Of a DNA stretch of 64,000 bases, positions 1 through 64,000 are shown piece after piece (position 1 is the first letter of the stretch; each line of letters opens with the position of its first letter). The notes below the pieces were generated by a model, which was given only the letters and a program-made list of their open reading frames with translations, had not been told where the DNA came from and did not search any database. Origin of the DNA: Roseomonas alba (GTDB lineage: Bacteria; Pseudomonadota; Alphaproteobacteria; Acetobacterales; Acetobacteraceae); assembly GCF_019430885.1 (NCBI RefSeq), contig NZ_JAHYBZ010000002.1, forward strand, positions 62,001-126,000. The letters run 5' to 3'. The translations under genes were made by a program, and so were the position numbers.

Positions 1-10
1 GACATGAAAG

Positions 11-40
11 ACGGGGGGAGAAGGTGCCTTCTCCCCCCGT
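11..40. terminator. Perfect GC-rich hairpin at window start
   Basis: A 14-bp perfect inverted repeat (ACGGGGGGAGAAGG and its complement, 2-nt loop) is followed on the plus strand by a moderately T-rich stretch at 45-55. It could end transcription of a plus-strand gene lying left of the window. It may also act as a second stop for etfA read-through on the minus strand. Confidence 0.55.
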
Positions 41-62
41 TCCGATAGTTTCTTTGGCACTG

Positions 63-89
63 GAAGACCGGCCGCGAAAGCCGGTCTTC
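63..89 (-). terminator. Hairpin downstream of etfA
   Basis: A 10-bp perfect stem (GAAGACCGGC with its complement, 7-nt loop) lies 7 bp past the etfA stop codon. It has no clear U-tract. Its position suggests it ends the etfBA transcript. Confidence 0.5.
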
Positions 90-95
90 AAGACA

Positions 96-1019
96 TCACT
101 TCGACAGTTCGGCTTCGAGTTCCGGCACCGCCTTGAACAGGTCGGCCACCAGGCCGTAGTCGGCGACCTGGAAGATCGGCGCTTCCTCGTCCTTGTTGAT
201 GGCGACGATGACCTTGCTGTCCTTCATGCCGGCCAGGTGCTGGATGGCACCGGAGATACCGACGGCAATGTAGAGCTCGGGGGCCACGATCTTGCCGGTC
301 TGGCCGACCTGCATGTCGTTCGGCGCATAGCCCGCATCGACCGCGGCGCGGGACGCACCGACGGCCGCACCCAGCTTGTCCGCCACGGCTTCGAGGATCT
401 TGAAGTTCTCGGCATTGGCCATTGCGCGGCCGCCCGAGATGACGATGCGCGCGGCGGTCAGTTCCGGGCGCTCCGACTTCACGATTTCGGCGCCGAGGAA
501 GGTGGACAGGCCCGGATCGGCCGCGGTGGCGGCGGCCTCGACCGGGGCGGACCCGCCCTCGGCGGCCACGGGGTCGAAGGAGGCGGCGCGGACCGTGATC
601 ACCTTCTTCGCATCGGCCGACTTCACCGTCGCCATCGCGTTGCCGGCATAGATCGGCCGCACGAAGGTATCGGCATCGACCACGCCCGAGATGTCGGACA
701 GCACCTGCACGTCGAGCAGCGCCGCGACGCGCGGCATCACGTTCTTGCCCTGCGCCGAGGCCGGCGCGAGCAGATGCGAATAGCCCGGCGCGAGGGCGAC
801 CAGCAGCGCGGAGAGCGGCTCGGCGAGCACCGGCCCTTCCGGCCCGGTCAGCACCTTTGCCACGCCCGGCAGCTTGGCGGCGGCGGCAGCGCCGGCGGCC
901 ACCCCTTCGCCGACGACGAGCACATGCACCTCGCCCAGCTTGGACGCGGCGGCGACGGCGGAGCGGGTCGGCTGGGTGACGGCGCCGTCCTTGTGGTCGG
1001 CGAGAACGAGCACGGCCAT
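96..1019 (-). CDS. etfA: Electron transfer flavoprotein subunit alpha
   Basis: The 307-residue product matches the usual EtfA length. The N-terminal domain begins MAVLVLADH. The conserved FAD-binding C-terminal domain (about residues 185-300) carries [12 protein letters not shown], the [20 protein letters not shown] stretch and the [10 protein letters not shown] motif. EtfA/EtfB carry electrons from acyl-CoA and other flavin dehydrogenases to ETF-ubiquinone oxidoreductase. The gene follows etfB by 2 bp, so the two are co-transcribed. Family assignment is secure; the partner dehydrogenases are not in this window. Confidence 0.97.
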
Positions 1020-1021
1020 GA

Positions 1022-1771
1022 TCAGATCACCTTCGCTTCGGTGCGCAGCTTCTCCACCAGCTCCTGCACGGAGCCGACCTTCTTGCCCGCCACGCGCTTC
1101 GGCGGTTCCTCGACCTTCAGCACGGTCAGGCGCGGGGTGACGTCGACGCCGAGATCGGCCGGCTTCACCGTCTCGATCGGCTTCTTGCGCGCCTTCATGA
1201 TGTTGGGCAGGGACGCGTAGCGCGGCTCGTTCAGGCGCAGGTCGGTCGTGACGATCGCCGGCAGCTTGAGCGAGACGGTCTCGAGGCCGCCATCGACCTC
1301 GCGCGTCACCTTCAGGGTCTCGCCGTCCTTCTCGATCTTGGAGGCGAAGGTGCCCTGGCCCCAGCCGAGCAGCGCGGCCAGCATCTGGCCGGTCGCGTTC
1401 ATGTCGTCGTCGATCGCCTGCTTGCCGAGGATGACCAGCGTCGGGCCTTCCTTGTCCACAATCGCCTTGAGCAGCTTGGCGACCGCGAGCGGTTCCAGCA
1501 CGCCGTCATGCTCGACCAGGATGCCGCGATCGGCCCCCATGGCGAGCGCGGTGCGGATCTGCTCCTGCGCCGCGGTCGGGCCGGCGGAGACGGCGATGAT
1601 CTCCGTGGCGACGCCCTTCTCCTTCAGGCGCACGGCTTCTTCCACCGCGATCTCGTCGAACGGGTTCATGGACATCTTGACGTTGGCCGTCTCGACGCCC
1701 GTGCCGTCCGCCTTCACGCGAACCTTAACATTGTAGTCGACCACCCGCTTGACGGGGACGAGGACCTTCAT
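1022..1771 (-). CDS. etfB: Electron transfer flavoprotein subunit beta
   Basis: The 249-residue protein begins [19 protein letters not shown], as EtfB does. The ETF-beta signature is visible near residues 150-195 as [26 protein letters not shown] and [12 protein letters not shown]. EtfB binds AMP and forms a heterodimer with EtfA, whose gene starts 2 bp downstream. About 220 bp without a recognisable gene separate it from the upstream HIG1-domain gene on the same strand. In many alphaproteobacteria a cobalamin adenosyltransferase gene sits at this point (family knowledge); none is seen here. Confidence 0.97.
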
Positions 1772-1991
1772 CGTTCGACCGTGTGCCTTCTTGGATAGAG
1801 CGTGAAAACCGACCGTGCGGTAGGGCCGGAAAATACGGGGGCCGCGAGGTCAGGGCAAGGCTGGGACTGGTTGGTTCCCCGCGGATTCGGGCGATGCCGG
1901 CCAGCATCCCCGCCCGGCCGCCCGATAACGGTACACTGAACCGGGCCGCCGGGTGGGGGTGCGGGCCAGCGCCATCGCCACACGCGGCACG

Positions 1992-2186
1992 CTAATGTCT
2001 CGTAAGGCTCAGCAGGATGACGAAGAGGGCCAGGGCCAGGAACTGCAGGCCGATGCGCCATCGCATCAGCAGGTTGGACCGCCGCGACCCGTCCTTCCCC
2101 CCCGACATGCCCAGCACGCCAGCGAGAAGCACGCCGAGCGTGGCCAGCATGGCCAGCCCGACCAGGATGGTGAGCACCGTGATCAT
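1992..2186 (-). CDS. HIG1-domain (twin transmembrane) small membrane protein
   Basis: This 64-residue protein has two hydrophobic segments (about residues 3-25 and 44-60). They flank a polar loop with the HIG1 core RSNLLMRWRIGLQF. Bacterial HIG1 proteins resemble mitochondrial factors that associate with respiratory supercomplexes; the role of this copy is inferred. It lies upstream of etfBA on the same strand, an arrangement common in alphaproteobacteria and consistent with a link to respiration. The start follows the MFS gene stop by 19 bp. Confidence 0.85.
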   Translation of the reverse strand: MITVLTILVGLAMLATLGVLLAGVLGMSGGKDGSRRSNLLMRWRIGLQFLALALFVILLSLTRH

Positions 2187-2205
2187 GGCCTTTACCTAGG
2201 CCCTT

Positions 2206-3414
2206 TCACGGCCTTGCAACAGCCCTGCCACCATGCGCCAGGGCCGCGCCGGCCAGGGCCGTGAGCGCGCAGAGCCCGAATCCCAGACCATAGCCGCCCG
2301 AGGCCTGCACCAGCGCCGAAAAGGCGGGCGGCCCGACCAGCATGCAGGCCCCGAAGACGAAGCCTGTCGCCGCCGTGGTCGCCCCGACCCTGCCGGTAGG
2401 GGCGAGTCGGGCCGTCTCGGCCAGGAAGACGCCGTTCCAGCCGATCGCCGTCGCCCCCATGGCCATGCCGGCGAGCGCCACCAGCACCCCCGGCCAGTCC
2501 GGCCCGGCCAGCAGCAGCGCGACGCCCGACGCAGCCGTGGCCAGGCCTAACCCGATCAGCACCGGCCAGGCCCCTATCCGGTCGGCAAGCAACCCCCAAC
2601 CGACGCGTCCCGCCACCCCGGCCCCCTGGGCGAGGGCCAGGCGGAATCCGGCTTCGGTCAGTCCCACGCCGAGCGCTTCCACCTGGAACACGACGAAAAA
2701 GGCCGAGAAGCAGAATTGCGACACGCCGTAGAGCGCCGCCATGACGGTGATCCGGCGCAACGCCGCCACCTCCCGCAGGATGGCGAGGCTGCCCAGCGCC
2801 GCGCCCCAGGCCGCGCCGAGACTGCCCAGGCGCGCGGATCGGTCACGTTCCGCATCGAGTGGCCGGCGCAACGGCTGCAAGGCCAGCGCCATTGCAACCA
2901 GCAGCGCCGCGACGGCAAGGATACCCGCGCGCCAACCGAAGACGGCCGCGATCACTGGCGTGATGGCGGCGACCAGCATGGACCCGGCCGGCACGCCGCA
3001 CTGTTTCAGGCTGAAAATCAGGGAGCGCCGGTTGGCAGGTGCCTTCTGCGCCAACAGATGGCTCCCTGCCGGCGTTACCGGGCCATGACCCATGCCGCAG
3101 GCGAATGCCGAGACCACCAGCGCTACCGGATGCGCCAGAATCGAAAGAACCAGTGCCAGGCCGCAGACGGTCAGCCCCGCCTGGAGCACGCGAATCCCGC
3201 CGAAACGGTGGATGAAGGCCCCGGTCAGCGGCCCCGACACCAGGGCGCCGGCGTAGACGAGGGCGGTATGCACCCCGGCCAGTGCCGCAGGAATGCCTGC
3301 TTCGATCGCTATCGCAGGGGCCAGGACGGGGACGGCGAGAAAGACGCCCATGCCGGCAAGATGCACGCCGAGCAGGGCGAACATCACGGTCCAGACGGAA
3401 GGGGATTGGGTCAT
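2206..3414 (-). CDS. MFS transporter
   Basis: The 402-residue protein, taken from MTQSPSVWTVMF, shows about 12 hydrophobic segments. Features include GALVSGPLTGAFIHRFGG after TM2 (the loop 2-3 position) and SLKQCGVPAGSMLVAAITP in the middle of the first half. The latter resembles MFS members annotated as anion or cyanate-type permeases, but the substrate cannot be told from sequence. An in-frame start 24 codons upstream would add a non-hydrophobic extension and is disfavoured. The gene is divergent from the MscS channel, with about 90 bp between starts. Confidence 0.85.
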   Translation of the reverse strand: MTQSPSVWTVMFALLGVHLAGMGVFLAVPVLAPAIAIEAGIPAALAGVHTALVYAGALVSGPLTGAFIHRFGGIRVLQAGLTVCGLALVLSILAHPVALVVSAFACGMGHGPVTPAGSHLLAQKAPANRRSLIFSLKQCGVPAGSMLVAAITPVIAAVFGWRAGILAVAALLVAMALALQPLRRPLDAERDRSARLGSLGAAWGAALGSLAILREVAALRRITVMAALYGVSQFCFSAFFVVFQVEALGVGLTEAGFRLALAQGAGVAGRVGWGLLADRIGAWPVLIGLGLATAASGVALLLAGPDWPGVLVALAGMAMGATAIGWNGVFLAETARLAPTGRVGATTAATGFVFGACMLVGPPAFSALVQASGGYGLGFGLCALTALAGAALAHGGRAVARP

Positions 3415-3504
3415 GCTGCGCTGCAATGCTGGACCGGGGCCGAAGGATCGGCAACCGGGCAGGGACGACTTGACCCGGAGCGTCACTCTGGGGTCCCTGC
3501 GCGC

Positions 3505-5997
3505 ATGACTGGCATCCGGCGCTGCCTCCTCCCGATCCTGTGTGTGCTTCTGTTGCTGCCGGCGGCGCGGCTCGCCGCGCAGGGTGCGCCTGTCGAGGAG
3601 CCCGAGCCGCTACCGGCTGTCGAGGCTCCCGCCACACCCGCCCCGCCCCGTCCGGCCCGCCAGCCGACACCGCCGCGCAGCGCGGCCGGGACGCCACAGC
3701 CGGCCCAGGCGCAACCGGCCGCGTCTCGTCCGACCCCTGCGGCCCCCGCCGCCGCAGCCCCCACGGGCGGCGAGGCCGAACGCCTGTTGCGATTGCTGCA
3801 GGACGACGCGCGGCGCGCTGAACTGATCCGCACCTTGCAGGCGCTGACCGCGGCCTCGGGCACCGTCGCGCCGGCCGCGGAGACAGGCTCTACGGCCGCC
3901 GCCCCCGCTTCGGCGGGTTCTCCCGCCCCCGCGCCGGCCGCGCCCGCGACCCCGGCAGCGCCGGCATCGCCGGCCCAGGCGGTGGAGGCACTGCTCGCGC
4001 CGAACACCCTTGGGGCGCAGCTGTTGCAGGGCGCCTCACAACGCCTCACCGCGCTGTCCGAGCAGATGGTCGCAACGGTGCGCGCCGTCGCCGACCTGCC
4101 CTCGCTCTTCGCCTGGCTGTCCTCCATGGCGCGCGATCCGGTCACGCAGTTCCGCGTCATCGACGCCGCCTGGAAGCTTGCCCTGGTGCTCGGCCTCGGC
4201 CTGCTGTGCGAGTGGGGCGTGTCGCGGGCCCTGACCCGGACCCGGGAGAAGCTCGATTCCCGCGCCCCGGAAGAAGGCGAAGCCTGGTCCTGGTTGCGCA
4301 AGGTGCCGCTGGTCATTGCGCGGCTCGGGCTCGACCTGCTGCCGATCGGGGCCTTCGCCGTCGTCTCCTACGGGCTGATTGGGGCGGTGCAGCCGCTGCC
4401 CACCACCGAGCTCGTCATGCTGACGGTGAACAACGCCTACATGGCATCGCGGGCCGTGATGGTGGCGTCGCGCATGGCACTCTCGCCGGCCTCGCCGATG
4501 CTGCGCCTGTTGCCGGTGGGCGATGAGACGGCCGCCTACATCACCGTCTGGCTGCGCCGCATCACCCTGGTCATGGTGTTCGGCTACGCGGTCGCGGAAG
4601 CCGGGCTGCAATTCGGCCTGCCCTGGTCGGCCTATGATTCGATCCTGCGCGTCTGCGCGCTGCTGGTGACGCTCTTCCTCGTCATCGTCATCCTGCAGAA
4701 CCGCACGCATGTGTCGGATGCCCTGCGCGCCCCGCCGTTGCCGGAAGGTCAGGAGGTCGAACCGGGCCGCCGCCTGCTGCGCAACCTGCGCGACCGCGCG
4801 GCCGAGATCTGGCACTTCCTCGCCATCGCCTGGCTGATCGCGGCCTGGGGCGTCTGGGCGCTGGAAGTGCAGGGCGGCTTCTGGCGGCTCGCCCGGGTTT
4901 CCCTGCTGACGCTGCTGGTGCTGGTCGGATCGCGCCTGGTGGATATGGGCATGCGGCGGGCATTGCAGCGCGCCTTCCGCATCAGCCCCGATCTGTCCCG
5001 CCGCTATCCGGGGCTGGAGGAGCGGGCCAACCGCTACCTGCCCGTGCTGAAGGGCATGCTGTCGGCCTTCATTGGCTTCATCGCGGTGCTGCTGCTGCTC
5101 GAAGTCTGGGGGCTTGAGGCCTTCTCCTGGTTCGGCCAGGGCAAGCTCGGCAGCCGGTTGATGGGATCGCTGGCGTCGATCGGCTTCACCATCCTTGCGG
5201 CCATGGCGGCATGGGAGGCTGCCAATGCGGCGATCCAGCGCCACCTGCTGCAATTGTCCCGCGACGCCAAGGCGGCGCGCAGCGCGCGCGTGCGCACGCT
5301 GCTGCCGATGCTGCGCACGGCGCTGCTGATCACCATCCTGGTGATCGTCGCCTTCATCATCCTGACCGAGATCGGGGTGAACGTCGCGCCGCTGATCGCC
5401 GGTGCCGGTGTCGTCGGTATCGCCATCGGCTTCGGATCGCAGACGCTGGTGCGCGACGTCATCACCGGCGTCTTCCTGCTGTTCGAGGATGCAGTCGCGG
5501 TCGGCGACGTGGTGCAGGTCGGTGGGCTGTCCGGCGTGGTCGAGCAATTGTCGATCCGCTCCATCAAGCTGCGGGCGATGGATGGCAGCCTGCACATCAT
5601 TCCCTTCAGCGCCGTGACGACGGTGACGAACATGACCCGCGACTTCGCCTTCGCGGTAGTCGACGTGTCGATCGCCTATGGCGAGGACACCGACCGCGTT
5701 TCAGAGGTGCTGAAGGGCATCGCCGCCGAACTGCGCGAGGATGTGAAGTGGCGGCCGGTGATCCGCGATGATCTCGACATCCTCGGCGTCGAGCGGCTGG
5801 CGGATTCGGGCGTGGTGATCCGCGTGCGGCTGAAGACCGACCCCTCCCAGCGCTGGGCGATCGCCCGCGAGCTGAACCGGCGGATCAAGCGCCGCTTCGA
5901 CGAACTGGGCATCGAAATCCCGTATCCGCACCAGAAGCTGGTGTTGGAGAAGGGGATGGAGCGGCATCCGGCGGAGGTGGCGCAGGCGAGCGAGTGA
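3505..5997 (+). CDS. Large MscS-family mechanosensitive ion channel
   Basis: The 830-residue protein starts at MTGIRRCLLPILCVLL, a clear Sec signal peptide. An Ala/Pro-rich periplasmic linker follows (about residues 25-165), then a string of membrane helices (about 220-600). The MscS pore and beta domain starts near residue 630 with GAGVVGIAIGFGSQTLVRD and runs to the conserved IEIPYPHQ end. The long N-terminal membrane extension resembles MscK/YbdG/MscM-type channels rather than small MscS. Such channels open under membrane tension to release osmolytes during hypo-osmotic shock. The frame stays open for nearly 800 bp upstream, but there it is only antisense to the MFS gene. Confidence 0.93.
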   Translation: MTGIRRCLLPILCVLLLLPAARLAAQGAPVEEPEPLPAVEAPATPAPPRPARQPTPPRSAAGTPQPAQAQPAASRPTPAAPAAAAPTGGEAERLLRLLQDDARRAELIRTLQALTAASGTVAPAAETGSTAAAPASAGSPAPAPAAPATPAAPASPAQAVEALLAPNTLGAQLLQGASQRLTALSEQMVATVRAVADLPSLFAWLSSMARDPVTQFRVIDAAWKLALVLGLGLLCEWGVSRALTRTREKLDSRAPEEGEAWSWLRKVPLVIARLGLDLLPIGAFAVVSYGLIGAVQPLPTTELVMLTVNNAYMASRAVMVASRMALSPASPMLRLLPVGDETAAYITVWLRRITLVMVFGYAVAEAGLQFGLPWSAYDSILRVCALLVTLFLVIVILQNRTHVSDALRAPPLPEGQEVEPGRRLLRNLRDRAAEIWHFLAIAWLIAAWGVWALEVQGGFWRLARVSLLTLLVLVGSRLVDMGMRRALQRAFRISPDLSRRYPGLEERANRYLPVLKGMLSAFIGFIAVLLLLEVWGLEAFSWFGQGKLGSRLMGSLASIGFTILAAMAAWEAANAAIQRHLLQLSRDAKAARSARVRTLLPMLRTALLITILVIVAFIILTEIGVNVAPLIAGAGVVGIAIGFGSQTLVRDVITGVFLLFEDAVAVGDVVQVGGLSGVVEQLSIRSIKLRAMDGSLHIIPFSAVTTVTNMTRDFAFAVVDVSIAYGEDTDRVSEVLKGIAAELREDVKWRPVIRDDLDILGVERLADSGVVIRVRLKTDPSQRWAIARELNRRIKRRFDELGIEIPYPHQKLVLEKGMERHPAEVAQASE

Positions 5998-6143
5998 GAG
6001 GTTCGCCTTCTCCGCGTCGCAAACCCTGGTGCCGCGGCGTGGAATCGTGAGGGGCCGTGCTCTGCGTCACCGATGCAAGGCAACGTGCATGGCGCCCCGC
6101 ACAGGCGGCCCTGACGACCCGTCTGCTTCCGTGGGCGAAGATC

Positions 6144-6371
6144 GGGGCGGGCGCTTGCCCTCCGAGCCACCCCGCCAGGATGCGGGGCATCCTGGACCGC
6201 AATCTGCTGGTTCCGGGCGGGAGAGCCGCTCCAGGCCCTCCCGGCGCGTTTCGGGCGCAAGGGCGGGCTTCGGCGTTCCGTCTGCCCGCGGCGCACGGCA
6301 CCAAAGGGAGGTTTGCAAAGTCCCTTCGGCTTTTGCCGGGGTGGATTGGAGGGGCAGCGTCCCTCCAATCC
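6144..6371 (-). repeat. Four-hairpin intergenic repeat, degenerate copy R1 (inverted)
   Basis: This copy fills most of the 421-bp gap between the convergent MscS and RluA genes. Read on the minus strand it holds the family hairpins in order. The clearest are CCAGGATGC with its complement at 6175-6195 (H3 position) and an 11-bp perfect stem GGATTGGAGGG/CCCTCCAATCC at 6343-6371. The H2 hairpin is eroded (around 6312-6337). The 6343-6371 stem could act as a bidirectional terminator. The rest of the gap shows no gene. Confidence 0.7.
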
Positions 6372-6418
6372 TTTGCCCGAAGCGCCTGGTCACGAAGGCC
6401 TTCGGGTCCCATGGCCCG

Positions 6419-7135
6419 TCACGACTTCGGCCGGGCGGGCGCCCCACTGATCGCTGACAGGGCCGCTGTCATGGCATCCGGCACGGGCGCCTCTGCCTCC
6501 GCCGGCGGGTCGATGTCCAGCCGGATCGCCCGCGCCAGCAGATGCAGCCCCCCCGACGCGGCCTGGCCGTAGAGCGGGTCGCCCAGGATCGGCCAGCCCA
6601 TCGCGGCGCAATGCACACGGAGCTGATGGGTCCGCCCGGTCTCCGGGCGCAGTTCGAGCCAGGTCACCCCATCGCCGCGCCCCAGCACGCGAAACCGTGT
6701 GACGGCGCGCTGGCCCTCGGGATGCACCTCCATCCGCCACCCGGCGGCGCGGGTGGAGACCTTGCGCAACGGCCGGTCGATCAGGCCGGCATCCTCGGTC
6801 GGCGCGCCGCGTACGACAGCCCAGTAGGTCTTGTGCGCGCGGCCGCCGGCGAAGGCCGCGCCGAGCGTCGCCAGGGCCGGCTTGGTGCGCCCGAGCACCA
6901 GGCAGCCCGCCGTGTCGGTGTCGAGCCGATGCGCCGGCTGCGGCAGGTGACGCTTGCCCATGCGCAGCGGTTCCAGCCAGTCCTCGAGCGAGGCGCCGCC
7001 GCGTGGGCCGCGATGCACGGGTAGCCCCGCCGGCTTGTTGAGCACCATCAGGTCATCGCGCAGCAGCAGGATGCGGGCGGCGATGTCGGGGGGTGCTTGG
7101 CGGGGGAGGGGTGGGCGTGGGAGTCTGCCACGCAT
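6419..7135 (-). CDS. RluA-family pseudouridine synthase
   Basis: The 238-residue protein has the RluA catalytic motif HRLDTDTAGCLVL near residues 67-79 (catalytic Asp in HRLD). It also has NKPAGLPVH near the N-terminus and RPETGRTHQLRVH toward the C-terminus. It isomerises uridine to pseudouridine in rRNA or tRNA. No S4 domain is seen, and the short single-domain form makes the target site uncertain. The start (MRGRLPRPPL; a second ATG lies one codon upstream) overlaps the start of the divergent kinase gene in the bases CATCATG. The promoter must therefore lie inside the neighbouring gene. Confidence 0.88.
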   Translation of the reverse strand: MRGRLPRPPLPRQAPPDIAARILLLRDDLMVLNKPAGLPVHRGPRGGASLEDWLEPLRMGKRHLPQPAHRLDTDTAGCLVLGRTKPALATLGAAFAGGRAHKTYWAVVRGAPTEDAGLIDRPLRKVSTRAAGWRMEVHPEGQRAVTRFRVLGRGDGVTWLELRPETGRTHQLRVHCAAMGWPILGDPLYGQAASGGLHLLARAIRLDIDPPAEAEAPVPDAMTAALSAISGAPARPKS

Positions 7136-7136
7136 C

Positions 7137-8033
7137 ATGTCGGTACCACCTCTCGTCATCTGCCTCGGCAACGTCGTCGCTGACCATACCTTCCGGGTCG
7201 AGCACATACCCGAACCGCCCGCCAAGATCGCTGCGCGATCCTACAGCATCGGGCCCGGGGGCATGGCGGCCAATGCGGCCATCGCCGCGCTGCGCCTCGG
7301 CGGGCGCGCCGCCTTCTGGGGCCGCATCGGGGATGACCTGAATGGCGAGCCGCTCGCCGAGGCGCTGGCGGCGGAAGGCGTGGACGTGACCGGATTGCGG
7401 CGCGTGCCGGGCGGGCGGACGCCGGTCGGCGCGGTGCTGGTCGATCCGCGCGGGGAGCGGACCATCATTTCCTTCCGCGGGGCGGGACTCGGGACCGATC
7501 CGTCATGGCTGCCGCTCGACCGGCTGAAGGACGCCGGGGCGCTGTGCTGCGACCCGCGCTGGCAGGAAGGCGTCGCGGCCGCCGCGGCTGCGGCGCGGCA
7601 AGCCGGCGTGCCGGTGGTGCTGGATGGCGAACGCAGCGAGACTCGCATCCTGGTCGATCTGGTGCCGCGGGTGGACCACGCGATCTTCTCGGTCCCCGGC
7701 CTTGCCAACTTCGCACCAGGCTGCGAGCCGGAGGAGGGGCTGCGCCGCGCCCTGGCTTCGGGACCCGTCACGGTCGCCGCGGTGACCCAGGGCGAAAAGG
7801 GCGTGCTGTGGCTGACCCGGGGTGCAGCCAAGGCGGAGCGGACGCCCGCCTTTCCGGTCGAGGCGACCAACACCACCGGGGCAGGGGACGTGTTCCACGG
7901 TGCCTATGCACTGGCCATGGCCGAGCGCATGCCGGTCGAAAGGGCGATGCGCTTCGCCTCTGCGGCTGGGGCGCTGCGTGCGCGGGATGGGGCCACGCCC
8001 GACCGCGCGATGGTGGATGGCCTTCTGGCCTGA
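7137..8033 (+). CDS. PfkB-family carbohydrate kinase
   Basis: The 298-residue protein has the ribokinase/PfkB fold signatures: CLGNVVADHTF and GPGGMAANAAIAALRLGG at the N-terminus, and NTTGAGDVFHGAYALAM near residues 243-259. The latter holds the anion hole and catalytic Asp. It phosphorylates a sugar or nucleoside with ATP; the substrate is not identifiable. The N-terminus resembles ribokinase-like and sulfofructose-kinase-like members, but that is weak evidence. The ATG at 7137 overlaps the divergent RluA-type start, and there is no room for a conventional upstream promoter and ribosome site between them. Confidence 0.88.
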   Translation: MSVPPLVICLGNVVADHTFRVEHIPEPPAKIAARSYSIGPGGMAANAAIAALRLGGRAAFWGRIGDDLNGEPLAEALAAEGVDVTGLRRVPGGRTPVGAVLVDPRGERTIISFRGAGLGTDPSWLPLDRLKDAGALCCDPRWQEGVAAAAAAARQAGVPVVLDGERSETRILVDLVPRVDHAIFSVPGLANFAPGCEPEEGLRRALASGPVTVAAVTQGEKGVLWLTRGAAKAERTPAFPVEATNTTGAGDVFHGAYALAMAERMPVERAMRFASAAGALRARDGATPDRAMVDGLLA

Positions 8034-8105
8034 TCCCCTCGGAGGACGGGCACTGGAAGGCGCCGGGGACTGCCGGACGCCTGGATGCGACCCACCTTCC
8101 GCTCC

Positions 8106-8128
8106 GGGTCGCGGCGAGGCCGCGATCC
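8106..8128. terminator. Hairpin between convergent pfkB-type kinase and XRE regulator genes
   Basis: A 10-bp stem (GGGTCGCGGC with GCCGCGATCC, one G-U pair, loop GAG) sits in the 113-bp gap between convergent genes. Nearly the same hairpin occurs at 11973-11995. It is likely a bidirectional transcription end. Confidence 0.5.
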
Positions 8129-8146
8129 GACAGGCGCCGTCGGCGA

Positions 8147-8629
8147 TTATTCGTTCGGCGAGAGCGTCTTGATCAGGTCGAAGACGCGCTTGCGCACCGA
8201 AGGATCGGTGATGCGGTAGTAGGCGCGGACCAGCTCCAGCGTCTCGCGACGATGCAGCGTGTCGTCCTCGAAGCCTTCCTGGCCCTCGGCGAAGCCGAAG
8301 GCCGCGGCGCGCGACCGGGTCGCGGCATTGCCGCCGAGCTCGGGCGACATGTCGTCGAAGAAGAATCCGATCGGCACATCCAGCACGCGGGCGAGGTCGA
8401 ACAGGCGGCTCGCGCCGATCCGGTTCACGCCACGCTCGTATTTCTGAATCTGCTGAAATGTCAGGCCCAGCGCCTCACCGAGCTTCTCCTGGCTCATGCC
8501 GAGAAGGGTGCGGCGCAGCCGCACGCGCGTGCCGACATGGACGTCGATCGGGCTTGCGCGGTGTTCGCGTTCGACCCGCTCCATCGTCTCATTGCTCGAC
8601 ATGACAACCTCCGCTGCTGCGTCCGTCAT
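8147..8629 (-). CDS. XRE-family transcriptional regulator (PraR-like)
   Basis: The 160-residue protein carries a Cro/C1-type helix-turn-helix at about residues 30-90. It includes IDVHVGTRVRLRRTLLGMSQ, LGLTFQQIQKYERGVNRIGA and VPIGFFFDD. This architecture and wording are those of the alphaproteobacterial PraR/PhrR-like group, which regulates stress, biofilm or quorum genes in rhizobia (family knowledge). Its targets here are unknown. An internal ATG (MSSNETMERV) at 8602 is an alternative start. The upstream gap to lnt (8630-8780) is noticeably AT-richer than its surroundings and probably holds its promoter. Confidence 0.88.
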   Translation of the reverse strand: MTDAAAEVVMSSNETMERVEREHRASPIDVHVGTRVRLRRTLLGMSQEKLGEALGLTFQQIQKYERGVNRIGASRLFDLARVLDVPIGFFFDDMSPELGGNAATRSRAAAFGFAEGQEGFEDDTLHRRETLELVRAYYRITDPSVRKRVFDLIKTLSPNE

Positions 8630-8780
8630 TAACCTTCTCCCGTCGCGATTGCGCCGGTTGCAGCCCCAACCTGTCGCACGAGTAGGCTCTCATTCACTTT
8701 TCGTCAACTCTTTTTCTTATTCTCATTTTTTGAGACGCCCTGTGCATGTGGTCGAATATGAATTTTAACGTTCCGCTAAC

Positions 8781-10304
8781 CTAGATCTTCCGCTTCCACC
8801 ACCCGGACGCGAAGGTGCCGGCCGATAGAATTATCGCGATCCACAACCCAAAGTGGGCGAACGGCGTTGGCGCGCGCGGTGCCGGAAGCGGCGCCCGCAA
8901 CACGCCCGTCTCACCCAGCCCGACGCTCCCCACTTCCCGCCCTCTGGCATCGAAAACCGCGGAAATTCCGGTCTGGGCGGCGCGGGCGAGCGGAAGACCT
9001 TCCTCGACCGCGCGCAACCGTGCCGCCGCCAGATGCTGCCAGGGGCCCGCCGAGATTCCGAACCAGCCATCGTTGGTCACATTGACCAGCCAGGCCGGTC
9101 GTTCCGACGGCACAACCGCAGCGGGAAATATGACTTCGTAGCAAATCAACCCTCCGTAGGGCGGCAAGGGGCCTGCACGGACCGCCCGCAGGGCTTCGCC
9201 GGGCGTGAAATCCATGCCGCCCTGCACCAATCGGATCGGCAGCAGCCCCGACAGGGGCATGTATTCGCCGAAGGGCACCAGATGAACCTTGTCCGAGATA
9301 CCCAGCACCTCACCGGCCGGGTCGATTGCGACCAGACTGTTGAAGACGCGCGCCACGCGGCGGTCGGGCCCGAACTCCGCCCGCACCGTTCCGGTCAGCA
9401 ATATGGCGCGCTGGGGCAATGCGCCCGCTATGAGCTGGCGCACATCCGGGTCATCGGCGACGAGAAACGGCACTGCCGTCTCCGGCCAGATGACGACCAG
9501 GGTCTGGTCCTCCGGTAATTCGCGCAGCGCCGCGAGGGCGGCCTCCCGGGTCGTGTCGATGTAGCGCCGCAGGATCGGCACGCGCTGGTCCTGCCGCCAC
9601 TTCACCTCCTGTGCCACATTGGCCTGGACGATCAGCAGCCCGACCGGCTGCGGCGCCGGTTCGGCCGGCCACAGGCGCACCAGCCCGAACAGCGCGAAAC
9701 CGGTCAGGGCGGCAACCCCGCCCAGCATCGCCCGCCGCCCCAGCAACGGCGTCGCCGCGATGATGACCGTCGCCAGCGACAGCCCATGCACCCCGATCCA
9801 GGCCGCGGCCTGGATCGGCAGGGCGCCGAAGGCCCAGACCGTGCCCAGCAGGTTCCAGGGGAAGCCGGTGAAGGCGAAGCCGCGCAGCATCTCGAACAGC
9901 ACGAAGGCGCCGGCGAAGGCCAGCACGCGCGGCCAGCCCGGCCGCACGGTCCAGGCGAGCGCCGCCGGCCCCGCCACGAACAGCGCGAGCGGCAATGCCA
10001 TGGCCGGCACCGCGATCGGCACCAGCCACCAGAACTGCGCCACATCGGTCAGGATGGCATAGGTGACCCAGTAGAGCCCGGCCGCGAAGAACCCCCAGCC
10101 CCAGGCGAAGCCGACCCAGAAGGCTCGCTTCCAGGATGCCGCGGCCCCGATCTGCGCGAGCAGCCCCGGCATCGAGACCAGCAGCACCGGCACCGCATGC
10201 ACCGGCGGCAGGGCGAGCGCCGCGAGCACCCCCAGCCCGGCCGCCGTCACCCACAACCGCCATCCGCGCCGCGTGGCGAGATGAGCAAGGAAGCGTTCCC
10301 ACAT
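8781..10304 (-). CDS. lnt: Apolipoprotein N-acyltransferase
   Basis: The 507-residue protein starts MWERFLAHLATRRG. It has about seven N-terminal membrane segments followed by a carbon-nitrogen hydrolase domain. The catalytic triad is visible: Glu in VVIWPETAVPF (about 272), Lys in DKVHLVPFGEY (about 337) and Cys in GGLICYEVIFP (about 387). Lnt adds the third acyl chain to outer-membrane lipoproteins in the inner membrane. It is the last gene of the miaB-phoH-ybeY-corC-lnt order, but 660 bp of repeat sequence separate it from corC. A longer in-frame upstream reading is non-homologous. Confidence 0.96.
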   Translation of the reverse strand: MWERFLAHLATRRGWRLWVTAAGLGVLAALALPPVHAVPVLLVSMPGLLAQIGAAASWKRAFWVGFAWGWGFFAAGLYWVTYAILTDVAQFWWLVPIAVPAMALPLALFVAGPAALAWTVRPGWPRVLAFAGAFVLFEMLRGFAFTGFPWNLLGTVWAFGALPIQAAAWIGVHGLSLATVIIAATPLLGRRAMLGGVAALTGFALFGLVRLWPAEPAPQPVGLLIVQANVAQEVKWRQDQRVPILRRYIDTTREAALAALRELPEDQTLVVIWPETAVPFLVADDPDVRQLIAGALPQRAILLTGTVRAEFGPDRRVARVFNSLVAIDPAGEVLGISDKVHLVPFGEYMPLSGLLPIRLVQGGMDFTPGEALRAVRAGPLPPYGGLICYEVIFPAAVVPSERPAWLVNVTNDGWFGISAGPWQHLAAARLRAVEEGLPLARAAQTGISAVFDARGREVGSVGLGETGVLRAPLPAPRAPTPFAHFGLWIAIILSAGTFASGWWKRKI

Positions 10305-10477
10305 GTGGCGGCGGTCCTGAACTGGCGGAGGGTGGCGGGGAGGGGGCAGGACGTCAGCCAGGACGACGCCCCCGGAACCGGGGAGTGTTTGATGGCTGGT
10401 TTGGGGGAGGGGCTCAAGGGCGCAAGGCGTGAACAATGACGCGGTGAAGGCGTGTCCGTTCTGGCGGAGGCAGACCG

Positions 10478-10928
10478 GAGAGGGGCTTTGCCCCTCCCCG
10501 GACCCCACCAAAGGCCGACAGGCCTTTGGAAACCTCCACTTGGTGCTGGGCGCGACAGGCAGGTCGTAGGGCCGAAAGGTGTGTGATGCCCGCGCCATTC
10601 TCAGCACCATCACCGACCAGCGTCGTCTTGAGTACGGCCTGCTCCGCGTTGGTCGCGAGGGGGGGCTCGGCCCCTCTCGGACTCTTCTCCGCAAGGGCTG
10701 TAGCGCCCTTGCAATCTTCACCTTGGCGTCGTGCGTCGCTGGCGGGATGGCACCGCGACCTGCACTGGTGCGCAAAGCGCGCCTGGTGGGTTGAAAGCGC
10801 CTGTCGTGCCGCATGCCCAAGGACGGCGCTCCAGGTGCTCCAGCACCAGCGGCACCCGTTGGCATTGCAGAGCAAGGTCAACGGAACCCCGATGGGGAGG
10901 TAGTTGGGAGGGGCAGCGCCCCTCCAAC
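10478..10928 (+). repeat. Composite intergenic repeat R2 between corC and lnt
   Basis: The 660-bp corC-lnt gap holds no supported gene. It contains a left half-copy: H1 AGGGGC-TTT-GCCCCT at 10481-10495 and perfect H2 CCAAAGGCC-GACA-GGCCTTTGG at 10508-10529. A second, divergent copy follows: H1-like 10656-10679, H2-like GCAAGGGC/GCCCTTGC 10691-10712, an altered H3 near 10831-10850 and H4 at 10903-10928. The right part shares a module (AGCAAGGTCAA) with copy R5. It looks like two insertions of the same family, one truncated. Confidence 0.75.
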
Positions 10929-10964
10929 TTCCCTCCTCGAGCCGGAAACGGCGGCCCCGGCCGC

Positions 10965-11858
10965 CTATTCCGCCGCCGCCCGCTGCGGTTCGCTCCCCGG
11001 CCGCCGCACCCGTAGCAGGCGGATGCGGCGCGGGTCGGCGTCGAGGATGCGGAACTCGAGCCCCGAGGGATGGGAGATCAGCTCCCCCTTCGCCGGCACG
11101 CGGCCCGCGAGGGTGAAGACCAGCCCGCCCACCGTGTCGATGTCGGCGGCGCGTTCCTCGTCGGTCAGCACCGGGCCGAGCTTTTCCTCGAAGGCCTTGA
11201 TCGGCGTGCGGGCATCGAGCTCGATCGTCCCGTCCGGCCGGTCCGTCATGTGCGGCGCGGCGTCCTCGTCATGCTCGTCGGAGATGTCGCCGACGATAGT
11301 CTCGACCAGGTCCTCGATGGTGATGAGACCGTCGATGCCGCCGTATTCGTCCACCACGAGCGCCATGTGCGTGCGCTGCTGGCGCATCTGCAGCAGCAGG
11401 TCGAGCACCGGGATGGACGGCACGACGAAGAGCGGCTTGCGCAGGATCGCCTTCAGGTTGAAGGGTTCCGCGCTGCCCACCGCGGCGAAGACGTCCTTGA
11501 TGTGAACCATGCCGACGATGTCGTCGAGGCTTTCGCGATAGACAGGGTAGCGGCTGTGCCCGTCCTTCTGGATCAGGCCTATCGCCTGCTCCAGGGTGAA
11601 GTCCTCCGGCATCGCCATGATGTCGGCGCGCGGGACCATGACGTCGTAGGCCGTGGTGCCCTGCAGCCGCAGCACGTTGGACAGCAGGGCACGCTCATGG
11701 GTGTCGAGGTCGCCATCCTCGTCCTCGTCGGTGGCGCCGTGATCCTCGCCGCGTTCGATCAGTTCGCCGACGCGGTCGCGGACGGATTCCGCCTCCTTGC
11801 GGCGCAGCAGGCTGTGCAGCTTCCAGAACAGCCCGGATTTGTGACCCGGATCGCTCAC
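10965..11858 (-). CDS. corC: CorC/HlyC-type CBS-domain protein
   Basis: The 297-residue cytoplasmic protein has paired CBS domains (about residues 70-190, with ILRKPLFVVPSIPVLDLLL and MALVVDEYGGIDGLITIEDLVE). A CorC_HlyC transporter-associated domain follows (about 215-285). It lacks the DUF21 membrane part, as the short YbeX/CorC form does. YbeX has been tied to ribosome maturation and magnesium/cobalt handling. The start is GTG (VSDPGHKSGLFWK): it begins the conserved region, and in-frame sequence upstream is low-complexity. It lies between ybeY and lnt, the usual order. Confidence 0.93.
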   Translation of the reverse strand: MSDPGHKSGLFWKLHSLLRRKEAESVRDRVGELIERGEDHGATDEDEDGDLDTHERALLSNVLRLQGTTAYDVMVPRADIMAMPEDFTLEQAIGLIQKDGHSRYPVYRESLDDIVGMVHIKDVFAAVGSAEPFNLKAILRKPLFVVPSIPVLDLLLQMRQQRTHMALVVDEYGGIDGLITIEDLVETIVGDISDEHDEDAAPHMTDRPDGTIELDARTPIKAFEEKLGPVLTDEERAADIDTVGGLVFTLAGRVPAKGELISHPSGLEFRILDADPRRIRLLRVRRPGSEPQRAAAE

Positions 11859-11972
11859 GTGTTCATGCCTTCGGACGCCGGGCGCCGCATATCCGTGCGG
11901 CTTGGCTTCGCGCCATGCACTGCTGCATCGGCGGCAACGGGCGGGTTGGGCGCGGTCGCGCTGTGCGCTCCC

Positions 11973-11995
11973 GGATCGCGGCGGGGCCGCGATCC
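11973..11995 (-). terminator. Perfect hairpin between ybeY and corC
   Basis: A 10-bp perfect stem (GGATCGCGGC, loop GGG, GCCGCGATCC) lies in the 160-bp ybeY-corC gap. It almost duplicates the hairpin at 8106-8128. It may attenuate transcription inside the operon. Confidence 0.45.
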
Positions 11996-12018
11996 GCCAG
12001 GGGAAGGATGGCAAGGGG

Positions 12019-12468
12019 TCACGTCACACCTCGCCACGGATTGGGCAGGCCGAGGCGGCGCATCACGCGGGCCTCGGCGCGCTCCATGCGGCGGGCCTCG
12101 CCGGCGAGGATGTGGTCATGCCCGGCCAGGTGCAGGGCGCCATGGGCGACCAGATGCGCGAGGTGATCGGCGGTCCGCCGGCCGGCATCGCGGGCCTCCC
12201 GGCGCACGACCCCCAACGCCAGCGCGACATCGCCGAGCTGGCCGGGTACGCCCGCGGGGAAGGACAGGACGTTGGTTGGCTTGGCCTTGGCACGGTGCTG
12301 CCCGTTCAACTGCTTGACCGACCGGTCGTCGGTGAGCAGCACGGTGACCATGCCGGTCGCGCCTGCTTCGCGCAGGGCGGCCTCCGCGGCCCGGCGCACG
12401 AGCGCCTCGGGCTGCCTGACGGCGGCGCGCCAGCCCGGCGCCGCCAGGATCACGGAGATGTCCGACAC
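12019..12468 (-). CDS. ybeY: Endoribonuclease / rRNA maturation factor YbeY
   Basis: The 149-residue protein has the UPF0054 zinc-binding motif HGALHLAGHDH at about residues 108-118, with three histidines. It also has KPTNVLSFP upstream of it. YbeY takes part in 16S rRNA 3-prime maturation and ribosome quality control. The only sensible start is a GTG (VSDISVILAAP) immediately behind an AGGAG sequence, inside the region downstream of the phoH stop; that spacing is unusually short. The coding start overlaps the 3-prime end of phoH in neither frame. It belongs to the miaB-phoH-ybeY-corC operon. Confidence 0.94.
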   Translation of the reverse strand: MSDISVILAAPGWRAAVRQPEALVRRAAEAALREAGATGMVTVLLTDDRSVKQLNGQHRAKAKPTNVLSFPAGVPGQLGDVALALGVVRREARDAGRRTADHLAHLVAHGALHLAGHDHILAGEARRMERAEARVMRRLGLPNPWRGVT

Positions 12469-12529
12469 CTCCTGTGACCCATTCCGAAGCCCAGCCTGAT
12501 CATGCGCAACACGACCACGGCCGGGACGG

Positions 12530-13579
12530 CTACTTCCCGGTTCCATACTTCTCCTTCTTCGCCCGACTCTGCTCGTCGGCCTGCCCATAGGCGGCGACGA
12601 TCCGGGCCACCAGCGGATGCCTTACCACATCCCGCTCCGCAAATCGCGTGACACCGATCCCATCCACGCCATTGAGAATGCGCAGCGCCTCGATCAGCCC
12701 CGAAGGCTGTCCGGCGGGCAGGTCCACCTGGGTCGGGTCGCCGGTCACGACCATGCGCGACCCCTCGCCCATGCGGGTGAGGAACATCTTCATCTGGGCG
12801 GGGGTGGTGTTCTGCGCCTCGTCCAGGATGGCGTAGCAATGGGCGAGCGTGCGGCCGCGCATGAAGGCGAGGGGGGCGATCTCGATCTCGCCTCGCTCGA
12901 TGCGCTTGGCCACCTGGTCGGGTGGCAGCATGTCGTTCAACGCGTCGTAGAGCGGGCGGAGATAGGGATCGACCTTCTCCTTCATGTCGCCGGGCAGGAA
13001 GCCGAGGCGCTCGCCGGCCTCGACCGCCGGGCGCGACAGCACGATGCGATCGACCCGCCCGGTCTGCAGCAGCGCGACGCCCTGCGCGACGGCCAGATAG
13101 GTCTTGCCGGTGCCGGCCGGGCCGACACCGAAGACCATCTCGCGCTGGGCAAGCATCTCGATATAGGCGCCCTGGGCCGGGGAGCGCGGGGCGATCGCTC
13201 CCTTGCGGGTGCGGATGGCCGGCAGGTCGCGCAGCGGCAGGCGGGGTTCGCCCTGCTCGGCGCCGCCCTCGGCCAGGCGCAGCGCCGCTTCGACCTCCGC
13301 TGTTCCCACGTGTTGTCCTCGTTCCAGCCGTTTCCACAGCGCCAGCAGCGCCGCCTCTGCCATCTCGGTCCGATCCGCGCCACCGGAGATGGCGATGCGG
13401 TTGCCCCGTGACGAGAGCCTGACGCCGAGGACCTGTTCGATCCGGGCCAGGTGCCGGTCATGCTCGCCATGGAGCAGGGGCAACAGGACGTTGTCGTCGA
13501 ATTGCAGCGTGACGGAGCGTCGCTCGGCGTCGCTGCGGGTATCGGTGGCGCGAAGGGCGATGGTCTGGGTGTTGCTCAA
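12530..13579 (-). CDS. ybeZ: PhoH-like ATPase (YbeZ)
   Basis: The 349-residue protein has a Walker A GPAGTGKT at about residue 150 and a Walker B region [20 protein letters not shown]. It also has the sensor-like [11 protein letters not shown], all typical of PhoH. PhoH/YbeZ is an ATPase that works with YbeY in RNA metabolism. The start overlaps the stop of miaB by 4 bp (ATGA), indicating translational coupling. Confidence 0.94.
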
Positions 13580-14955
13580 GCGGCCGGTCTCTCCCTGGGC
13601 TCGGCGTTGTGGGGGGCGGCAAGCGCCCCGGTCAGAGAATTGGGGTGCCCGGCGAGGATCCGCACCGGCACGACCTGTCCGGCGAGATCGGCGGGCCCAT
13701 CGAAATGCACCGGGTTCAGCCAGGGGGTGCGCCCCGCCATCTGGCCGGGATGGCGCCCCGGGCCGGTGACCAGCACCTCGGCCAGCATGCCGGCGCGGGA
13801 GCGGTTGAAGGCGGTCTGCTGGTCGCGCAGCAGGGCCTGGATTTCGGCGAGGCGCGTGTCCTTGACCGCCTCGTCCACCTGTCCGGCCATGGTCGAGGCG
13901 GGCGTGCCGGGGCGGGCGGAATACTTGAAGGAGAAGGCCTGAGCGAAGCCGATATCGCGGATCAGCGCCAAGGTTGCGGCGTGGTCGGCATCGGATTCGC
14001 CGGGGTGGCCGGCGATAATGTCGGTGGACAGGGCGAGGTCCGGTCGCGCCGCGCGCAGGCGGTCCACCAGCCGGCGGTAGTCGTCGGCCGTATGGCCGCG
14101 GTTCATCATCTTGAGCACGCGGTCGGAGCCCGATTGGACGGGCAGGTGCAGGAAGGGCATGAGCGCCGGGGTATCGCCATGGGCGGCGATCAGGTCGTCA
14201 TCCATGTCGCGCGGATGGGACGTGGTGTAGCGGATGCGGGCGAGGCCCTCGATTTCCGCCAGCCGGCGGATCAGGCGGCCAAGCGTCCAGGGGCCCCCAT
14301 CCGGCCCTTCGCCATGCCAGGCATTCACGTTCTGGCCGAGCAGGGTGATCTCCCGCGCGCCCAGGGACACCAACCGTTCGGCCTCGGCGACCAGGGCCGC
14401 GACGGGGCGGGAATATTCCGATCCCCGTGTGTAGGGCACGACGCAGAAGGAACAGAACTTGTCGCAGCCCTCCTGCACTGTCAGGAAGGCCGTCACGCCC
14501 TGGGGCGCCGTGGTCTCGGGCAGGTGGTCGAACTTGTCCTCGGGCGGGAACTCGGTCTCGATCACCGCGCCGGCGGCGCGGGAGGCGCGGGCGACCATCT
14601 CCGGCAGGCGGTGATAGGATTGCGGGCCGAGCACGATGTCCACCCAGGGGGCGCGGGCGGTGATCTCGGCGCCTTCGGCCTGGGCGACGCAGCCGGCGAC
14701 GGCGATGACCATGTCGCCGCCGCGGGCCTGCTTGGCCTCGCGCAGCCGGCCGAGGTCGGAGAACACCTTCTCCGTCGCCTTTTCCCGGATGTGGCAGGTG
14801 TTGAGGATGACCATGTCGGCCTCCTCCGCCTCCTCGGTGGGCGCATAGCCGAGCGGGGCCAGGACATCCGCCATCCGGGCGCTGTCATAGACATTCATCT
14901 GGCAGCCCCAGGTGCGGATCAGAAGGCGCTTCCGAGGGGTCGTGCTGTCGGTCAT
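13576..14955 (-). CDS. miaB: tRNA-2-methylthio-N6-dimethylallyladenosine synthase
   Basis: The 459-residue radical-SAM methylthiotransferase has three N-terminal cluster cysteines ([20 protein letters not shown]). The radical-SAM CDKFCSFC motif is at about residues 162-169. A TRAM domain closes the protein (about 385-445). MiaB converts i6A37 to ms2i6A37 in tRNAs reading UNN codons. The family is secure: N-terminal [12 protein letters not shown] is diagnostic of MiaB over RimO. It heads the operon and a family repeat lies upstream. Confidence 0.97.
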
Positions 14956-15190
14956 TCGGGTCAGGCTCCGCCGGCCTGGCCGCCAACAGGGCGGCCATGG
15001 CTGGCGGGGGAGATGCGCACCGCAGCGACGCGGGTCAAGCGACGGGGACTCCGAAGCGGGTCTTCATGAGCTGAAGCGTGACCGGCCGGTCGAGCCCGGG
15101 TCAAGCATTCCTGCGTGACATCCCGGGTGATGTCGCGCGGGGCGGGTGAGCGTCGGGTCACGCGCGGCCGGGCATGGCGGGATGGCGCCT

Positions 15191-15417
15191 CGGGAGGGAC
15201 TTTGCCTCTCCCGAACCCATCCCGGCAAAGGCCGAAAGGCCTTTGCAAACCTCGACCTGGCGCCGGATGCGACTGGCGGGCCCAGTGCCGAAAGCAGCCC
15301 ATGCACAGAGAACGCGCCGGGAAAGCATGGATTGCCCGTTCTGCCCGGCGCCAAGTGACGGTTTCCAAAGGCCTTGGGCCCTTGGCGGCGTGGTTTGGAG
15401 GGGCAGGGCCCCTCCCA
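15191..15417 (+). repeat. Four-hairpin intergenic repeat, copy R3
   Basis: It lies in the 531-bp gap between miaB and plsC, both on the minus strand. H1 is CGGGAG with complement at 15191-15213, and H2 GCAAAGGCC-GAAA-GGCCTTTGC at 15225-15246. The H3 position carries CCAAAGGCCTTGGGCCCTTGG at 15365-15385, and H4 GGAGGGGC-AGG-GCCCCTCC is within 15396-15417. The H2 stem has a compensating pair change (C to G on both sides) relative to other copies, which preserves pairing. No gene is seen in the rest of the gap. Confidence 0.75.
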
Positions 15418-15486
15418 TTGCCCAACCTCACCATGCAGTTCTGAACGCCGTCGGCACAAAATCCCGCCTGCGGGCCCTTTCCGCCG

Positions 15487-16434
15487 TCACCCCGGCATGT
15501 TCATCCGCAGCGGCGCCACCGGCCGGTTCTGCCGCAGCAGGGCGGCCCCTTCGGCCACCACGTCGCTGGTCGCCGCCGTCAGCGCCTTGCGATCCGGGAA
15601 GGCCTTCGGGTCGGCCGGCTCGTGCAGCAGCACCGTCGCCCGCGCGCCGGTGCGTCGCGCGATGCGCCAGAAATGGGAGGCGATGTCCATGTCGCCGTAC
15701 CAGGCGAACAGCGGCCGGTCGCGCCGGCAGGCCGGCAGGCCGCCGAGCCGGTCATAGACCAGCGAGACCGGCTGCACCTGTTGTGCGTCCTGCGCCACGG
15801 CGAGGAAGGAGGACCGGAAGGGCAGCACCCGCGTCCCGTCATTCGAGGTGCCCTCGGGGAACAGGATGATGCTGCCGCCGGAGGTCAGGCGCTCGCGGAT
15901 CGCCTCGGCTTCCTTGCCGGTCGCGCCACGGGTGCGGCTGACGAAGATGGTGCGGCCGAGGGTCGCGATGGTGCCGGCGATCGGCCATTGGCCGACCTCG
16001 GCCTTGGCGACGAAGGCCGCTTCCAGCACCGAGCCCAGCACCAGCACGTCGAGCCAGGAGGAATGGTTCGATACGAACAGCACCGAACTTCCCGGCGCGG
16101 GCTTGCCCACCACCTGCACCTTCAGCCCGATCAGCCGGCAGAGGATCGCGTGGTAGGTCCGCGCGAAGCGGATCGAACTGCGGCCCGGGATGCGGATCAG
16201 CACGACCTGGATCGGCACCGCGATCAGCGTCCAGAGGAAGGCGGCGGCGATGCGGCGCACCGCCCGGAAGCGCCCGCCGAGCGGCCGGGGCTCCATCACA
16301 TCCGCCCAGGCGGCGCCGGGGATCCAGGGTTGGAAGTTCAGCGGCGACCGCCGACGCAGCCGGCGGGGCTTCAGGGCTTCCTCGGGGGCGCGGGCTACGG
16401 CTTCCATAAGCGCCCCAGGTAGCGCGCGCATCAT
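15487..16434 (-). CDS. 1-acyl-sn-glycerol-3-phosphate acyltransferase (PlsC family)
   Basis: The 315-residue protein has the acyltransferase HX4D block as NHSSWLD (about residue 122). It also has FVSRTRG and the block III sequence LFPEGTSNDGTRVLPF (about 190-206). An N-terminal membrane segment lies at about 62-85. It acylates lysophosphatidic acid or a related lysolipid in membrane lipid synthesis; whether it is the housekeeping PlsC is uncertain. Alternative starts are one codon later, or at MEAVARAPEE (16407). The upstream gene is divergent. Confidence 0.88.
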   Translation of the reverse strand: MMRALPGALMEAVARAPEEALKPRRLRRRSPLNFQPWIPGAAWADVMEPRPLGGRFRAVRRIAAAFLWTLIAVPIQVVLIRIPGRSSIRFARTYHAILCRLIGLKVQVVGKPAPGSSVLFVSNHSSWLDVLVLGSVLEAAFVAKAEVGQWPIAGTIATLGRTIFVSRTRGATGKEAEAIRERLTSGGSIILFPEGTSNDGTRVLPFRSSFLAVAQDAQQVQPVSLVYDRLGGLPACRRDRPLFAWYGDMDIASHFWRIARRTGARATVLLHEPADPKAFPDRKALTAATSDVVAEGAALLRQNRPVAPLRMNMPG

Positions 16435-16527
16435 GGCGGGGCAATGAAGCCTTCGCGTCGGGCGCGTGAATCCTTGCCGTCGACCCCGTGGCACGGAAGC
16501 ATGGCCGCCCCACCGGAGAGACCGCCG

Positions 16528-17490
16528 ATGCCGATGTTCCGCCGCGCCCTGCTGGGCTGCCTCGCCCTGCCTGCCATTGCCCGCGCGCAGGGCGCCTGGA
16601 CGCCGGACCGTCCCGTCCGCCTCGTGGTGCCGTTCGCGCCTGGCGGATCGCAGGACGTGCTGGGGCGGCTGTTTGCCCAATCCGTCCAGGCCGCCGGCCA
16701 GCAAGTGGTGGTCGAGAACCGTGCCGGCGCCGGCGGCATCCTGGGCGGGGAGGCGGTGGCGCGCGGCCCGGCGGACGGGCTGTCGCTGCTGCTCGCCACC
16801 GCCGGGCAGACCACCATCCCGAAGGCGATCGGCCGGCGCATGCCGTATGACCCCGACACGGATCTCACCCCGGTAACGCAGTTGCTGGACAGCCCCGTCG
16901 CGCTGCTGGCCGGCCCGAACCTGCCGGTGAGCGATGCCGCGGGGCTGATCGCCTATGCCCGGGCCGCGCCGGCTCCGCTGCCCTATGCCTCCACGGGCAT
17001 CGGTACGAACACGCACCTGATCATGGAGGACCTGAAAGCGCGCGAGCGGCTGAACGTCGAGCACGTGCCCTATCGCGGCGCGGCGGCGGCCTTCAACGAC
17101 CTGCTGGCGGGGCGCATCGCGCTGATGTTCGTCTCGGTGCCCTCGGTGCTGGGCTTCTCCGGCGGAGCGCTGAAGGTGGTGGCGACGACGGGCGCGACAC
17201 GCTTCCCCAGCCTGCCCGACGTGCCGACCCTGACCGAGGGGGCGGTGCCCGGCTTCACCGCCAGCATCTGGACCGGGCTTTCCGTGCGCGCCGGCACGCC
17301 GCCGGCCGCCATCGCCTTCTGGCAGCAGGCCTTCACCCGGGCGCTGGCGGAACCCGCGCTGCGGGAACGGCTGGATGGCCTCGGCGCCACGCCGGCGCCA
17401 AGCGATCCCGCCGCCTTCGGGGCGCTGATGCGCGATGACCTGGCACGCTGGCAGCGTGTCGTCGCGCCGCTGAACATCAGCCTCGACTGA
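16528..17490 (+). CDS. Bug/TctC-family solute-binding receptor 1
   Basis: The 320-residue secreted protein begins MPMFRRALLGCLALPAIARA (signal peptide with cleavage after ARA/AQG). It shows the Bug pattern PDRPVRLVVPFAPGGSQD, VVENRAGAGG and a C-terminal periplasmic lobe. Bug proteins bind carboxylates, nicotinates or amino acids in the periplasm. No TctA/TctB membrane gene is nearby, as is usual for the expanded orphan set. The ATG was chosen because a GGAGAG ribosome site lies 8 bp upstream and the signal peptide starts there. Its 3-prime end overlaps the next, convergent gene by 14 bp. Confidence 0.9.
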   Translation: MPMFRRALLGCLALPAIARAQGAWTPDRPVRLVVPFAPGGSQDVLGRLFAQSVQAAGQQVVVENRAGAGGILGGEAVARGPADGLSLLLATAGQTTIPKAIGRRMPYDPDTDLTPVTQLLDSPVALLAGPNLPVSDAAGLIAYARAAPAPLPYASTGIGTNTHLIMEDLKARERLNVEHVPYRGAAAAFNDLLAGRIALMFVSVPSVLGFSGGALKVVATTGATRFPSLPDVPTLTEGAVPGFTASIWTGLSVRAGTPPAAIAFWQQAFTRALAEPALRERLDGLGATPAPSDPAAFGALMRDDLARWQRVVAPLNISLD

Positions 17491-18511
17491 GCAGGTCCGG
17501 CAGCCGCGCGAGATCGAGGCCATCGAGCAGCGGATTCTCGCGCAGGCCGCGGCCCCACAGGGTTTCCAGCACCGTGACCGTGCCCTCGGTCACGGGCATG
17601 GGTTGGCCGATGGCCGCGGCGACCGCGAGGTAGAAGGCCAGGCCATAGGGCACGTCCTCGGTGACGTAGCGCGTCTCCATGCTGGTCGGGCCGGCGACGG
17701 AGCCGCGGCCGCGCTCGATCGCCGCGGTCATCTCGTGCAGCGGGCCGTGCGGCACGCCGTTCGTGCGATGCAGGTTCTCGGCGACGCTCGGCGGGCTGTG
17801 GCCGAAGCGTGCGGCGAGCGCGTCACGCTCCGCGCCCAGCGCCTCCATCAGCCGGCAGACCGCAGGCGTCATCAGCCCATACTGGCCCCAGGACTCCTGC
17901 TTCTCGATGCGGGTGACATTGCCCAGCGCCAGCGCGGCATGGGCGATGGGATTGGCGTTGATGAAGGCGGCGGCCAGCGCATCCGGCACGGTCGGCCAGC
18001 GATTGCCGAACAGCGCCTCGGCCAGTGCGGCCATCTGTGGCGCCGCGGGGCCGGGCAGGGCGCCCATCTCGGCCTCGGCGCGGATGGCGGCGACGCGCAC
18101 CCGGTCCGGCGCCAGCCGGCGCCCGGTCAGCGGCGTGGTCGCCATGGCGCCCACCGGCGCGCCGGGCCCGCGCAGTCGTGCGACGGCAAGCGGCGCCAGC
18201 GACGCTGCCGGTGCGATCAGCAGCGGGAGATCCTTCGGGATCGCCGCGGCGATGCGGGGCAGCACCACGGGGAAGGCATAGGCCGGCACTGTCAGCAGGG
18301 CGGCATCGGCACCGGCGAAGGCCTGCTCCAACGTCGCCGCCACGGTGACCGGAAAGGTTCCCTCCAGCACGCCCTCGGCATGCAAGATACCATCCAGGCC
18401 CCGCGTGCCGGCGCCGGAGGGCGACCACAGGACCGCCGCGTGGCCACGGCTGACCGCAAGGGCCGCTGTCGCCGGGCCGATCGCCCCGGCCCCGAGAACT
18501 GCGAGACGCAT
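17477..18511 (-). CDS. Octopine/nopaline dehydrogenase-like NAD(P)-dependent oxidoreductase
   Basis: The 344-residue protein starts MRLAVLGAGAIGPATA, a Rossmann dinucleotide motif (LGAGAIG). Its C-terminal half matches the octopine/nopaline dehydrogenase helical domain: INANPIAHAALALGNVTRIEK, then TRYVTEDVPYGLAFYLAVAAA. Members oxidise or reduce opine-like or ketopantoate-like substrates; the actual substrate is unknown. It is convergent with the Bug receptor gene, overlapping 14 bp, so the pairing is suggestive but not an operon. A codon-13 start was chosen to begin at the Rossmann strand. Confidence 0.82.
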   Translation of the reverse strand: MRLAVLGAGAIGPATAALAVSRGHAAVLWSPSGAGTRGLDGILHAEGVLEGTFPVTVAATLEQAFAGADAALLTVPAYAFPVVLPRIAAAIPKDLPLLIAPAASLAPLAVARLRGPGAPVGAMATTPLTGRRLAPDRVRVAAIRAEAEMGALPGPAAPQMAALAEALFGNRWPTVPDALAAAFINANPIAHAALALGNVTRIEKQESWGQYGLMTPAVCRLMEALGAERDALAARFGHSPPSVAENLHRTNGVPHGPLHEMTAAIERGRGSVAGPTSMETRYVTEDVPYGLAFYLAVAAAIGQPMPVTEGTVTVLETLWGRGLRENPLLDGLDLARLPDLLSRG

Positions 18512-18647
18512 GCGGCCAAGCCTGCGCGGGCTGGCATCCAGTGGCAAGGCCGGGAATGGGAGAGGCCCGGTGGCCCCCTAGCCGGGCAGGCGATCCCGCG
18601 CGATCATCCCGGCCGGGAAATCGTCCGAGAGAGGGATTCGAACGCGC

Positions 18648-19661
18648 ATGACTGCCGCGGTGCCGGTCGCCGGCCATAAATTCATTATCGTGGGCGGGGC
18701 GAGCCTCGTGGGCTCCGCCACCGCCGCCGAGTTGCTCGATGCCGGCGCGTCCGAGGTCGTGCTCTTCGACAATTTCTCGATGGGCTCCGAACAGGCCATC
18801 GCGCATATCAGGGACAATCCGCGGCTGAAGACCGTGCGCGGCGACGTGATGCGCCTGCCGGACCTGCTGCGCGCGATGGAAGGCTGCGACGGGGCGCTGC
18901 TGCTCGCCGCCTACATGACGCTGAACATGGATCGCGATCCCTGGGGCGGGTTGGACGTCAATGTCCGCGGCGTACAGAACGCGCTGGAGGCGGCGCGGGC
19001 GAACAAGGTGAAGAAGGTCGTCTTCGCGTCGTCGAATGCCGTCTATGGCTATGGACCCGGCGTGAAGGGCGATCTGGTGGAGGAGACGCCGTTCTTCTCG
19101 GTGGGCGCACCGCCGGCGGCGATCCTCTATGGCGCGACCAAGATCATCGGCGAGCAGCTCTGCCGTGACGCCAAGCGCCGCTTCGGGCTGGACTATGTCG
19201 TGCTGCGCTACTCGACCGTCTATGGTGAGCGGCAGCACTACCGCGCGGCGAACGCGCTCTACATCATCGAGACCTGGGACAAGGTGAAGAAGGGCGAACG
19301 CCCGCAGGTCTATGGCGACGGGTCGGAGACCAAGCACTTCGTCTATGTCGGTGACCTGGCACGCGCGAACCGCATGGCCTTCGAGGCCGATGCGACCGAT
19401 GTCGCGGTCAACACCTCGGGCCCCAGGCCGGTGACGACGCTCGAACTGGTGAAGATGGTCACCGCGCTCGCGGGCAGCGGCATCGAACCGGAATTCGTCG
19501 GCGACACGCCGGGCAAGGTGCGCCTGACCTCGGGCGGCGCCTTCCGCATCGCGCACGAACAAGCCTTCAAGGCCATCGGCTGGAAGCCGCAGGTCGAGAT
19601 GGAAGAAGGGCTGAAGCGCCTGATGGCGTGGATCGAAAGCAACGAAGGGAAGACGTCGTGA
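18648..19661 (+). CDS. NAD-dependent epimerase/dehydratase
   Basis: The 337-residue extended SDR has the nucleotide motif VGGASLVGS at about residues 15-23. FASSNAVYGYG lies near 126 and the catalytic YGATK near 161-165. NTSGPRPVTTLELVKM follows in the substrate domain. It resembles UDP-glucose 4-epimerases, but also sugar-acid or dTDP-sugar members. Its partner here is a Bug receptor gene overlapping by 4 bp (GTGA). That suggests use in uptake-linked catabolism rather than cell-wall sugar synthesis; this is inference. Confidence 0.87.
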   Translation: MTAAVPVAGHKFIIVGGASLVGSATAAELLDAGASEVVLFDNFSMGSEQAIAHIRDNPRLKTVRGDVMRLPDLLRAMEGCDGALLLAAYMTLNMDRDPWGGLDVNVRGVQNALEAARANKVKKVVFASSNAVYGYGPGVKGDLVEETPFFSVGAPPAAILYGATKIIGEQLCRDAKRRFGLDYVVLRYSTVYGERQHYRAANALYIIETWDKVKKGERPQVYGDGSETKHFVYVGDLARANRMAFEADATDVAVNTSGPRPVTTLELVKMVTALAGSGIEPEFVGDTPGKVRLTSGGAFRIAHEQAFKAIGWKPQVEMEEGLKRLMAWIESNEGKTS

Positions 19662-20620
19662 CCATCACCCGCCGCAGCCTGATTGCCGCAACCCTCGCCG
19701 CGCCCGGGATCGCGCCGGCGCTGGCCCAGACCAACCGGTTCCCGGATCGGCCGGTCGAACTCGTCGTCGGCTTCACGCCGGGCGGTGCGACGGATCTCGA
19801 TGCGCGGGCGATCGCGCCGCTGTTGGAAAAGCGCCTGGGCGGCACCGTCGTGGTGGTGAACCGGCCCGGTGCCGGTGGCGAAGTCGCGCTCGCTTCCGTC
19901 GCGCGGGCGCGGCCGGATGGGCATACGCTCGGCACGACGAACATGCCGGGGCTGCTGACCATCCCCATCGAGCGCCGCGCGCAGTTCAACGTGACGGATT
20001 TCGCGGGCGTGGCGAATCTCGTCACCGATCCGAATGCCATCACGGTGCATCAGGACAGCCCGTGGCGGAGCATGGAGGACATCCTCGGCGCCGCGCGGGC
20101 ACGGCCGGACCAGGTGACCTTCGCCTCGACCGGCGTCGGCACGGACGACCACCTGCTGTTGGTGCTGATGCAGAAGGCGACCAACACCAGCTTCATCCAC
20201 GTCGTCTTCCAGGGGGATCCGCAGCTCTTCACCGCGATCCTCGGCAAGCAGGTGGATGTGCTGGGGCTCAATCTCGGCCCCGTCTCCGCCAATCCGGACA
20301 AGCTGCGCACGGTGGCCATGGCGGGCGCGACGCGCAGCCGTTTCCGCCCCGAGGTGCCGACGCTGAAGGAACTTGGAATCGACGTGGTGATGGGGTCGGA
20401 ACGCGGCGTGGTGGCGCCGGCGGCGACGCCGCCAGCGGTCCTCGCCAAGCTGCGCGAGGCCATGGCCGATGCGGCGAAGGACCCGGAATTCGCCCGCATC
20501 CTGCAGACCCGCTTCACCGAACCCGGCTTCGAGGATGGCGAGGCCTGGTTCACCCGCCTGCGCGGGTTGCAGGAGGGCTACCGCACCCTGTGGGAACGGA
20601 CCCCCTGGGCGCAGCACTGA
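19658..20620 (+). CDS. Bug/TctC-family solute-binding receptor 2
   Basis: The 320-residue secreted protein starts at GTG (VTITRRSLIAATLAAPGIAP). Its signal peptide has an arginine pair and ends ALAQT. The Bug core follows (FPDRPVELVVGFTPGGATD, VVNRPGAGGEVALA). The GTG overlaps the epimerase stop as GTGA and has GAAGGGA upstream, indicating coupled translation. This pairing implies that the ligand may be the substrate or product of the epimerase. No transport membrane genes are present. Confidence 0.9.
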   Translation: MTITRRSLIAATLAAPGIAPALAQTNRFPDRPVELVVGFTPGGATDLDARAIAPLLEKRLGGTVVVVNRPGAGGEVALASVARARPDGHTLGTTNMPGLLTIPIERRAQFNVTDFAGVANLVTDPNAITVHQDSPWRSMEDILGAARARPDQVTFASTGVGTDDHLLLVLMQKATNTSFIHVVFQGDPQLFTAILGKQVDVLGLNLGPVSANPDKLRTVAMAGATRSRFRPEVPTLKELGIDVVMGSERGVVAPAATPPAVLAKLREAMADAAKDPEFARILQTRFTEPGFEDGEAWFTRLRGLQEGYRTLWERTPWAQH

Positions 20621-20634
20621 CGCTGTGCGCTTTC

Positions 20635-20658
20635 GGCGGCGGGATGCGTCCCGCCGCC
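20635..20658. terminator. Perfect hairpin between convergent Bug2 and LysR genes
   Basis: A 10-bp perfect stem (GGCGGCGGGA, loop TGCG, TCCCGCCGCC) occupies the 42-bp gap between two converging genes. It lacks a U-tract. It is a likely bidirectional terminator. Confidence 0.6.
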
Positions 20659-20662
20659 GCGA

Positions 20663-21517
20663 CTACCCTGCCAGCGCGACGCTGTCGCGGATGAAGCCGA
20701 TCAGCGGATCGACCAGCGCCGAGCGCCCCTCAGCATCGCCGAACAGGCACATTTCCGCCGTGCCGCAGTCCGGCAGGCCGGGCCGTTCCTCCAGCCCCGG
20801 CGGCAGCCCCGTGCGGCCCAGCACCGTCGTCGCGAAGCCCGCCTGCGCCGCCGCCGCGACGCCGGGCAGGGAGGCCGAGGTGAACACCACCTCGAAGGCC
20901 AAGCCCGCGCGTGCCAGGGCGGCCAGCGCGCGGTCGCGGAACATGCAGCCCTGCGGCAGCATCGCGATGGGCAATGGTCGGTCGGTCGGCGGCTCCCAGC
21001 CCGGGGCGGCGACCCAGACGATGGTTTCGGTGAAGAGTGGGCGGCCCTCGGTTTCCCCGTCGCGCCGTTTGCCGAGCACCAGGTCGAGCGCGCCATCCGC
21101 CATGGCCGCGCGCAATTCATGGCTGCGGCCGACCTCGACTTCCAGCCGCACCTCGGGATAGGCCTGCGTGAAGCGCGCCAGCACCGGCGCCAGGTTGCGC
21201 GGGATGAAATGGTCCGCGACGCCGAGCCGCAGCCGCCCGGTGACGGGTGGCGCGATCATCCGCCGCACGGCCTCGTCATTCAGCGCCAGCATGCGCCGTG
21301 CGTAGGCGAGCAGGGTCTCGCCCTCCCGCGTCAGCGCGACGCCGCGACCGCCACGGTCCAGCACGCGCTTGCCGAGGATCTCCTCGAGCCGCTTCACCTT
21401 CAGGCTGATGGCGGACTGCGTCAGGCCGAGCGCCGTGCCGGCGGCGGTGAAGCCGCCCCGCTCGGCGACGGTCACGAAGCCGCGTAGCAGGTCGAGGTCG
21501 AGATCCGGGACGCGCAT
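20663..21517 (-). CDS. LysR-family transcriptional regulator
   Basis: The 284-residue protein (start MRVPDLDLDLLRG) has the LysR winged HTH at residues 6-65: FVTVAERGGFTAAGTALGLT, then QSAISLKVKRLEEILGK. A periplasmic-binding-like effector domain follows. It faces the epimerase-Bug2 operon tail to tail, so regulation of that operon is possible but not shown by position. Sequence upstream of its start is repeat-rich. Effector unknown. Confidence 0.9.
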   Translation of the reverse strand: MRVPDLDLDLLRGFVTVAERGGFTAAGTALGLTQSAISLKVKRLEEILGKRVLDRGGRGVALTREGETLLAYARRMLALNDEAVRRMIAPPVTGRLRLGVADHFIPRNLAPVLARFTQAYPEVRLEVEVGRSHELRAAMADGALDLVLGKRRDGETEGRPLFTETIVWVAAPGWEPPTDRPLPIAMLPQGCMFRDRALAALARAGLAFEVVFTSASLPGVAAAAQAGFATTVLGRTGLPPGLEERPGLPDCGTAEMCLFGDAEGRSALVDPLIGFIRDSVALAG

Positions 21518-21628
21518 GGCATGAGGAACCATCATGGGGCCGAGCGGGTCAATGGAGGGGGCGTGCTGTTACCCCGGTATGGTGCCTGCATGGACACGAA
21601 GGGCCCGCTGATAACCCCCCGGTAGGAA

Positions 21629-21790
21629 CCGGAGGGGCGATGCCCCTCCGGACCACCCCGCCAGGTGCTTCGAGCACCTGGACCGCAGACTATAGGCGCC
21701 GGGCGGCAGGGTCGTGTTCCCCATCGAAACACCTTGCGGGCGCAAATGCGGGCTTCGGCGTCGCTTCTGCCAGGCGCGCGAAGAGTGGGG
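21629..21790 (-). repeat. Four-hairpin intergenic repeat, inverted half R4a
   Basis: Read on the minus strand this is the right half of the family. H4 is a perfect 10-bp stem CCGGAGGGGC-GAT-GCCCCTCCGG (21629-21651). H3 is a perfect 9-bp stem CCAGGTGCT-TCG-AGCACCTGG (21661-21681). The GGGCGCAAATGCGGGCTTCGG spacer-like region follows. It lies back to back with the forward copy R4b in the 640-bp LysR-YafY gap, where no gene is seen. Confidence 0.75.
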
Positions 21791-21801
21791 CAATGGTGCA
21801 T

Positions 21802-22036
21802 CGGGGAAGGGCTCTGCCTTCCCCCGAACCCCCACCCGCCAAAGGCCCAAGGCCTTTGGGAACCGTCACCTGGCGCCAGGCGCCGCCGGCAGAATGGTGC
21901 CGAGACCCGCTCCTGCGCACCAAAGGGCATTCGGCGGGGGCCAAATACCCGTTGCGCCCGGCGCCAGAAGATTGCGTTCCCAGTGCTCCAAGCACTTGGC
22001 GGGGTGTGGTTCGGAGAGGGGCGGCGCCCCTCTCCG
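21802..22036 (+). repeat. Four-hairpin intergenic repeat, forward copy R4b
   Basis: H1 is CGGGGAAGG...CCTTCCCC (21802-21826) and H2 perfect CCAAAGGCC-CAA-GGCCTTTGG (21839-21859). H3 is CCAGTGCTCCAAGCACTTGG at about 21979-21998, and H4 perfect 11-bp CGGAGAGGGGC-GGC-GCCCCTCTCCG (22012-22036). The order and spacing match the archetype R8. Confidence 0.8.
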
Positions 22037-22157
22037 ATCGCCCGCCGCGCCTTAATCGTCGCGCGCATGGGGCAACGCCCCTCCAACTCCACAGCGCAGG
22101 ACAGGGCAAGCTATCGGCCGGGGAACCGCAGAGATGAGTCGGCCTCCATTCCGGCCA

Positions 22158-22829
22158 TCAATCCTCCTGCAGCGCCCGCCATTCCGCCAACAGCACGCGC
22201 CGGCGCCGCGGCATGCGCTCGGGCAGCGCGGTGGCCGTCGCGATCCGGTCCAGCCGGAAGTGCCGGAAGTCGCTGCGCAGCTCGCACCAGGCGGCGAGCA
22301 CTTCGCTGGCTTCGAAGAAGCCGATGAGGACCGGCCAGACCACGCGCTCCGTCGCGCTGGCCTTCTTGTCGCTGTAGGATAGGCGGAGCTTGCGTTCCTC
22401 CCGCAGCGCCTGGCGGATGGCGGTGAGGGGCGCGCCGGCGCCGCTGTGGCGGGCGACGACCAGGCCGCTGTCCTCCGCGGCCTCCTGCTGGGGGGAGGGG
22501 AGGACGGCGGCGATCTTGGCGAGGGCGTTCTCGGCGGCCTCGGCGAGGGCTGCGTCGCCGCGGCCGGCGGCCAGGCGCAGCCCGAGCATCAGGGCGTCCG
22601 TCTCCTCGGCGTCGAACATCAGGGGCGGCAGGAAGAAGCCTGCGCGCAGGACGTAGCCGATTCCGGCCTCGCCTTCGATCGGCGCGCCCTGGGCGATCAG
22701 CGTGGCGATGTCGCGATAGACGGTGCGCGGCGAGATGCCGAGTTCCTCGGCGAGCGTCGCGGCGCTGACCGGCCGGCGGCGGCGGCGCAGGGACTGCATC
22801 AGGGCGAGCAGCCGGCCGCTGCGCGCCAT
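22158..22829 (-). CDS. YafY-type HTH/WYL-domain transcriptional regulator
   Basis: The 223-residue protein has an N-terminal DeoR-type HTH (about 1-60) with AATLAEELGISPRTVYRDIA. A WYL-like C-terminal domain has the motif drifted to LAAWCELRSDFRHFRLDRI. Such regulators sense small ligands, often nucleic-acid or metabolite related. Its ATG sits directly against the chrA2 stop codon, so it is the third gene of the chromate-transporter operon. It probably regulates that operon; this is inference. Confidence 0.87.
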   Translation of the reverse strand: MARSGRLLALMQSLRRRRRPVSAATLAEELGISPRTVYRDIATLIAQGAPIEGEAGIGYVLRAGFFLPPLMFDAEETDALMLGLRLAAGRGDAALAEAAENALAKIAAVLPSPQQEAAEDSGLVVARHSGAGAPLTAIRQALREERKLRLSYSDKKASATERVVWPVLIGFFEASEVLAAWCELRSDFRHFRLDRIATATALPERMPRRRRVLLAEWRALQED

Positions 22830-23354
22830 CTACAGCACCAGCGCGCCGACGATGGCCCCGCCGATTAGTATCCAGAGTGGCGAATAGTCGGTGCGCCAGA
22901 CGAACAGCGTCGAACAGACCGTCAGCGTGACGGCGATCCAGCTGATGGCCGCACCCTGCGCGAGGATGAGGCCCGAGGCCGCGATCAGCCCGACCGCGAC
23001 GGGCACCAGCCCGCGTTCGAAGACCCGCAGCCAGAAGCGGCCGGCGAGGCGCGTGCGCAGCCGGGAGAAGCCGAAGGCCATCAGCGAGGTCGGCAGCGTC
23101 ATGGCCATTACCGCGGTGAGCATCCCGAGGACGCCACCGACATGCCAGCCGAACAGCCCGACGACCAATACGTTCGGTCCCGGCGCGGCCTGGGCGAGGG
23201 CGAACCGGCGGGCGAAGTCGGCATCCGACATCCAGCCATGCACCTCGACCACCAGGCGGTGCATCTCAGGCAGCACGGCGATGCCGCCGCCGACCGAGAC
23301 CAGGGAAATCGCTCCGAAGCCGAAGACGAGTTGCCAGAATATGGTCGGCGTCAC
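22830..23354 (-). CDS. chrA2: Chromate transporter, short-chain subunit 2
   Basis: The 174-residue membrane protein is one half-size ChrA domain. Features include FWQLVFGFGAISLVSVGGGIA, the ALAQAAPGPNVLVVGLFGW motif (ChrA PGP) and several hydrophobic segments. Short-chain ChrA proteins work as pairs with opposite topology to export chromate or related anions. The start is GTG overlapping the chrA1 stop by 4 bp (GTGA), so translation is coupled. Chromate as substrate is family knowledge and not proven. Confidence 0.88.
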   Translation of the reverse strand: MTPTIFWQLVFGFGAISLVSVGGGIAVLPEMHRLVVEVHGWMSDADFARRFALAQAAPGPNVLVVGLFGWHVGGVLGMLTAVMAMTLPTSLMAFGFSRLRTRLAGRFWLRVFERGLVPVAVGLIAASGLILAQGAAISWIAVTLTVCSTLFVWRTDYSPLWILIGGAIVGALVL

Positions 23355-23908
23355 GACCGCAGCACCCGCCAGGCGCAGGCAACGCCGACCGGCCCGAGGC
23401 CGAGCACCACCCAGGGCAGCGGCACGCGGAAGATGCCCGCCGCGACCAGGGAACAGAGCCCGACAGCAAGCAGGGACGGGGGCGGGCGGATCTTCCCGGT
23501 CATCTTGGCCGCGGTGCCCATCACCATCCCCGCCGCGGCTGCGGCGATGCCGGCGAGGATGCCCTTGACCAGCGGCACTTGGCCGTAGGCGTCGTAGAAG
23601 GTCGCGAGGCCCGCCAGCAGCACCAGCGGCCCACCGAACATGGCGACGGGGGCGGCGATGGCGCCGGCCGTGCCGTGGAAGCGGTCGCCTACCATGATCG
23701 CCGCGTTCAGGGCGTTCGGGCCGGGCAGCACCTGCCCCAGGCCGAGTGTCTCGGCGTATTCCTGGTCGGTCAGCCAACGCTTTTCCTCGACGAGGACGCG
23801 CCGGGCCCAGGCGTTGATGCCCCCGAACCCGATCAGCCCGATCTTCCCGTAGACGAGGAAGAGGTCGAGCACGGTCGGGGTGGGGCGCGGCGGGTCGGGG
23901 TCGGTCAT
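23351..23908 (-). CDS. chrA1: Chromate transporter, short-chain subunit 1
   Basis: The 185-residue half-size ChrA domain has KIGLIGFGGINAWARR, EEKRWLTDQEYAETLGLGQ and the hallmark VLPGPNALNAAIMVG. It forms the first gene of chrA1-chrA2-yafY. The two halves are distinct in sequence, as expected of a heterodimeric short-chain pair. It is divergent from the Bug3 gene with about 130 bp between starts, which must hold both promoters. Confidence 0.88.
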   Translation of the reverse strand: MTDPDPPRPTPTVLDLFLVYGKIGLIGFGGINAWARRVLVEEKRWLTDQEYAETLGLGQVLPGPNALNAAIMVGDRFHGTAGAIAAPVAMFGGPLVLLAGLATFYDAYGQVPLVKGILAGIAAAAAGMVMGTAAKMTGKIRPPPSLLAVGLCSLVAAGIFRVPLPWVVLGLGPVGVACAWRVLRS

Positions 23909-24039
23909 GCCGTGACAGGGGACTGCGCACCGCGCGCGGGATCAATCCCCCGCCCTGGAGTCGCAGCCCCGCTTTTCGCGCAACCCGGATGGGACTAAAG
24001 GCCCCGAGGATACGCCGGCCTTCGCAAACAAAACGAAAG

Positions 24040-25026
24040 ATGGCTCTTATGAAAAACACCCGTCGAAGCCTGCTGGGCGCCCTGGCTGCGCCGGCGCTGC
24101 TGAGCCTGCCGGCCGCCGCCCAGGACGCCGCCTTCCCGAACCGCCCTATCCGCATCCTGCTGGCCTTCGCGCCGGGCGGCGGCACGGACCTGATCGCCCG
24201 CACGGTGGCGAGCGCCATGCAGGGCGTGCTGGGCCAGCCCGTGGTGGTCGAGAACCGCCCCGGCGCCGGCGGCAACATCGCGACCGAGGCCGCCGCGACC
24301 GCCCGCCCGGACGGCTACACGGTCCTGATGGGCAATCACGGCCCGATGAGCGTGAACGTCTCGCTGTTCCGCAACATGCGCATCGATCCGGAACAGGTGC
24401 TGGAACCGATCGGCCTCGTGGCGGACGCGCCGCTGGTGGTCGTGGTGGGCCCGAAATCCCGTGCGCGGACCCTGCCGGAACTGCTGGCGGAGATCCGCGC
24501 GGCCAACGGGGCGTCGACCTATGGGTCGGCCTCCAATGGGTCGGCAAGCCACCTCGCGGCCGCACTGATGCTGCAGATGGCCGGGCTGCGGGCCGAGCAC
24601 GTCCCGTTCCGCGGCGCCGCCCCGGCACTGACGGATGTCGTTGCCGGCAACCTCGACTTCATGATCACCACCCTGCCGTCGGTGGTCGGGCTGATCAGCG
24701 GCGGGCAGGTGCGCCCGCTGGCGGTGACCGGCGAGGGCCGGATCGCCGTCCTGCCCGATGTGCCGCCCGTGGCGGACACCATCCCCGGCTACAAGGCGAC
24801 GGCCTGGTACGGGCTGCTGGTGCCGCGCGGCACGCCGGCCGACATCCAGGCCAAGCTCTATGGCGCCATGCGCCAGGCCCTGGCCAATCCCGACGTGATC
24901 CGCCGCCTGCGCGACGAGGGCGCGGAGCCCTCGACCATGGACGGCAAGGGCTTCGCCGAGCTGATTCGCTGGGAACGCGAGCGCTGGGCCCAGGTGATCC
25001 GCCAGGCCAGCATAACGGTGGATTGA
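24040..25026 (+). CDS. Bug/TctC-family solute-binding receptor 3
   Basis: The 328-residue secreted protein has signal peptide MALMKNTRRSLLGALAAPAL ending near PAAAQDA. The Bug core follows (FPNRPIRILLAFAPGGGTD, VVVENRPGAGGNIATEAA). The start could instead be the second ATG at 24049 (MKNTRRS). There are no TctAB genes nearby and the ligand is unknown. It stands alone, with a strong hairpin downstream. Confidence 0.9.
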   Translation: MALMKNTRRSLLGALAAPALLSLPAAAQDAAFPNRPIRILLAFAPGGGTDLIARTVASAMQGVLGQPVVVENRPGAGGNIATEAAATARPDGYTVLMGNHGPMSVNVSLFRNMRIDPEQVLEPIGLVADAPLVVVVGPKSRARTLPELLAEIRAANGASTYGSASNGSASHLAAALMLQMAGLRAEHVPFRGAAPALTDVVAGNLDFMITTLPSVVGLISGGQVRPLAVTGEGRIAVLPDVPPVADTIPGYKATAWYGLLVPRGTPADIQAKLYGAMRQALANPDVIRRLRDEGAEPSTMDGKGFAELIRWERERWAQVIRQASITVD

Positions 25027-25035
25027 GCTTCCGCC

Positions 25036-25060
25036 GGCCGGGCCCATGTGTGGCCCGGCC
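25036..25060 (+). terminator. Hairpin downstream of Bug3
   Basis: A 9-bp perfect stem GGCCGGGCC/GGCCCGGCC with a 7-nt loop starts 10 bp past the stop codon. It has no U-tract. It separates Bug3 from the acpP transcript. The remaining 200 bp to acpP contain no gene and presumably its promoter. Confidence 0.55.
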
Positions 25061-25274
25061 GCTACAGGCGCAGCCCGCCGGCCACGGTCCAACCGCCCGG
25101 TCGGGGGCTCGGCCCTTGACCGGCCCTGCCTGGAACGCCTAGGCCGCGCGACGCTTCCATGATAAGCGCCGGGCTCCGCGGGGGCCCGGGGGCGAGTCCG
25201 GCCGGCACCGGGCGGAACCCGCAATCGGCATTTTCGCACGGGCCAGGCCCGGCAGAACGGAGAGAGTAAACGCG

Positions 25275-25514
25275 ATGAGCGACACCGCCGAGAAGGTGAA
25301 GAAGATCGTCGTCGAGCACCTGGGCGTCGAAGAGGCCAAGGTGACGCCGGAAGCGTCGTTCATCGACGACCTGGGCGCGGACAGCCTCGACACGGTCGAG
25401 CTGGTCATGGCCTTCGAGGAGGCCTTCGGCGTCGAGATCCCCGACGATGCGGCCGAGAAGATCACGACCGTGAAGGACGCGATCGACTACATCGAGAAGC
25501 AGAAGGGCGAGTAA
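25275..25514 (+). CDS. acpP: Acyl carrier protein
   Basis: The 79-residue acidic protein has the phosphopantetheine site [12 protein letters not shown] with Ser37. It carries growing acyl chains in type II fatty-acid synthesis. A ribosome site GGAGAG lies upstream. fabF follows after 29 bp, the usual acpP-fabF pair. The fabD/fabG genes that often precede it are not here. Confidence 0.98.
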
Positions 25515-25543
25515 AGCCTGCGACTGGCTGGGGGGTAGAGCGC

Positions 25544-26827
25544 GTGTTCCAGAACGGCTTCTCGCCGCGACGTGTCGTCGTCACCGGCATGGGCATCGCC
25601 TGCCCGCTCGGCCTCGGGGTCGAGCGCGTATGGAAAAAGATGCTGGAAGGCGAGTCCGGCATCGGCAGCATCCAGTCCTTCGATGTCTCCGCCCTGCCGG
25701 CCAAGATCGCCGGCCAGATTCCGGCCGGCACCAAGGCGGATGGGCGGCTCGACCTCTCCGAATGGATCCCGATCAAGGACCAGAAGAAGATGGACCGCTT
25801 CATCCAGTTCGCGCTCGTCGCGGCTGCGGAAGCGGTCGAGGATTCCGGCTGGCATCCCGACGACGAGGAGGAGCGCTGCCGCACCGGCGTGATGATCGGC
25901 TCGGGCATCGGCGGGCTCGAGACGATCGATGAATCGGCGCGGCTCGCCGCCCAGGGGAAGTCGCGGCGCATCTCGCCCTTCTTCATCCCCTCGGCGCTGA
26001 TCAACCTCGCTTCCGGTCAGGTCTCGATCAAGTACGGCTTCAAGGGCCCGAACCACTCCGTGGTGACGGCCTGCGCGACCGGCGTGCATGCGCTGGGTGA
26101 CGCGGCGCGTCTCATCGCCCTCGGCGATGCGGATGTGATGGTCGCCGGCGGGGCCGAGGCCGCCGTCTGCGAACTCGGCGTCGCCGGCTTCTGCGCGGCG
26201 CGGGCCCTGTCCACCGCCTTCAACGACACGCCGACCGCGGCGTCCCGTCCCTGGGACGAGGGCCGCGACGGCTTCGTGATGGGCGAGGGCGCGGGCGTGC
26301 TGGTGCTCGAGGAGTTGGAGCACGCCAAGGCCCGTGGCGCGAAGATCTATGCCGAGGTCATCGGCTACGGCATGTCGGGCGATGCCTATCACATCACCGC
26401 CCCGGCCGAGGGCCATGAAGGCGCCTTCCGCGCCATGAAGGCGGCGCTGGCCTCGGCCGGCCTCGCGCCGGGCGATATCCAGTACGTCAATGCCCACGGC
26501 ACTTCGACGCCGCTCGGCGACGACCTGGAACTGGAGGCGGTGGAGCGGCTGTTCGGGGACGACGCGCGCGGCGTCGCCATGTCCTCGACCAAGTCGGCGA
26601 TCGGGCATCTGCTGGGGGCGGCCGGCGCGGTGGAGGGAATCTTCTCGATCCTCGCCATCCGGGACAATGTTGCGCCACCGACGCTGAATCTGGAAAAGCC
26701 GTCGCGCGAGAGCGTGATCGACCGCGTGGCCCTGCAGGCGCAGCCGCGCAGGATCGACGTGGCGCTGTCGAACTCCTTCGGCTTCGGCGGGACGAACGCC
26801 AGCATCGTCTTCAAGGCGGCGCCCTGA
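25544..26827 (+). CDS. fabF: Beta-ketoacyl-ACP synthase II
   Basis: The 427-residue condensing enzyme has the Cys-His-His triad in VVTACATGVHALG (about Cys177), NAHGTSTPLGD (about His318) and KSAIGHLLGAAGAVE (about His355). It elongates acyl-ACP with malonyl-ACP. The start is GTG (FQNGFSPRRVVVTG) with a G-rich ribosome site about 6 bp upstream. It sits in an operon with acpP. The family repeat R5 separates it from mltG. Confidence 0.97.
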   Translation: MFQNGFSPRRVVVTGMGIACPLGLGVERVWKKMLEGESGIGSIQSFDVSALPAKIAGQIPAGTKADGRLDLSEWIPIKDQKKMDRFIQFALVAAAEAVEDSGWHPDDEEERCRTGVMIGSGIGGLETIDESARLAAQGKSRRISPFFIPSALINLASGQVSIKYGFKGPNHSVVTACATGVHALGDAARLIALGDADVMVAGGAEAAVCELGVAGFCAARALSTAFNDTPTAASRPWDEGRDGFVMGEGAGVLVLEELEHAKARGAKIYAEVIGYGMSGDAYHITAPAEGHEGAFRAMKAALASAGLAPGDIQYVNAHGTSTPLGDDLELEAVERLFGDDARGVAMSSTKSAIGHLLGAAGAVEGIFSILAIRDNVAPPTLNLEKPSRESVIDRVALQAQPRRIDVALSNSFGFGGTNASIVFKAAP

Positions 26828-26919
26828 GGATGGTGCGCCAGGGAGGGGCTTTGGCCTCTCTCCGGACATTGGCGACGAGGGGGCGGGTTTTGAGCGTCCC
26901 CGCTCTGCCACTGTGGAAC

Positions 26920-27191
26920 CGAGAGGGGCTTTGCCCCTCTCGGGCTCACCCCACCAAAGGCCGAAAGGCCTTTGGAAACCCCAACTTGGCGCTGTCCGCC
27001 ATTGCTGGAATGGTGACAGAATCCGCATTCGCGCACCAAGCGCGTTTGGCGGGGGCAGCACGTCCGTCGTGCCCGGTCCAGAAGATTGCGTTCCAAGTGC
27101 TCCAGGCACCAGCGGCACCCAGTAGCGTTGCGAAGCAAGGTCAATGGGAACCCGGTGGTGGGGTCGTTTGGAAGGGCAGAGCCCCTCCAAC
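26920..27191 (+). repeat. Four-hairpin intergenic repeat, copy R5
   Basis: It fills the fabF-mltG gap (449 bp, no gene seen). H1 is a perfect 10-bp stem CGAGAGGGGC-TTT-GCCCCTCTCG (26920-26942), H2 perfect CCAAAGGCC-GAAA-GGCCTTTGG (26954-26975). H3 is altered to CCAAGTGCTCCAGGCACCAG near 27093. An added module AGCAAGGTCAATGGGAACCC is at about 27135-27154, and H4 GGAAGGGCAGAGCCCCTCC near 27170-27188. A degenerate extra H1 lies at 26841-26863. Confidence 0.8.
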
Positions 27192-27276
27192 AGCGACGGT
27201 GGAAGCATCGGCGCAGTCCCAATCCTCCCACGTCAGGGGTTGAAGGGGCCGCTCTCCCCCCATATCCGGCCTTTGC

Positions 27277-28317
27277 ATGCGTCTGCGCCTTCTCCTCCTG
27301 ATCTTCCTTCTCGTCCTGCTGGTGGCCGGGGGCCTAGGGGCCTCGGCGGCCTGGCGCGCCTATGCCGGACCGGGGCCGCTGGCCGAGCCGGCCCAGATCG
27401 TCATACCGCGTGGTGGCACCGAACGCATCGCGGCCGCGCTCGCCGAACGGGACGTCATCCGCGACCCCCGCGCCTTCGCCGTTGCTTCCTGGCTGACCCG
27501 CAGCGCTGGCCCCCTGCGCGCCGCCGAGTTCCAGTTTCCCGCCGGCGTGTCGCTGGAACAGGTCCTGCACATCCTGCGCGAGGCGCGCCCCGTCCAGCGC
27601 CGCCTGACCATCCCCGAAGGCCTGACGGCCCACCAGATACGCGCCCTGCTGGAACGCACCGACGGCCTGAGCGGCGAAGTGCCCACCTTCAGCGAGGGCG
27701 ACATTCTGCCCGAAACCTATTCCTATGAATGGGGTGAGAGCCGAGCGGCCATCATCCGCCGCGCCGACGCTGCGATGGACCGGGCGCTTGCCGAGGCCTG
27801 GGCGAACCGCGCGCCCGACCTGCCCTTCACCACGCCACGCGAGGCGCTGGTCCTCGCCTCCATCGTCGAGCGCGAGACCGGCAAGCCCGAGGAACGCCCG
27901 CGCGTCGCCGGCGTCTTCATCAACCGCATGCGGCGGGGCATGCCGCTGCAATCCGATCCGACCGTTGCCTATGCCGCGACGGGGGGCGCGCCGATGGATC
28001 GGCCGATCACCCGCGCCGACCTCGACCGCGACCACCCCTTCAACACTTATCGCGTGCGCGGCCTGCCGCCGGGTCCGATCGCGAGCCCGGGCAAGGCCTC
28101 CCTCACAGCGGTGTTGCGGCCGGAGGACAACGACTTCCTCTATTTCGTCGCCGACGGCTCCGGCGGGCATGCCTTCGCCCGCACGCTCGACGAGCACAAC
28201 CGCAACGTCGCCCGCTGGCGCGCCATCGAGCGCGGCGAGGCCGACAAGGTCACGGCGCCGCCGGCGTCCGGTCCGGCAGCACGCTCTCCGTCCGGCCCAT
28301 CAGCCGGTAGGCGATAA
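27277..28317 (+). CDS. mltG: Endolytic transglycosylase MltG
   Basis: The 346-residue inner-membrane protein has one N-terminal membrane segment (LLLLIFLLVLLVAGGLG). A LysM-like region follows, then the YceG domain. The catalytic Glu lies in LASIVERETGKPEERPRVAG (about residue 198). It also has VFINRMRRGMPLQSDPTVAY and the DHPFNTYRVRGLPPGPIASPG signature. MltG cleaves nascent glycan strands and sets peptidoglycan chain length. The start is at the ATG opening the membrane segment. Its 3-prime end overlaps ydcF on the other strand by 68 bp. Confidence 0.96.
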   Translation: MRLRLLLLIFLLVLLVAGGLGASAAWRAYAGPGPLAEPAQIVIPRGGTERIAAALAERDVIRDPRAFAVASWLTRSAGPLRAAEFQFPAGVSLEQVLHILREARPVQRRLTIPEGLTAHQIRALLERTDGLSGEVPTFSEGDILPETYSYEWGESRAAIIRRADAAMDRALAEAWANRAPDLPFTTPREALVLASIVERETGKPEERPRVAGVFINRMRRGMPLQSDPTVAYAATGGAPMDRPITRADLDRDHPFNTYRVRGLPPGPIASPGKASLTAVLRPEDNDFLYFVADGSGGHAFARTLDEHNRNVARWRAIERGEADKVTAPPASGPAARSPSGPSAGRR

Positions 28318-29065
28318 GCCCGAGCCATTCGCGAAAGCCCCATTCGAACTGACCGAGGCGCTCGGGGAAGGGGGCGTCGAACTGCGCCGCCCATGTGTAC
28401 CCGGTGCGATAATTGACCGGCCAGGGGACGATGTCGCGGAAGCCCGCGGCCCGGAACACCGCGACCGAGCGCGGCATGTGGGAGGCCGAGGTAACGAGCA
28501 GCCAGACCTGGCCCGGCTTGGGTTGCACCAAGCGGTAGGTGTTGACCGCATTCTCATGCGTGTTGCGGGCCTGGTCCTCATAGATCACGCGCGTCGGATC
28601 GACGCCCATGCCGGTCCAGAGCTGGCGGGCGACATCGGCCTCGGTCAGCCCGCCATGCACGAAGGAGCCCTGGCCGCCGGTGAAGACGAGGCGCGCATCG
28701 GGGTATCGGCGGGCGAGGATCACGCCCTCGGTCATGCGTTCGGCCGCGCCGTTCAGGGAGGGGATGCCGCGCGCCTCGGTGATGTTCTGCTCGACCGCGC
28801 CGCCCAGCACGATGATGCCGTCCACATGCGCCGGCGCCGCGGCCGGGCGGGGGAAGCGGTCCTCGAGCGGCAGCAGCAGCCACTGGTTCATCGGCGTCAC
28901 CACCAGCAGCGCGAAGAAGCCGAGGGACAGCAGGATCAGCCAGCGCCCGGAGCGGCGGCCGCGCCAGATCATGAACAGGCCGATGAAGCCCAGGATCAGG
29001 GCGAAATGGCCCGGGCGCGCCGGGAACCAGAGCAGCTTCGAGAGCGTGAAGGCGAGGTCTGTCAT
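28250..29065 (-). CDS. YdcF/ElyC-family (DUF218) membrane protein
   Basis: The 271-residue protein has two N-terminal membrane segments (about 20-35 and 42-60). The DUF218 domain includes VDGIIVLGGAVEQN, FTGGQGSF and VTSASHMPRSVAVFRAAGF. ElyC-type relatives act in envelope polysaccharide or peptidoglycan balance. Its last 68 bp run antisense to the mltG C-terminus, coupling two envelope genes tail to tail. That end lies beyond both conserved domains. Confidence 0.88.
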   Translation of the reverse strand: MTDLAFTLSKLLWFPARPGHFALILGFIGLFMIWRGRRSGRWLILLSLGFFALLVVTPMNQWLLLPLEDRFPRPAAAPAHVDGIIVLGGAVEQNITEARGIPSLNGAAERMTEGVILARRYPDARLVFTGGQGSFVHGGLTEADVARQLWTGMGVDPTRVIYEDQARNTHENAVNTYRLVQPKPGQVWLLVTSASHMPRSVAVFRAAGFRDIVPWPVNYRTGYTWAAQFDAPFPERLGQFEWGFREWLGLIAYRLMGRTESVLPDRTPAAP

Positions 29066-29167
29066 GGGGCTCGCCTTGTTGCGGTGCCTGTGTGGCCTTC
29101 CTGTGGCGGTCGCAGCCCGTGGGGTGGGCGCCTCATGTGGCGCGTGCCGGAGCTCCCGGACAATCCC

Positions 29168-29923
29168 TCAGGCGGCGAGGTAGCCGAGGCGCTCCGCGGT
29201 GTGGCCGAACCGCTTGAGGAATTCCTGGTGAAGTTCCGGGGTGAAATGAGCACGCCACTGTTCCGGCTTTCCGCTGCGCACATGGCCGACGTCCTGCGGG
29301 CCGGAGAAGATGCTCGCATCCCGCGCGATCTCCATCGCCTCCTCCATCCGGTCCGGAGGCACGCCGAGCCAAGCGAAGGCGCGGGCGAACTCCCGCATTT
29401 CCGAGTCGGTCACCAGATCCTCGAAGCGCAGGACGAGGAATTCGGGTGGCGGCACGATCCAGCGGCGCATCTTGCGAATCGTCCAGACGGCCATGTTGTC
29501 CATCTCGAAGACGAACTTCTCATGGTCGCTGCCGAGCGAGCGGATCTTCTCCTGGTAGCTCAGCCCGCCGAAGCGCTCATCCGGCAGGTGAACCCAGCCG
29601 TCGCGCGTCCCGGGCTTGAGGCGCGCATGGTAGTAGGCCCCGCTGATGACGATGTCCCGGGGGTCGCGGATGACGATGATGCCCTTGTGGGGCAGGTCAC
29701 GCACGCCGTAGCGGAAATGCGAATGGGCGTCGAAGCAGACATCCCAGCGCGGCGGTGCGGGGCGGCTGTTCTGGACCCAGAGCCGCAGGCGGAAGCGCTG
29801 CGACAGTTTCTGGAAGATCGACCACATCAGAATGGTACCTGTCTTGTGGAAGGTACCGACGAACATCTTGTGCGGAAGCTCAAGCCGCCGAGCCACCGGC
29901 GGTTGTTCTGGTGTGGCGCTCAT
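29168..29923 (-). CDS. Sulfotransferase-domain protein 1
   Basis: The 251-residue protein has the PAPS 5-prime-phosphosulfate loop as MFVGTFHKTGT near residue 20. The 3-prime-phosphate loop is VIRDPRDIVISGAYYH near 95-110. It likely transfers sulfate to a carbohydrate or other surface acceptor. It belongs to the surface-decoration cluster with GT61, a second sulfotransferase and FkbM. The start could be MRMSATPEQ (29929) or MSATPEQ (29923). The acceptor is unknown. Confidence 0.85.
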   Translation of the reverse strand: MSATPEQPPVARRLELPHKMFVGTFHKTGTILMWSIFQKLSQRFRLRLWVQNSRPAPPRWDVCFDAHSHFRYGVRDLPHKGIIVIRDPRDIVISGAYYHARLKPGTRDGWVHLPDERFGGLSYQEKIRSLGSDHEKFVFEMDNMAVWTIRKMRRWIVPPPEFLVLRFEDLVTDSEMREFARAFAWLGVPPDRMEEAMEIARDASIFSGPQDVGHVRSGKPEQWRAHFTPELHQEFLKRFGHTAERLGYLAA

Positions 29924-30064
29924 TCGCATTCATTACCGCCTCGGCGCTGCAACCGGCAAGTCGTGCTGCGCCGATCCGCAGGCTATCGGAGGCTGGACGG
30001 TTTTGCCCGCAGCCGCGACACTTGGGCGGGGCCGGCGATGGCGGCCGAACGCCGGAGGGCAGGC

Positions 30065-31498
30065 ATGGACAGCGAGCCGCAATCGCCGGCAGAGGCCCGG
30101 GACCATCGGCGGTTCTGTGACGAGCAGATGCGCAGGCCGATTCATACGCATGATGCGGCATCGCTCAATGCCGTATGGGCCGCGGCCATGCGGTCGGGCC
30201 ATGCCGAAGCCAGGGACTGGGTCGTCACGGCGGCCATCAGGGCGTCGCTGCCGCCCGAGGGGCGTGTCCGCCTGGCGCTGAGGCTTGCCCACGCGATGCG
30301 CGCCGAGGACGCCTTCGGCGTCCTCCTCGCCGATCCCGACGTATTCTCCGGAGAGGCGGCCAAGGGGGAGGCTGTCTCCACGCTCCGTCTCATCCTGCTC
30401 AACAACGGCACGCCGGAATGGATCAGGGAGGTGGCGCGCATGCTGGGGCGGCGGCTTTGCCGCGTCAGCGATGATGGCGGGGAAAGGACGGGCTTCGTCT
30501 TCCCGGTGCAATCACCGCTGTTGCCGGCAGCCTACCCCTGCGAGGTCCTGCTCGCCCCGGGCGCCCCGCCCAGCGCAGGCCCCGCTATCGAGCGCCACCT
30601 GCACAGCATCGAGGATGCGCTCGTGAAGGCGGGCACGCCGGAAGTGCGCCTCTATCGCGACGTGCTGGTGAACCGCGAAGGCCAGATGTGGCGTGCCGAT
30701 GGCAGCATGATCCGGAGCGAATGGCGGGTGCTGCCCGAGGCGTCCCGGATCGCTTCCGCCACGGCGCCGCGCGTCGAGGAAGCGGTGCTCGCGATCTGCC
30801 CGAACAACGTCTATCACTGGTTCACGGACTGGATGACCTCCATCGCCTGGCGCTTTGCCGACGGCGTACCGGATCTGCCGGTGCTGGTCCGCGACGATGC
30901 GCCACCCTACGTCCCCGAGAGCCTCGAACTGGCAGGCGGCAGCGCCCTTTCCTGCATTCCCGTGGGCGATGCGGTTGCGGTCGGGCGGCTCTATGTGACC
31001 GGTCGGCCGGGTGTGCGCCTCGACCCCGAAGGCGCCGCAGGCGGGCTGTTCCGCAAGATGGTGGCGGCCGCGCTCGATGGGAGGGAACCGCCGCGGACCG
31101 GGCCCGTCTACATCTCGCGGCGCGATGCCAGGCGGCGCAAGGCGGCCAATGACGAGGCGCTGGAGGATGCGCTCGTGGCAGAGGGCATCCGCCCCATCAC
31201 CCTGACGGAAATGAGCCTCCGCGATCGGATCGTGGCGATGCGCGGGGCGACCGCCATCGTCTCCCAGCATGGCGCCGGCCTTTGCATGATTTTCGCGGCG
31301 CCGCCGGGCACGCCTGTCTTCGAGGTCCTGCCCCATATGGCGGGCACGCTGCGGAACCGCCTGTGCTTCGCCCGCATGTCGCGCATGCTTGGCCACCGCC
31401 ATCGCATCTGGCTGGAGGATTGCGACCAGCAGCGGGAGTATTGGACCGCGGATGTCCCCCGCATCATTGCCAGCGCCCGGGAGTTCCTGGCGGGCTAG
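30065..31498 (+). CDS. Glycosyltransferase family 61 (DUF563) protein
   Basis: The 477-residue protein has the GT61 core in its C-terminal half: CPNNVYHWFTDWMTSIAWR, VYISRRDARRRKAAND and IVSQHGAGLCMIFAAPPGTP, then FEVLPHMAG. Many GT61 enzymes add xylose or similar residues to polysaccharides. The N-terminal 190 residues are a helical region with no recognised domain. The start MDSEPQSPAEA was chosen because GGAGGG lies about 6 bp upstream; an ATG at 30038 is possible. The long open frame further upstream is antisense to ydcF and the sulfotransferase gene. Confidence 0.87.
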   Translation: MDSEPQSPAEARDHRRFCDEQMRRPIHTHDAASLNAVWAAAMRSGHAEARDWVVTAAIRASLPPEGRVRLALRLAHAMRAEDAFGVLLADPDVFSGEAAKGEAVSTLRLILLNNGTPEWIREVARMLGRRLCRVSDDGGERTGFVFPVQSPLLPAAYPCEVLLAPGAPPSAGPAIERHLHSIEDALVKAGTPEVRLYRDVLVNREGQMWRADGSMIRSEWRVLPEASRIASATAPRVEEAVLAICPNNVYHWFTDWMTSIAWRFADGVPDLPVLVRDDAPPYVPESLELAGGSALSCIPVGDAVAVGRLYVTGRPGVRLDPEGAAGGLFRKMVAAALDGREPPRTGPVYISRRDARRRKAANDEALEDALVAEGIRPITLTEMSLRDRIVAMRGATAIVSQHGAGLCMIFAAPPGTPVFEVLPHMAGTLRNRLCFARMSRMLGHRHRIWLEDCDQQREYWTADVPRIIASAREFLAG

Positions 31499-31507
31499 GG
31501 CCGATCA

Positions 31508-31604
31508 CGTTCAGAGGGAAATCATCTGAACGCGTGCCGATGCTCGCAAGACAAGAGGCTAGAGCCTGATTGGCTTACCTTCGTTCACCGATCACGCTCT
31601 AGCC
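31508..31604. repeat. Nested inverted repeats in the GT61-sulfotransferase gap
   Basis: The gap between converging genes has CGTTCAG/CTGAACG (31508-31514 and 31526-31532, 11-nt loop). It also has GGCTAGAGC/GCTCTAGCC (31557-31565 and 31596-31604). The sequence is clearly less GC-rich than the surrounding genes. It may end both transcripts; its style recalls dispersed intergenic repeats of other alphaproteobacteria. Confidence 0.6.
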
Positions 31605-31610
31605 TATTGT

Positions 31611-31723
31611 TTGATCGCGCGGTTCAGGCCTTCGGCGCATGAGCGCCTCGGGCCATCACACCGCAGCCCATGGGTTGATCGCGCGATTCAGACCTCCGGT
31701 GCGTACGCACCGGAGGCCATCAC
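31611..31723. repeat. Two direct 49-bp repeats abutting a stop codon
   Basis: Copies at 31611-31659 and 31675-31723 both begin TTGATCGCGCGGTTCAG-like and end GGCCATCAC. Each has an internal palindrome (GGCGC-ATGA-GCGCC and CCGGTGCGTACGCACCGG). The loops differ but pairing is kept. The second copy supplies the stop codon of sulfotransferase 2. Confidence 0.75.
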
Positions 31724-32934
31724 GCTTTCGCCGCGGCGGCACTGTCGCTGCGCGAGAGCGACCAGTTCTGCGAGGCGAAAGACCGCCGCCTGCCATCCCG
31801 CGCGGCTGGATCGATCTCCAGCAGGCTTGCGACGCGCGGGACCTGGATGAGCAACCGGAAGCTGTCACCCAGTTCCTGCGGCAGGTCGATCACCATTTCG
31901 CTGAGCGGTCCCTTTTCCACGAGCGCCACCCGCGCCGGCAGCCGCTTCGTGCTTTCGTCGGCGAAGACGTGGAACTGCTCGTGCCTGAGCCGGATCATGG
32001 CCGGAATCTCAAGGCGCAGCCGGTCGACGCCAGGCGAGCGGCGGACGAGGATCCTGGAAACCTCGGCCGGCCCGGCCCACCACTCGGCGATCCCGTCGCC
32101 GCGCACCCCGCGCGGATACCAGCCGTCGAGCATCCAGATTGCGCCGAGGTCCGGATCGGCGAAGGCGCAGCTTGGGACATTCGTGTCCGGCCGGGGCGTC
32201 GCCTTCTGGAGCACGGTGGAGCGCCAGGCGGCATAGTGCTGGTTGGCGATCTGCCACAGCGTGTAGTCGAGGCCGAAGCGTTCCGGGTTTTCCCGCGCAA
32301 ATGCCTCGATCTCGTCATCCATCTCCGCGGCGGGCGCTACGTTGATGCGGAGTTCCTCCGGCACCGTGCTGTGGCCGGTCTCCAGCGGCCACCAACGGCA
32401 GAAATCGTCGATCTGCTCGGTCGGCACCAGCCAGCGGACGCGCTTGATCGAGGGCGCGAGGCGCTCGAGCAGCCACACGTTGCGATTCCCACGATAGAAC
32501 TGATGGTCCCGGCCCTCCATCGTCTCGACCAGCGTCCTGGATTGCTGGTTGAACAGCATGTCGCCGTAGTGCTCGGCGAAGCCGTGGAAGCCGAGCGCCT
32601 TCGCCGGCGGGTGAAGCCGCAGCAGGGGCTCGCGCAGGATGTGGCGGAACAGGGACCGGACATGCGAGACCGGGTGGCGCACCGTACACAGGATGTCGAT
32701 CCTGGGATCGGCGCGCTTCAGGAGCCCGCTCGCGGCGTGTCCTTCGACGAAGTCGTGATCCTGGAAGAGCCTGTCGAACTGTGCCGCCGACCGGAGATCG
32801 TCCTGCAGCACCCAGCTTCTGTCGGTCGGGAAGGCGCTGGCCAGGCGCGTCCCGAGGGTCTGGCCGCCCGTCTTCGGGATATGCAGGTAGTAGATCCGGT
32901 GCCGCGCCGGCACCGGGTCGCTCTCATCGTCCAT
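31720..32934 (-). CDS. Sulfotransferase-family protein 2
   Basis: The 404-residue protein opens with the PAPS-binding motif YYLHIPKTGGQTLGTRL (about residues 15-31). ILCTVRHPVSHVRSLFRH follows near 80-98. The C-terminal third (about 260-390) is not catalytic-like and appears to be a beta-rich accessory region. It starts 1 bp after the FkbM gene stop, so the two are translated together. The likely role is sulfation of a surface glycan; the acceptor is not known. Confidence 0.84.
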   Translation of the reverse strand: MDDESDPVPARHRIYYLHIPKTGGQTLGTRLASAFPTDRSWVLQDDLRSAAQFDRLFQDHDFVEGHAASGLLKRADPRIDILCTVRHPVSHVRSLFRHILREPLLRLHPPAKALGFHGFAEHYGDMLFNQQSRTLVETMEGRDHQFYRGNRNVWLLERLAPSIKRVRWLVPTEQIDDFCRWWPLETGHSTVPEELRINVAPAAEMDDEIEAFARENPERFGLDYTLWQIANQHYAAWRSTVLQKATPRPDTNVPSCAFADPDLGAIWMLDGWYPRGVRGDGIAEWWAGPAEVSRILVRRSPGVDRLRLEIPAMIRLRHEQFHVFADESTKRLPARVALVEKGPLSEMVIDLPQELGDSFRLLIQVPRVASLLEIDPAARDGRRRSFASQNWSLSRSDSAAAAKA

Positions 32935-32935
32935 T

Positions 32936-33967
32936 TCAGGCGGGGTCCAGCGTGGAAAGGTACAGCAGCGCATCCTCGCTTCGGCCGAGCAATTCCTCCG
33001 CGGCGCAGGCATGCACCTGACCGTCGAAGCCGATCTCCCGGAGCGGGAAGCGCGACGCGATGTGGTTCAGCGTTCCAAGCGGCGAGCTGCAGCGCGAGGC
33101 ATTGAATTCGAGCACGATCTGGATCTCGGGATTCCGGTCGATGACCTCCTGCATGCCGCGCCAGACCAGTTCCTCGGCACCCTCGACGTCGATCTTCACG
33201 AAATCGACCCGGCCGGGCAGCGCCTCGTCGAGCGAGATGATCGGAACCTCAAGCACGCCGGTCCCGGCCGCGTCGCGCTCGCTCAGCAGCCGTCCGTTCT
33301 TGGGCTCGGCCACGCTGGCGAGGAAGCGAACCGCCGCCGCGGCCCGCTCGCCGACCGCGCAGGGATGCACGCGGATCGACTGCCAGAATCCGTTGAGCGC
33401 GGCGGTGTCGCGCAACAACTGGACCATGCGCGGATTCGGTTCGAAGGCATGGACCTGACCCTCGGGGCCCACCAGGTCGGCCATCAGTAACGCGTAGTAG
33501 CCGTGGTTCGCCCCGACATCGAGCGCGACCTGTCCCGGCTTCACGTTGCGCCAGATGAACTCGGTCAGCCAGTACTCCCAGAAGCCCTCATACATGAGAT
33601 GCGGCGCGAACCCCTTGTCGCGGAGGTCCACATACATCTTGTAGCGGCCAAGGATGCGGCAGAGCGCTGTCGTTCCATCGACCGGCACGACCATGCAGCG
33701 CGCGCGGATGAGCGCCTCCGCAACGACCCGGTTGTCGAGCTCGCGAAGCTGGGCGACGGTCGCGTATGGCAGCCCGCTGGACTGGCCCGCCTGTTCCAGC
33801 TGACGGAGGCGCTCCTCGATCACGTCCAGTCGCTGGTCGATGCGGCCAAGATGCTGCTCGGTCTGCTCCGCCCGCTCGGTGAGCAGCCTCTCGATGCGTT
33901 CGAAGCGGTCGATGAGCCGCTGCCGGCCCGTGATGGAATCGAGGAGGTGGCCGGGTTGGTCACTCAT
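32936..33967 (-). CDS. FkbM-family SAM-dependent methyltransferase
   Basis: The 343-residue protein begins with a predicted coiled coil (about 18-62, heptad-rich RFERIERLL...IEERLRQLEQ). It then has the FkbM fold: SAM motif ALDVGANHGYYALLMADLVG near 148-167, VHAFEPNP and FVKIDVEGAE near 260. FkbM enzymes O-methylate sugars or other metabolites. The N-terminal coiled coil suggests it works in a complex. It is upstream of and coupled to sulfotransferase 2. Confidence 0.88.
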   Translation of the reverse strand: MSDQPGHLLDSITGRQRLIDRFERIERLLTERAEQTEQHLGRIDQRLDVIEERLRQLEQAGQSSGLPYATVAQLRELDNRVVAEALIRARCMVVPVDGTTALCRILGRYKMYVDLRDKGFAPHLMYEGFWEYWLTEFIWRNVKPGQVALDVGANHGYYALLMADLVGPEGQVHAFEPNPRMVQLLRDTAALNGFWQSIRVHPCAVGERAAAAVRFLASVAEPKNGRLLSERDAAGTGVLEVPIISLDEALPGRVDFVKIDVEGAEELVWRGMQEVIDRNPEIQIVLEFNASRCSSPLGTLNHIASRFPLREIGFDGQVHACAAEELLGRSEDALLYLSTLDPA

Positions 33968-34065
33968 GAGTCAGCTTCATCGTCCCCAGTCGGAAGGCCC
34001 GGGCCTTTGCACGGGCAACGTCACCGAAACATACAATGCCGGAAACCACCATGCCATGCTTCGGA

Positions 34066-35418
34066 TCACGGGGCTTCCGCGTAGGGATTGCGCGTTCCGC
34101 GCATCTGCATGCGGATCGGCACCCCGGGCATGGCGAAGGCCTCACGGAAGGCGTTCACCAGATAGCGCCGGTATTCCTCGGGCAGTTCCTCAGCGCGTGT
34201 GCCGAATACCGCGATGGTCGGCGGCCGCGCCTTCGGCATCGTCGCGTAGCGCAGCTTCACGCGGCGCCCATCCACCGCGGGCGGCGGGTGTCGTGTCAGC
34301 GCCGCCTCGAACCAGCGGTTCAGCTCGCCGGTCGAGATGCGCTTGTTCCACAGCGCATAGGTCGCGCGCACCGCGGGCATCAGCCGGTCGAGCCCGCGCC
34401 CCGTCTGTGCCGAAAGCGTGACCACGGGCACGCCCCGCAACTGCGCGAGCGAGGCGGTCAGCACATCGTCGAGCTTCTGCCGCGCTGCCGCGCGATCCTC
34501 GACCGCATCCCACTTGTTGAAGGCGATGACGACGGCGCGGCCCTCGCGCTCGGCGAGGCGCGCGATGCGCAGGTCCTGTTCGTCCATCCCGAGCAGCGCA
34601 TCGACCACCAGGATGACGACCTCGGCCTCCTTCAGCGCGCCGAGCGTCGCGGCGACCGACATCTGCTCCAGCCGTTCCTCGATGCGCGCCTTCTTGCGCA
34701 TGCCCGCGGTGTCCACCAGCCGCACGCGCCCGCCCGTCGCATCGCGCCATTCGACGGCGATGGAATCGCGCGTCAGGCCGGGCTCGGGGCCGGTGATCAT
34801 GCGCTCCTCGCCGAGCAGCGCGTTCAGCAGCGTGGACTTGCCCGCATTGGGACGGCCGACGATGGCAAGGCGCAGCGGACGCTCGGGATCGTCCTCGACC
34901 GGCTCGCCGTCATCCTCGGGCGCCTCGCCGAGCGCCTCTGCCACTGCCTCGTGCAGCACGCCGACGCCCTCGTTGTGCTCGGCGCTGATGGCGATGGGAT
35001 CGCCGAGGCCGAGCTCATAGGTCTCCATCGCGGCCGCGGCGCCGCCGCGTCCCTCGGCCTTGTTGGCGACCAGCAGCACCGGCAGGTTGGCGCGCCGCAG
35101 CCAGGTCGCGAAGGCGCGGTCGGCGGGCGTCAGCCCGGCCCGCACATCGACCACGAAGATCACGAGGTCGGCGGCGCGCAGCGCGGCCTCGGAGCTCGCG
35201 CGCATGCGGCCCGCCACGGTGTCGGGCGGCGCTTCCTCCAGCCCCGCCGTGTCCACCAGCAGCACCTCGTGGCCGCCGATCTGCGCGAGCACTTCCTTGC
35301 GGTCGCGCGTCACCCCGGGCGTGTCGTCCACGATCGCGATCTTGCGCTGCGCAAGCCGGTTGAACAGCGTGGATTTGCCGACATTCGGCCGGCCGAGAAT
35401 GACGACGCTGCGCGGCAT
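34066..35418 (-). CDS. der: Ribosome biogenesis GTPase Der
   Basis: The 450-residue protein has two tandem GTPase domains. The first has P-loop GRPNVGKST at residue 9 with DTAGLEE. The second has GRPNAGKST (about 193), DTAGMRKK and NKWD. A KH-like C-terminal domain (VKLRYATMPKARPPTIAVFG) follows. Der is needed for 50S subunit assembly. It starts 1 bp after the bamB stop and closes the TPR-bamB-der block, a common alphaproteobacterial order. Confidence 0.97.
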   Translation of the reverse strand: MPRSVVILGRPNVGKSTLFNRLAQRKIAIVDDTPGVTRDRKEVLAQIGGHEVLLVDTAGLEEAPPDTVAGRMRASSEAALRAADLVIFVVDVRAGLTPADRAFATWLRRANLPVLLVANKAEGRGGAAAAMETYELGLGDPIAISAEHNEGVGVLHEAVAEALGEAPEDDGEPVEDDPERPLRLAIVGRPNAGKSTLLNALLGEERMITGPEPGLTRDSIAVEWRDATGGRVRLVDTAGMRKKARIEERLEQMSVAATLGALKEAEVVILVVDALLGMDEQDLRIARLAEREGRAVVIAFNKWDAVEDRAAARQKLDDVLTASLAQLRGVPVVTLSAQTGRGLDRLMPAVRATYALWNKRISTGELNRWFEAALTRHPPPAVDGRRVKLRYATMPKARPPTIAVFGTRAEELPEEYRRYLVNAFREAFAMPGVPIRMQMRGTRNPYAEAP

Positions 35419-35419
35419 C

Positions 35420-36757
35420 TCAGCCGCCCGAAAAGGCGGTGAGCGTCGCGTCGTCCGTCGCTGCCAGCAGCAGGCCGCCGGCCACCGCCGGCTGCAGCGT
35501 CAGGCCCGCGGGCAGTTCCGTGCGCGACAGCACCGCGCCAGTCGCCGGGTCGATGGCGACGAGTTCGGACAGGGAGGTGCCGACGAGGAGGCGCCCGCCC
35601 GCCAGCACCGGCCCTGACAGGTTCACCGGATCCGGCCGGCGGTTGCCGCGCGGTGCCGGACGCAGGGATGTCGCCCAGCGCACCTGCCCGCTGTCGCGCC
35701 CGATCGCCGCGACCTGGCCGGCATCGGTGCTCATGAATACCCATTCGCCGGCCAGCCAGGCGCCTTCGGTGCCTCCGGCCTCCTGTTCCCACAGGCGGCG
35801 GCCGGAACGCAGGTCGACGCAGATGGTCAGCCCACCCATGCCGATCGCGATGACCCGCCCGCCGCCCACCGCTGGGCGTGCGCGCACGGCGGCGATATCC
35901 GACAAGGTGCCGGTGCCGGCGGCGGCAAGGCTTTCGCTCCAGATCACCCGCCCGTCGCCCGCGCGCAGGGCCAGCAGTTCGCCTGAGGGGAAGCCGGCGA
36001 TCACGACATCGCCCTCCACCGCCGGACTGCCGAGGCCGAGCGGGATGGTGGGAATGGCCGTGGCGCGATGGGTCCAGATGCGGCGCCCGTCATCGGCCGC
36101 CAGCGCGACGAGCTGGCTGTTCACGGTCGGCACGAAGACCGACCCGCCGGCGACCGTCGGAGCGCCGCGCGCCGGGGCGGGCAGATCCACGCGCCAGCGC
36201 ACCGACCCGTCGGCGATGTTGAGCGCGATCAGCTCGGCGAGGCCCGAGGCGACGTAGAGCGTCTCGCCGGACACGCCGACGCCGCTCGCCATGGTGGCGG
36301 GATCCTCGTCGGTCCGGTCGGTCTCGCGCCGCCACCGGCGGCTGCCGGTCGCGGCGTCGAAGGCCGAGACCGTGCCCAGCGCATCCGAGACATAGACCGT
36401 CCCGCCGGCGGCGATCGGGCCGTTCAGCAGGCGCCGGCGATAGGCGCTGCCGCTGCCGAAGCTGCTGCTCCAGGCCCGGGCGAGGCCGGGGCCGAAGGCG
36501 AGGTTGCCACCCGCATGGGCAGGATCACCGCCCGAGACCGGCCAGTCGGGCCGCGCATCGGCGGGCGGCAGCACGACGGTCGTGCCCTGGGCCGCGGGAT
36601 CGGCCTGCAGGCTCCGCTCGGGCAGATCCATCACCGAATGGCGCTCGCCGGGGAAGCTCTCCCGGCGCTCGCCGAACCAGTTCTCGAAGGTCTCGCAGCC
36701 GCCGAGCAGCGTGGCGGCCCCGAGCAGCGCGCCCCGGCGCGTCATCCCGCCGGCCAT
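35420..36757 (-). CDS. bamB: Outer-membrane assembly lipoprotein BamB-like (PQQ beta-propeller)
   Basis: The 445-residue lipoprotein has signal peptide MTRRGALLGAATLLGGCE with lipobox LGGC. Repeated PQQ-like blades follow (GTVYVSDALGTVSAFDAATG, GSVFVPTVNSQLVALAADDG, GRLLVGTSLSELVAIDPATG). BamB is a scaffold of the Bam complex that inserts outer-membrane proteins. The start may be MAGGMTRR (36757, overlapping the upstream TPR stop by one base) or MTRR (36745). Context between a YfgM-like protein and Der supports BamB over a dehydrogenase. Confidence 0.92.
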   Translation of the reverse strand: MAGGMTRRGALLGAATLLGGCETFENWFGERRESFPGERHSVMDLPERSLQADPAAQGTTVVLPPADARPDWPVSGGDPAHAGGNLAFGPGLARAWSSSFGSGSAYRRRLLNGPIAAGGTVYVSDALGTVSAFDAATGSRRWRRETDRTDEDPATMASGVGVSGETLYVASGLAELIALNIADGSVRWRVDLPAPARGAPTVAGGSVFVPTVNSQLVALAADDGRRIWTHRATAIPTIPLGLGSPAVEGDVVIAGFPSGELLALRAGDGRVIWSESLAAAGTGTLSDIAAVRARPAVGGGRVIAIGMGGLTICVDLRSGRRLWEQEAGGTEGAWLAGEWVFMSTDAGQVAAIGRDSGQVRWATSLRPAPRGNRRPDPVNLSGPVLAGGRLLVGTSLSELVAIDPATGAVLSRTELPAGLTLQPAVAGGLLLAATDDATLTAFSGG

Positions 36758-37407
36758 CAGGAGGCGAGCCCCGAGGCGATGCGCCCGGCGCGGTCGCGGA
36801 TGGATTGCGGCGCGGTGACGTCGTTGGCCAGCGCCTCCAGCGTCTGCTTCGCAATGTCGCGCTGGCCGGCCTTCAGTTCGACCAAGCCCTGCAGTTCGCG
36901 CGCCGAAGCGCGCCAGGGTTGCCCGGGCTGGGTGAGCGGGGCGAGGCGCGCGAGCAGCGCGGCGGGTTCGGCGGTATCCATCGAGCGCAACACCCACATC
37001 AGCGAGGCGAGGCCGCGATAGAGCGGGTCCGCCGCGCTGTCATTCGCGACCTGGTCATAGAGAGCGAGGGCGGCGGGCATGTCGCCGGTCTCGGCCTTCA
37101 GCGCCGCGGCGCGGAGCCGGGCGACGATGCGGTAGCCTTCCGGCGCATTGGCGACCAGGGCTTCGAAGCGGTTCGCCATGGCGGCGAGGTCGGCACCCTG
37201 CTGTTCGGTAGCGCGGTGGGCTTCCATGAAGGTGGTGGCGGAGGCTTCGCGTTCGCGGGTCTGGTACCACGTCCAGCCCTGCCAGCCGCCCACGCCGGCG
37301 AGCGCCAGCAGCAGCAGGACGAAGACCGGCGTGCCAAAGCGCCGCCACAGGCGGGCGGCGCGTTCGGCGCGGAGATCCTCCTCCACCTCGTCGAAGATGT
37401 CGGGCAA
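36757..37407 (-). CDS. YfgM-like TPR membrane protein
   Basis: The 216-residue protein has a short cytosolic N-terminus (LPDIFDEVEEDLRAERAARL), one membrane segment (PVFVLLLLALAGVGG, about 28-45) and periplasmic TPR-like helices. YfgM-type proteins sit near the Sec translocon and periplasmic chaperones. The start is taken as TTG at 37407: conserved relatives begin with the DIFDEV motif, and an AGGGG lies upstream. An ATG 35 codons earlier would add non-conserved sequence. Its stop overlaps the bamB start by one base. Confidence 0.85.
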   Translation of the reverse strand: MPDIFDEVEEDLRAERAARLWRRFGTPVFVLLLLALAGVGGWQGWTWYQTREREASATTFMEAHRATEQQGADLAAMANRFEALVANAPEGYRIVARLRAAALKAETGDMPAALALYDQVANDSAADPLYRGLASLMWVLRSMDTAEPAALLARLAPLTQPGQPWRASARELQGLVELKAGQRDIAKQTLEALANDVTAPQSIRDRAGRIASGLAS

Positions 37408-37514
37408 AGTGCAGCACCCCTGGCTGGCGGGCCGGCTCGACCGGCCTCTGAAAGGGGGCGGACCATAGCCGCCCGTTGGCGGTGCGTTAAGCCCGTCCGG
37501 GCTTTCCTGCATGC

Positions 37515-38084
37515 ATGCGCCGGTTCCTGCTGCCCCTGTTGCTGGTTCTGGCCGGGTGCGAGGCCATCGGCGCGCCCGGCGCGCCCCTGCTCGCCATCCC
37601 GGCGGCGGTGGAAGGACTGTCCCTGCGCGCCTTCGGCCGGACCACGGGCGATTCGATCGTTTCCCTGGTTACGGGGGAGGATTGTTCCATCGCCCGCATC
37701 GGGCGAGGGGAGGCCTATTGCGGCCAGGACCCGGCCCCGGCGGCGCCGCCCATGTGTACCCGCAGCCTGGGGGCGGTGGATTGCTGGACGGTGCCGCCGC
37801 GGGCCTATCCGCCCTATCGCGGCGTCGCGGACGGGCCGTCCACCCTGACCGAGGCGCAGGAGAACAACCGCATCGGTTGGGCGCGGCGCATCGGCCGGGC
37901 GATCGAGCGCGCGGCGGAACCGCCCACGCCACCGGCACCCCCGGCCGGGACGGTCGAGGTCATCATCCCGGCGCCGCCCATTCCCGCGCCACCCCAGGCC
38001 GGTGCCGCCGCGGCCGAGGCCGCCGCGCGGGCGCTGATCCCCGATCCCGGGGCGTCAATGGGCGCGGCTGTACGCGTGGATTAG
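37515..38084 (+). CDS. Hypothetical proline-rich lipoprotein
   Basis: The 189-residue protein has a lipoprotein signal MRRFLLPLLLVLAGCEAIGA (lipobox VLAGC). A short region with cysteines follows (EDCSIARIG, AYCGQD, MCTRSLGAVDCWT). A Pro/Ala-rich tail ends it (from about 135). It resembles small Acetobacteraceae lipoproteins of unknown function. It is divergent from the TPR gene, and its last 30 bp overlap the SDR gene on the other strand. Function not recognised. Confidence 0.75.
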   Translation: MRRFLLPLLLVLAGCEAIGAPGAPLLAIPAAVEGLSLRAFGRTTGDSIVSLVTGEDCSIARIGRGEAYCGQDPAPAAPPMCTRSLGAVDCWTVPPRAYPPYRGVADGPSTLTEAQENNRIGWARRIGRAIERAAEPPTPPAPPAGTVEVIIPAPPIPAPPQAGAAAAEAAARALIPDPGASMGAAVRVD

Positions 38085-38777
38085 GGCGCCCTGCCGGGTC
38101 TCCGCCTCCTCGCACAGCGCGGCGATTGCGGGGGCGACGTCGGCGGGTTCGGCCAGCAGCGACCGGTCCTCGCCCGGGAAGGCGGTGGCGCGTAGCTGCG
38201 TCGCGACCGCCCCCGGATCGACCAGGTTGACCCGCAGAGGGGAATCGCCGGTCTCCTGCGCCCAGGTGCGGACCAGGTGCTCCATGCCCGCCTTGGCGGC
38301 GCCGTAAAGGCCCCAATAGGCCGCCGGCGCCTGCACCACGGCATCCGTCAGGATCACCGCCCGGCCGGCCGGCGCGGCGCGCAGCGGCGGATCGCAGGTG
38401 CGGATCAGCCGCCAGCAGGCGGAGAAGTTCACCGCGATGGATTCCTCCATGTCGCGCGGTTCGATATGCGCGACCGGCGTCAGCTTCGACAGCGCGCCCG
38501 CGGCATGGACCAGGATGTCGAGCCGCCCGAAGCGTGCCACGATGGACGGGCCCAGCATGTCGATGTCCTGCGCCCGGCGCTGGAGGTCGAGCGGTAGCAG
38601 CGTCGCTGCCTCCCCGCCCGCGGCGCGGATGGCGTCGTCGACTTCCTCAAGGGCGCCCTGGGTCCGCGCGACCAGCACGCAATGCACACCGCGGCGGCCG
38701 AGTTCCACGGCAACGGCGGCACCGATGCCGCGGGAGGCGCCGGTGATCAGGGCGACGCGGGTGGGGTGCTGGGTCAT
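38055..38777 (-). CDS. Short-chain dehydrogenase/reductase (1)
   Basis: The 240-residue classical SDR has TGASRGIGAAVAVELGRRG at about 11-29. The catalytic pair is YGAAK near 155 with an upstream ILTDAV instead of the usual Ser region. The substrate cannot be predicted. The start is MTQHPTRVALITG; a longer in-frame reading runs into repeat R6. Its C-terminus overlaps the neighbouring lipoprotein gene tail to tail by 30 bp. Confidence 0.87.
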   Translation of the reverse strand: MTQHPTRVALITGASRGIGAAVAVELGRRGVHCVLVARTQGALEEVDDAIRAAGGEAATLLPLDLQRRAQDIDMLGPSIVARFGRLDILVHAAGALSKLTPVAHIEPRDMEESIAVNFSACWRLIRTCDPPLRAAPAGRAVILTDAVVQAPAAYWGLYGAAKAGMEHLVRTWAQETGDSPLRVNLVDPGAVATQLRATAFPGEDRSLLAEPADVAPAIAALCEEAETRQGALIHAYSRAH

Positions 38778-38870
38778 CGAAGCCTCAAGGTGCGATGCGG
38801 TATGGGGGGACGGCTCTGCCCCCGAATGACGGATTGCGCAACCGGGGCCGGATGGGAGTGGAAGGGGAGT

Positions 38871-38955
38871 GGGGAGGATGGGCTCCGCCTCCCCGGACCC
38901 ACCCGCCACAGGCGGAATGGCCTGGGGAATCCTTCGTCTGGTGCTGCGCGGGCAT
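38871..38955 (+). repeat. Degenerate four-hairpin repeat, copy R6
   Basis: It lies in the 395-bp SDR-lrgB gap, where no gene is supported. H1 is GGGGAGG...CCTCCCC (38871-38894). It is followed by an eroded H2 (CCGCCACAGGCGG, 38903-38915) and the family spacer wording CTGGTGCTGCGCGG. The right half is not recognisable. Confidence 0.55.
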
Positions 38956-39172
38956 GGGGCGGCGGGGCGGGAAGGCGCAGCCCGGCGCCCATCGGGGGCT
39001 GGGTCGGCGCGATGTCAGGGGGGGGCGGGCGATCGCCCGTCGGGAAGGGAGCCATCCCGGTCGGGGAGCATCCCCCGATCCGTGACGATGGGCGCGAGGA
39101 CCATGGGCTGGAGGCGCCGCCGCCGGCCGGGCAGAACGACGCGGGGCTGGCGTAGGGGGCTCCCGGCCGGCG

Positions 39173-39874
39173 TTAGCGCAGCACGTACGCCACCACGGGC
39201 GCGACAAGCACGTTCAGCAGGCCGACCAGCACCATGACGAGGCCGGCGACCGTTCCCTCCTCGCGCCCGATCGCATGGGCCTTGGCGGTCCCCATGCCAT
39301 GCGCGGCCATGCCATAGAGCGCGCCCCGCGCCATCGACGACCGGATCGGCAGCCAGGCCAGCATCGCATCCCCGATCACCGCGCCGAGCAGGCCGGTGAG
39401 GACGACGAAGACCGCCGTGAGGTCCGGCACGCCGCCGATATCGCCCGAGACCTCCATGGCGAAGGGTGTACTGAGCGAGCGCGGCAGCAGCGATAGCCGC
39501 AGCGAGCCATCCAGCCCGAGCAGCGTCGCGAAGAACCATCCGGTGAGGATGGCCGTCATGCTGCCCGCTGCCATGCCGGCGACCAGCACCGGCCAGTGCC
39601 GGCGGATCATGGCGCGCTGTTCCCAGATCGGCACGGCGAAGGCCACGGTGACCGGCCCCAGCGCCGCCAACAGCCAGCCCGCCCCGCTGATATAGTCGCG
39701 ATAGGAGGCGTGCAGCGTCACGACCAGCAGGATCAGCAGGGCCGGCGCCAGGCCGATCGGCATCAGCCACCAGCGCGGCCAGCGCCGGTACAGGCTGCGC
39801 GCCAGGACATAGAAGCCGATCGTCGCGGCCGACCAGAGCAGCGCCGAGCCGGCCGATTCAAGCCGTATGACCAT
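39173..39874 (-). CDS. lrgB: LrgB-family membrane protein
   Basis: The 233-residue protein has about six membrane segments and the LrgB core: SLLPRSLSTPFAMEVSGDIG, ALYGMAAHGMGTAKAHAIG and a conserved C-terminal helix. LrgAB/CidAB proteins influence autolysis. In some bacteria and in plastids they move small carboxylates such as pyruvate or glycolate (family knowledge). The gene overlaps lrgA by 17 bp, so both are expressed together. A LysR gene lies divergent from lrgA. Confidence 0.92.
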   Translation of the reverse strand: MVIRLESAGSALLWSAATIGFYVLARSLYRRWPRWWLMPIGLAPALLILLVVTLHASYRDYISGAGWLLAALGPVTVAFAVPIWEQRAMIRRHWPVLVAGMAAGSMTAILTGWFFATLLGLDGSLRLSLLPRSLSTPFAMEVSGDIGGVPDLTAVFVVLTGLLGAVIGDAMLAWLPIRSSMARGALYGMAAHGMGTAKAHAIGREEGTVAGLVMVLVGLLNVLVAPVVAYVLR

Positions 39875-40280
39875 GGCCCTGCGCCTGCCGCGCCGCGAAG
39901 CGGTGGAACACTTCGACGGTCAGTGCCGTGCTGCCCATCACCGCCGCGGTGCCGGCCAGGATCACCACCAGGATCTTCAGGCCGACCAGGCCGAACAGCT
40001 CCCGATGGTCCATCACCGCCGGCACGGCCGGGACGAAGAACAGCAGCATCTGCGCCAGCAGCCAGTCGGACCCGCGCCGCAGGCTCGGCAGGGACAGAAG
40101 GCCCGAGGCCAGCAGGGCGACGGCGAGTGCCAGGCCCACGATGCCGCCGGGCAGGGCGAGGCCGGTGATCCGCACCACCGCCTCGCCGGCCAGCCAGAAC
40201 AGGGTGATCACGCCGATCTGCGCGATGCGGCTGCGATGGAGCAGGCGGCGGGTGGGGATGGTTAGGGCAGGGATGGACAT
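39858..40280 (-). CDS. lrgA: LrgA/CidA-family membrane protein
   Basis: The 140-residue protein has four hydrophobic segments and the LrgA pattern ITLFWLAGEAVVRITGLALP, GIVGLALAVALL and MLLFFVPAVPAVMDHRELFG. It is the usual partner of LrgB. The divergent LysR gene begins 80 bp away, with a perfect palindrome between, which strongly suggests regulation by that protein. Confidence 0.9.
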   Translation of the reverse strand: MSIPALTIPTRRLLHRSRIAQIGVITLFWLAGEAVVRITGLALPGGIVGLALAVALLASGLLSLPSLRRGSDWLLAQMLLFFVPAVPAVMDHRELFGLVGLKILVVILAGTAAVMGSTALTVEVFHRFAARQAQGHGHTA

Positions 40281-40345
40281 GGGCTGTGGCTCCGGGACGC
40301 AGCCTAATGCCGCAGCGCAGCATCCCGTGAGCGACTTGTTCGACT

Positions 40346-40381
40346 GAATTCCATTCCTGTATGGAATATCGAATGGAATTC
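40346..40381. promoter_or_regulatory. Nested palindrome between lrgA and LysR gene (probable LysR operator)
   Basis: A perfect 11-bp inverted repeat GAATTCCATTC (40346-40356) and GAATGGAATTC (40371-40381) is separated by 14 bp. Inside and beside it is a second one, ATTCC-TGTAT-GGAAT (40353-40367), which fits the LysR T-N11-A form. It spans both candidate start codons of the LysR gene (40361 and 40373) and lies 66-101 bp upstream of lrgA. It would suit autorepression plus lrgAB control. Confidence 0.7.
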
Positions 40382-41308
40382 CGTACCCTGCGCGCCTTCG
40401 TCGAGGTCGTCCGCCAGGGCGGCTTCTCGCAGGCCGCCAAGACGCTCTTCGCGACGCAATCGGCCGTCAGCAAGGCGGTGAAGCAGCTCGAGGAAGAGGT
40501 CGGCGTCCCGCTGCTCGACCGCATCGGGCATCGCAGCACCATGACCGCGGCGGGGGAGGCGGTATATCGCCGCGCCGTGCGCCTGCTGGCCGAGCGCGAC
40601 GACCTGGGCGCGGAGATCGCCGAGATTCGCGGGCTGCAGCGGGGCGTGCTGCGCCTGGGCCTGCCGCCGATCGGGGCGGCGACGGTTTTCGCGCCGATCT
40701 TCGCCGCCTATCGCCGCCGCTATCCGGGCATCGAGATCCGCCTGGTCGAGCACGGCTCCGACCGGCTCGAGGAGGTGCTGCGCGCCGGCGACATCGAACT
40801 CGCCGCGTCGCTGCTGCCAGTCGTGGAGGATTTCGAATCGCAACCCCTGCGCTGCGAACCGCTAGTCGCCCTGCTGCCGCAGGACCACGCGCTGGCGGGC
40901 CGGGGGCGGATCGGCCTCGCCGCGCTGCGCGAGGAGCCCTTCATCCTGTTCGAGGCCGGCTTCGCGCTGAACCGCATCATCCTCGCCGCCTGCCGGCGTA
41001 TCGGGTTCGACCCGGCCGTGGCGGTGCGCAGCAGCCAGATCGACTTCATCATCGAACTGGCGGCGGCAGGGCTGGGCGTGGCCTTCCTGCCGAAGCTCAT
41101 CTCGGAGCAGCGGCCGCAGGCGCAGGTCGCGCGGCTGATGCTGGACGATCCGGCGATCGACTGGGACATGGCGATGATCTGGCGGCGCGGCGCGTTTCTG
41201 TCGCACGCGGCGCGGGCATGGCTGGAGGTGGCGAAGGAGATCGGTGAGGAGCGCCGCGCCGCCCCGAACCTCACCCGGCCAGAGGTCGGCGGTTCTCGGA
41301 GGCCGTGA
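40361..41308 (+). CDS. LysR-family regulator of lrgAB
   Basis: The protein is 315 residues from MEYRMEF, or 311 from the second ATG (MEFRTLRAF, 40373). It has the LysR HTH at about 5-65 (VVRQGGFSQAAKTLFATQSA, VSKAVKQLEEEVG). The effector domain begins near 93 (LRLGLPPIGAATVFAPIF). CidR-type LysR proteins control cid/lrg operons, so lrgAB is the likely target. The operator-like palindrome overlies its own start codons. Confidence 0.9.
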   Translation: MEYRMEFRTLRAFVEVVRQGGFSQAAKTLFATQSAVSKAVKQLEEEVGVPLLDRIGHRSTMTAAGEAVYRRAVRLLAERDDLGAEIAEIRGLQRGVLRLGLPPIGAATVFAPIFAAYRRRYPGIEIRLVEHGSDRLEEVLRAGDIELAASLLPVVEDFESQPLRCEPLVALLPQDHALAGRGRIGLAALREEPFILFEAGFALNRIILAACRRIGFDPAVAVRSSQIDFIIELAAAGLGVAFLPKLISEQRPQAQVARLMLDDPAIDWDMAMIWRRGAFLSHAARAWLEVAKEIGEERRAAPNLTRPEVGGSRRP

Positions 41309-41419
41309 GTCGTGCCGCGGCGGGGACAGGGCGCGCTGACCGTCCGCGCGGCTGGCCGGGCGAGGCGGTTTCGCTGGGCAGAATGCGGGGCGAAGACCGA
41401 TCCGGCCGGCAGCAAGTCC

Positions 41420-41520
41420 CGGTTTCCGAAGGCCCTGTGGCCGGTGGGGCCCTAAGGACCGCGCCAGGCCACGTCCGCCGGATCCCGTAGCGGGGTGGCT
41501 TGGAGGGGCGGAGCCCCTCC
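41420..41520 (+). repeat. Partial four-hairpin repeat, right end R7
   Basis: It lies in the convergent LysR-purF gap. The H3 position carries GGTTTCCGAAGGCCCTGTGG-type sequence (about 41421-41445), like copy R3. H4 is GGAGGGGC-GGA-GCCCCTCC (41502-41520), ending 5 bp before the purF stop codon. The left half is missing. H4 here could serve as the terminator of purF. Confidence 0.6.
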
Positions 41521-41525
41521 GTCCG

Positions 41526-42986
41526 TCACTGCCCGGCGGGCTGCAGCAGCGAGAGTTGCTTCTCGGCGTTGTCCTGCCAGTCCGTCAGCGGAATGGCGTA
41601 GTCCCCGGTAAAGCAGGCGTCGCAGAATTCCGGCTTGGCGGCATCGCGCGCCGGCCGCCCCAGCGCCCGGTACAGACCGTCCAGCGAGATGAACGCTAGG
41701 CTGTCCGCCCCGATGATGCGCGCCATCTCGGCGACATCGTGCTTCGCGGCCATGAGTTGCGCGCGTTCCGGCGTGTCGATGCCGTAGTAGCAGGAGTGGG
41801 TCGTGGGTGGGGAGGAGATGCGCATGTGCACCTCCTTGGCCCCCGCGGCGCGGACCATTTCCACGATCTTGCGGGAGGTGGTGCCGCGCACGATCGAATC
41901 ATCCACCAGGATGACGCGCTTGCCTTCCAGCATCGGCCGGTTCGCCGAATGCTTCAGCTTCACGCCGAGATTGCGGATCTGGTCGGTCGGCTCGATGAAG
42001 GTGCGGCCGACATAATGGTTGCGGATGATGCCGAGCTCGAAGGGGATGCCGGCCTCGGCAGCATAGCCCATGGCGGAGGGCACGCCGGAATCGGGCACCG
42101 GCACCACGACATCGGCCTCGACGCCGGATTCGCGGGCGAGTTCCACGCCGATGCGCTTGCGGGTCTCGTAGACGGGCGTGCCTTCCATCACGGAATCGGG
42201 ACGCGCGAAGTAGATGTATTCGAAGATGCAGAAGCGGCTGGCGTGCTTGCCGAAGGGCTTCACGCTGCGCACGCCGGTGTCGTCGATGACGATGATCTCA
42301 CCGGCCTCGATATCGCGGACGAATTCGGCCGAGACGATGTCGAGCGCGCAGGTTTCCGACGCCAGGACATAGCCGCCATTGGCCATGCGCCCGAGCACCA
42401 GCGGCCGCACGCCCAGCGGATCGCGTGCCCCGATCAGCGCGCCGTTGTGGAGCGCGACCAGCGAATAGGCGCCCTGGACCTGCTTGAGCGCGTCGATCAG
42501 CCGGTCGAGCACCGTCGAGTAGAGGCTGATGGCGATGAGGTGGATGAACACCTCGGAGTCCGTGGTGGACTGGAACAGGCAGCCGCGGCGGACCAGGGCG
42601 CGCTTCAGCGCGGCGGCATTGGTCAGGTTGCCGTTGTGGCCCACCGCGAAACCGCCGAACTCGAAATCGGCGTAGAGCGGCTGGACGTTGCGCAGCGCCG
42701 TCTCGCCGGTGGTGGCGTAGCGGTTGTGACCGACCGCGGCCCCGCCGCGCAGGGAAGCGATGACCTTGGCCTCGCCGAAATTGTCGCCGACCAGGCCGAG
42801 GCCCTTATGGGCGTGGAAGTGCCCGGATTCGTCGAGGGTGACGATGCCGGCCGCTTCCTGCCCGCGATGCTGGAGGGCGTGCAGGCCGAGGGCGGTCAGC
42901 GCGGCGGCATCACCCCCGTTCCACACACCGAACACGCCGCATTCCTCATGCGGCTTGTCGTCGTCCTGGTCGATGGTGGGGAGCAT
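41526..42986 (-). CDS. purF: Amidophosphoribosyltransferase
   Basis: The 486-residue protein has a short propeptide ending before Cys16 (HEECGVFG), the glutaminase nucleophile. HALQHRGQEAAGI and HNRYATTG are glutaminase landmarks, and VILVDDSIVRGTTSRKIVEM is the PRPP-binding site. PurF makes phosphoribosylamine, the first step of purine synthesis. It follows cvpA by 8 bp, the classic pair. Confidence 0.97.
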   Translation of the reverse strand: MLPTIDQDDDKPHEECGVFGVWNGGDAAALTALGLHALQHRGQEAAGIVTLDESGHFHAHKGLGLVGDNFGEAKVIASLRGGAAVGHNRYATTGETALRNVQPLYADFEFGGFAVGHNGNLTNAAALKRALVRRGCLFQSTTDSEVFIHLIAISLYSTVLDRLIDALKQVQGAYSLVALHNGALIGARDPLGVRPLVLGRMANGGYVLASETCALDIVSAEFVRDIEAGEIIVIDDTGVRSVKPFGKHASRFCIFEYIYFARPDSVMEGTPVYETRKRIGVELARESGVEADVVVPVPDSGVPSAMGYAAEAGIPFELGIIRNHYVGRTFIEPTDQIRNLGVKLKHSANRPMLEGKRVILVDDSIVRGTTSRKIVEMVRAAGAKEVHMRISSPPTTHSCYYGIDTPERAQLMAAKHDVAEMARIIGADSLAFISLDGLYRALGRPARDAAKPEFCDACFTGDYAIPLTDWQDNAEKQLSLLQPAGQ

Positions 42987-42994
42987 TGCGGTCC

Positions 42995-43555
42995 TCAGTT
43001 TCGGCTGCGCGCGGGGGGACGCAGCAGGTCGTCGACGGTCAGGCCTTCCGGCCCCGGGGCGTCCACAAGCCGCGGCCTATAGGCCGCGGGCACATTCTCC
43101 ACCACCTGTCTTGCGGTCTCGGCAACAATGCCGATACCGCGGGCCTGCTTCACAGGCTCGGGCCAGGCGCTGGAATCCGGTGCGAACATCCCGGCGAGGA
43201 TATAGGCAACCACCAGCACGACTGCACCCCGTGCGGCGCCGAAGAGCAGGCCTAGGACGCGATCCACGCCACCGAGCATGGAATCCTGCACCCGGTCGGC
43301 GATCATATTGGTGATGATCTTGAGGATGATCAGCACGACCAGGAAGACCGTGCCGGTGCCGACGATGTCGGCGACGACGGGTGGTTCGATCCAGGTCTGG
43401 ACATGCGGGACGATGGCGGGCCGGGCGAAGAAGGCGGCCGCCGCCGCGCCGATCCAGGCACCGAGGCTCAGCACTTCCCGCACCAGTCCACGGAAATAGG
43501 CGACCGCGGCCGAGACCACGATCACGCCGATGAGGACGGCATCTACCCAGTTCAT
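42995..43555 (-). CDS. cvpA: CvpA-family membrane protein
   Basis: The 186-residue protein has four hydrophobic segments. CvpA wording includes WVDAVLIGVIVVSAAVAYFR and LGLLFGAARGAVVLVVAYIL. CvpA is linked to colicin V production, envelope stress tolerance and purF expression. A C-terminal tail of about 50 polar residues follows. It sits between radA and purF on the same strand. Confidence 0.92.
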   Translation of the reverse strand: MNWVDAVLIGVIVVSAAVAYFRGLVREVLSLGAWIGAAAAAFFARPAIVPHVQTWIEPPVVADIVGTGTVFLVVLIILKIITNMIADRVQDSMLGGVDRVLGLLFGAARGAVVLVVAYILAGMFAPDSSAWPEPVKQARGIGIVAETARQVVENVPAAYRPRLVDAPGPEGLTVDDLLRPPARSRN

Positions 43556-43588
43556 GGCTGCCCCCTATAGCGGCGGGTCACGGCCGCG

Positions 43589-44995
43589 TCACCCGCCCGA
43601 GCGCTTCGACTTGACGGTCTGTTCGGCGAAAACGGCGACGAGATCGGCAAGGTGCCCCGTCTCGGTCAGGGCCATGCCGTCGGGCGCGCCAGGCGCCTTG
43701 CCGCCGCGGGCGACCCGGCGCGGCAGGGTGGCCGCGGCGAAGCCGAGCTTGGCGGCCTCGCGCAGCCGGCCTTCGGCCTGGGAGACCTGGCGGACCTCGC
43801 CCGAGAGGCCGACTTCCCCGAAATAGACGCGGTCGGGGTCGGTCGGGCGGTCGGTCGCGGCCGAAACCAGCGCGGCGGCGACGGCCAGATCCGCCGCCGG
43901 TTCGGCGATGCGCAGCCCGCCCGCGATGTTCAGATAGACGTCGTTCTGCCCGAGGCTGAGTCCGCAGCGGGATTCCAGCACGGCCAGCAGCATGGACAGC
44001 CGCCCGGAGTCCCACCCCACCACCTGCCGGCGGGGCGATCCGCCGGAGGAAGGCGAGAGCAGCGCCTGGATTTCGACCAGCACGGGCCGCGTGCCCTCGA
44101 TGCCGGCGAAGACGGCGGAGCCTGAGACATTGCCGCGCCGTTCGGCAAGGAAGAGGGCGGAGGGGTTGGCGACCTCGACCAGGCCGGTGCCGGTCATCTC
44201 GAAGACGCCGATCTCGTCGGTGGCGCCGAAGCGGTTCTTCACCGCGCGCAGGATGCGGAACTGGTGGCCGCGATCGCCTTCGAAATAGAGCGTCGCGTCC
44301 ACCATGTGCTCCAGCACGCGGGGGCCCGCCAGCGTGCCTTCCTTGGTGACATGGCCGACCAGGACGATCGCGAAACCGCGCGCCTTGGCGAGGCGGATGA
44401 GCTCGGCGGCGCAGGCGCGCACCTGGGCGACCGTGCCGGGGGCGGAATCAAGCGCGTCTAGCCAGACGGTCTGGATGGAATCCATGACCACCAGCGCGGC
44501 GTCGGACTCGCCCTCCAGCGAGGCGACGATGTCGCGCAGGGCGGTGGCCGCGGCGAGCGCCATCGGGCTGTCGGTCAGGCCGAGCCGGGCGGCGCGTAGG
44601 CGGACCTGCTCCACCGCTTCCTCGCCGCTGATGTAGAGAACCCGGCGCCCGGCCTTGGCGATGCGCGCGGCGGCCTGGAGCAGGATGGTGGATTTGCCGA
44701 TGCCCGGATCGCCGCCCACCAGCACGGCGGAGGCCGCGACCAGCCCGCCGCCGAGGACGCGGTCCAGTTCCGCGATGCCGGTCGGGATGCGCGGCGGCGG
44801 GGCGGATTCGCCCTTGAGACCCACGAATTCGACGCGCCGCCCGCCGCCGGCCTTGCCCGCCGGGCCAGGGCCGCGCGGGACGGGGGCTTCCTCGACCAGG
44901 GTGCTCCATTCGCCGCAGGCATCGCAGCGGCCCTGCCATTTCGGATAGACGGCCCCGCAGGCCTGGCAGACGAAACGGGTCTTGTCCTTGGCCAT
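43589..44995 (-). CDS. radA: DNA repair protein RadA
   Basis: The 468-residue protein has a four-Cys zinc finger (CQACGAVYPKWQGRCDACG), a Walker A GGDPGIGKST near residue 91 and the RadA-specific KNRFG motif near 251. A Lon-like C-terminal domain ends it. RadA drives branch migration in recombination. Its start overlaps the asnB-like stop by one base (TGATG), so it is translationally tied to the polysaccharide genes upstream, an unusual coupling. The same-strand open frame continuing upstream is in another frame from asnB and is not part of the gene. Confidence 0.96.
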   Translation of the reverse strand: MAKDKTRFVCQACGAVYPKWQGRCDACGEWSTLVEEAPVPRGPGPAGKAGGGRRVEFVGLKGESAPPPRIPTGIAELDRVLGGGLVAASAVLVGGDPGIGKSTILLQAAARIAKAGRRVLYISGEEAVEQVRLRAARLGLTDSPMALAAATALRDIVASLEGESDAALVVMDSIQTVWLDALDSAPGTVAQVRACAAELIRLAKARGFAIVLVGHVTKEGTLAGPRVLEHMVDATLYFEGDRGHQFRILRAVKNRFGATDEIGVFEMTGTGLVEVANPSALFLAERRGNVSGSAVFAGIEGTRPVLVEIQALLSPSSGGSPRRQVVGWDSGRLSMLLAVLESRCGLSLGQNDVYLNIAGGLRIAEPAADLAVAAALVSAATDRPTDPDRVYFGEVGLSGEVRQVSQAEGRLREAAKLGFAAATLPRRVARGGKAPGAPDGMALTETGHLADLVAVFAEQTVKSKRSGG

Positions 44996-46752
44996 CAGCG
45001 TTCCGCCAGAAAGGCGAAGACGTCGCCTTCCGCCTTCACCCCTTCCACATGTCGGCGGTGCCACAGCGCATGGAACAGCAGGTGCCAGGCGGCGAAACCC
45101 TCCCGCTTGCTCGCCGCGGCGCGGAACAGGGGCAGGATGCGGTCGGGCTTGGCGATGGCAGCGACGCCAGGCTGGGCGGCGACCAGCGGCGCCAGCCTGT
45201 CGGCGGCATCCGCGATCCAGGCGCCGACCGGCACGGTGAAGCCCTGCTTCTTGCGGAAGGGCTCGCTGGCCGGGAAGTGCTGGGCGAGCCACTGCCGCAG
45301 GATCCACTTGCCCTGGCCGTCGCGCACCTTCATCGCATCCGGCAGGCGGAAGGCGGCGGCCGCGATGCCGGTGTCGAGGAAGGGCGTGCGGCCTTCCACC
45401 GCATGGGCCATCAGGCAGCGGTCGAGCTTGGTCAGCAGGTCGTTGGGCAGCCAATCCGCGACATCCAGCGCCTGGGCCGCCTGCAACCGGGTGCGGCCGG
45501 GGGTCGCGGCGGCGGCGGAGGCGGCCTCGATGCCATCGCGCCAGTAGCGGGGCGGGGTGCGCAGCACGTCGAGGCGGTCGAAGGCGCCATGGGCGCGCAT
45601 CGCCTTGCCGCCGAGCCACCAGGGCTTCATGGCGGAACGGTAGCGGCCATAGCCGCCGAAGATCTCGTCGCCGCCCTCGCCGGACAGCACGACCTTCACC
45701 TCCTGCACCGCGCGGCGGGCGAGGAACCAGGTCGGGATGATGGCGTAGTCGGCGGCCGGATCGTCCATGCAGGCGACGATCTCGGGCAGGTGGCGGAAGA
45801 CGTCGTCGCGGTTGACGGTGATAGTGACGTGCTTCGCGCCGGCCGCGGCGGCGGCCCTCGCGGCGGCATCGCGCTCGTCGGCGGCACTCGCCACGTCGAA
45901 GCCGGCCGTGAAGGCCAGCACCGGCCGGTCGTTCAGCCGCGCCATCATCGCCAGCACCACCGCGGAATCCGTGCCGCCCGAGAGGAACATGCCGTAAGGC
46001 ACGTCGGATCGCTGGTGCAGGTCCACCGACTGTTCCAGCGCCGCATCCAGCCGCGCCAGCGCGTCGCGTTCGGTGATGGTCTCCGGCCCGCCCTCGGGCA
46101 GGGCGGTACGGCGGTGGCGTTCGACGATGCAGCCATCGGCGATCACGACCGTCTCGCCGGGCAGCAGGCGGCTGATGCCTTCGAAGATGGTCTCGGCGCC
46201 GGTGGTGAATTGCAGTTGGAGCAGTTCGTGCAGGGCCGTCTCGCGCAGCCTCGGCGTGACCAGGCCGGCAGCGATCAGCGCCTGCGCCTCGGAGGCGAAG
46301 GCGATGCCATGCTCGGTCTCGGCGAGATAGAGCGGCTTGATACCGAAGGGGTCGCGCGCCAGCACCACCTGGCGCGAGGCTCGGTCGTGGATCGCCAGGG
46401 CATACATGCCGCGCAGCGACTCCGCGAAGGCGGCGCCGTCGCGGCGGAACAGATGCAGCGGGGGCTCGCAATCCGACCCGGTCGCGCAGGCCAGCACGTT
46501 GTCGGTGCGCAGCTCGCGGTAATTGTAGACCTCGCCATTGCCGACGAGGCTCGCCGGACCCGCATGCAGCGGCTGGTCGCCGGTGACGAGGTCGATGATG
46601 GCGAGCCGCGTGTGCGACAGCGCGACATTGCCCTGCACGTGATGGCCGTGCCCATCCGGCCCGCGATGGGCGAGGGCGCGCGTCATCGCATCCAGCACGG
46701 ATGGATCGGGGCGCGCCCCGGGCTTCAGCGCGAGTCCGGCGATGCCGCACAT
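44995..46752 (-). CDS. asnB: Asparagine synthase-like glutamine amidotransferase
   Basis: The 585-residue protein starts MCGIAGLA (Cys2 nucleophile). It has the glutaminase motifs RGPDGHGHH and NGEVYNYREL, and the ATP-pyrophosphatase motif SGGTDSAVVLA near 257. It could be a true asparagine synthetase. However, it lies next to a GT4, a GT2 and a GT9 gene, and cluster-borne members often amidate sugars or uronic acids in exopolysaccharide synthesis. The context favours the second role but does not prove it. It begins 4 bp downstream of the GT4 stop. Confidence 0.9.
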   Translation of the reverse strand: MCGIAGLALKPGARPDPSVLDAMTRALAHRGPDGHGHHVQGNVALSHTRLAIIDLVTGDQPLHAGPASLVGNGEVYNYRELRTDNVLACATGSDCEPPLHLFRRDGAAFAESLRGMYALAIHDRASRQVVLARDPFGIKPLYLAETEHGIAFASEAQALIAAGLVTPRLRETALHELLQLQFTTGAETIFEGISRLLPGETVVIADGCIVERHRRTALPEGGPETITERDALARLDAALEQSVDLHQRSDVPYGMFLSGGTDSAVVLAMMARLNDRPVLAFTAGFDVASAADERDAAARAAAAAGAKHVTITVNRDDVFRHLPEIVACMDDPAADYAIIPTWFLARRAVQEVKVVLSGEGGDEIFGGYGRYRSAMKPWWLGGKAMRAHGAFDRLDVLRTPPRYWRDGIEAASAAAATPGRTRLQAAQALDVADWLPNDLLTKLDRCLMAHAVEGRTPFLDTGIAAAAFRLPDAMKVRDGQGKWILRQWLAQHFPASEPFRKKQGFTVPVGAWIADAADRLAPLVAAQPGVAAIAKPDRILPLFRAAASKREGFAAWHLLFHALWHRRHVEGVKAEGDVFAFLAER

Positions 46753-46756
46753 GGCG

Positions 46757-47779
46757 TCAGCCCACCTTGTGCGGCGTCGCGACGATGGCGAGGAATTCCT
46801 GCCAGCGCGCGGTGACGGCGGCCTCGGTGAAGTCGCGTTCGAAGGCGGCGCGGCCCTGCTGCGCGATGCGTGCGGCACGCTGGGGGTCGGCGATCAGGGC
46901 GGCGATGTTGCGCGCCAGGGCGTCTGCGTCGTCGATGGGCACCAGCAGGCCGGTCTCTCCGTCCTCGATCAGTTCACTCGGTCCCTGGGCGGCGGCGGCG
47001 ACCACGGGGCGACCCGCCGACCAGGATTCGAGGACAATATTGCCCAAGGGTTCATGCCGGGAGGAACACACGAAGATGTCGGCGCCGGCGAGCAGCGCCC
47101 CGATGTCGCTGCGCCAGCCGAGGAAGGTGACGCGATCCGCGACGCCCGCATCGCGGGCCACGGATTCCAGGGCCGCGCGATCCGGTCCCTCGCCGGCGAC
47201 GGACAGATGCGCGCCGGGGAGCCGCGCCAGAGCGCGGATCGCGACGTCGAAGCCCTTGTTGCGATGCAGGCGCCCCATGGCGAGCAGGCGCGTCGTGCCC
47301 GGCAGCTCCGCTGGCGTGGCACCGGCCAGGTCTGCCGCGAAATTCGGGACGTAGTGCGCGCGCGCCTCCGGCCAGCCCTGCGCGACGATCCAGCGGACGA
47401 GGTCGCGCGTATTGCCCACCAGGTGATCGCAGCGCTGGTAGTATTTGAGGTCGTAATAGCCGCCGAGCCGTCCCACCAGCGTCCAGTCGCCCTTCGGCGT
47501 GAAGCGCGCCGCGCGGTTCATCCAGGCCACCGCCACGGCCGGCGCGAAGCCGCGCAGAACACCGCGCAGCCGCGGGCCGGTCAGCAGGTCGAGCACGCCG
47601 CCGAAGCCGAGTTCCACCGGCGCGAGCCCACCGGCCCGCAGCCGGTCCGCGCGTTCCGCATCGCGGCGGATGATGGGCAGCACCTGTTCGCCCGCACCAT
47701 GCAGGGACAGGCAGAGCCGTTCGTAGAAAGCCTCGGCCCCGCCGTGATGCGCGCCCGCCATGACCTGGGCGATTCTCAT
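46757..47779 (-). CDS. Glycosyltransferase family 4
   Basis: The 340-residue GT4 has an N-terminal MAGAHHGGAEAFYERL (donor-fold glycine loop). The C-terminal acceptor/donor segment has LLAMGRLHRNKGFDVAI and FVCSSRHEPLGNIVLESWSA, the EX7E region. It retains the anomeric configuration on transfer. It overlaps the GT2 gene by 4 bp and leads into the amidotransferase gene, so these form one surface-glycan operon. Sugar donor unknown. Confidence 0.92.
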   Translation of the reverse strand: MRIAQVMAGAHHGGAEAFYERLCLSLHGAGEQVLPIIRRDAERADRLRAGGLAPVELGFGGVLDLLTGPRLRGVLRGFAPAVAVAWMNRAARFTPKGDWTLVGRLGGYYDLKYYQRCDHLVGNTRDLVRWIVAQGWPEARAHYVPNFAADLAGATPAELPGTTRLLAMGRLHRNKGFDVAIRALARLPGAHLSVAGEGPDRAALESVARDAGVADRVTFLGWRSDIGALLAGADIFVCSSRHEPLGNIVLESWSAGRPVVAAAAQGPSELIEDGETGLLVPIDDADALARNIAALIADPQRAARIAQQGRAAFERDFTEAAVTARWQEFLAIVATPHKVG

Positions 47780-48540
47780 CGGTGCCGGTCCGGTTCCAGC
47801 GACGCCTTCAGGTAGGACAGCAGCGGAAAGGCGCCGGTGCAGAGGGCGAGCAGCACGCCCCAGCCGCCCTCCCGATACCCCTTGCGCGAGACGTAGGATT
47901 TGAACCCGCGGGAGAAGAAGCGCCGCACATTCGACCGCAGCGTGCCGATATTGCCCGAGGCCAGCAGATCCGCCGCCTTCGCACTCGAGTATTTGTCGAG
48001 CCGGCGCAGCATGTCGGAGATGTCGCGATCCACCAGGTGGATCAGCGCGCCCTCGGTGATCTTCGGGCCCTCCTTCCCCGTCCAGTCGAGCCCCGGATGC
48101 ACGCGCTGCGCGCGCCAGCGCTTCGCCCCCTTACGCGACAGCCGCGGCACCGAGGTCGTCCCGAAGGACCCCGCCCAGCCATACCGGAGCAGCCGGTCGC
48201 CGACGTAGTTATCGACCGGCACCTGGTGCCAGGCATGGGTGCTGGTCGCGATGGTGGCGCGGATGGCGCGGGCGAGCGGTTCGTTCACCCGTTCGTCGGC
48301 GTCCACTTCGATGATCCAGTCGCCAGTGCAGGCGTCGAGGCCGGCGTTGCGGCGGTCGCCTTCCAGTTCCCAGGCGCCCTCGATGATCGTCGCGCCGGCC
48401 GCCGTCGCGATGGCGGCGGACGCGTCGGTGCTGCGGTCGAGGACCACCACGATCTCGTCGGCGAAGGCCACCGAAGCCAGGCAATCGGGGAGGCGCTGCT
48501 CCTCGTTGCGGGCGACGATGAGGGCGGAGAGGCGGGTCAT
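47776..48540 (-). CDS. Glycosyltransferase family 2 (WaaE/KdtX-like)
   Basis: The 254-residue protein starts MTRLSALIVARNEEQRL. It has GT-A motifs DEIVVVLDRSTDAS and WIIEVDADERV (DXD-type), and a conserved HLVDRDISDMLRRLDKYSS tail. It resembles lipooligosaccharide core glucosyltransferases. It starts just right of repeat R8 and overlaps the GT4 gene (ATGA), so it is the promoter-proximal gene of the GT2-GT4-asnB-radA run. Confidence 0.9.
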   Translation of the reverse strand: MTRLSALIVARNEEQRLPDCLASVAFADEIVVVLDRSTDASAAIATAAGATIIEGAWELEGDRRNAGLDACTGDWIIEVDADERVNEPLARAIRATIATSTHAWHQVPVDNYVGDRLLRYGWAGSFGTTSVPRLSRKGAKRWRAQRVHPGLDWTGKEGPKITEGALIHLVDRDISDMLRRLDKYSSAKAADLLASGNIGTLRSNVRRFFSRGFKSYVSRKGYREGGWGVLLALCTGAFPLLSYLKASLEPDRHR

Positions 48541-48573
48541 GGGCGGGCGCCGGGATGACGCAGTGACGGACAT

Positions 48574-48803
48574 GGAGAGGGGCTCTGCCCCTCTCCAGAC
48601 CTCACCCCGCCAAAGGCCACAGGGCCTTTGGAAACCATCACCTGGCGCCGTGCGCCGCCGGCAGGAAAAGCATCGAAACCCGCCTTTGCGCCCGCAGGTC
48701 GCTGCGAGGGGAACGGGGTGACCGCTCTGCCCGGCGCCAAGTTCCTGCGTTCCAAGTGCTCCAAGCACTTGGCGGGGTGGTTCGGAGGGGCAGAGCCCCT
48801 CCG
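48574..48803 (+). repeat. Four-hairpin intergenic repeat, archetype copy R8
   Basis: It is the most complete member, with four perfect stems. H1 is GGAGAGGGGC-TCT-GCCCCTCTCC (48574-48596); H2 CCAAAGGCC-ACAG-GGCCTTTGG (48610-48631); H3 CCAAGTGCT-CCA-AGCACTTGG (48752-48772); H4 CGGAGGGGC-AGA-GCCCCTCCG (48783-48803). A 120-bp spacer joins H2 to H3, and its ends carry CTGGCGCC and GGCGCCAAG, which can also pair. It occupies the 343-bp GT9-GT2 gap; no gene is seen. Confidence 0.9.
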
Positions 48804-48883
48804 ATGTCCGCCAGCGGAGGTTTCGAGCCTTTGCCGGGGTGATTTGCCGAGGCAGCGCCCATCCAACAGCAACATCGCCGGCA

Positions 48884-49810
48884 TCAGACCGCCACCTCTA
48901 CCGCCGGCCGTGCCAGCAGGGCCGTCGCTTCCTCGGCCACCCGTGTCGCGGACAGCGCGCCCATCGGCGCATTGCCCGGCGGACCCTTCGCCAGCACGGC
49001 GAGGGCGCGCGCCCCGATCGGAGCGTATTCCGAGGCCGGCGTCGGGCCGAACAGCCCGACCGTGGGCGTGCCGGTGGCGGCGGAGAGGTGCATCAGCCCG
49101 GAATCGTTGCCGACGAACAGCGCGCAGCGGCTCATCACGGCCGCGACCTCGGGCAGATCGAGCTGGCCGACCAGGTCGATCGCGCCGGGCAGGCCGTGCA
49201 GGACGGGTTCGGCCATGGCGTGCTCCTGCGCGCCGGGGCCGCCGAGCACCGCGATGCGGGCGCCTTCCAGCGCGCCGCCGGGGCCGGTGAGGAGGCGGGC
49301 GAGGGTGAGGAAGCGATCCGCCGGCCAGACCTTGCGCACCCAGTTCGCGGTCGGGCCGAGGGCGAGAACGGGCGGGCCGGGTGGGATCAGGGCCTCGGCC
49401 TTCGCGGATTCCTCGGGGCCGAACCAGGCGACCGGGCGCGGGGCGGGGCTGATGCCGAGGGTCTGCGCGATGTGCAGCAGGCGGTGGCCGGGGCGGCGGC
49501 CGCCGCGCATCACGGCGCGGCGCCGCGCGAGCAGCAGCCAGGCGATGGCGGATCCGCGCAGATCCACCACCAGGTCCCAGCGGGTGAAGGCGACCTGGCG
49601 CCACAGGCCGAGCCAGTGCAGGCCGTATTTCTTCTTCTCGATGGGGATCAGGCGGTCGAGGGCGGGCATGCGGGCGAAGACGCCCTCGGCGACGCGGCCG
49701 ACGGCAATGGTGAAGCGCGCGTCGGGATGCGCGCGCATCAGATGGTCGATGACCCCGGTGGACAGCACCGCATCGCCGATCCGGGTCGAGGTGATGAACA
49801 GGATGCGCAC
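48884..49810 (-). CDS. Glycosyltransferase family 9 (heptosyltransferase-like)
   Basis: The 308-residue GT9 starts with GTG (VRILFITSTRIGDAVLSTGV). Its heptosyltransferase signatures are LALGPTANWVRKVWPADRF and CALFVGNDSGLMHLSAATGT, then VGLFGPT. It transfers an ADP-activated heptose or similar sugar to the LPS core at the inner-membrane face. The GTG start aligns with the conserved strand; an upstream ATG adds low-complexity residues. It is divergent from ygfZ. Confidence 0.92.
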   Translation of the reverse strand: MRILFITSTRIGDAVLSTGVIDHLMRAHPDARFTIAVGRVAEGVFARMPALDRLIPIEKKKYGLHWLGLWRQVAFTRWDLVVDLRGSAIAWLLLARRRAVMRGGRRPGHRLLHIAQTLGISPAPRPVAWFGPEESAKAEALIPPGPPVLALGPTANWVRKVWPADRFLTLARLLTGPGGALEGARIAVLGGPGAQEHAMAEPVLHGLPGAIDLVGQLDLPEVAAVMSRCALFVGNDSGLMHLSAATGTPTVGLFGPTPASEYAPIGARALAVLAKGPPGNAPMGALSATRVAEEATALLARPAVEVAV

Positions 49811-49884
49811 GGCGGGCGCCTTACCACGCCCGCGCGGAGAGGGGGAGGTTGCAGCGCGGGCCATTCCGCCTCACCTGTTGGGTC

Positions 49885-50709
49885 ATGGCGATCGCAGTGC
49901 TTCCCGACCGTGGCGTGATCGAGGTGACCGGCCCTGACCGGGTCGCTTTCCTCCAGGGGCTGGTGTCGAACGATGTTTCGGGGCTGGTGCCCGGACAGGC
50001 CGTGTGGGCGGCGCTGCTGACGCCGCAGGGCAAGTGGCTGGCCGATTTCTTCGTCATCGAAACGGGCGAGGCCTTCCTGATCGATGCCGAGCGGGAGGCG
50101 GTGCCGGAGCTGGTGCAGCGGCTGTCCCGGTTCCGGCTGCGGTCGAAGGTGACGCTGCGGGACGTCTCGGCGGAATGGCATGTCCATGCGGCCTGGGGCG
50201 CGCCGCCGCCGGGCTGCGAGGTGGTCGCGGCCGATCCGCGCCTGGCTGGGGCCGGGTGGCGGGTGCTGCACGCGACGCCGCTGCCGGCGGATGCCTCGGC
50301 GGAGGCGTATGACGCGCATCGCCTGGCGCTCGGGCTGCCGGACGGCTCGCGGGACATGGCGGCGGAAAAGTCGGTGCTGCTGGAAGGCGGATTCGACGAG
50401 CTGAACGGCGTGTCCTGGTCCAAGGGCTGCTACATGGGGCAGGAGCTGACGGCGCGGACGCGCTATCGCGGGCTGCTCAAGAAGCGGCTGTTTCCGGTCG
50501 AGGTGGACGGCGCGATGCCCGAACCGGGCACGCCGCTGACTGATGCGGCCGGGGCCGAGGTCGGCGAGATGCGGTCCGGGCGCGAGGGTAGGGGCCTTGC
50601 CCTGCTGCGCATCGATGCGCTGGACCGCGCGCCCTTCCGGGCCGGAGAGACGATCGTCACCCCGCAGATCCCCGCCTGGATGCGGCTGCCGGCGCGCGAG
50701 CAGGCGTGA
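49885..50709 (+). CDS. ygfZ: Folate-binding Fe-S cluster factor YgfZ
   Basis: The 274-residue protein belongs to the GcvT-like fold and has the YgfZ signature KGCYMGQELTAR at about residues 180-191. YgfZ supports folate-dependent Fe-S enzyme assembly such as MiaB. The start is MAIAVLPDRGVIEV, after which the conserved region begins. It overlaps the following methyltransferase gene by 4 bp (GTGA). Confidence 0.93.
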   Translation: MAIAVLPDRGVIEVTGPDRVAFLQGLVSNDVSGLVPGQAVWAALLTPQGKWLADFFVIETGEAFLIDAEREAVPELVQRLSRFRLRSKVTLRDVSAEWHVHAAWGAPPPGCEVVAADPRLAGAGWRVLHATPLPADASAEAYDAHRLALGLPDGSRDMAAEKSVLLEGGFDELNGVSWSKGCYMGQELTARTRYRGLLKKRLFPVEVDGAMPEPGTPLTDAAGAEVGEMRSGREGRGLALLRIDALDRAPFRAGETIVTPQIPAWMRLPAREQA

Positions 50710-51167
50710 CCGCCACCGACCACGGCCCCGGCGTGCGGGTGCCGCCGCCGGTGATGGTGGCCGGGCTGCTGGCGGTGGCCTGGGGACTCGGGCGGGCGGT
50801 GCCGGTGCCGCTGGGGCCGCCTCTGCCGGAGGTCGGGGCGCTGGTGGTGTTTGCCGCGCTCGCGCTGATCGGCTGGGCGCTGATCGTCATGATGCAGGCG
50901 GGCAACGATCCGCGGCCCGACAAGCCGGACGCCGCGCTGGTGGAACGCGGGCCGTTCCGCTTCGGCCGCAACCCGATCTATCTCGGCTTCATCCTGGGCA
51001 TGCTGGGGTTTGCGCTGCGCTGGGGCGATCTGTGGGGCTGGATCGCGCTGGTGGCGAGCCATCTGGTGCTGGACCGGCTGGTGGTGGCGAAGGAGGAGGC
51101 GTATCTCGCCGGCCGCTTCGGGGCTGCCTACGACGCGTATCGCGCGCGGGTGCGACGCTGGGTCTAG
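50706..51167 (+). CDS. Isoprenylcysteine-methyltransferase-like (ICMT/PEMT) membrane protein
   Basis: The 153-residue membrane protein has four hydrophobic segments. The C-terminal SAM-binding pattern of the ICMT/PEMT family is RGPFRFGRNPIYLGFILGML followed by VAKEEAYLAGRFGAAYDAY. It methylates a lipid or small hydrophobic acceptor; the substrate is unknown. The GTG start overlaps the ygfZ stop, indicating coupled translation. Confidence 0.87.
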   Translation: MTATDHGPGVRVPPPVMVAGLLAVAWGLGRAVPVPLGPPLPEVGALVVFAALALIGWALIVMMQAGNDPRPDKPDAALVERGPFRFGRNPIYLGFILGMLGFALRWGDLWGWIALVASHLVLDRLVVAKEEAYLAGRFGAAYDAYRARVRRWV

Positions 51168-51206
51168 GGGCTCGACCCGGTGCCGGGTGAAGCCCATCTT
51201 CAGGTC

Positions 51207-52103
51207 ATGCGGCGCATGCCCCTCGGGCCGATCGAAGCCTTCGTGACGGCGGCGCGGATGCGCAGCCTGACCGCCGCGGCTGCCTCCATGGCCCTGACCC
51301 TGCCGGCGCTGAGCCGGCGCATCCGGCAGCTCGAGGCCGAGCTGGGTGTCACGCTGTTCGAGCGGGGGCCGCGGGGCGTCCGGCTGACCGAGGCCGGGCG
51401 CAACTACATCGCGGCGCTGGGGCCGGCTTGGGATGCCATGCAGGCCGCGACCGAAGCCGCCCGCCACCGCGAGGGTGGCCATCCCCTGCGCGTGACGGTG
51501 CTGCCGAGCTTCGCGGCAAGCTGGCTGGTGCCGCGACTGGCGCGGTTGCAGGCGCGCCCCGGCGCCGTGGCGGTGGAACTGCACAGCGAGGCCGAGCCGC
51601 TGGACCTGTCCGCGCGGCCTGACCTCGATTGCGCGATCCGGCTTGGCACCGGGCCCTGGCCCGGCCTGCGCGGGGAGGCCTTCCTGCCGGTCAGCGCCTT
51701 TCCGGTGGCGAGCCCGGAGGTCGTGCGGGACATGTCGGTCCTGCGGGGGCCGGCTGACCTGCTGGGGCAGCGGCTGATCGGCACGCATCACCAGCCGGCC
51801 TTCTGGCGGGAGTGGTTCGCCGCCGCCGGCGTGGAGGCCGCGCCGGTCGGCTGGCGCAGCTTCGACACGCTGCACCTGGTCTACGAGGCCGCCGCGGCGG
51901 GGATGGGCGTGGCGCTGGGCATCGAGCCGATCGTGCGGCCCTTCATCGAGGCGGGGCGGCTGGTGCCCGTGCTGCCCGCGGCCTTGCCTCTGCCGCGGCA
52001 TTTCCATCTGTTGCGCCGCGCCTCGGCGCCGGCGGATCGCCGCTTCACGCAGTTCCGCGACTGGCTGCGGCGCGAGGCAGCGGGGAGCCTTGCATCAGGC
52101 TGA
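51207..52103 (+). CDS. LysR-family transcriptional regulator (GcvA-like)
   Basis: The 298-residue protein (MRRMPLGPIEAFV) has the LysR HTH with AARMRSLTAAAASMALTLPA and LSRRIRQLEAELGVTLFERG. The GcvA-type effector domain (TVLPSFAASWLVPRL) begins near 95. An earlier GTG (51180) would add nine residues. It lies 75 bp upstream of a glutathione S-transferase gene in the same direction; that gene may be its target or operon partner. Confidence 0.9.
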   Translation: MRRMPLGPIEAFVTAARMRSLTAAAASMALTLPALSRRIRQLEAELGVTLFERGPRGVRLTEAGRNYIAALGPAWDAMQAATEAARHREGGHPLRVTVLPSFAASWLVPRLARLQARPGAVAVELHSEAEPLDLSARPDLDCAIRLGTGPWPGLRGEAFLPVSAFPVASPEVVRDMSVLRGPADLLGQRLIGTHHQPAFWREWFAAAGVEAAPVGWRSFDTLHLVYEAAAAGMGVALGIEPIVRPFIEAGRLVPVLPAALPLPRHFHLLRRASAPADRRFTQFRDWLRREAAGSLASG

Positions 52104-52177
52104 AGGGCCGGGCCGGAAAGCGAATGGTCCGGGCGCGGGTGGCGGCCTAAGCCTGCCGCCGACCGCAGGAGCCCACG

Positions 52178-52822
52178 ATGACCCGATATCGGCTGCACTA
52201 CTTTCCGGAGTCCGGGAACAGCTACAAGCTCGCGCTGATGCTGACGCTGTGCGGGCAGTCCTTCGAGCCCGTCTGGACGGATTTCGCCGGCGGCGTGACG
52301 CGCACGCCGGAATGGCGCGCGGCGGTCAACCCGATGGGCGAGATCCCGGTGCTGGAGGAGGATGGCGAACGCCTGACCCAGACCGCGCCGATCCTGCTGA
52401 GCCTGGCGGAACGCCATGGCCGCTTCGGCGGCGCGGATGAGCGCGAGCGCTTCGAGGTGCTGCGCTGGCTGTTCTGGGACAACCACAAGCTCAGCGGGTA
52501 CATGGCGACCTATCGCTACCGCCGCGCCTTCACACCTGATCCCGATCCGGCGGTGCTCGCCTTCCTGAGGGCGCGGGTGGACGACTTCCTGGGCATCCTG
52601 GCGGGCGAGGTGGCGTCGCGGCCCTTCATCGCCGGGGATCGGCCGACCGTCGCGGATATCTCCATGTCCGGCTACCTGGTCTTTCCGCCGGAGGAGAGCG
52701 GGTACGACCTCGCGACGACGCATCCGGCAGTGCATGCCTGGCTGGGGCGAATCGCGGCGCTGCCGGGCTGGCGGGCGCCCTACGACCTGCTGCCGGGGCA
52801 GCGGATGCGGCGCTACGCATGA
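52178..52822 (+). CDS. Glutathione S-transferase
   Basis: The 214-residue protein has the thioredoxin-like N-terminal domain (RYRLHYFPESGNSYKLALML, with cis-Pro in NPMGEIPVLEEDGERLTQTA). An alpha-helical C-terminal domain carries RPFIAGDRPTVADISMSGYL. It conjugates glutathione to electrophiles or acts as an isomerase or chaperone. The catalytic Ser is probably in PESGNSYK. Cytosolic. Confidence 0.92.
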   Translation: MTRYRLHYFPESGNSYKLALMLTLCGQSFEPVWTDFAGGVTRTPEWRAAVNPMGEIPVLEEDGERLTQTAPILLSLAERHGRFGGADERERFEVLRWLFWDNHKLSGYMATYRYRRAFTPDPDPAVLAFLRARVDDFLGILAGEVASRPFIAGDRPTVADISMSGYLVFPPEESGYDLATTHPAVHAWLGRIAALPGWRAPYDLLPGQRMRRYA

Positions 52823-52852
52823 TCCGCGTCGGAGACGGGCGCATCATCAGGC

Positions 52853-53047
52853 TCAGGCCGGGGGCATGCAGCCACAATCCGCCACGGCGTCGAGCGCGAT
52901 GGTCCGGCCGGCGCGCACGGTCCAGACATGCTGGAAGGGGATCCCCATGACGCGGCCTTTGACCAGCTTGGCGCGGTAGCGGCCGAGCGCGATGACGCGC
53001 CCTCTCTCGAGCACGCCGCAGAAGCCCTCGGCCCGGAAGGCGTCGCG
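52853..53047 (-). pseudogene. C-terminal fragment of a SnoaL/NTF2-like protein
   Basis: Reading the minus strand in the frame of the upstream hydrolase gene gives about 65 residues, AFRAEGFCGVLERGRVIALG, RYRAKLVKGRVMGIPFQHVW, TVRAGRTIALDAVADCGCMP, then a stop. The pattern GRYRAK...PFQHVWTVRAGRT is the SnoaL-like NTF2 C-terminal strand pair. No N-terminal half or good start exists before the hydrolase stop codon (53105). I read it as a truncated remnant of a two-gene operon. A short expressed peptide from an internal GTG is possible but less likely. Confidence 0.55.
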
Positions 53048-53104
53048 CCTTCGCGTGCAGGGCCGGGAGCTTGCCGCGGCGATGCCCGATGGGCGGGGCC
53101 GCCG

Positions 53105-53887
53105 CTATGCCGCCTGGCCGGCGGCTTCGAGGATCAGGCCGGCGATGTCGTCAGGGCGGGAGACAAGCGACAGGTGGCTCGCCGCGACCTCGATGGTCCT
53201 TGCCTTCATGCGGGCGGCCATGAAGCGCTGCAGATCGGGGTTGATCGTGCGGTCCTGGGTCGAGACGGCATAGAAGCTGGGCTTGGACCGCCACGCCGGC
53301 TGCGTCACCCGGCCGGCCAGCAGCGGCCTGCTGAAGGGCTGCTGTACCGCGTAGAGCACCTTGGCCCGCGCCTCCGGCAGGTCGCCGGCGAAGTCGCGGA
53401 GGAACGCCTGCTCGCTCAGCCGCCCCTCGTCGCCGTCGAAGACGATGCCGGCGCTGGCCGGCGGCGTCGGATAGGTTCCGGCGAGCGCGCCGTAATCCTC
53501 CTGCGCATCGGGCGCGCGGGCCGCGACATAGACGAGCGCCGAAACATTCGGATGCATGCCGGCCTCAGTGACGATCATGCCGCCGAAGGAGTGGCCGACC
53601 AGCACGGTTGGCCCTTGCTGACGCGCCAGCACGCGCTGGGCCGCGGCGACCGCCTCCGGCAGCGTCGTCAGCGGGTTCTGGACGGAGGTCGCGTTCATTC
53701 CCCGCGCCTGCAGGCGGGCAATGACGTCGCTCCAGCAGGACCCGTCGGCGAAGAGGCCATGGACGAAGACGATGTTGCGCGCGGCGGACGGGCGGACGGC
53801 GTCGGCGGCAGCCGCGCCGCGCGACGCGACCAGGGACGCCACGGCGCCGGCGGCGATGGACGCCGAGAAATGACGACGGTTCATCAT
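53105..53887 (-). CDS. Tat-exported alpha/beta hydrolase
   Basis: The 260-residue protein starts MMNRRHFSASIAAGAVASLV, a twin-arginine signal. Next come the oxyanion-region FVHGLFADGSCW and nucleophile elbow VGHSFGGM, with a C-terminal His in ASHLSL. It is an esterase/lipase-like hydrolase acting in the periplasm. GGAGA lies 7 bp upstream of the start. It is divergent from an ECF sigma factor gene, and both have a GTAACG-N16-CGAA sequence, so it is probably a target of that sigma factor. Confidence 0.88.
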   Translation of the reverse strand: MMNRRHFSASIAAGAVASLVASRGAAAADAVRPSAARNIVFVHGLFADGSCWSDVIARLQARGMNATSVQNPLTTLPEAVAAAQRVLARQQGPTVLVGHSFGGMIVTEAGMHPNVSALVYVAARAPDAQEDYGALAGTYPTPPASAGIVFDGDEGRLSEQAFLRDFAGDLPEARAKVLYAVQQPFSRPLLAGRVTQPAWRSKPSFYAVSTQDRTINPDLQRFMAARMKARTIEVAASHLSLVSRPDDIAGLILEAAGQAA

Positions 53888-53950
53888 GGGGACTTCTCCA
53901 GGGATTGTCGGTCGGGAAGCGTTCGAACGAAGCGCGCTTCGATGAGGGTC

Positions 53951-53976
53951 TTCGAACCGCCCGGCGTCGTCGTTAC
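53951..53976 (-). promoter_or_regulatory. Probable ECF promoter of the hydrolase gene
   Basis: On the minus strand GTAACG (53971-53976) and CGAA (53951-53954) are separated by exactly 16 bp. The -10-like element is about 63 bp upstream of the hydrolase start. The pattern equals that in front of the sigma gene and resembles the GTAACC-N16-CGAA form described for Caulobacter SigF (recalled). Confidence 0.7.
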
Positions 53977-54030
53977 AGCTGCCTGGGCCCGCCCTGCTGC
54001 ATGCCACGAAAAATCGCTGCCGGGCCCGCC

Positions 54031-54056
54031 GTAACGAAGGCGGCGCCTGGATCGAA
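54031..54056 (+). promoter_or_regulatory. Probable ECF autoregulatory promoter of the sigma gene
   Basis: GTAACG (54031-54036) and CGAA (54053-54056) are separated by 16 bp. The sigma gene ATG is only 10 bp past the -10-like element, so its mRNA would be leaderless or nearly so. The motif matches the divergent one in both elements and spacing. Confidence 0.7.
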
Positions 54057-54065
54057 TGCACTGAC

Positions 54066-54632
54066 ATGAGCATGCACGAGATCCCATGGCGCGAGGGATT
54101 GCTCGCCGAGCGGCGCGGCGATGCGATGGCCTATGAGGCATTCCTCCGCGACTTTGCGGCGTCGATGCGCCGGATCGTCGCGATGCGACTGCGCCGGCTG
54201 CGCCTGACCGCCGACGAGGCGGAGGATGTGGTGCAGGAGGTGCTGATCGCCGTGCATGCCCGGCGCGCCGAGTGGGATGCGGGACGCCCGCTGGTGCCCT
54301 GGCTGAACGCGATCGCGCGCTACAAGACCATCGACGCGGTACGGCGGCTGCGGCGCCAGGCGCGCGGGCGCGTGGACCTGTCCGAGGAGGAATGGTCCGC
54401 AATCTTCGTCGCCGAGGAGAGCGGCCGCGAGCATCACGCGATGGATGTCGAGAGCCTCATCGTGGTGCTGCCGCCGGGGCAGCAGGCGGCGGTGCGGGCG
54501 GTTGCGATCGAAGGGGCATCCCATCGCGAGGCCGCGGATCGCCTGGGGACCACCGAGGGCGCGCTGCGCGTGACGCTGCATCGTTCGTTGAAGAGACTCA
54601 TGGCGGCCGTGCGGCAGGGAGACGGGCAATGA
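54066..54632 (+). CDS. ECF-family RNA polymerase sigma factor
   Basis: The 188-residue protein has region 2 (LTADEAEDVVQEVLIAVHAR, WLNAIARYKTIDAVRRLRR). Region 4 has the HTH EGASHREAADRLGTTEGALR. Together with its overlapping NrsF-type anti-sigma gene it fits the Caulobacter SigF-like ECF group, linked there to heavy-metal or oxidative stress. The start may be the second ATG (54072). The conserved promoter motif just upstream implies autoregulation. Targets other than the divergent hydrolase are unknown. Confidence 0.92.
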   Translation: MSMHEIPWREGLLAERRGDAMAYEAFLRDFAASMRRIVAMRLRRLRLTADEAEDVVQEVLIAVHARRAEWDAGRPLVPWLNAIARYKTIDAVRRLRRQARGRVDLSEEEWSAIFVAEESGREHHAMDVESLIVVLPPGQQAAVRAVAIEGASHREAADRLGTTEGALRVTLHRSLKRLMAAVRQGDGQ

Positions 54633-55294
54633 CGCGGCACGCGGCCGGCGGACGCTCGCCAGGAACCGACGAACTGGTGCGCCGTCTCGCGCGCGAGGCC
54701 GGCCATGCAGCTTCCCGCGGGCCGCCGCGCAACCTGGTGTTCGCCGGGTTTGTAGCTGCCGCGCTGGGGGCGTCGGTCCTTGTCGTGCTGGCGATGATCG
54801 GCGCCCGTGCCGACCTGCCGGCGATCGCCGGGAGTTGGATACTCCTGTTCAAGGTGACGGGGATGCTCCTGCTGGCCGTAGGCGGCCTGCGCCTGGTCCG
54901 GGCTGCCATGACCCCCGGAACCGAGCCGCATCCGATATCCGCCCTGGCCCCGGCCGCGGTGTTCCTCGCGCTGAGCGCGGTGCTTGACCGGTCGGGCGTG
55001 CCGCCGGCCGGGGCGCGGCCGCTGCTGTCAGCCCTGCTGTGCCTGGGGGGGATCACTCTCGCCGCCCTGCCGGCCCTGGGGCTGACGCTGCTGGCCATGC
55101 GGCGCGGCATACCGACGCGCCTCGGCCGGGCGGGGCTCTACGCCGGGCTTCTGGCCGGCGCCATCGGGGCGCTCGCCTATACCCTGGCCTGCGTGAATGA
55201 CGGCGCGGCCTTCGTCGCCCTGTGGTACCCGCTGGCCGTGCTCACCGTCGCGGGCATCGGTGCCGCTCTCGGGCCACGGGCGCTTGCCTGGTAG
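54629..55294 (+). CDS. nrsF: NrsF-family anti-sigma factor (DUF1109)
   Basis: The 221-residue protein has six hydrophobic segments after a short cytosolic N-terminus (GTDELVRRLAREAGHAASR). It ends LVLAVLTVAGIGAALGPR-like, as in DUF1109/NrsF proteins. Such proteins hold a cognate ECF sigma at the membrane until stress. The ATG overlaps the sigma stop (ATGA), the standard coupling for a sigma/anti-sigma pair. Cysteines lie in LLCLGG and TLACVN. In Caulobacter NrsF, Cys residues sense metals; whether these do is unknown. Confidence 0.9.
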   Translation: MTRHAAGGRSPGTDELVRRLAREAGHAASRGPPRNLVFAGFVAAALGASVLVVLAMIGARADLPAIAGSWILLFKVTGMLLLAVGGLRLVRAAMTPGTEPHPISALAPAAVFLALSAVLDRSGVPPAGARPLLSALLCLGGITLAALPALGLTLLAMRRGIPTRLGRAGLYAGLLAGAIGALAYTLACVNDGAAFVALWYPLAVLTVAGIGAALGPRALAW

Positions 55295-55314
55295 GACCGC
55301 CCTCGCGTGCGGAT

Positions 55315-55749
55315 TCAGCCCAGCCGCTTGCGGAGGAAGGCGCGGCTCTGTCCGCCCGGGTAGTCGTCCAGCGCGCCGAAGCGTTCGTAGCCGAGGGCGC
55401 GGTAGAAGCCCTCGGCCTGGAAGGTGTCGAGCCAGGCGGAATGGCAGCCCTGGGCGCGGGCATGCGCCTCGGCGGCGTTCATCAGGCGGCGGCCAGTGCC
55501 GCGGCCGCGCTGCGCGTCATCGACCCACACGGCCTCCACGAAGAGCCAGCCCCAACTGACCAGGCCGGTCATGCCGGCCAGCAGCCGGGCATCGGCGTCG
55601 CGCAGGACCAGGCCGAAGCGCCGCGCCTCGTAGGGCACGGTGCGGCTGTGGAAGGCGTGGATGTGGCGGGCGAGCTCCGCGCGGAAGGCAGGGGCGGGGT
55701 CGGGGTCCAGTGCCAGCGTCGTGCCGTCGGGCCGGTCGGTGGTGTCCAT
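55315..55749 (-). CDS. GNAT-family N-acetyltransferase
   Basis: The 144-residue protein (MDTTDRPDGTT) has the acetyl-CoA loop VDDAQRGRGTGRRLMNAAEA near 77-96. The typical C-terminal strand FYRALGYERFG is present. The substrate is unknown. It converges with the nrsF gene (20 bp between) and is divergent from the polysaccharide deacetylase, 71 bp between starts. Confidence 0.88.
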   Translation of the reverse strand: MDTTDRPDGTTLALDPDPAPAFRAELARHIHAFHSRTVPYEARRFGLVLRDADARLLAGMTGLVSWGWLFVEAVWVDDAQRGRGTGRRLMNAAEAHARAQGCHSAWLDTFQAEGFYRALGYERFGALDDYPGGQSRAFLRKRLG

Positions 55750-55820
55750 GCGCTGGATCATCGACCGGCGGCGGCGGCGATGCTACGCCCCGCCTCGCTC
55801 GTTGCCCCGGAGATCCGATC

Positions 55821-56588
55821 ATGTGCCGCCGCTGCTCGCCCTGGGTCGGTCGGCGCGGGCTGTTCGCCTGTGCCCTGGCCCCTGCGGTGCTGGCCGCAGC
55901 GCCGGCGCGGGCCGAGCCCCTGGTCATGCCGCGGCTGCGCCTGGCGCCGGTGCCGGGCGGATCGCCGCGCGTCGCGCTGACGCTCGATGCCTGTTCCGGC
56001 GCTGCGGATCTGCGGGTGCTGGGCGGGCTGATCCGGCTCGGCCTGCCGGCAACCATCTTCGTCACCGGGTTGTGGCTGCGGGCCAATCCGGAGACCGTCG
56101 TCCTGCTGCGCGAACGCAGCGATCTGTTCGAGTTGCAGAATCATGGGGCGCGGCATGTGCCGCCGGTGCTGGGCGGCGCGCGGCTGTACGGCATCCGCGT
56201 GGCCGGGACGATCGAAGCGGTGCGCGCCGAGGTGGCCGGCGGCGCGGAGGCGATGGCCGCCGCCGGGGTTCCGGCGCCGCGCTGGTATCGTGGCGCGACG
56301 GCGCTCTACAGCCCCGAGGCGCTGGTGGCGATCCGCGCGATGGGATTCCGCGTGGCCGGCTTCTCGCTGAATGGGGATGAGGGGGCGTCGCTGCCGGCCG
56401 CGCGGGTCGCGGCGCGCGTCGCCGCGGCGCGGGATGGCGACGTGATCATTGCCCATGTGAACCACCCGGAACGGGCGAGCGGGCTCGGGGTGGTGCAGGG
56501 GGCGGCGCGGCTCGCCGAGCGCGGGGTGCGCTTCGTGCATCTGACGGCAGGGGGTGTCGAGGAGAGCGACGCGCCGCGTCACGCCTGA
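55821..56588 (+). CDS. Polysaccharide deacetylase-family protein
   Basis: The 255-residue protein has a signal peptide (CRRCSPWVGRRGLFACALAP to about residue 33). The NodB-type fold has motif 1 changed to VALTLDACSGAADLRVLGGL, then PATIFVTGLWLRANPE and HGARH for metal-binding His. This LTLDACSG variant defines a periplasmic subgroup of deacetylases. The acceptor is unknown. It converges with the YdhR-like gene, 13 bp between stops. Confidence 0.87.
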   Translation: MCRRCSPWVGRRGLFACALAPAVLAAAPARAEPLVMPRLRLAPVPGGSPRVALTLDACSGAADLRVLGGLIRLGLPATIFVTGLWLRANPETVVLLRERSDLFELQNHGARHVPPVLGGARLYGIRVAGTIEAVRAEVAGGAEAMAAAGVPAPRWYRGATALYSPEALVAIRAMGFRVAGFSLNGDEGASLPAARVAARVAAARDGDVIIAHVNHPERASGLGVVQGAARLAERGVRFVHLTAGGVEESDAPRHA

Positions 56589-56601
56589 CGCGGCGGTTCC
56601 G

Positions 56602-56922
56602 TCAGGGGGGTGCCACGGGCCCGCGCGTGATCGCCGTGAGGGTGGCGTCGAAGCGGCGATAGGTCGCCTCGATGCCCTCGATCCCCATGGCCGCCAGCCG
56701 CGCGGCGTGCTTGCGGTGATAGGCCTCCGCCGCCGCGCGGGAACGGAAAAGGTAGATCCCGCCCGCGCGCTTCTCCTCGGCTGAGGTGGTCCAGATCTTC
56801 CACAGCAGATCCGGTTCGGCCGCGATGTCCTCCGCCAGCGCACGCAGCGCAGCGGCCTGTTCCGGCCCACCAGGCGGGCGGGCCGGGAAGTCGAAGACGA
56901 CGATCGTCGGATCGTCGCTCAC
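56602..56922 (-). CDS. YdhR-family monooxygenase-like protein
   Basis: The 106-residue protein has the YdhR fold wording LLWKIWTTSAEEKRAGGIYL, FRSRAAAEAYHRKHAARLAA and GIEGIEATYRRF, close to E. coli YdhR in length and order. YdhR is thought to act on aromatic compounds, but the reaction is unknown. The start is GTG (VSDDPTIVVFDF) overlapping the LprI-like stop as GTGA. It is the third gene of FAH-LprI-YdhR. Confidence 0.85.
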   Translation of the reverse strand: MSDDPTIVVFDFPARPPGGPEQAAALRALAEDIAAEPDLLWKIWTTSAEEKRAGGIYLFRSRAAAEAYHRKHAARLAAMGIEGIEATYRRFDATLTAITRGPVAPP

Positions 56923-57392
56923 CGCCGCTGCTGCTGGCGCTGCGGCTGGGGTGGCGTCGGCGGAGGCGGCTGGAGGAAGGCCTCGATCTCCAGCGTCCGC
57001 GCCAGGTCGAACTGCAACAGGCAGGCCGCGCGATCCGCCGCGGCTTCGGCACCGCGCTCGGGGTTGCTGCCGGCGAAGTCGCAGCGCAGGTTGCGGTAGT
57101 TCGCCCAGGCCGCCTGCACGGCCATCAGCCCGTCGCGTCGCGCCGGATCGGCCTGCGTCGCGAGCAGCCGTTCCACCGCCGTTTCCAGCCGCGGCGCGAC
57201 GACTGCGCGCTGGCTGTCCATGCAGCGCGCGATCAGCGCCATGTCCTGCGATGAGCCGATGCAGGTGCGGATGTTGCGCTCGACCTGATCGGCCAGCGTG
57301 TCCTGGCGTGGTGCCTGCTGCTGCTGCGTCCGCTGCTGCGCCATGGCAGCCCCCGGCAGCATCAGGGCGAGGGCGATGAGGCCCGCGCGCAT
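56919..57392 (-). CDS. LprI-family (DUF1311) secreted protein
   Basis: The 157-residue protein has signal peptide MRAGLIALALMLPGAAMAQQ and a Gln-rich segment. A helical domain follows with four Cys (RTCIG, ARCMDS, LRCDF, AACLLQ), the DUF1311/LprI pattern of a lysozyme-inhibitor-like fold. A second Pro/Gln-rich tail (QPPPPTPPQPQRQQQ) is odd. It overlaps the FAH stop by one base and the YdhR gene by 4, so it is the middle gene of a tight operon. Its tie to catabolism is unclear. Confidence 0.82.
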   Translation of the reverse strand: MRAGLIALALMLPGAAMAQQRTQQQQAPRQDTLADQVERNIRTCIGSSQDMALIARCMDSQRAVVAPRLETAVERLLATQADPARRDGLMAVQAAWANYRNLRCDFAGSNPERGAEAAADRAACLLQFDLARTLEIEAFLQPPPPTPPQPQRQQQRR

Positions 57393-58240
57393 CACGACGA
57401 GGCCACCAGCGTCTGCTGCTGCTCGCCGAGGCCGGCGATGCCAAGCTTCATCACCTGGCCCGCCTTCAGGAAGACCGGCGTCGGCTTCTTGCCCAGCCCC
57501 ACGCCCGGCGGCGTGCCGGTGAAGATCACGTCGCCCGGGTTCAGCGTAATGCACTGGCTGACATAGGCGACGAGCTGCTTCACGCCGAAGATCATGGTGC
57601 GCGTCGACCCGTCCTGCTGGCGCACGCCGTCCACGTCGCAGAACATCGCGAGGTTCTGCGGGTCGGGCACCTCGTCCTTGGTGACGAGCCACGGGCCGAG
57701 CGGGCCGAAGGTGTCGAAGCCCTTGCCCTTGTCCCAGGTGCCACCGCGCTCGGCCTGCCATTCGCGTTCCGACACGTCGTTGCCGACGGCATACCCGGCG
57801 ACGTGTTCGAGGGCGTTCTCCTCGCTCACATACTTCGCGCGCGTGCCGATGATGACGGCGAGCTCGACTTCCCAATCCGTCTTCACGCTGCCGCGCGGGA
57901 TGACGACATCGTCATTCGGGCCCTGCAGCGCGTTGAGCGACTTCAGGAAGACGATCGGCTCCTTCGGGATGGGCGCGCCGGTCTCGGCCGCATGGTCGGC
58001 GTAGTTCAGGCCGATGCAGACCAGGTTCTTCATCCCCGTCACCGGCGCGCCGATGCGCGGCGAACCCGGCACCTTGGGCAGGCTCGCGATGTCGACGGCC
58101 GCGATCTTCGCGAGCGATTCGGGCGAGAGCACTGCCCCCGTGATGTCCGGGATCACGCCGGAGAGATCGCGGATGGCGCCTTCCGCATCCAGGATGCCGG
58201 GCTTTTCGTCGCCGGCCGGTCCGTAGCGCAGCAGCTTCAT
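57392..58240 (-). CDS. Fumarylacetoacetate hydrolase-family protein
   Basis: The 282-residue protein (MKLLRYGPAGDEKPG) has the FAH core: CIGLNYADHAAETGAPIPKE, VELAVIIGTRAKYV, VGNDVSEREWQAERGGTWDK and GDVIFTGTPPGVG, with acidic metal ligands. Relatives hydrolyse 2,4-diketo-3-deoxy sugar acids or act as ureidoglycolate lyase. With the SDR and IlvD/Edd genes nearby, diketo-deoxy-sugar-acid cleavage is the best guess. First gene of its operon. Confidence 0.9.
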   Translation of the reverse strand: MKLLRYGPAGDEKPGILDAEGAIRDLSGVIPDITGAVLSPESLAKIAAVDIASLPKVPGSPRIGAPVTGMKNLVCIGLNYADHAAETGAPIPKEPIVFLKSLNALQGPNDDVVIPRGSVKTDWEVELAVIIGTRAKYVSEENALEHVAGYAVGNDVSEREWQAERGGTWDKGKGFDTFGPLGPWLVTKDEVPDPQNLAMFCDVDGVRQQDGSTRTMIFGVKQLVAYVSQCITLNPGDVIFTGTPPGVGLGKKPTPVFLKAGQVMKLGIAGLGEQQQTLVASS

Positions 58241-58391
58241 GATCTGATTTCCTGCTTCCCCTGGGCGATGGCCGTGTGGAGCATCGACCCTGACCCGGTG
58301 GTGTCCAACGCCGGGCCGCATGCGTCAATGGCCGCGCCGGATCGGTGGCTCCCTGGCGCAACGACGTCATGGTGGCATCGCAACGAATTCG

Positions 58392-59147
58392 TCACAGCGT
58401 CCAGCCGCCGTCGATGACAATGGCCTGGCCGGTGACGAAGGTGCTCTCCGGCGCGGCAAGATAGACGACGAGGGCGGCGATCTCCTCCGCGGTCGCGAGC
58501 CGGCCCATCGCCTGGCGCGCCACGAAGGCGGCATGGGCGGCTTCGACCGATCCGGCGGCCGCCGCATTGTCGGCGATGCGGTCATGCAGGGAAGGGGTGT
58601 CCACCGTGCCGGGACACAGGCAGTTGCAGCGGATTCCCTGCGTCACGTATTCGGTCGCGATGGATTTCGTCAGGCCGATCACCGCCGCCTTGGTGGTGCC
58701 GTAGACGAAGCGGTTCGGCGCGCCCTTCACCGAGGAACAGGCCGAGGACATGTTCACGATGACGCCACTGCGGCGTTCGATCATGCCGGGCAGAACGGCG
58801 CGCGCCATCTTCCACATCGCCCGCACATTCAGCGCGAAGGCGAAATCCCATTCCTCATCCGTGCAGGTCAGGATGGTGTTCTGGTGGACGAAGCCGGCGC
58901 AGTTGAACAGCACGTCGATCGGGCCGGCCTCCTTCGCCACGCGCTCGACCGCGGCATCGTCCAGCACGTCGAGCGGCACATGGGCGATGCCCCGCGCGGC
59001 GAGTTCGCCAACCTTGCGCGCATCGCGATCGGTCGCGATGACGGAAGCCCCCTCGGCCGCCATGGCGAGCGCCGCGGCGCGCCCGATGCCCTGACCCGCC
59101 GCCGTCACCAGTGCGCGCTTGCCTGCCAGCCTGCCGGGCATCGCCAT
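58392..59147 (-). CDS. Short-chain dehydrogenase/reductase (2), deoxy-ketosugar-acid type
   Basis: The 251-residue classical SDR has LVTAAGQGIGRAAALAMAAE, NMSSACSSVKGAPNRF and the catalytic YGTTKAA. The wording resembles 2-keto-3-deoxy-L-fuconate dehydrogenase and BDH2-type enzymes. It would oxidise a 2-keto-3-deoxy sugar acid to a diketo acid, the substrate of the downstream FAH enzyme. It lies 151 bp upstream of that gene on the same strand, so promoter sharing is possible. An internal ATG at codon 3 is an alternative start. Confidence 0.88.
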   Translation of the reverse strand: MAMPGRLAGKRALVTAAGQGIGRAAALAMAAEGASVIATDRDARKVGELAARGIAHVPLDVLDDAAVERVAKEAGPIDVLFNCAGFVHQNTILTCTDEEWDFAFALNVRAMWKMARAVLPGMIERRSGVIVNMSSACSSVKGAPNRFVYGTTKAAVIGLTKSIATEYVTQGIRCNCLCPGTVDTPSLHDRIADNAAAAGSVEAAHAAFVARQAMGRLATAEEIAALVVYLAAPESTFVTGQAIVIDGGWTL

Positions 59148-59208
59148 CCTCCCTGTTACGGCACCGACATTGCGGAAGCGCGCCGGGCGGCGTCAACCGA
59201 AGCCTGCG

Positions 59209-59820
59209 TCAGCGTAAGGTGATGCTGGCGGCCGCCCCGGCTACGGCGACCGCGCTGCCCCGGTTGACCAGGCGCTGCGCCCGCGGCGCGGTCAGCAGCC
59301 GCCGCGCCCGCGCCGCGACCAGGGCATAGGTGCCGAGCGCCGAGGAGGCGATCAGCATCACCAGCCCCGACAGTTCCAGGAATCCCAGCGGCGTCAGGGC
59401 CGGGAGATCCACCACCGTCGGCAGCAGGGCGAGGAAGAACAGGATCACCTTCGGATTGCCGAGGTTGATCGCGAGGCCAAGCAGGAACAGCCGCACTCGC
59501 CCATACGGCGCCGCATCGGTCAGCACGGCTGCGCGCGGCGCGGCGTTCCATAGCTTCCACGCCAGGAACAGCAGATAGGCCGCACCGGCATAGCGGATGA
59601 CGATGAAGACCGGGGCCAGAAGAGCGGCGAGCAGCGCCATGCCGGTGGCGGCCAGGCTGAACCAGGCGAGTGCGCCGGCGACGAATCCCGCAATGAAGGC
59701 GGGCGCCCCCTGCGGCCCGCGCGCCAGCACACGCGCGACCAGGGCTGTCACACCCGGGCCGGGCATGACGAGCACGGCAAGATAGGCGCCGGCAAAGACG
59801 AGAAGGGCGGAGGCGGTCAC
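59209..59820 (-). CDS. LysE-family exporter
   Basis: The 203-residue membrane protein has six hydrophobic segments and the LysE signature MPGPGVTALVARVLARG at the N-terminus. GLAINLGNPKVILFFLALLP lies in the middle. It exports amino acids or related small molecules; substrate unknown. The start is GTG with AAGGA 8 bp upstream. It is divergent from the LLM monooxygenase gene with 241 bp between starts, where no gene is seen. Confidence 0.9.
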   Translation of the reverse strand: MTASALLVFAGAYLAVLVMPGPGVTALVARVLARGPQGAPAFIAGFVAGALAWFSLAATGMALLAALLAPVFIVIRYAGAAYLLFLAWKLWNAAPRAAVLTDAAPYGRVRLFLLGLAINLGNPKVILFFLALLPTVVDLPALTPLGFLELSGLVMLIASSALGTYALVAARARRLLTAPRAQRLVNRGSAVAVAGAAASITLR

Positions 59821-60061
59821 GGCGTATCCTTCCAGCGAAGGGCCGACGCGAGGCAGGGAGGAGATCGCGCCCGCCAAGCCGCGCCGGCCCGCACCCATCG
59901 GGTGCAGGGGGCGCGTTGATTGACGTGAACGCTTACGGCGGCCGCAGGGCGAGCGCGGCGGGCAGGGTAGGCGGGTCACGACCTTGTCGGCAAGCCGGAC
60001 CCGGCTTGACGCAGCGGCCCGCCGGGCGGCTTGCTGTGGGCCGATGACAGGAGCGGCGGCC

Positions 60062-61399
60062 ATGGGCGCAGGGAATTCGGACCGGCAGATGCGGATGGGC
60101 GTCTTCGTGCAGGCGGCGGGGCATCACGTCGCCGGTTGGCGCCATCCGGACGCCATTCCTGGCGGGCCCGACATCGCCCTGATGCGCCACATCGCCGCGA
60201 CCGCTGAGCGCGGCAAGTTCGACATGTTCTTCCTGGCCGACAATTTCGCGACGGGCTACGCCGAGCATCCCTCCTCGATCGGCAAGTTCGAACCGCTGAC
60301 GCTGCTCTCGGTGCTGTCGGCCCACACCACGCATCTCGGCCTCGCCGCCACCGCCTCGACCACCTATTCCGAGCCCTATCATGTCGCCCGCGCCTTCGCC
60401 TCGCTGGACCATCTGTCGGGCGGGCGCGCGGCGTGGAATGTGGTGACGTCGTCCTACCCCAAGAATGGCGCGGTGTTCGGTCGCGAGCATCCCTCGCACG
60501 CCGATCGCTACGCCATCGCCGGCGAGTTCGTGGAGGCCTGCCTCCAGCTCTGGGATTCCTGGGATGACGGCGCCTTCGTCATGGATAAGGCGGCGGGGAC
60601 CTTTGTCCGTCCCGGTTCGCTGCACGTGCCGGATTTCCACGGCACGTATTTCACCATCACCGGCGGGCTGAACCTGCCGCGCTCCCCGCAGGGGCATCCG
60701 GTCATCATCCAAGCGGGCAGTTCCGCGCCGGGCCAGGCGCTCGCCGCGCGCACGGCCGAGGTGGTTTTCACCGCCCAGAATAGCCTGACCGATGCGCAGG
60801 ACTTCTATCGCGGCCTGAAGGCGCAACTCGCCCAATACAAGCGGCGCGAGGATGAACTGAAGATCATGCCCGGCTTCATGCCCATCATCGGCAAGGATGA
60901 GGCCGAGGCTAAGGCGCTGTTTGCCGCGCTGAACCGCAACCTCGACATGAAGCAGGCCAACACCGTGTTGTCCGACCGGCTGGGTACGGACATGTCGCGT
61001 TTCGACCTCGACGGGCCCGTGCCGGAACTGCCGGAAAGCGACCACCTGAAAAGCCGCGCCTTGCTTCTGCTGGAAACCGCACGGCGCGAGGGGCTGACGC
61101 TACGCGAACTCTGCTACCGCGTCGCCGCCTCACGCGGGCATCTGATGGTGGTGGGTTCGCCGATGCAGGTCGCGGATACGATGGAGCTGTGGTTCCGCGA
61201 AGGCGCGGCCGACGGCTTCAACCTGATGCCGCCCTTCTTCCCGGGGCAGTTCGACGCCTTCGTCGACCAGGTCGTGCCAATCCTGCAGGAGCGCGGGCTG
61301 TTCCGCCGGGAATACGAGGGCGCGACGCTGCGCGACAATCTCGGCCTCGCCCGGCCGGCGAGCCGCTATGCGGCGGCGATGGAGAGCGCGGCGGAGTAG
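60062..61399 (+). CDS. LLM-class flavin-dependent monooxygenase (NtaA/SnaA/DszA group)
   Basis: The 445-residue protein starts MGAGNSDRQMRMG with AGGAG 8 bp upstream. NtaA/DszA-type signatures include FDMFFLADNF, FEPLTLLSVLSAHTTHLGLA, GRAAWNVVTSSYPKNGAVFG and VIIQAGSSAPGQALAARTAE. It uses FMNH2 from a separate reductase to oxygenate an S- or N-containing compound; no reductase gene is nearby. The substrate is unknown. It converges with the dehydratase gene. Confidence 0.92.
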   Translation: MGAGNSDRQMRMGVFVQAAGHHVAGWRHPDAIPGGPDIALMRHIAATAERGKFDMFFLADNFATGYAEHPSSIGKFEPLTLLSVLSAHTTHLGLAATASTTYSEPYHVARAFASLDHLSGGRAAWNVVTSSYPKNGAVFGREHPSHADRYAIAGEFVEACLQLWDSWDDGAFVMDKAAGTFVRPGSLHVPDFHGTYFTITGGLNLPRSPQGHPVIIQAGSSAPGQALAARTAEVVFTAQNSLTDAQDFYRGLKAQLAQYKRREDELKIMPGFMPIIGKDEAEAKALFAALNRNLDMKQANTVLSDRLGTDMSRFDLDGPVPELPESDHLKSRALLLLETARREGLTLRELCYRVAASRGHLMVVGSPMQVADTMELWFREGAADGFNLMPPFFPGQFDAFVDQVVPILQERGLFRREYEGATLRDNLGLARPASRYAAAMESAAE

Positions 61400-61409
61400 G
61401 ACGCTGTTG

Positions 61410-61430
61410 GAGAGGGGCAAAGCCCCTCTC
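61410..61430. terminator. Single H1-type hairpin R9 between convergent genes
   Basis: A 9-bp perfect stem GAGAGGGGC-AAA-GCCCCTCTC lies in the 55-bp gap between converging LLM and dehydratase genes. It is the H1 hairpin of the dispersed family standing alone. It probably terminates both transcripts. Confidence 0.65.
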
Positions 61431-61454
61431 TGGTCGCTATCGCCACCCCGCGTT

Positions 61455-63245
61455 TCAGTGATTGTGCCGGCTCTCCCCGCGCGTCTCGAGGATGTTCAGG
61501 AACAGTGTCGCCGGCTCCAGGCACCCGCCGGTCCCGAGGCTGCCGACCATGCTCCGGTAGATCTCCTCCCACGGCGTCTTGTGCAGGATATCCGGGGCCT
61601 TCCACGCCGCACGGCGGGCGGCGAGCTCCTCGGCCGGGATCAGCACATCGACCTTGCGCGTGGTGAGATCGATGCGGATCGGGTCGCCATCCTTCAGCAG
61701 CGCGAGCCCGCCGCCGACGGCCGCCTCGGGCGAGACGTTCAGGATCGACGGTGACCCCGAGGTCCCGGACTGCCGCCCGTCGCCCATGGTCGGCAGCGCG
61801 CCGATGCCGCGTTTGATGAGCGCGGCGGGGGGCTGCATGTTCACCACCTCCGCCGAGCCCGGATAGCCGACCGGGCCGCTATTGCGGATGACGAGCACCG
61901 TCTTCTCGTCGATGCCGAGCGACGGGTCCTCGATGCGGGCATGGTAGTCCTCGGGGCCTTCGAAGACGGCGACCTTGCCCTCGAAGACATCGGGCGGGTT
62001 GGACAGGAAGCGGTCGCGGAACGCCTTGTCGATGACGCTGATCTTCATCACGGCGTTGTCGAACAGATTGCCCGACAGTACCACGAAGCCGGCGCGTTCC
62101 TTCATCGGCTTCGCCAGCGGGCGGATCACCTCCGGGTCGGCCTCAGCGACGGTCGAGAGGTTCTCGGCCAGCGTCTTGCCTGTCACCGTCATGACGTCGC
62201 CATGCAGCAGCCCGGCGTCGAGCAGCTGCTTCATCACCGCGGGCACCCCGCCGGCGCGGAAGAAGGCCTCGCCGAGGTAGCGACCGGCCGGCTGGCAATC
62301 GACCAGCAGCGGGATGTCGGCGCCGACGCGCTGCCAGTCCTCGACGGTGTGATCGACGCCCATGTGCCGCGCGATCGCGACCATGTGGATCGGGCAGTTG
62401 GACGACGCGCCGATCGCCGAGGCGACCGCGACCGCATTCTCGAAGGCCTTCTTCGTCATGATGTCGGAGGGACGCAGGTTCTCGCGCACCATCTCGACGA
62501 TGCGGCGGCCGGTCTCGTAGGCGATCTGGCCGCGCTGACGATACGGGCCGGGGATCGCGGCGCAGCCGGTCAGCGACATGCCGACCGCCTCGGCCAGCGA
62601 GTTCATCGACAGCGCCGTGCCCATGGTCGAGCAATGCCCGACGCTGGTCGCGCTCGCGGCCACCATGTCGATGAAGGTGTCGTTGTCGATCTCCCCGGCG
62701 GCGAGCATCTTGCGCGCCTCCCACACGATCGTCCCCGACCCGGCGAGCCGTCCCTTCCACCAGCCATCCAGCATGGGGCCGCCGGACAGCCCGATGGCCG
62801 GGATGTTGACCGTCGCCGCGCCCATCAGCTGCGCGGGCGTGGTCTTGTCGCAGCCCATGGTCAGCACCACGCCGTCCATCGGATAACCGTGCAGGATCTC
62901 GACCAGCGAGAGGTATTGCAGGTTGCGATCCAGCGCCGCGGTGGGGCGCTTCAAGGTTTCCTGGATCGGATGGACGGGAAATTCCAGCGGCACGCCGCCC
63001 GCATCCCGAATACCGGCCTTCACGCGGTCCGCGAGCGCGATGTGATGCCGGTTGCAGGGCGCGATGTCGGACCCGGTCTGGGCGATGCCGATGATCGGGC
63101 GGCCGGATTGCAGCTCGCCGCGCGTCATGCCGAAGTTCAGCATGCGCTCGACATAGAGCGAGGTCATCCCCGGATCGGTCGGATCGTCGAACCAGCGCTG
63201 GCTGCGCAGCGTGAACGGCCGCTTGGTCTGGTCCTGGTCCGCCAT
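61455..63245 (-). CDS. IlvD/Edd-family sugar-acid dehydratase
   Basis: The 596-residue protein ([20 protein letters not shown]) has three Fe-S-type cysteines in SDIAPCNRH (about 61), [12 protein letters not shown] (about 128) and [11 protein letters not shown] (about 203). It also has [19 protein letters not shown] near its end. The N-terminal [15 protein letters not shown] and the overall layout match L-arabinonate/xylonate-type dehydratases rather than the amino-acid pathway IlvD. It would convert a sugar acid to its 2-keto-3-deoxy form. GGAGGG lies upstream of the start. Confidence 0.92.
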
Positions 63246-63324
63246 GGCGCTCCCTCCGTTTGCCTTTGGGAGAGCCTGGGTCCGCGCCGCCGGGGCTGTC
63301 AATCGGCCCGACGGCGCAGGCGCG

Positions 63325-63669
63325 TCAGGGGAAGTTGATGTCGGTCAGTTCGCAGGTGTTGATGTTGCGCTGTTCGACGGCGCGGCCGCCCTCGACGACG
63401 ATGCGGATGTCGTTCACGCACTGCCCGTCGGGCAGACGGACGATGAAGGTCTGTCCGGCCGCCAGGACGTTCTGGCCCAGCCGGTCCTGGCCCCAGTTGC
63501 TGTCCTGCGAGGAGGAGACATAGAGCTCCATGATCGTCTGGTTCGACCGGTTGTTCAGCCGGAAGGACGGGTCGGTGGTCTGGGCCTGCGCGGCACCGGC
63601 CAGGCCGAAGGCGAAGGCGGTGGCGACGGCGGCGGAACCGAGGCCGAAAAGGACGCGGCGAGCGTTCAT
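63325..63669 (-). CDS. Small exported protein of unknown function
   Basis: The 114-residue protein starts MNARRVLFGLGSAAVATAFA, an export signal (possibly Tat-like) ending AQAQT. A compact domain follows: SFRLNNRSNQTIMELYVSSS, DSNWGQDRLGQNVLAAGQTF, RLPDGQCVNDIRIVVEGGR and INTCELTD. The two cysteines may pair. This family is seen in Rhodobacterales/Rhodospirillales as Tat-signal proteins with no known role. A start three codons earlier (MPSMNARR) is possible. Confidence 0.75.
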   Translation of the reverse strand: MNARRVLFGLGSAAVATAFAFGLAGAAQAQTTDPSFRLNNRSNQTIMELYVSSSQDSNWGQDRLGQNVLAAGQTFIVRLPDGQCVNDIRIVVEGGRAVEQRNINTCELTDINFP

Positions 63670-63869
63670 GGAGGGCATCCGGGATGATGCCGCCGGATCG
63701 GCGGCGCCATCACCCTGCGCCGCCGATGCTTGACCGACGATGAAGCCGTTCAGGGAGCCGTTCGGCACCCCACCGGGCCATCGAATTCAACATACTGTCG
63801 CTGGGTGGCTGGATTGGGGTGCGGGGCGGTGCCGGACATGCGCTGCACGGCGCATGCCCAGACGCCCGT

Positions 63870-64000
63870 TCAGGCCGCCGGCGCTTCCTCGAGGAAGCCC
63901 TGCACCGCCTGGTACAGAACACCCCGGTTGCGTTCCAGCAGCATCATGTGCGTGCCTTCGCCCAGCATCACCAGACGCTTGCCCGGGCTGTTCGTCATCA
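63870..64000 (-). CDS. Alpha/beta hydrolase, C-terminal part (truncated by window)
   Basis: Only the last 43 or so residues are inside: RLVMLGEGTHMMLLERNRGV followed by LYQAVQGFLEEAPAA and a stop. The GEGTHMMLLE stretch is the catalytic-His region of alpha/beta hydrolases. The substrate and start cannot be seen. Confidence 0.7.
   Translation of the reverse strand, partial: MTNSPGKRLVMLGEGTHMMLLERNRGVLYQAVQGFLEEAPAA

Follow-up and report, generated by a model that had tools for sequence, protein, structure and literature searches.

REP, BIME and REPIN sequences are short extragenic palindromes, found in inverted pairs and at high copy number and associated with RAYT transposases. The TM_ECO/PIT motif of E. 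coli is present in 23 copies with 'an extraordinary degree of identity', and its single strands form triplexes in vitro that melt at 70-82 C, according to excerpts of the report by Holder et al. 2015 (PMC4666352). In the same excerpts in vivo DMS footprinting fails to reveal the triplex, a polymerase stop is seen under the assay conditions, and an earlier study is cited as having found no promoter or terminator activity (PMC4666352). Whether such a triplex is selected or is a by-product of the hairpin is hard to read from near-identical copies. With a variable family, in which the third strand changes along with the stem, in vivo triplex function can be tested by altering stem and third strand in a matched fashion. 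In the archaeal family Methanomicrobiaceae, G-rich/C-rich intergenic repeats gave an antiparallel triplex by probing (excerpts of PMC8044849). As for the Acetobacteraceae, excerpts of two papers report CGTC repeats as missing (PMC3733652) and 1,369 REPs counted by RepRanger in Lichenicola cladoniae (PMC12306157), whose genus is placed in this family in a published abstract. The RepRanger paper gives counts only, the excerpts describe no element such as the one below, and the word 'triplex' is absent from the main text; its L. cladoniae REPs may include elements of this kind.

Here we describe a dispersed family of inverted arm pairs in the genome of Roseomonas alba, in its genus and in other genera of the Acetobacteraceae. 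The repeat is real and common to many genera of one family, and its surprising part is a covariation of three strands. In the open-licence literature we found no prior description of this high-copy Roseomonas-type element. If the triplex reading set out below is true, the covariation would be evidence, at the level of sequence, for a triplex at work in living cells.

The element resembles TM_ECO/PIT in being an intergenic, G/C-rich repeat of three stretches capable of a purine-motif triplex, sometimes in inverted pairs and differing in copy number between close relatives (excerpts of PMC4666352). TM_ECO belongs to class II, with the third strand 3' of the purine stem, has a near-fixed consensus and lies more often upstream of genes (excerpts of PMC4666352), whereas the present element is of class I order, places two hairpins in each arm, lies at gene 3' ends and comes in many stem variants whose third strands match. 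The Methanomicrobiaceae repeats likewise run from G-rich to C-rich, which is class I order, but they are archaeal, have one hairpin and are termed a quadruplex sequence, and the excerpted account mentions no covariation (PMC8044849). With REP and REPIN sequences the element shares high-copy extragenic palindromes in inverted pairs; unlike them it has a third strand and resides in a genome without a Y1 transposase, and the GTAG/CGTC hairpin foot is absent from its 53-arm consensus.

The archetype lies at 48574-48803 of the window, by which we mean the whole 64-kb stretch of DNA that was analysed. It contains four perfect stems of 10, 9, 9 and 9 bp, in the order claimed by the preliminary description, and forms an imperfect inverted repeat of itself, about 240 bp long, in which the outer hairpins are mutually inverted and the inner hairpins likewise in plan. 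We call each half an arm; the left and right arms lie on opposite strands and each carries two hairpins, in the order H1, third strand, H2, short third strand. The left arm reads GGAGAGGGGC TCT GCCCCTCTCC in H1, AGACCTCACCCCG in the linker and CCAAAGGCC ACAG GGCCTTTGG in H2, followed by AAACC, and the right arm has the identical plan on the other strand. Compared with dinucleotide shuffles, the strand folds with z -7.7 as DNA and z -6.8 as RNA, its folding energy being equalled by 0 of 200 shuffles. The features of the archetype and the other copies in the window are collected in Table 1.

Table 1. Features of the archetype and related sites in the window (window coordinates; strand and basis where assigned).
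Feature	Position	Strand	Basis or remark
Archetype as nhmmer site	48564-48817		nhmmer
H1, left outer hairpin; 10-bp stem, purine 5' strand GGAGAGGGGC, triloop TCT	48574-48596	+	stem covariation
Left third strand CCTCACCCC, parallel to H1 purine strand (GGAGAGGGG)	48600-48608	+	third-strand covariation
Final linker base G	48609	+	covaries as Watson-Crick pair with middle triloop base C48585
H2, 9-bp stem CCAAAGGCC/GGCCTTTGG, loop ACAG	48610-48631	+	stem covariation
H2 short third strand AAACC	48632-48636	+	
Spacer	48637-48746	+	stretch between H2-type hairpins 118-120 nt in 12 of 14 pairs, this genome
H3 third strand (GCGTT on +)	48747-48751	-	
H3, right-arm H2-type hairpin, CCAAGTGCT/AGCACTTGG	48752-48772	-	
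C able to pair with H4 middle triloop base G48793	48773	-	
H4 third strand GGGGTGG	48774-48780	-	
H4, right-arm H1-type hairpin, 9 bp, triloop AGA	48783-48803	-	
Right-arm fragment adjoining archetype	48821-48871	+	nhmmer, 51 bp
Copy, convergent genes	6132-6371	-	nhmmer
Single left arm	10469-10582	+	nhmmer
Copy, right arm with extra hairpin module	10651-10937	+	nhmmer
Copy, H2 of GCAAAGGCC type	15190-15424	+	nhmmer
Partial copy	21620-21779	-	nhmmer
Copy	21793-22039	+	nhmmer
Copy with extra hairpin module	26914-27194	+	nhmmer
Single degenerate arm	38866-38935	+	arm model, E 1.2e-5
Degenerate copy, convergent genes	41235-41526	+	nhmmer
Lone H1-type hairpin without third strand, linker or H2	61409-61435		in a gap of ~55 bp between two convergent genes

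In the window nhmmer identifies 10 sites, one of them a fragment. Most of the positions at which recurrence had been claimed are such copies, but the one at 38.9 kb is a single degenerate arm and the one at 61.4 kb a lone hairpin. The paired H2 change noticed at 15.2 kb (GCAAAGGCC/GGCCTTTGC) is real and is one among many such variants. That the copies lie always between genes is nearly right, with 9 of 131 sites overlapping an ORF by more than 20% as judged by our own simple, uncalibrated gene caller.

Across the genome (6.33 Mb in 28 contigs), a DNA search gave at least 67 matches from the 40 scored of 521 first-look candidates, and a model search at least 150 places, every scored place being a match. 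With nhmmer we found 137 sites in an 850-kb sample, a density biased by the inclusion of 40 further stretches, 38 of which were chosen for holding a top copy; without one seed per chosen stretch, 99 sites remain, extrapolating to ~740 genome-wide. The window and its two neighbours hold 18 sites (one a fragment) in 104 kb, or ~1000 genome-wide by extrapolation from a window itself picked for the element. Among 61 full copies the median identity is 74% and the closest pair is only 89% identical, and the copies are therefore not recent duplicates.

By one conserved protein (89-91%), the nearest named genomes are Roseomonas sp. CECT 9278, Neoroseomonas alkaliterrae and N. soli, Neoroseomonas being a member of the Acetobacteraceae. 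Within the genus, the DNA query matched 21 of a further 22 genomes, one of them at no better than E 4.5e-4; elsewhere in the class it matched 0 of 16. First-look candidates numbered from 23 to 544 per genus genome, of which 19 were scored in each. A covariance model of one arm matched 80 of 150 genomes of the family, from 56 of 102 genera, at E<=1e-4, where the weaker matches may include chance hits in G+C-rich DNA; at E<=1e-9 it matched 19 genomes of 13 other genera. The further copies that the preliminary description proposed to look for by covariance model were accordingly found both in the genome and in its relatives. Presence or absence varies at four window sites, for each of which two to four relatives were compared, Roseomonas sp. 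CECT 9278 has no element in 10 kb at one locus, and at site D both genomes examined that lack the element hold a terminator-like hairpin in its place. At shared sites, copy identity was 0.63-0.77 in 12 of 13 comparisons (one was too short to score) against a within-genome median of 0.74. Copies at shared sites are thus no more alike than copies within one genome, and there is no sign that individual copies persist.

For stem covariation we used the best 150 of 213 arm matches, in an alignment fitted to the model; a MAFFT alignment was off by one column in several H2s, and the third strand was analysed free of alignment. In this fitted alignment, which favours pairing, 95.8% of stem cells are paired. 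Changes on both sides occupy 420 cells, against 139±11 after shuffling and at most 90 with partners slid, and 14 of 20 pairs show such a change, an extent reached in 14 of 500 shuffles. The variants of H2 include CCAAAGGCC, GCAAAGGCC, CCAGAGGCC, CCAAGTGCT, CCAAGGGCC, CCAGGATGC, CCAGGGGCT, CCAAATGAC and others, a list that gives variety and not a pairing rate, since the H2 finder requires a stem. By these counts the stems covary, and the selection on folded structure suspected at the outset is well supported, extending beyond the hairpins to the third strand and a loop contact.

When arms are compared side by side, the linker is seen to run parallel to the H1 purine strand, to track its sequence and to end flush at H2. 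Purine and linker strands pair up as AGAGGGG with TC[A/T]CCCC, GGAGGGG with CC[A/T]CCCC, GAAGGGG with CTACCCC, AGGAGGG with TCCACCC, AGAGGGA with TCTCCCT and AAGGGGG with AACCCCC. The rule tested was that G goes with C, A or T with A or T, and C with G or A. An earlier concordance test (0.928 against 0.826±0.008) had used arms picked by nhmmer with a linker-aware model, and we replaced it by arms chosen for two adjacent perfect hairpins alone, ignoring the linker. Such arms number 300; removing 100 without a purine-rich 5' strand in H1 and 12 repeats of the same place leaves 188, of which 166 with seven pure purines served for a 7-mer test and 128 unique pairs for a position test.

In the 128 unique pairs the rule is obeyed at 86.7% of positions, against 71.3±1.0 for shuffled linkers (best of 1000: 74.8), and at 83% of A positions, against 45±2.6 (best 53.8); the copies are related, so that shuffles overstate their independence. 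Other registers reach at most 53% over all positions and at most 34% at A positions. For 14 of 16 distinct purine 7-mers the commonest linker fits all seven positions (shuffles 0.9, maximum 6 in 10,000), while 2 of the 16 break the rule and 10 are represented by one or two arms each; the full fit holds in 142 of 166 arms. Obedience at A positions is 88.6% in this genome (shuffled 69.2±2.9), 90.9% in the genus (57.6±4.5) and 76.6% in other genera (31.5±4.6). The third strand of H2 is short, 3-5 nt, and H2 with the bases behind it obeys at 85.8% over three positions, against 59.6±2.2 (best shuffle 66.4).

The last base of the linker also follows the middle base of the H1 triloop. Among 184 arms with a triloop, a C-ended stem and a linker of at least 5 nt, the two bases are C-G in 102 and T-A in 59. 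In the 159 unique arms they pair in 138, against 74±5.5 shuffled (maximum 91 of 2000); loop base 1 pairs in 49 (39.5±4.4) and loop base 3 in 84 (61.7±5.2, maximum 79), a weaker association that may be a consequence of base 2. The next two linker bases have no association with the triloop in these 159 arms. The contact is present in 57 of 66 arms of this genome (30.6±3.9), 43 of 46 of the genus (22.3±3.3) and 41 of 50 of other genera (26.1±2.3), and as an alignment pair it is paired in 94.6% (C-G 82, T-A 54). A corresponding contact at the H2 loop was rejected as linkage, being seen in the genus only (34 A-T and 31 C-G among 101 arms with H2 CCAAAGGCC or GCAAAGGCC) and not in other genera.

Location and gene order were taken from this genome with our own simple gene caller. 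An element is present in 43 of 123 gaps between convergent genes, in 61 of 489 between tandem genes and in 4 of 124 between divergent genes; for gaps with at least 60 bp besides the element the counts are 29 of 69, 45 of 192 and 4 of 107. In the 61 tandem gaps the element lies at a median of 23 bp from the stop and 85 bp from the next start, nearer the 3' end in 44. Setting aside 7 overlapping pairs, 41 of 45 close arm pairs face inward, 4 point in the same direction and 0 outward. The inner hairpins are 99-119 nt apart in 16 of 18 pairs of the genus. In other genera the distance is 24-110 nt (9 pairs), and the arms there often enclose a long near-perfect palindrome, resembling a two-way terminator framed by arms (loci L178, L179, L185, L187, L189 and L196), some with A-rich and T-rich ends, most clearly L178.

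The suggestion that the element may be a processed transcript end is compatible with its location at 3' ends, but T-rich terminator tails are nearly absent. Among 3' flanks with elements, a T-run terminator is present in 1 of 86 convergent and in 0 of 61 tandem ones; among those without, in 2 of 80 and 2 of 147, a comparison of low power. The element lacks the form of an intrinsic terminator, a hairpin followed by a T tract, and T tracts are rare with and without elements.

On the complementary strand, third strand and purine strand are antiparallel; the third base is G where the stem has a G-C pair and T or A where it has an A-T pair. This is the purine-motif triplex code, given for class I as AAT, GGC, TAT (excerpts of PMC4666352). 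The element conforms to the ITxF motif, defined by three stretches of 6-15 nt, loops of 1-6 nt, at most 1 mismatch and obedience to the class code. Our own detector (stems 8-12) found 78 class I motifs in 850 kb, 74 of them inside elements, with 0 of class II and 0 in one mononucleotide shuffle, and two TM_ECO-like strings are recognized by it as class II. Only 61 of 137 sites have a class I motif of at least 8 triplets, the right arm of the archetype having 7. At A positions of the strand as written the linker base is A in 120 and T in 103 cases. Since the third strand thus carries A as often as T at A-T pairs, where a pyrimidine motif wants T alone, a DNA fold is favoured.

We infer that this fold would form on the strand ordered third strand, purine strand, loop, pyrimidine strand. 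A mirror-image strand would neither arise by ordinary copying from a palindrome nor pair Watson-Crick with the stem. The G-rich strand of an arm probably becomes single-stranded during replication, transcription, supercoiling or cruciform formation; H1 and the adjacent strand would then be likely to form a purine-motif intrastrand triplex (G.G-C, T.A-T, A.A-T), probably with a cap in which the middle triloop base pairs Watson-Crick with the end of the third strand, and H2 would likely contribute a shorter triplex. With less confidence, the symmetric element might act as a 3'-end block for both neighbouring genes, by stopping RNA polymerase, by stopping 3' decay or by absorbing supercoils between converging genes, and it might have spread via an enzyme or repair-type copying, in a spread that looks old rather than recent. 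We give this whole explanation, of capped intrastrand triplex hairpins with a 3'-end block role and an old spread, about an even chance; the in vitro triplex of the related class II motif speaks for its triplex part, and the negative in vivo DMS result for the E. coli motif counts against that part. We put less weight on a further reading, that the bacterial family has kept, at high copy number in some members, a tertiary module whose third strand would be locked to the triloop by a Watson-Crick pair and whose three strands would be rewritten together; it might be a 3'-end block working both ways or the handle for an enzyme of single-stranded DNA.

That the element is non-autonomous and mobile, akin to REP/BIME or MITE sequences, with arms read as single-stranded DNA by a transposase so that only well-folded arms move, is a possibility we entertain with some doubt. 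It would account for the inward-facing arm pairs, for the wide range of candidates per genus genome and for the presence and absence at shared sites, and 132 of the 137 sites match on both strands, as terminal inverted repeats of a MITE do. Yet Y1_Tnp (PF01797, RAYT) has 0 matches in the genome itself and is present in 1 of 35 genus genomes, none of the 61 full copies reaches near-identity with another, and no target duplication is readable, relatives being ~77-90% identical in shared genes and aligning poorly between them. Rather unlikely, in our judgement, is an RNA element: in the transcript downstream of a gene H1 and H2 would fold, the C-rich strand would occupy the H1 groove (U.A-U, C+.G-C) and touch the triloop, and the structure would protect or end the mRNA. 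The 3'-end location on transcribed sides suits it, a parallel pyrimidine strand with a loop contact is feasible in RNA too, and the palindromic spacers of some relatives, some with A- and T-rich ends, point the same way; against it stand the mixture of A and T at A-T pairs, where only U is wanted, and the scarcity of T tracts. C+ in a pyrimidine-motif triplex needs acid, a further difficulty. The acid requirement is stated for the C-rich strand of E. coli in excerpts of PMC4666352. An Rfam match, named by the preliminary description as a possible refutation, was looked for in the window, with 0 found at gathering score.

Two further alternatives address the linked changes themselves. Quasi-palindrome correction by template switching is known in bacteria and makes paired stem changes, so that mutation instead of selection could have produced the covariation of the hairpins. 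As we understand it, such correction gives inverted or direct copies, and so neither a third strand that mirrors the pyrimidine strand of the stem nor the loop contact, and we regard this origin as highly improbable. We think it equally far-fetched that the mirrored G-runs cause the linked changes by forming a G-quadruplex: the G-rich strand does have several G-runs, and archaeal repeats of similar build switch between triplex and quadruplex (excerpts of PMC8044849), but A/T positions are fixed by the rule as well, A-rich H2 obeys it while having few G-runs, and there is a loop contact that a quadruplex does not predict.

For the TM_ECO pattern CCCTCNCCC N3-6 GGGNGAGGG N3 GGGNGAGGG there are 0 exact matches in this genome and in five others of the family, whereas 75 of 398 genomes sampled across the phylum contain it. 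In 8 of 36 TM_ECO-like copies the stem has G and the third base is A, so that the third base fails to follow, and the loops of these 36 copies, in 30 loci, are nearly uniform as regards a loop contact. In other genomes of the class, a TM_ECO-like family has its stem changed to CCCTCCCCC and its third strand still GGGAGAGGG, that is, without following (loci L221 and L227-L235, in genomes G206, G232, G396, G413 and kin).

At the base of H3, a number of right arms contain an additional ~45-bp hairpin module (GGGGTCCCATTGACGTTGC...GCAACGYCAATGGGNGCCCC), as if hairpins could be added as units; it is seen in the window at 10843-10928 and 27106-27191 and at the sampled loci L016, L032, L046, L047 and L013. 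A second dispersed intergenic repeat, ~130 bp long and apparently unrelated, lies at 11860-11998 of the window, on the 5' side of a CorC/CBS-domain gene, and matches at many places in four genomes of the genus.
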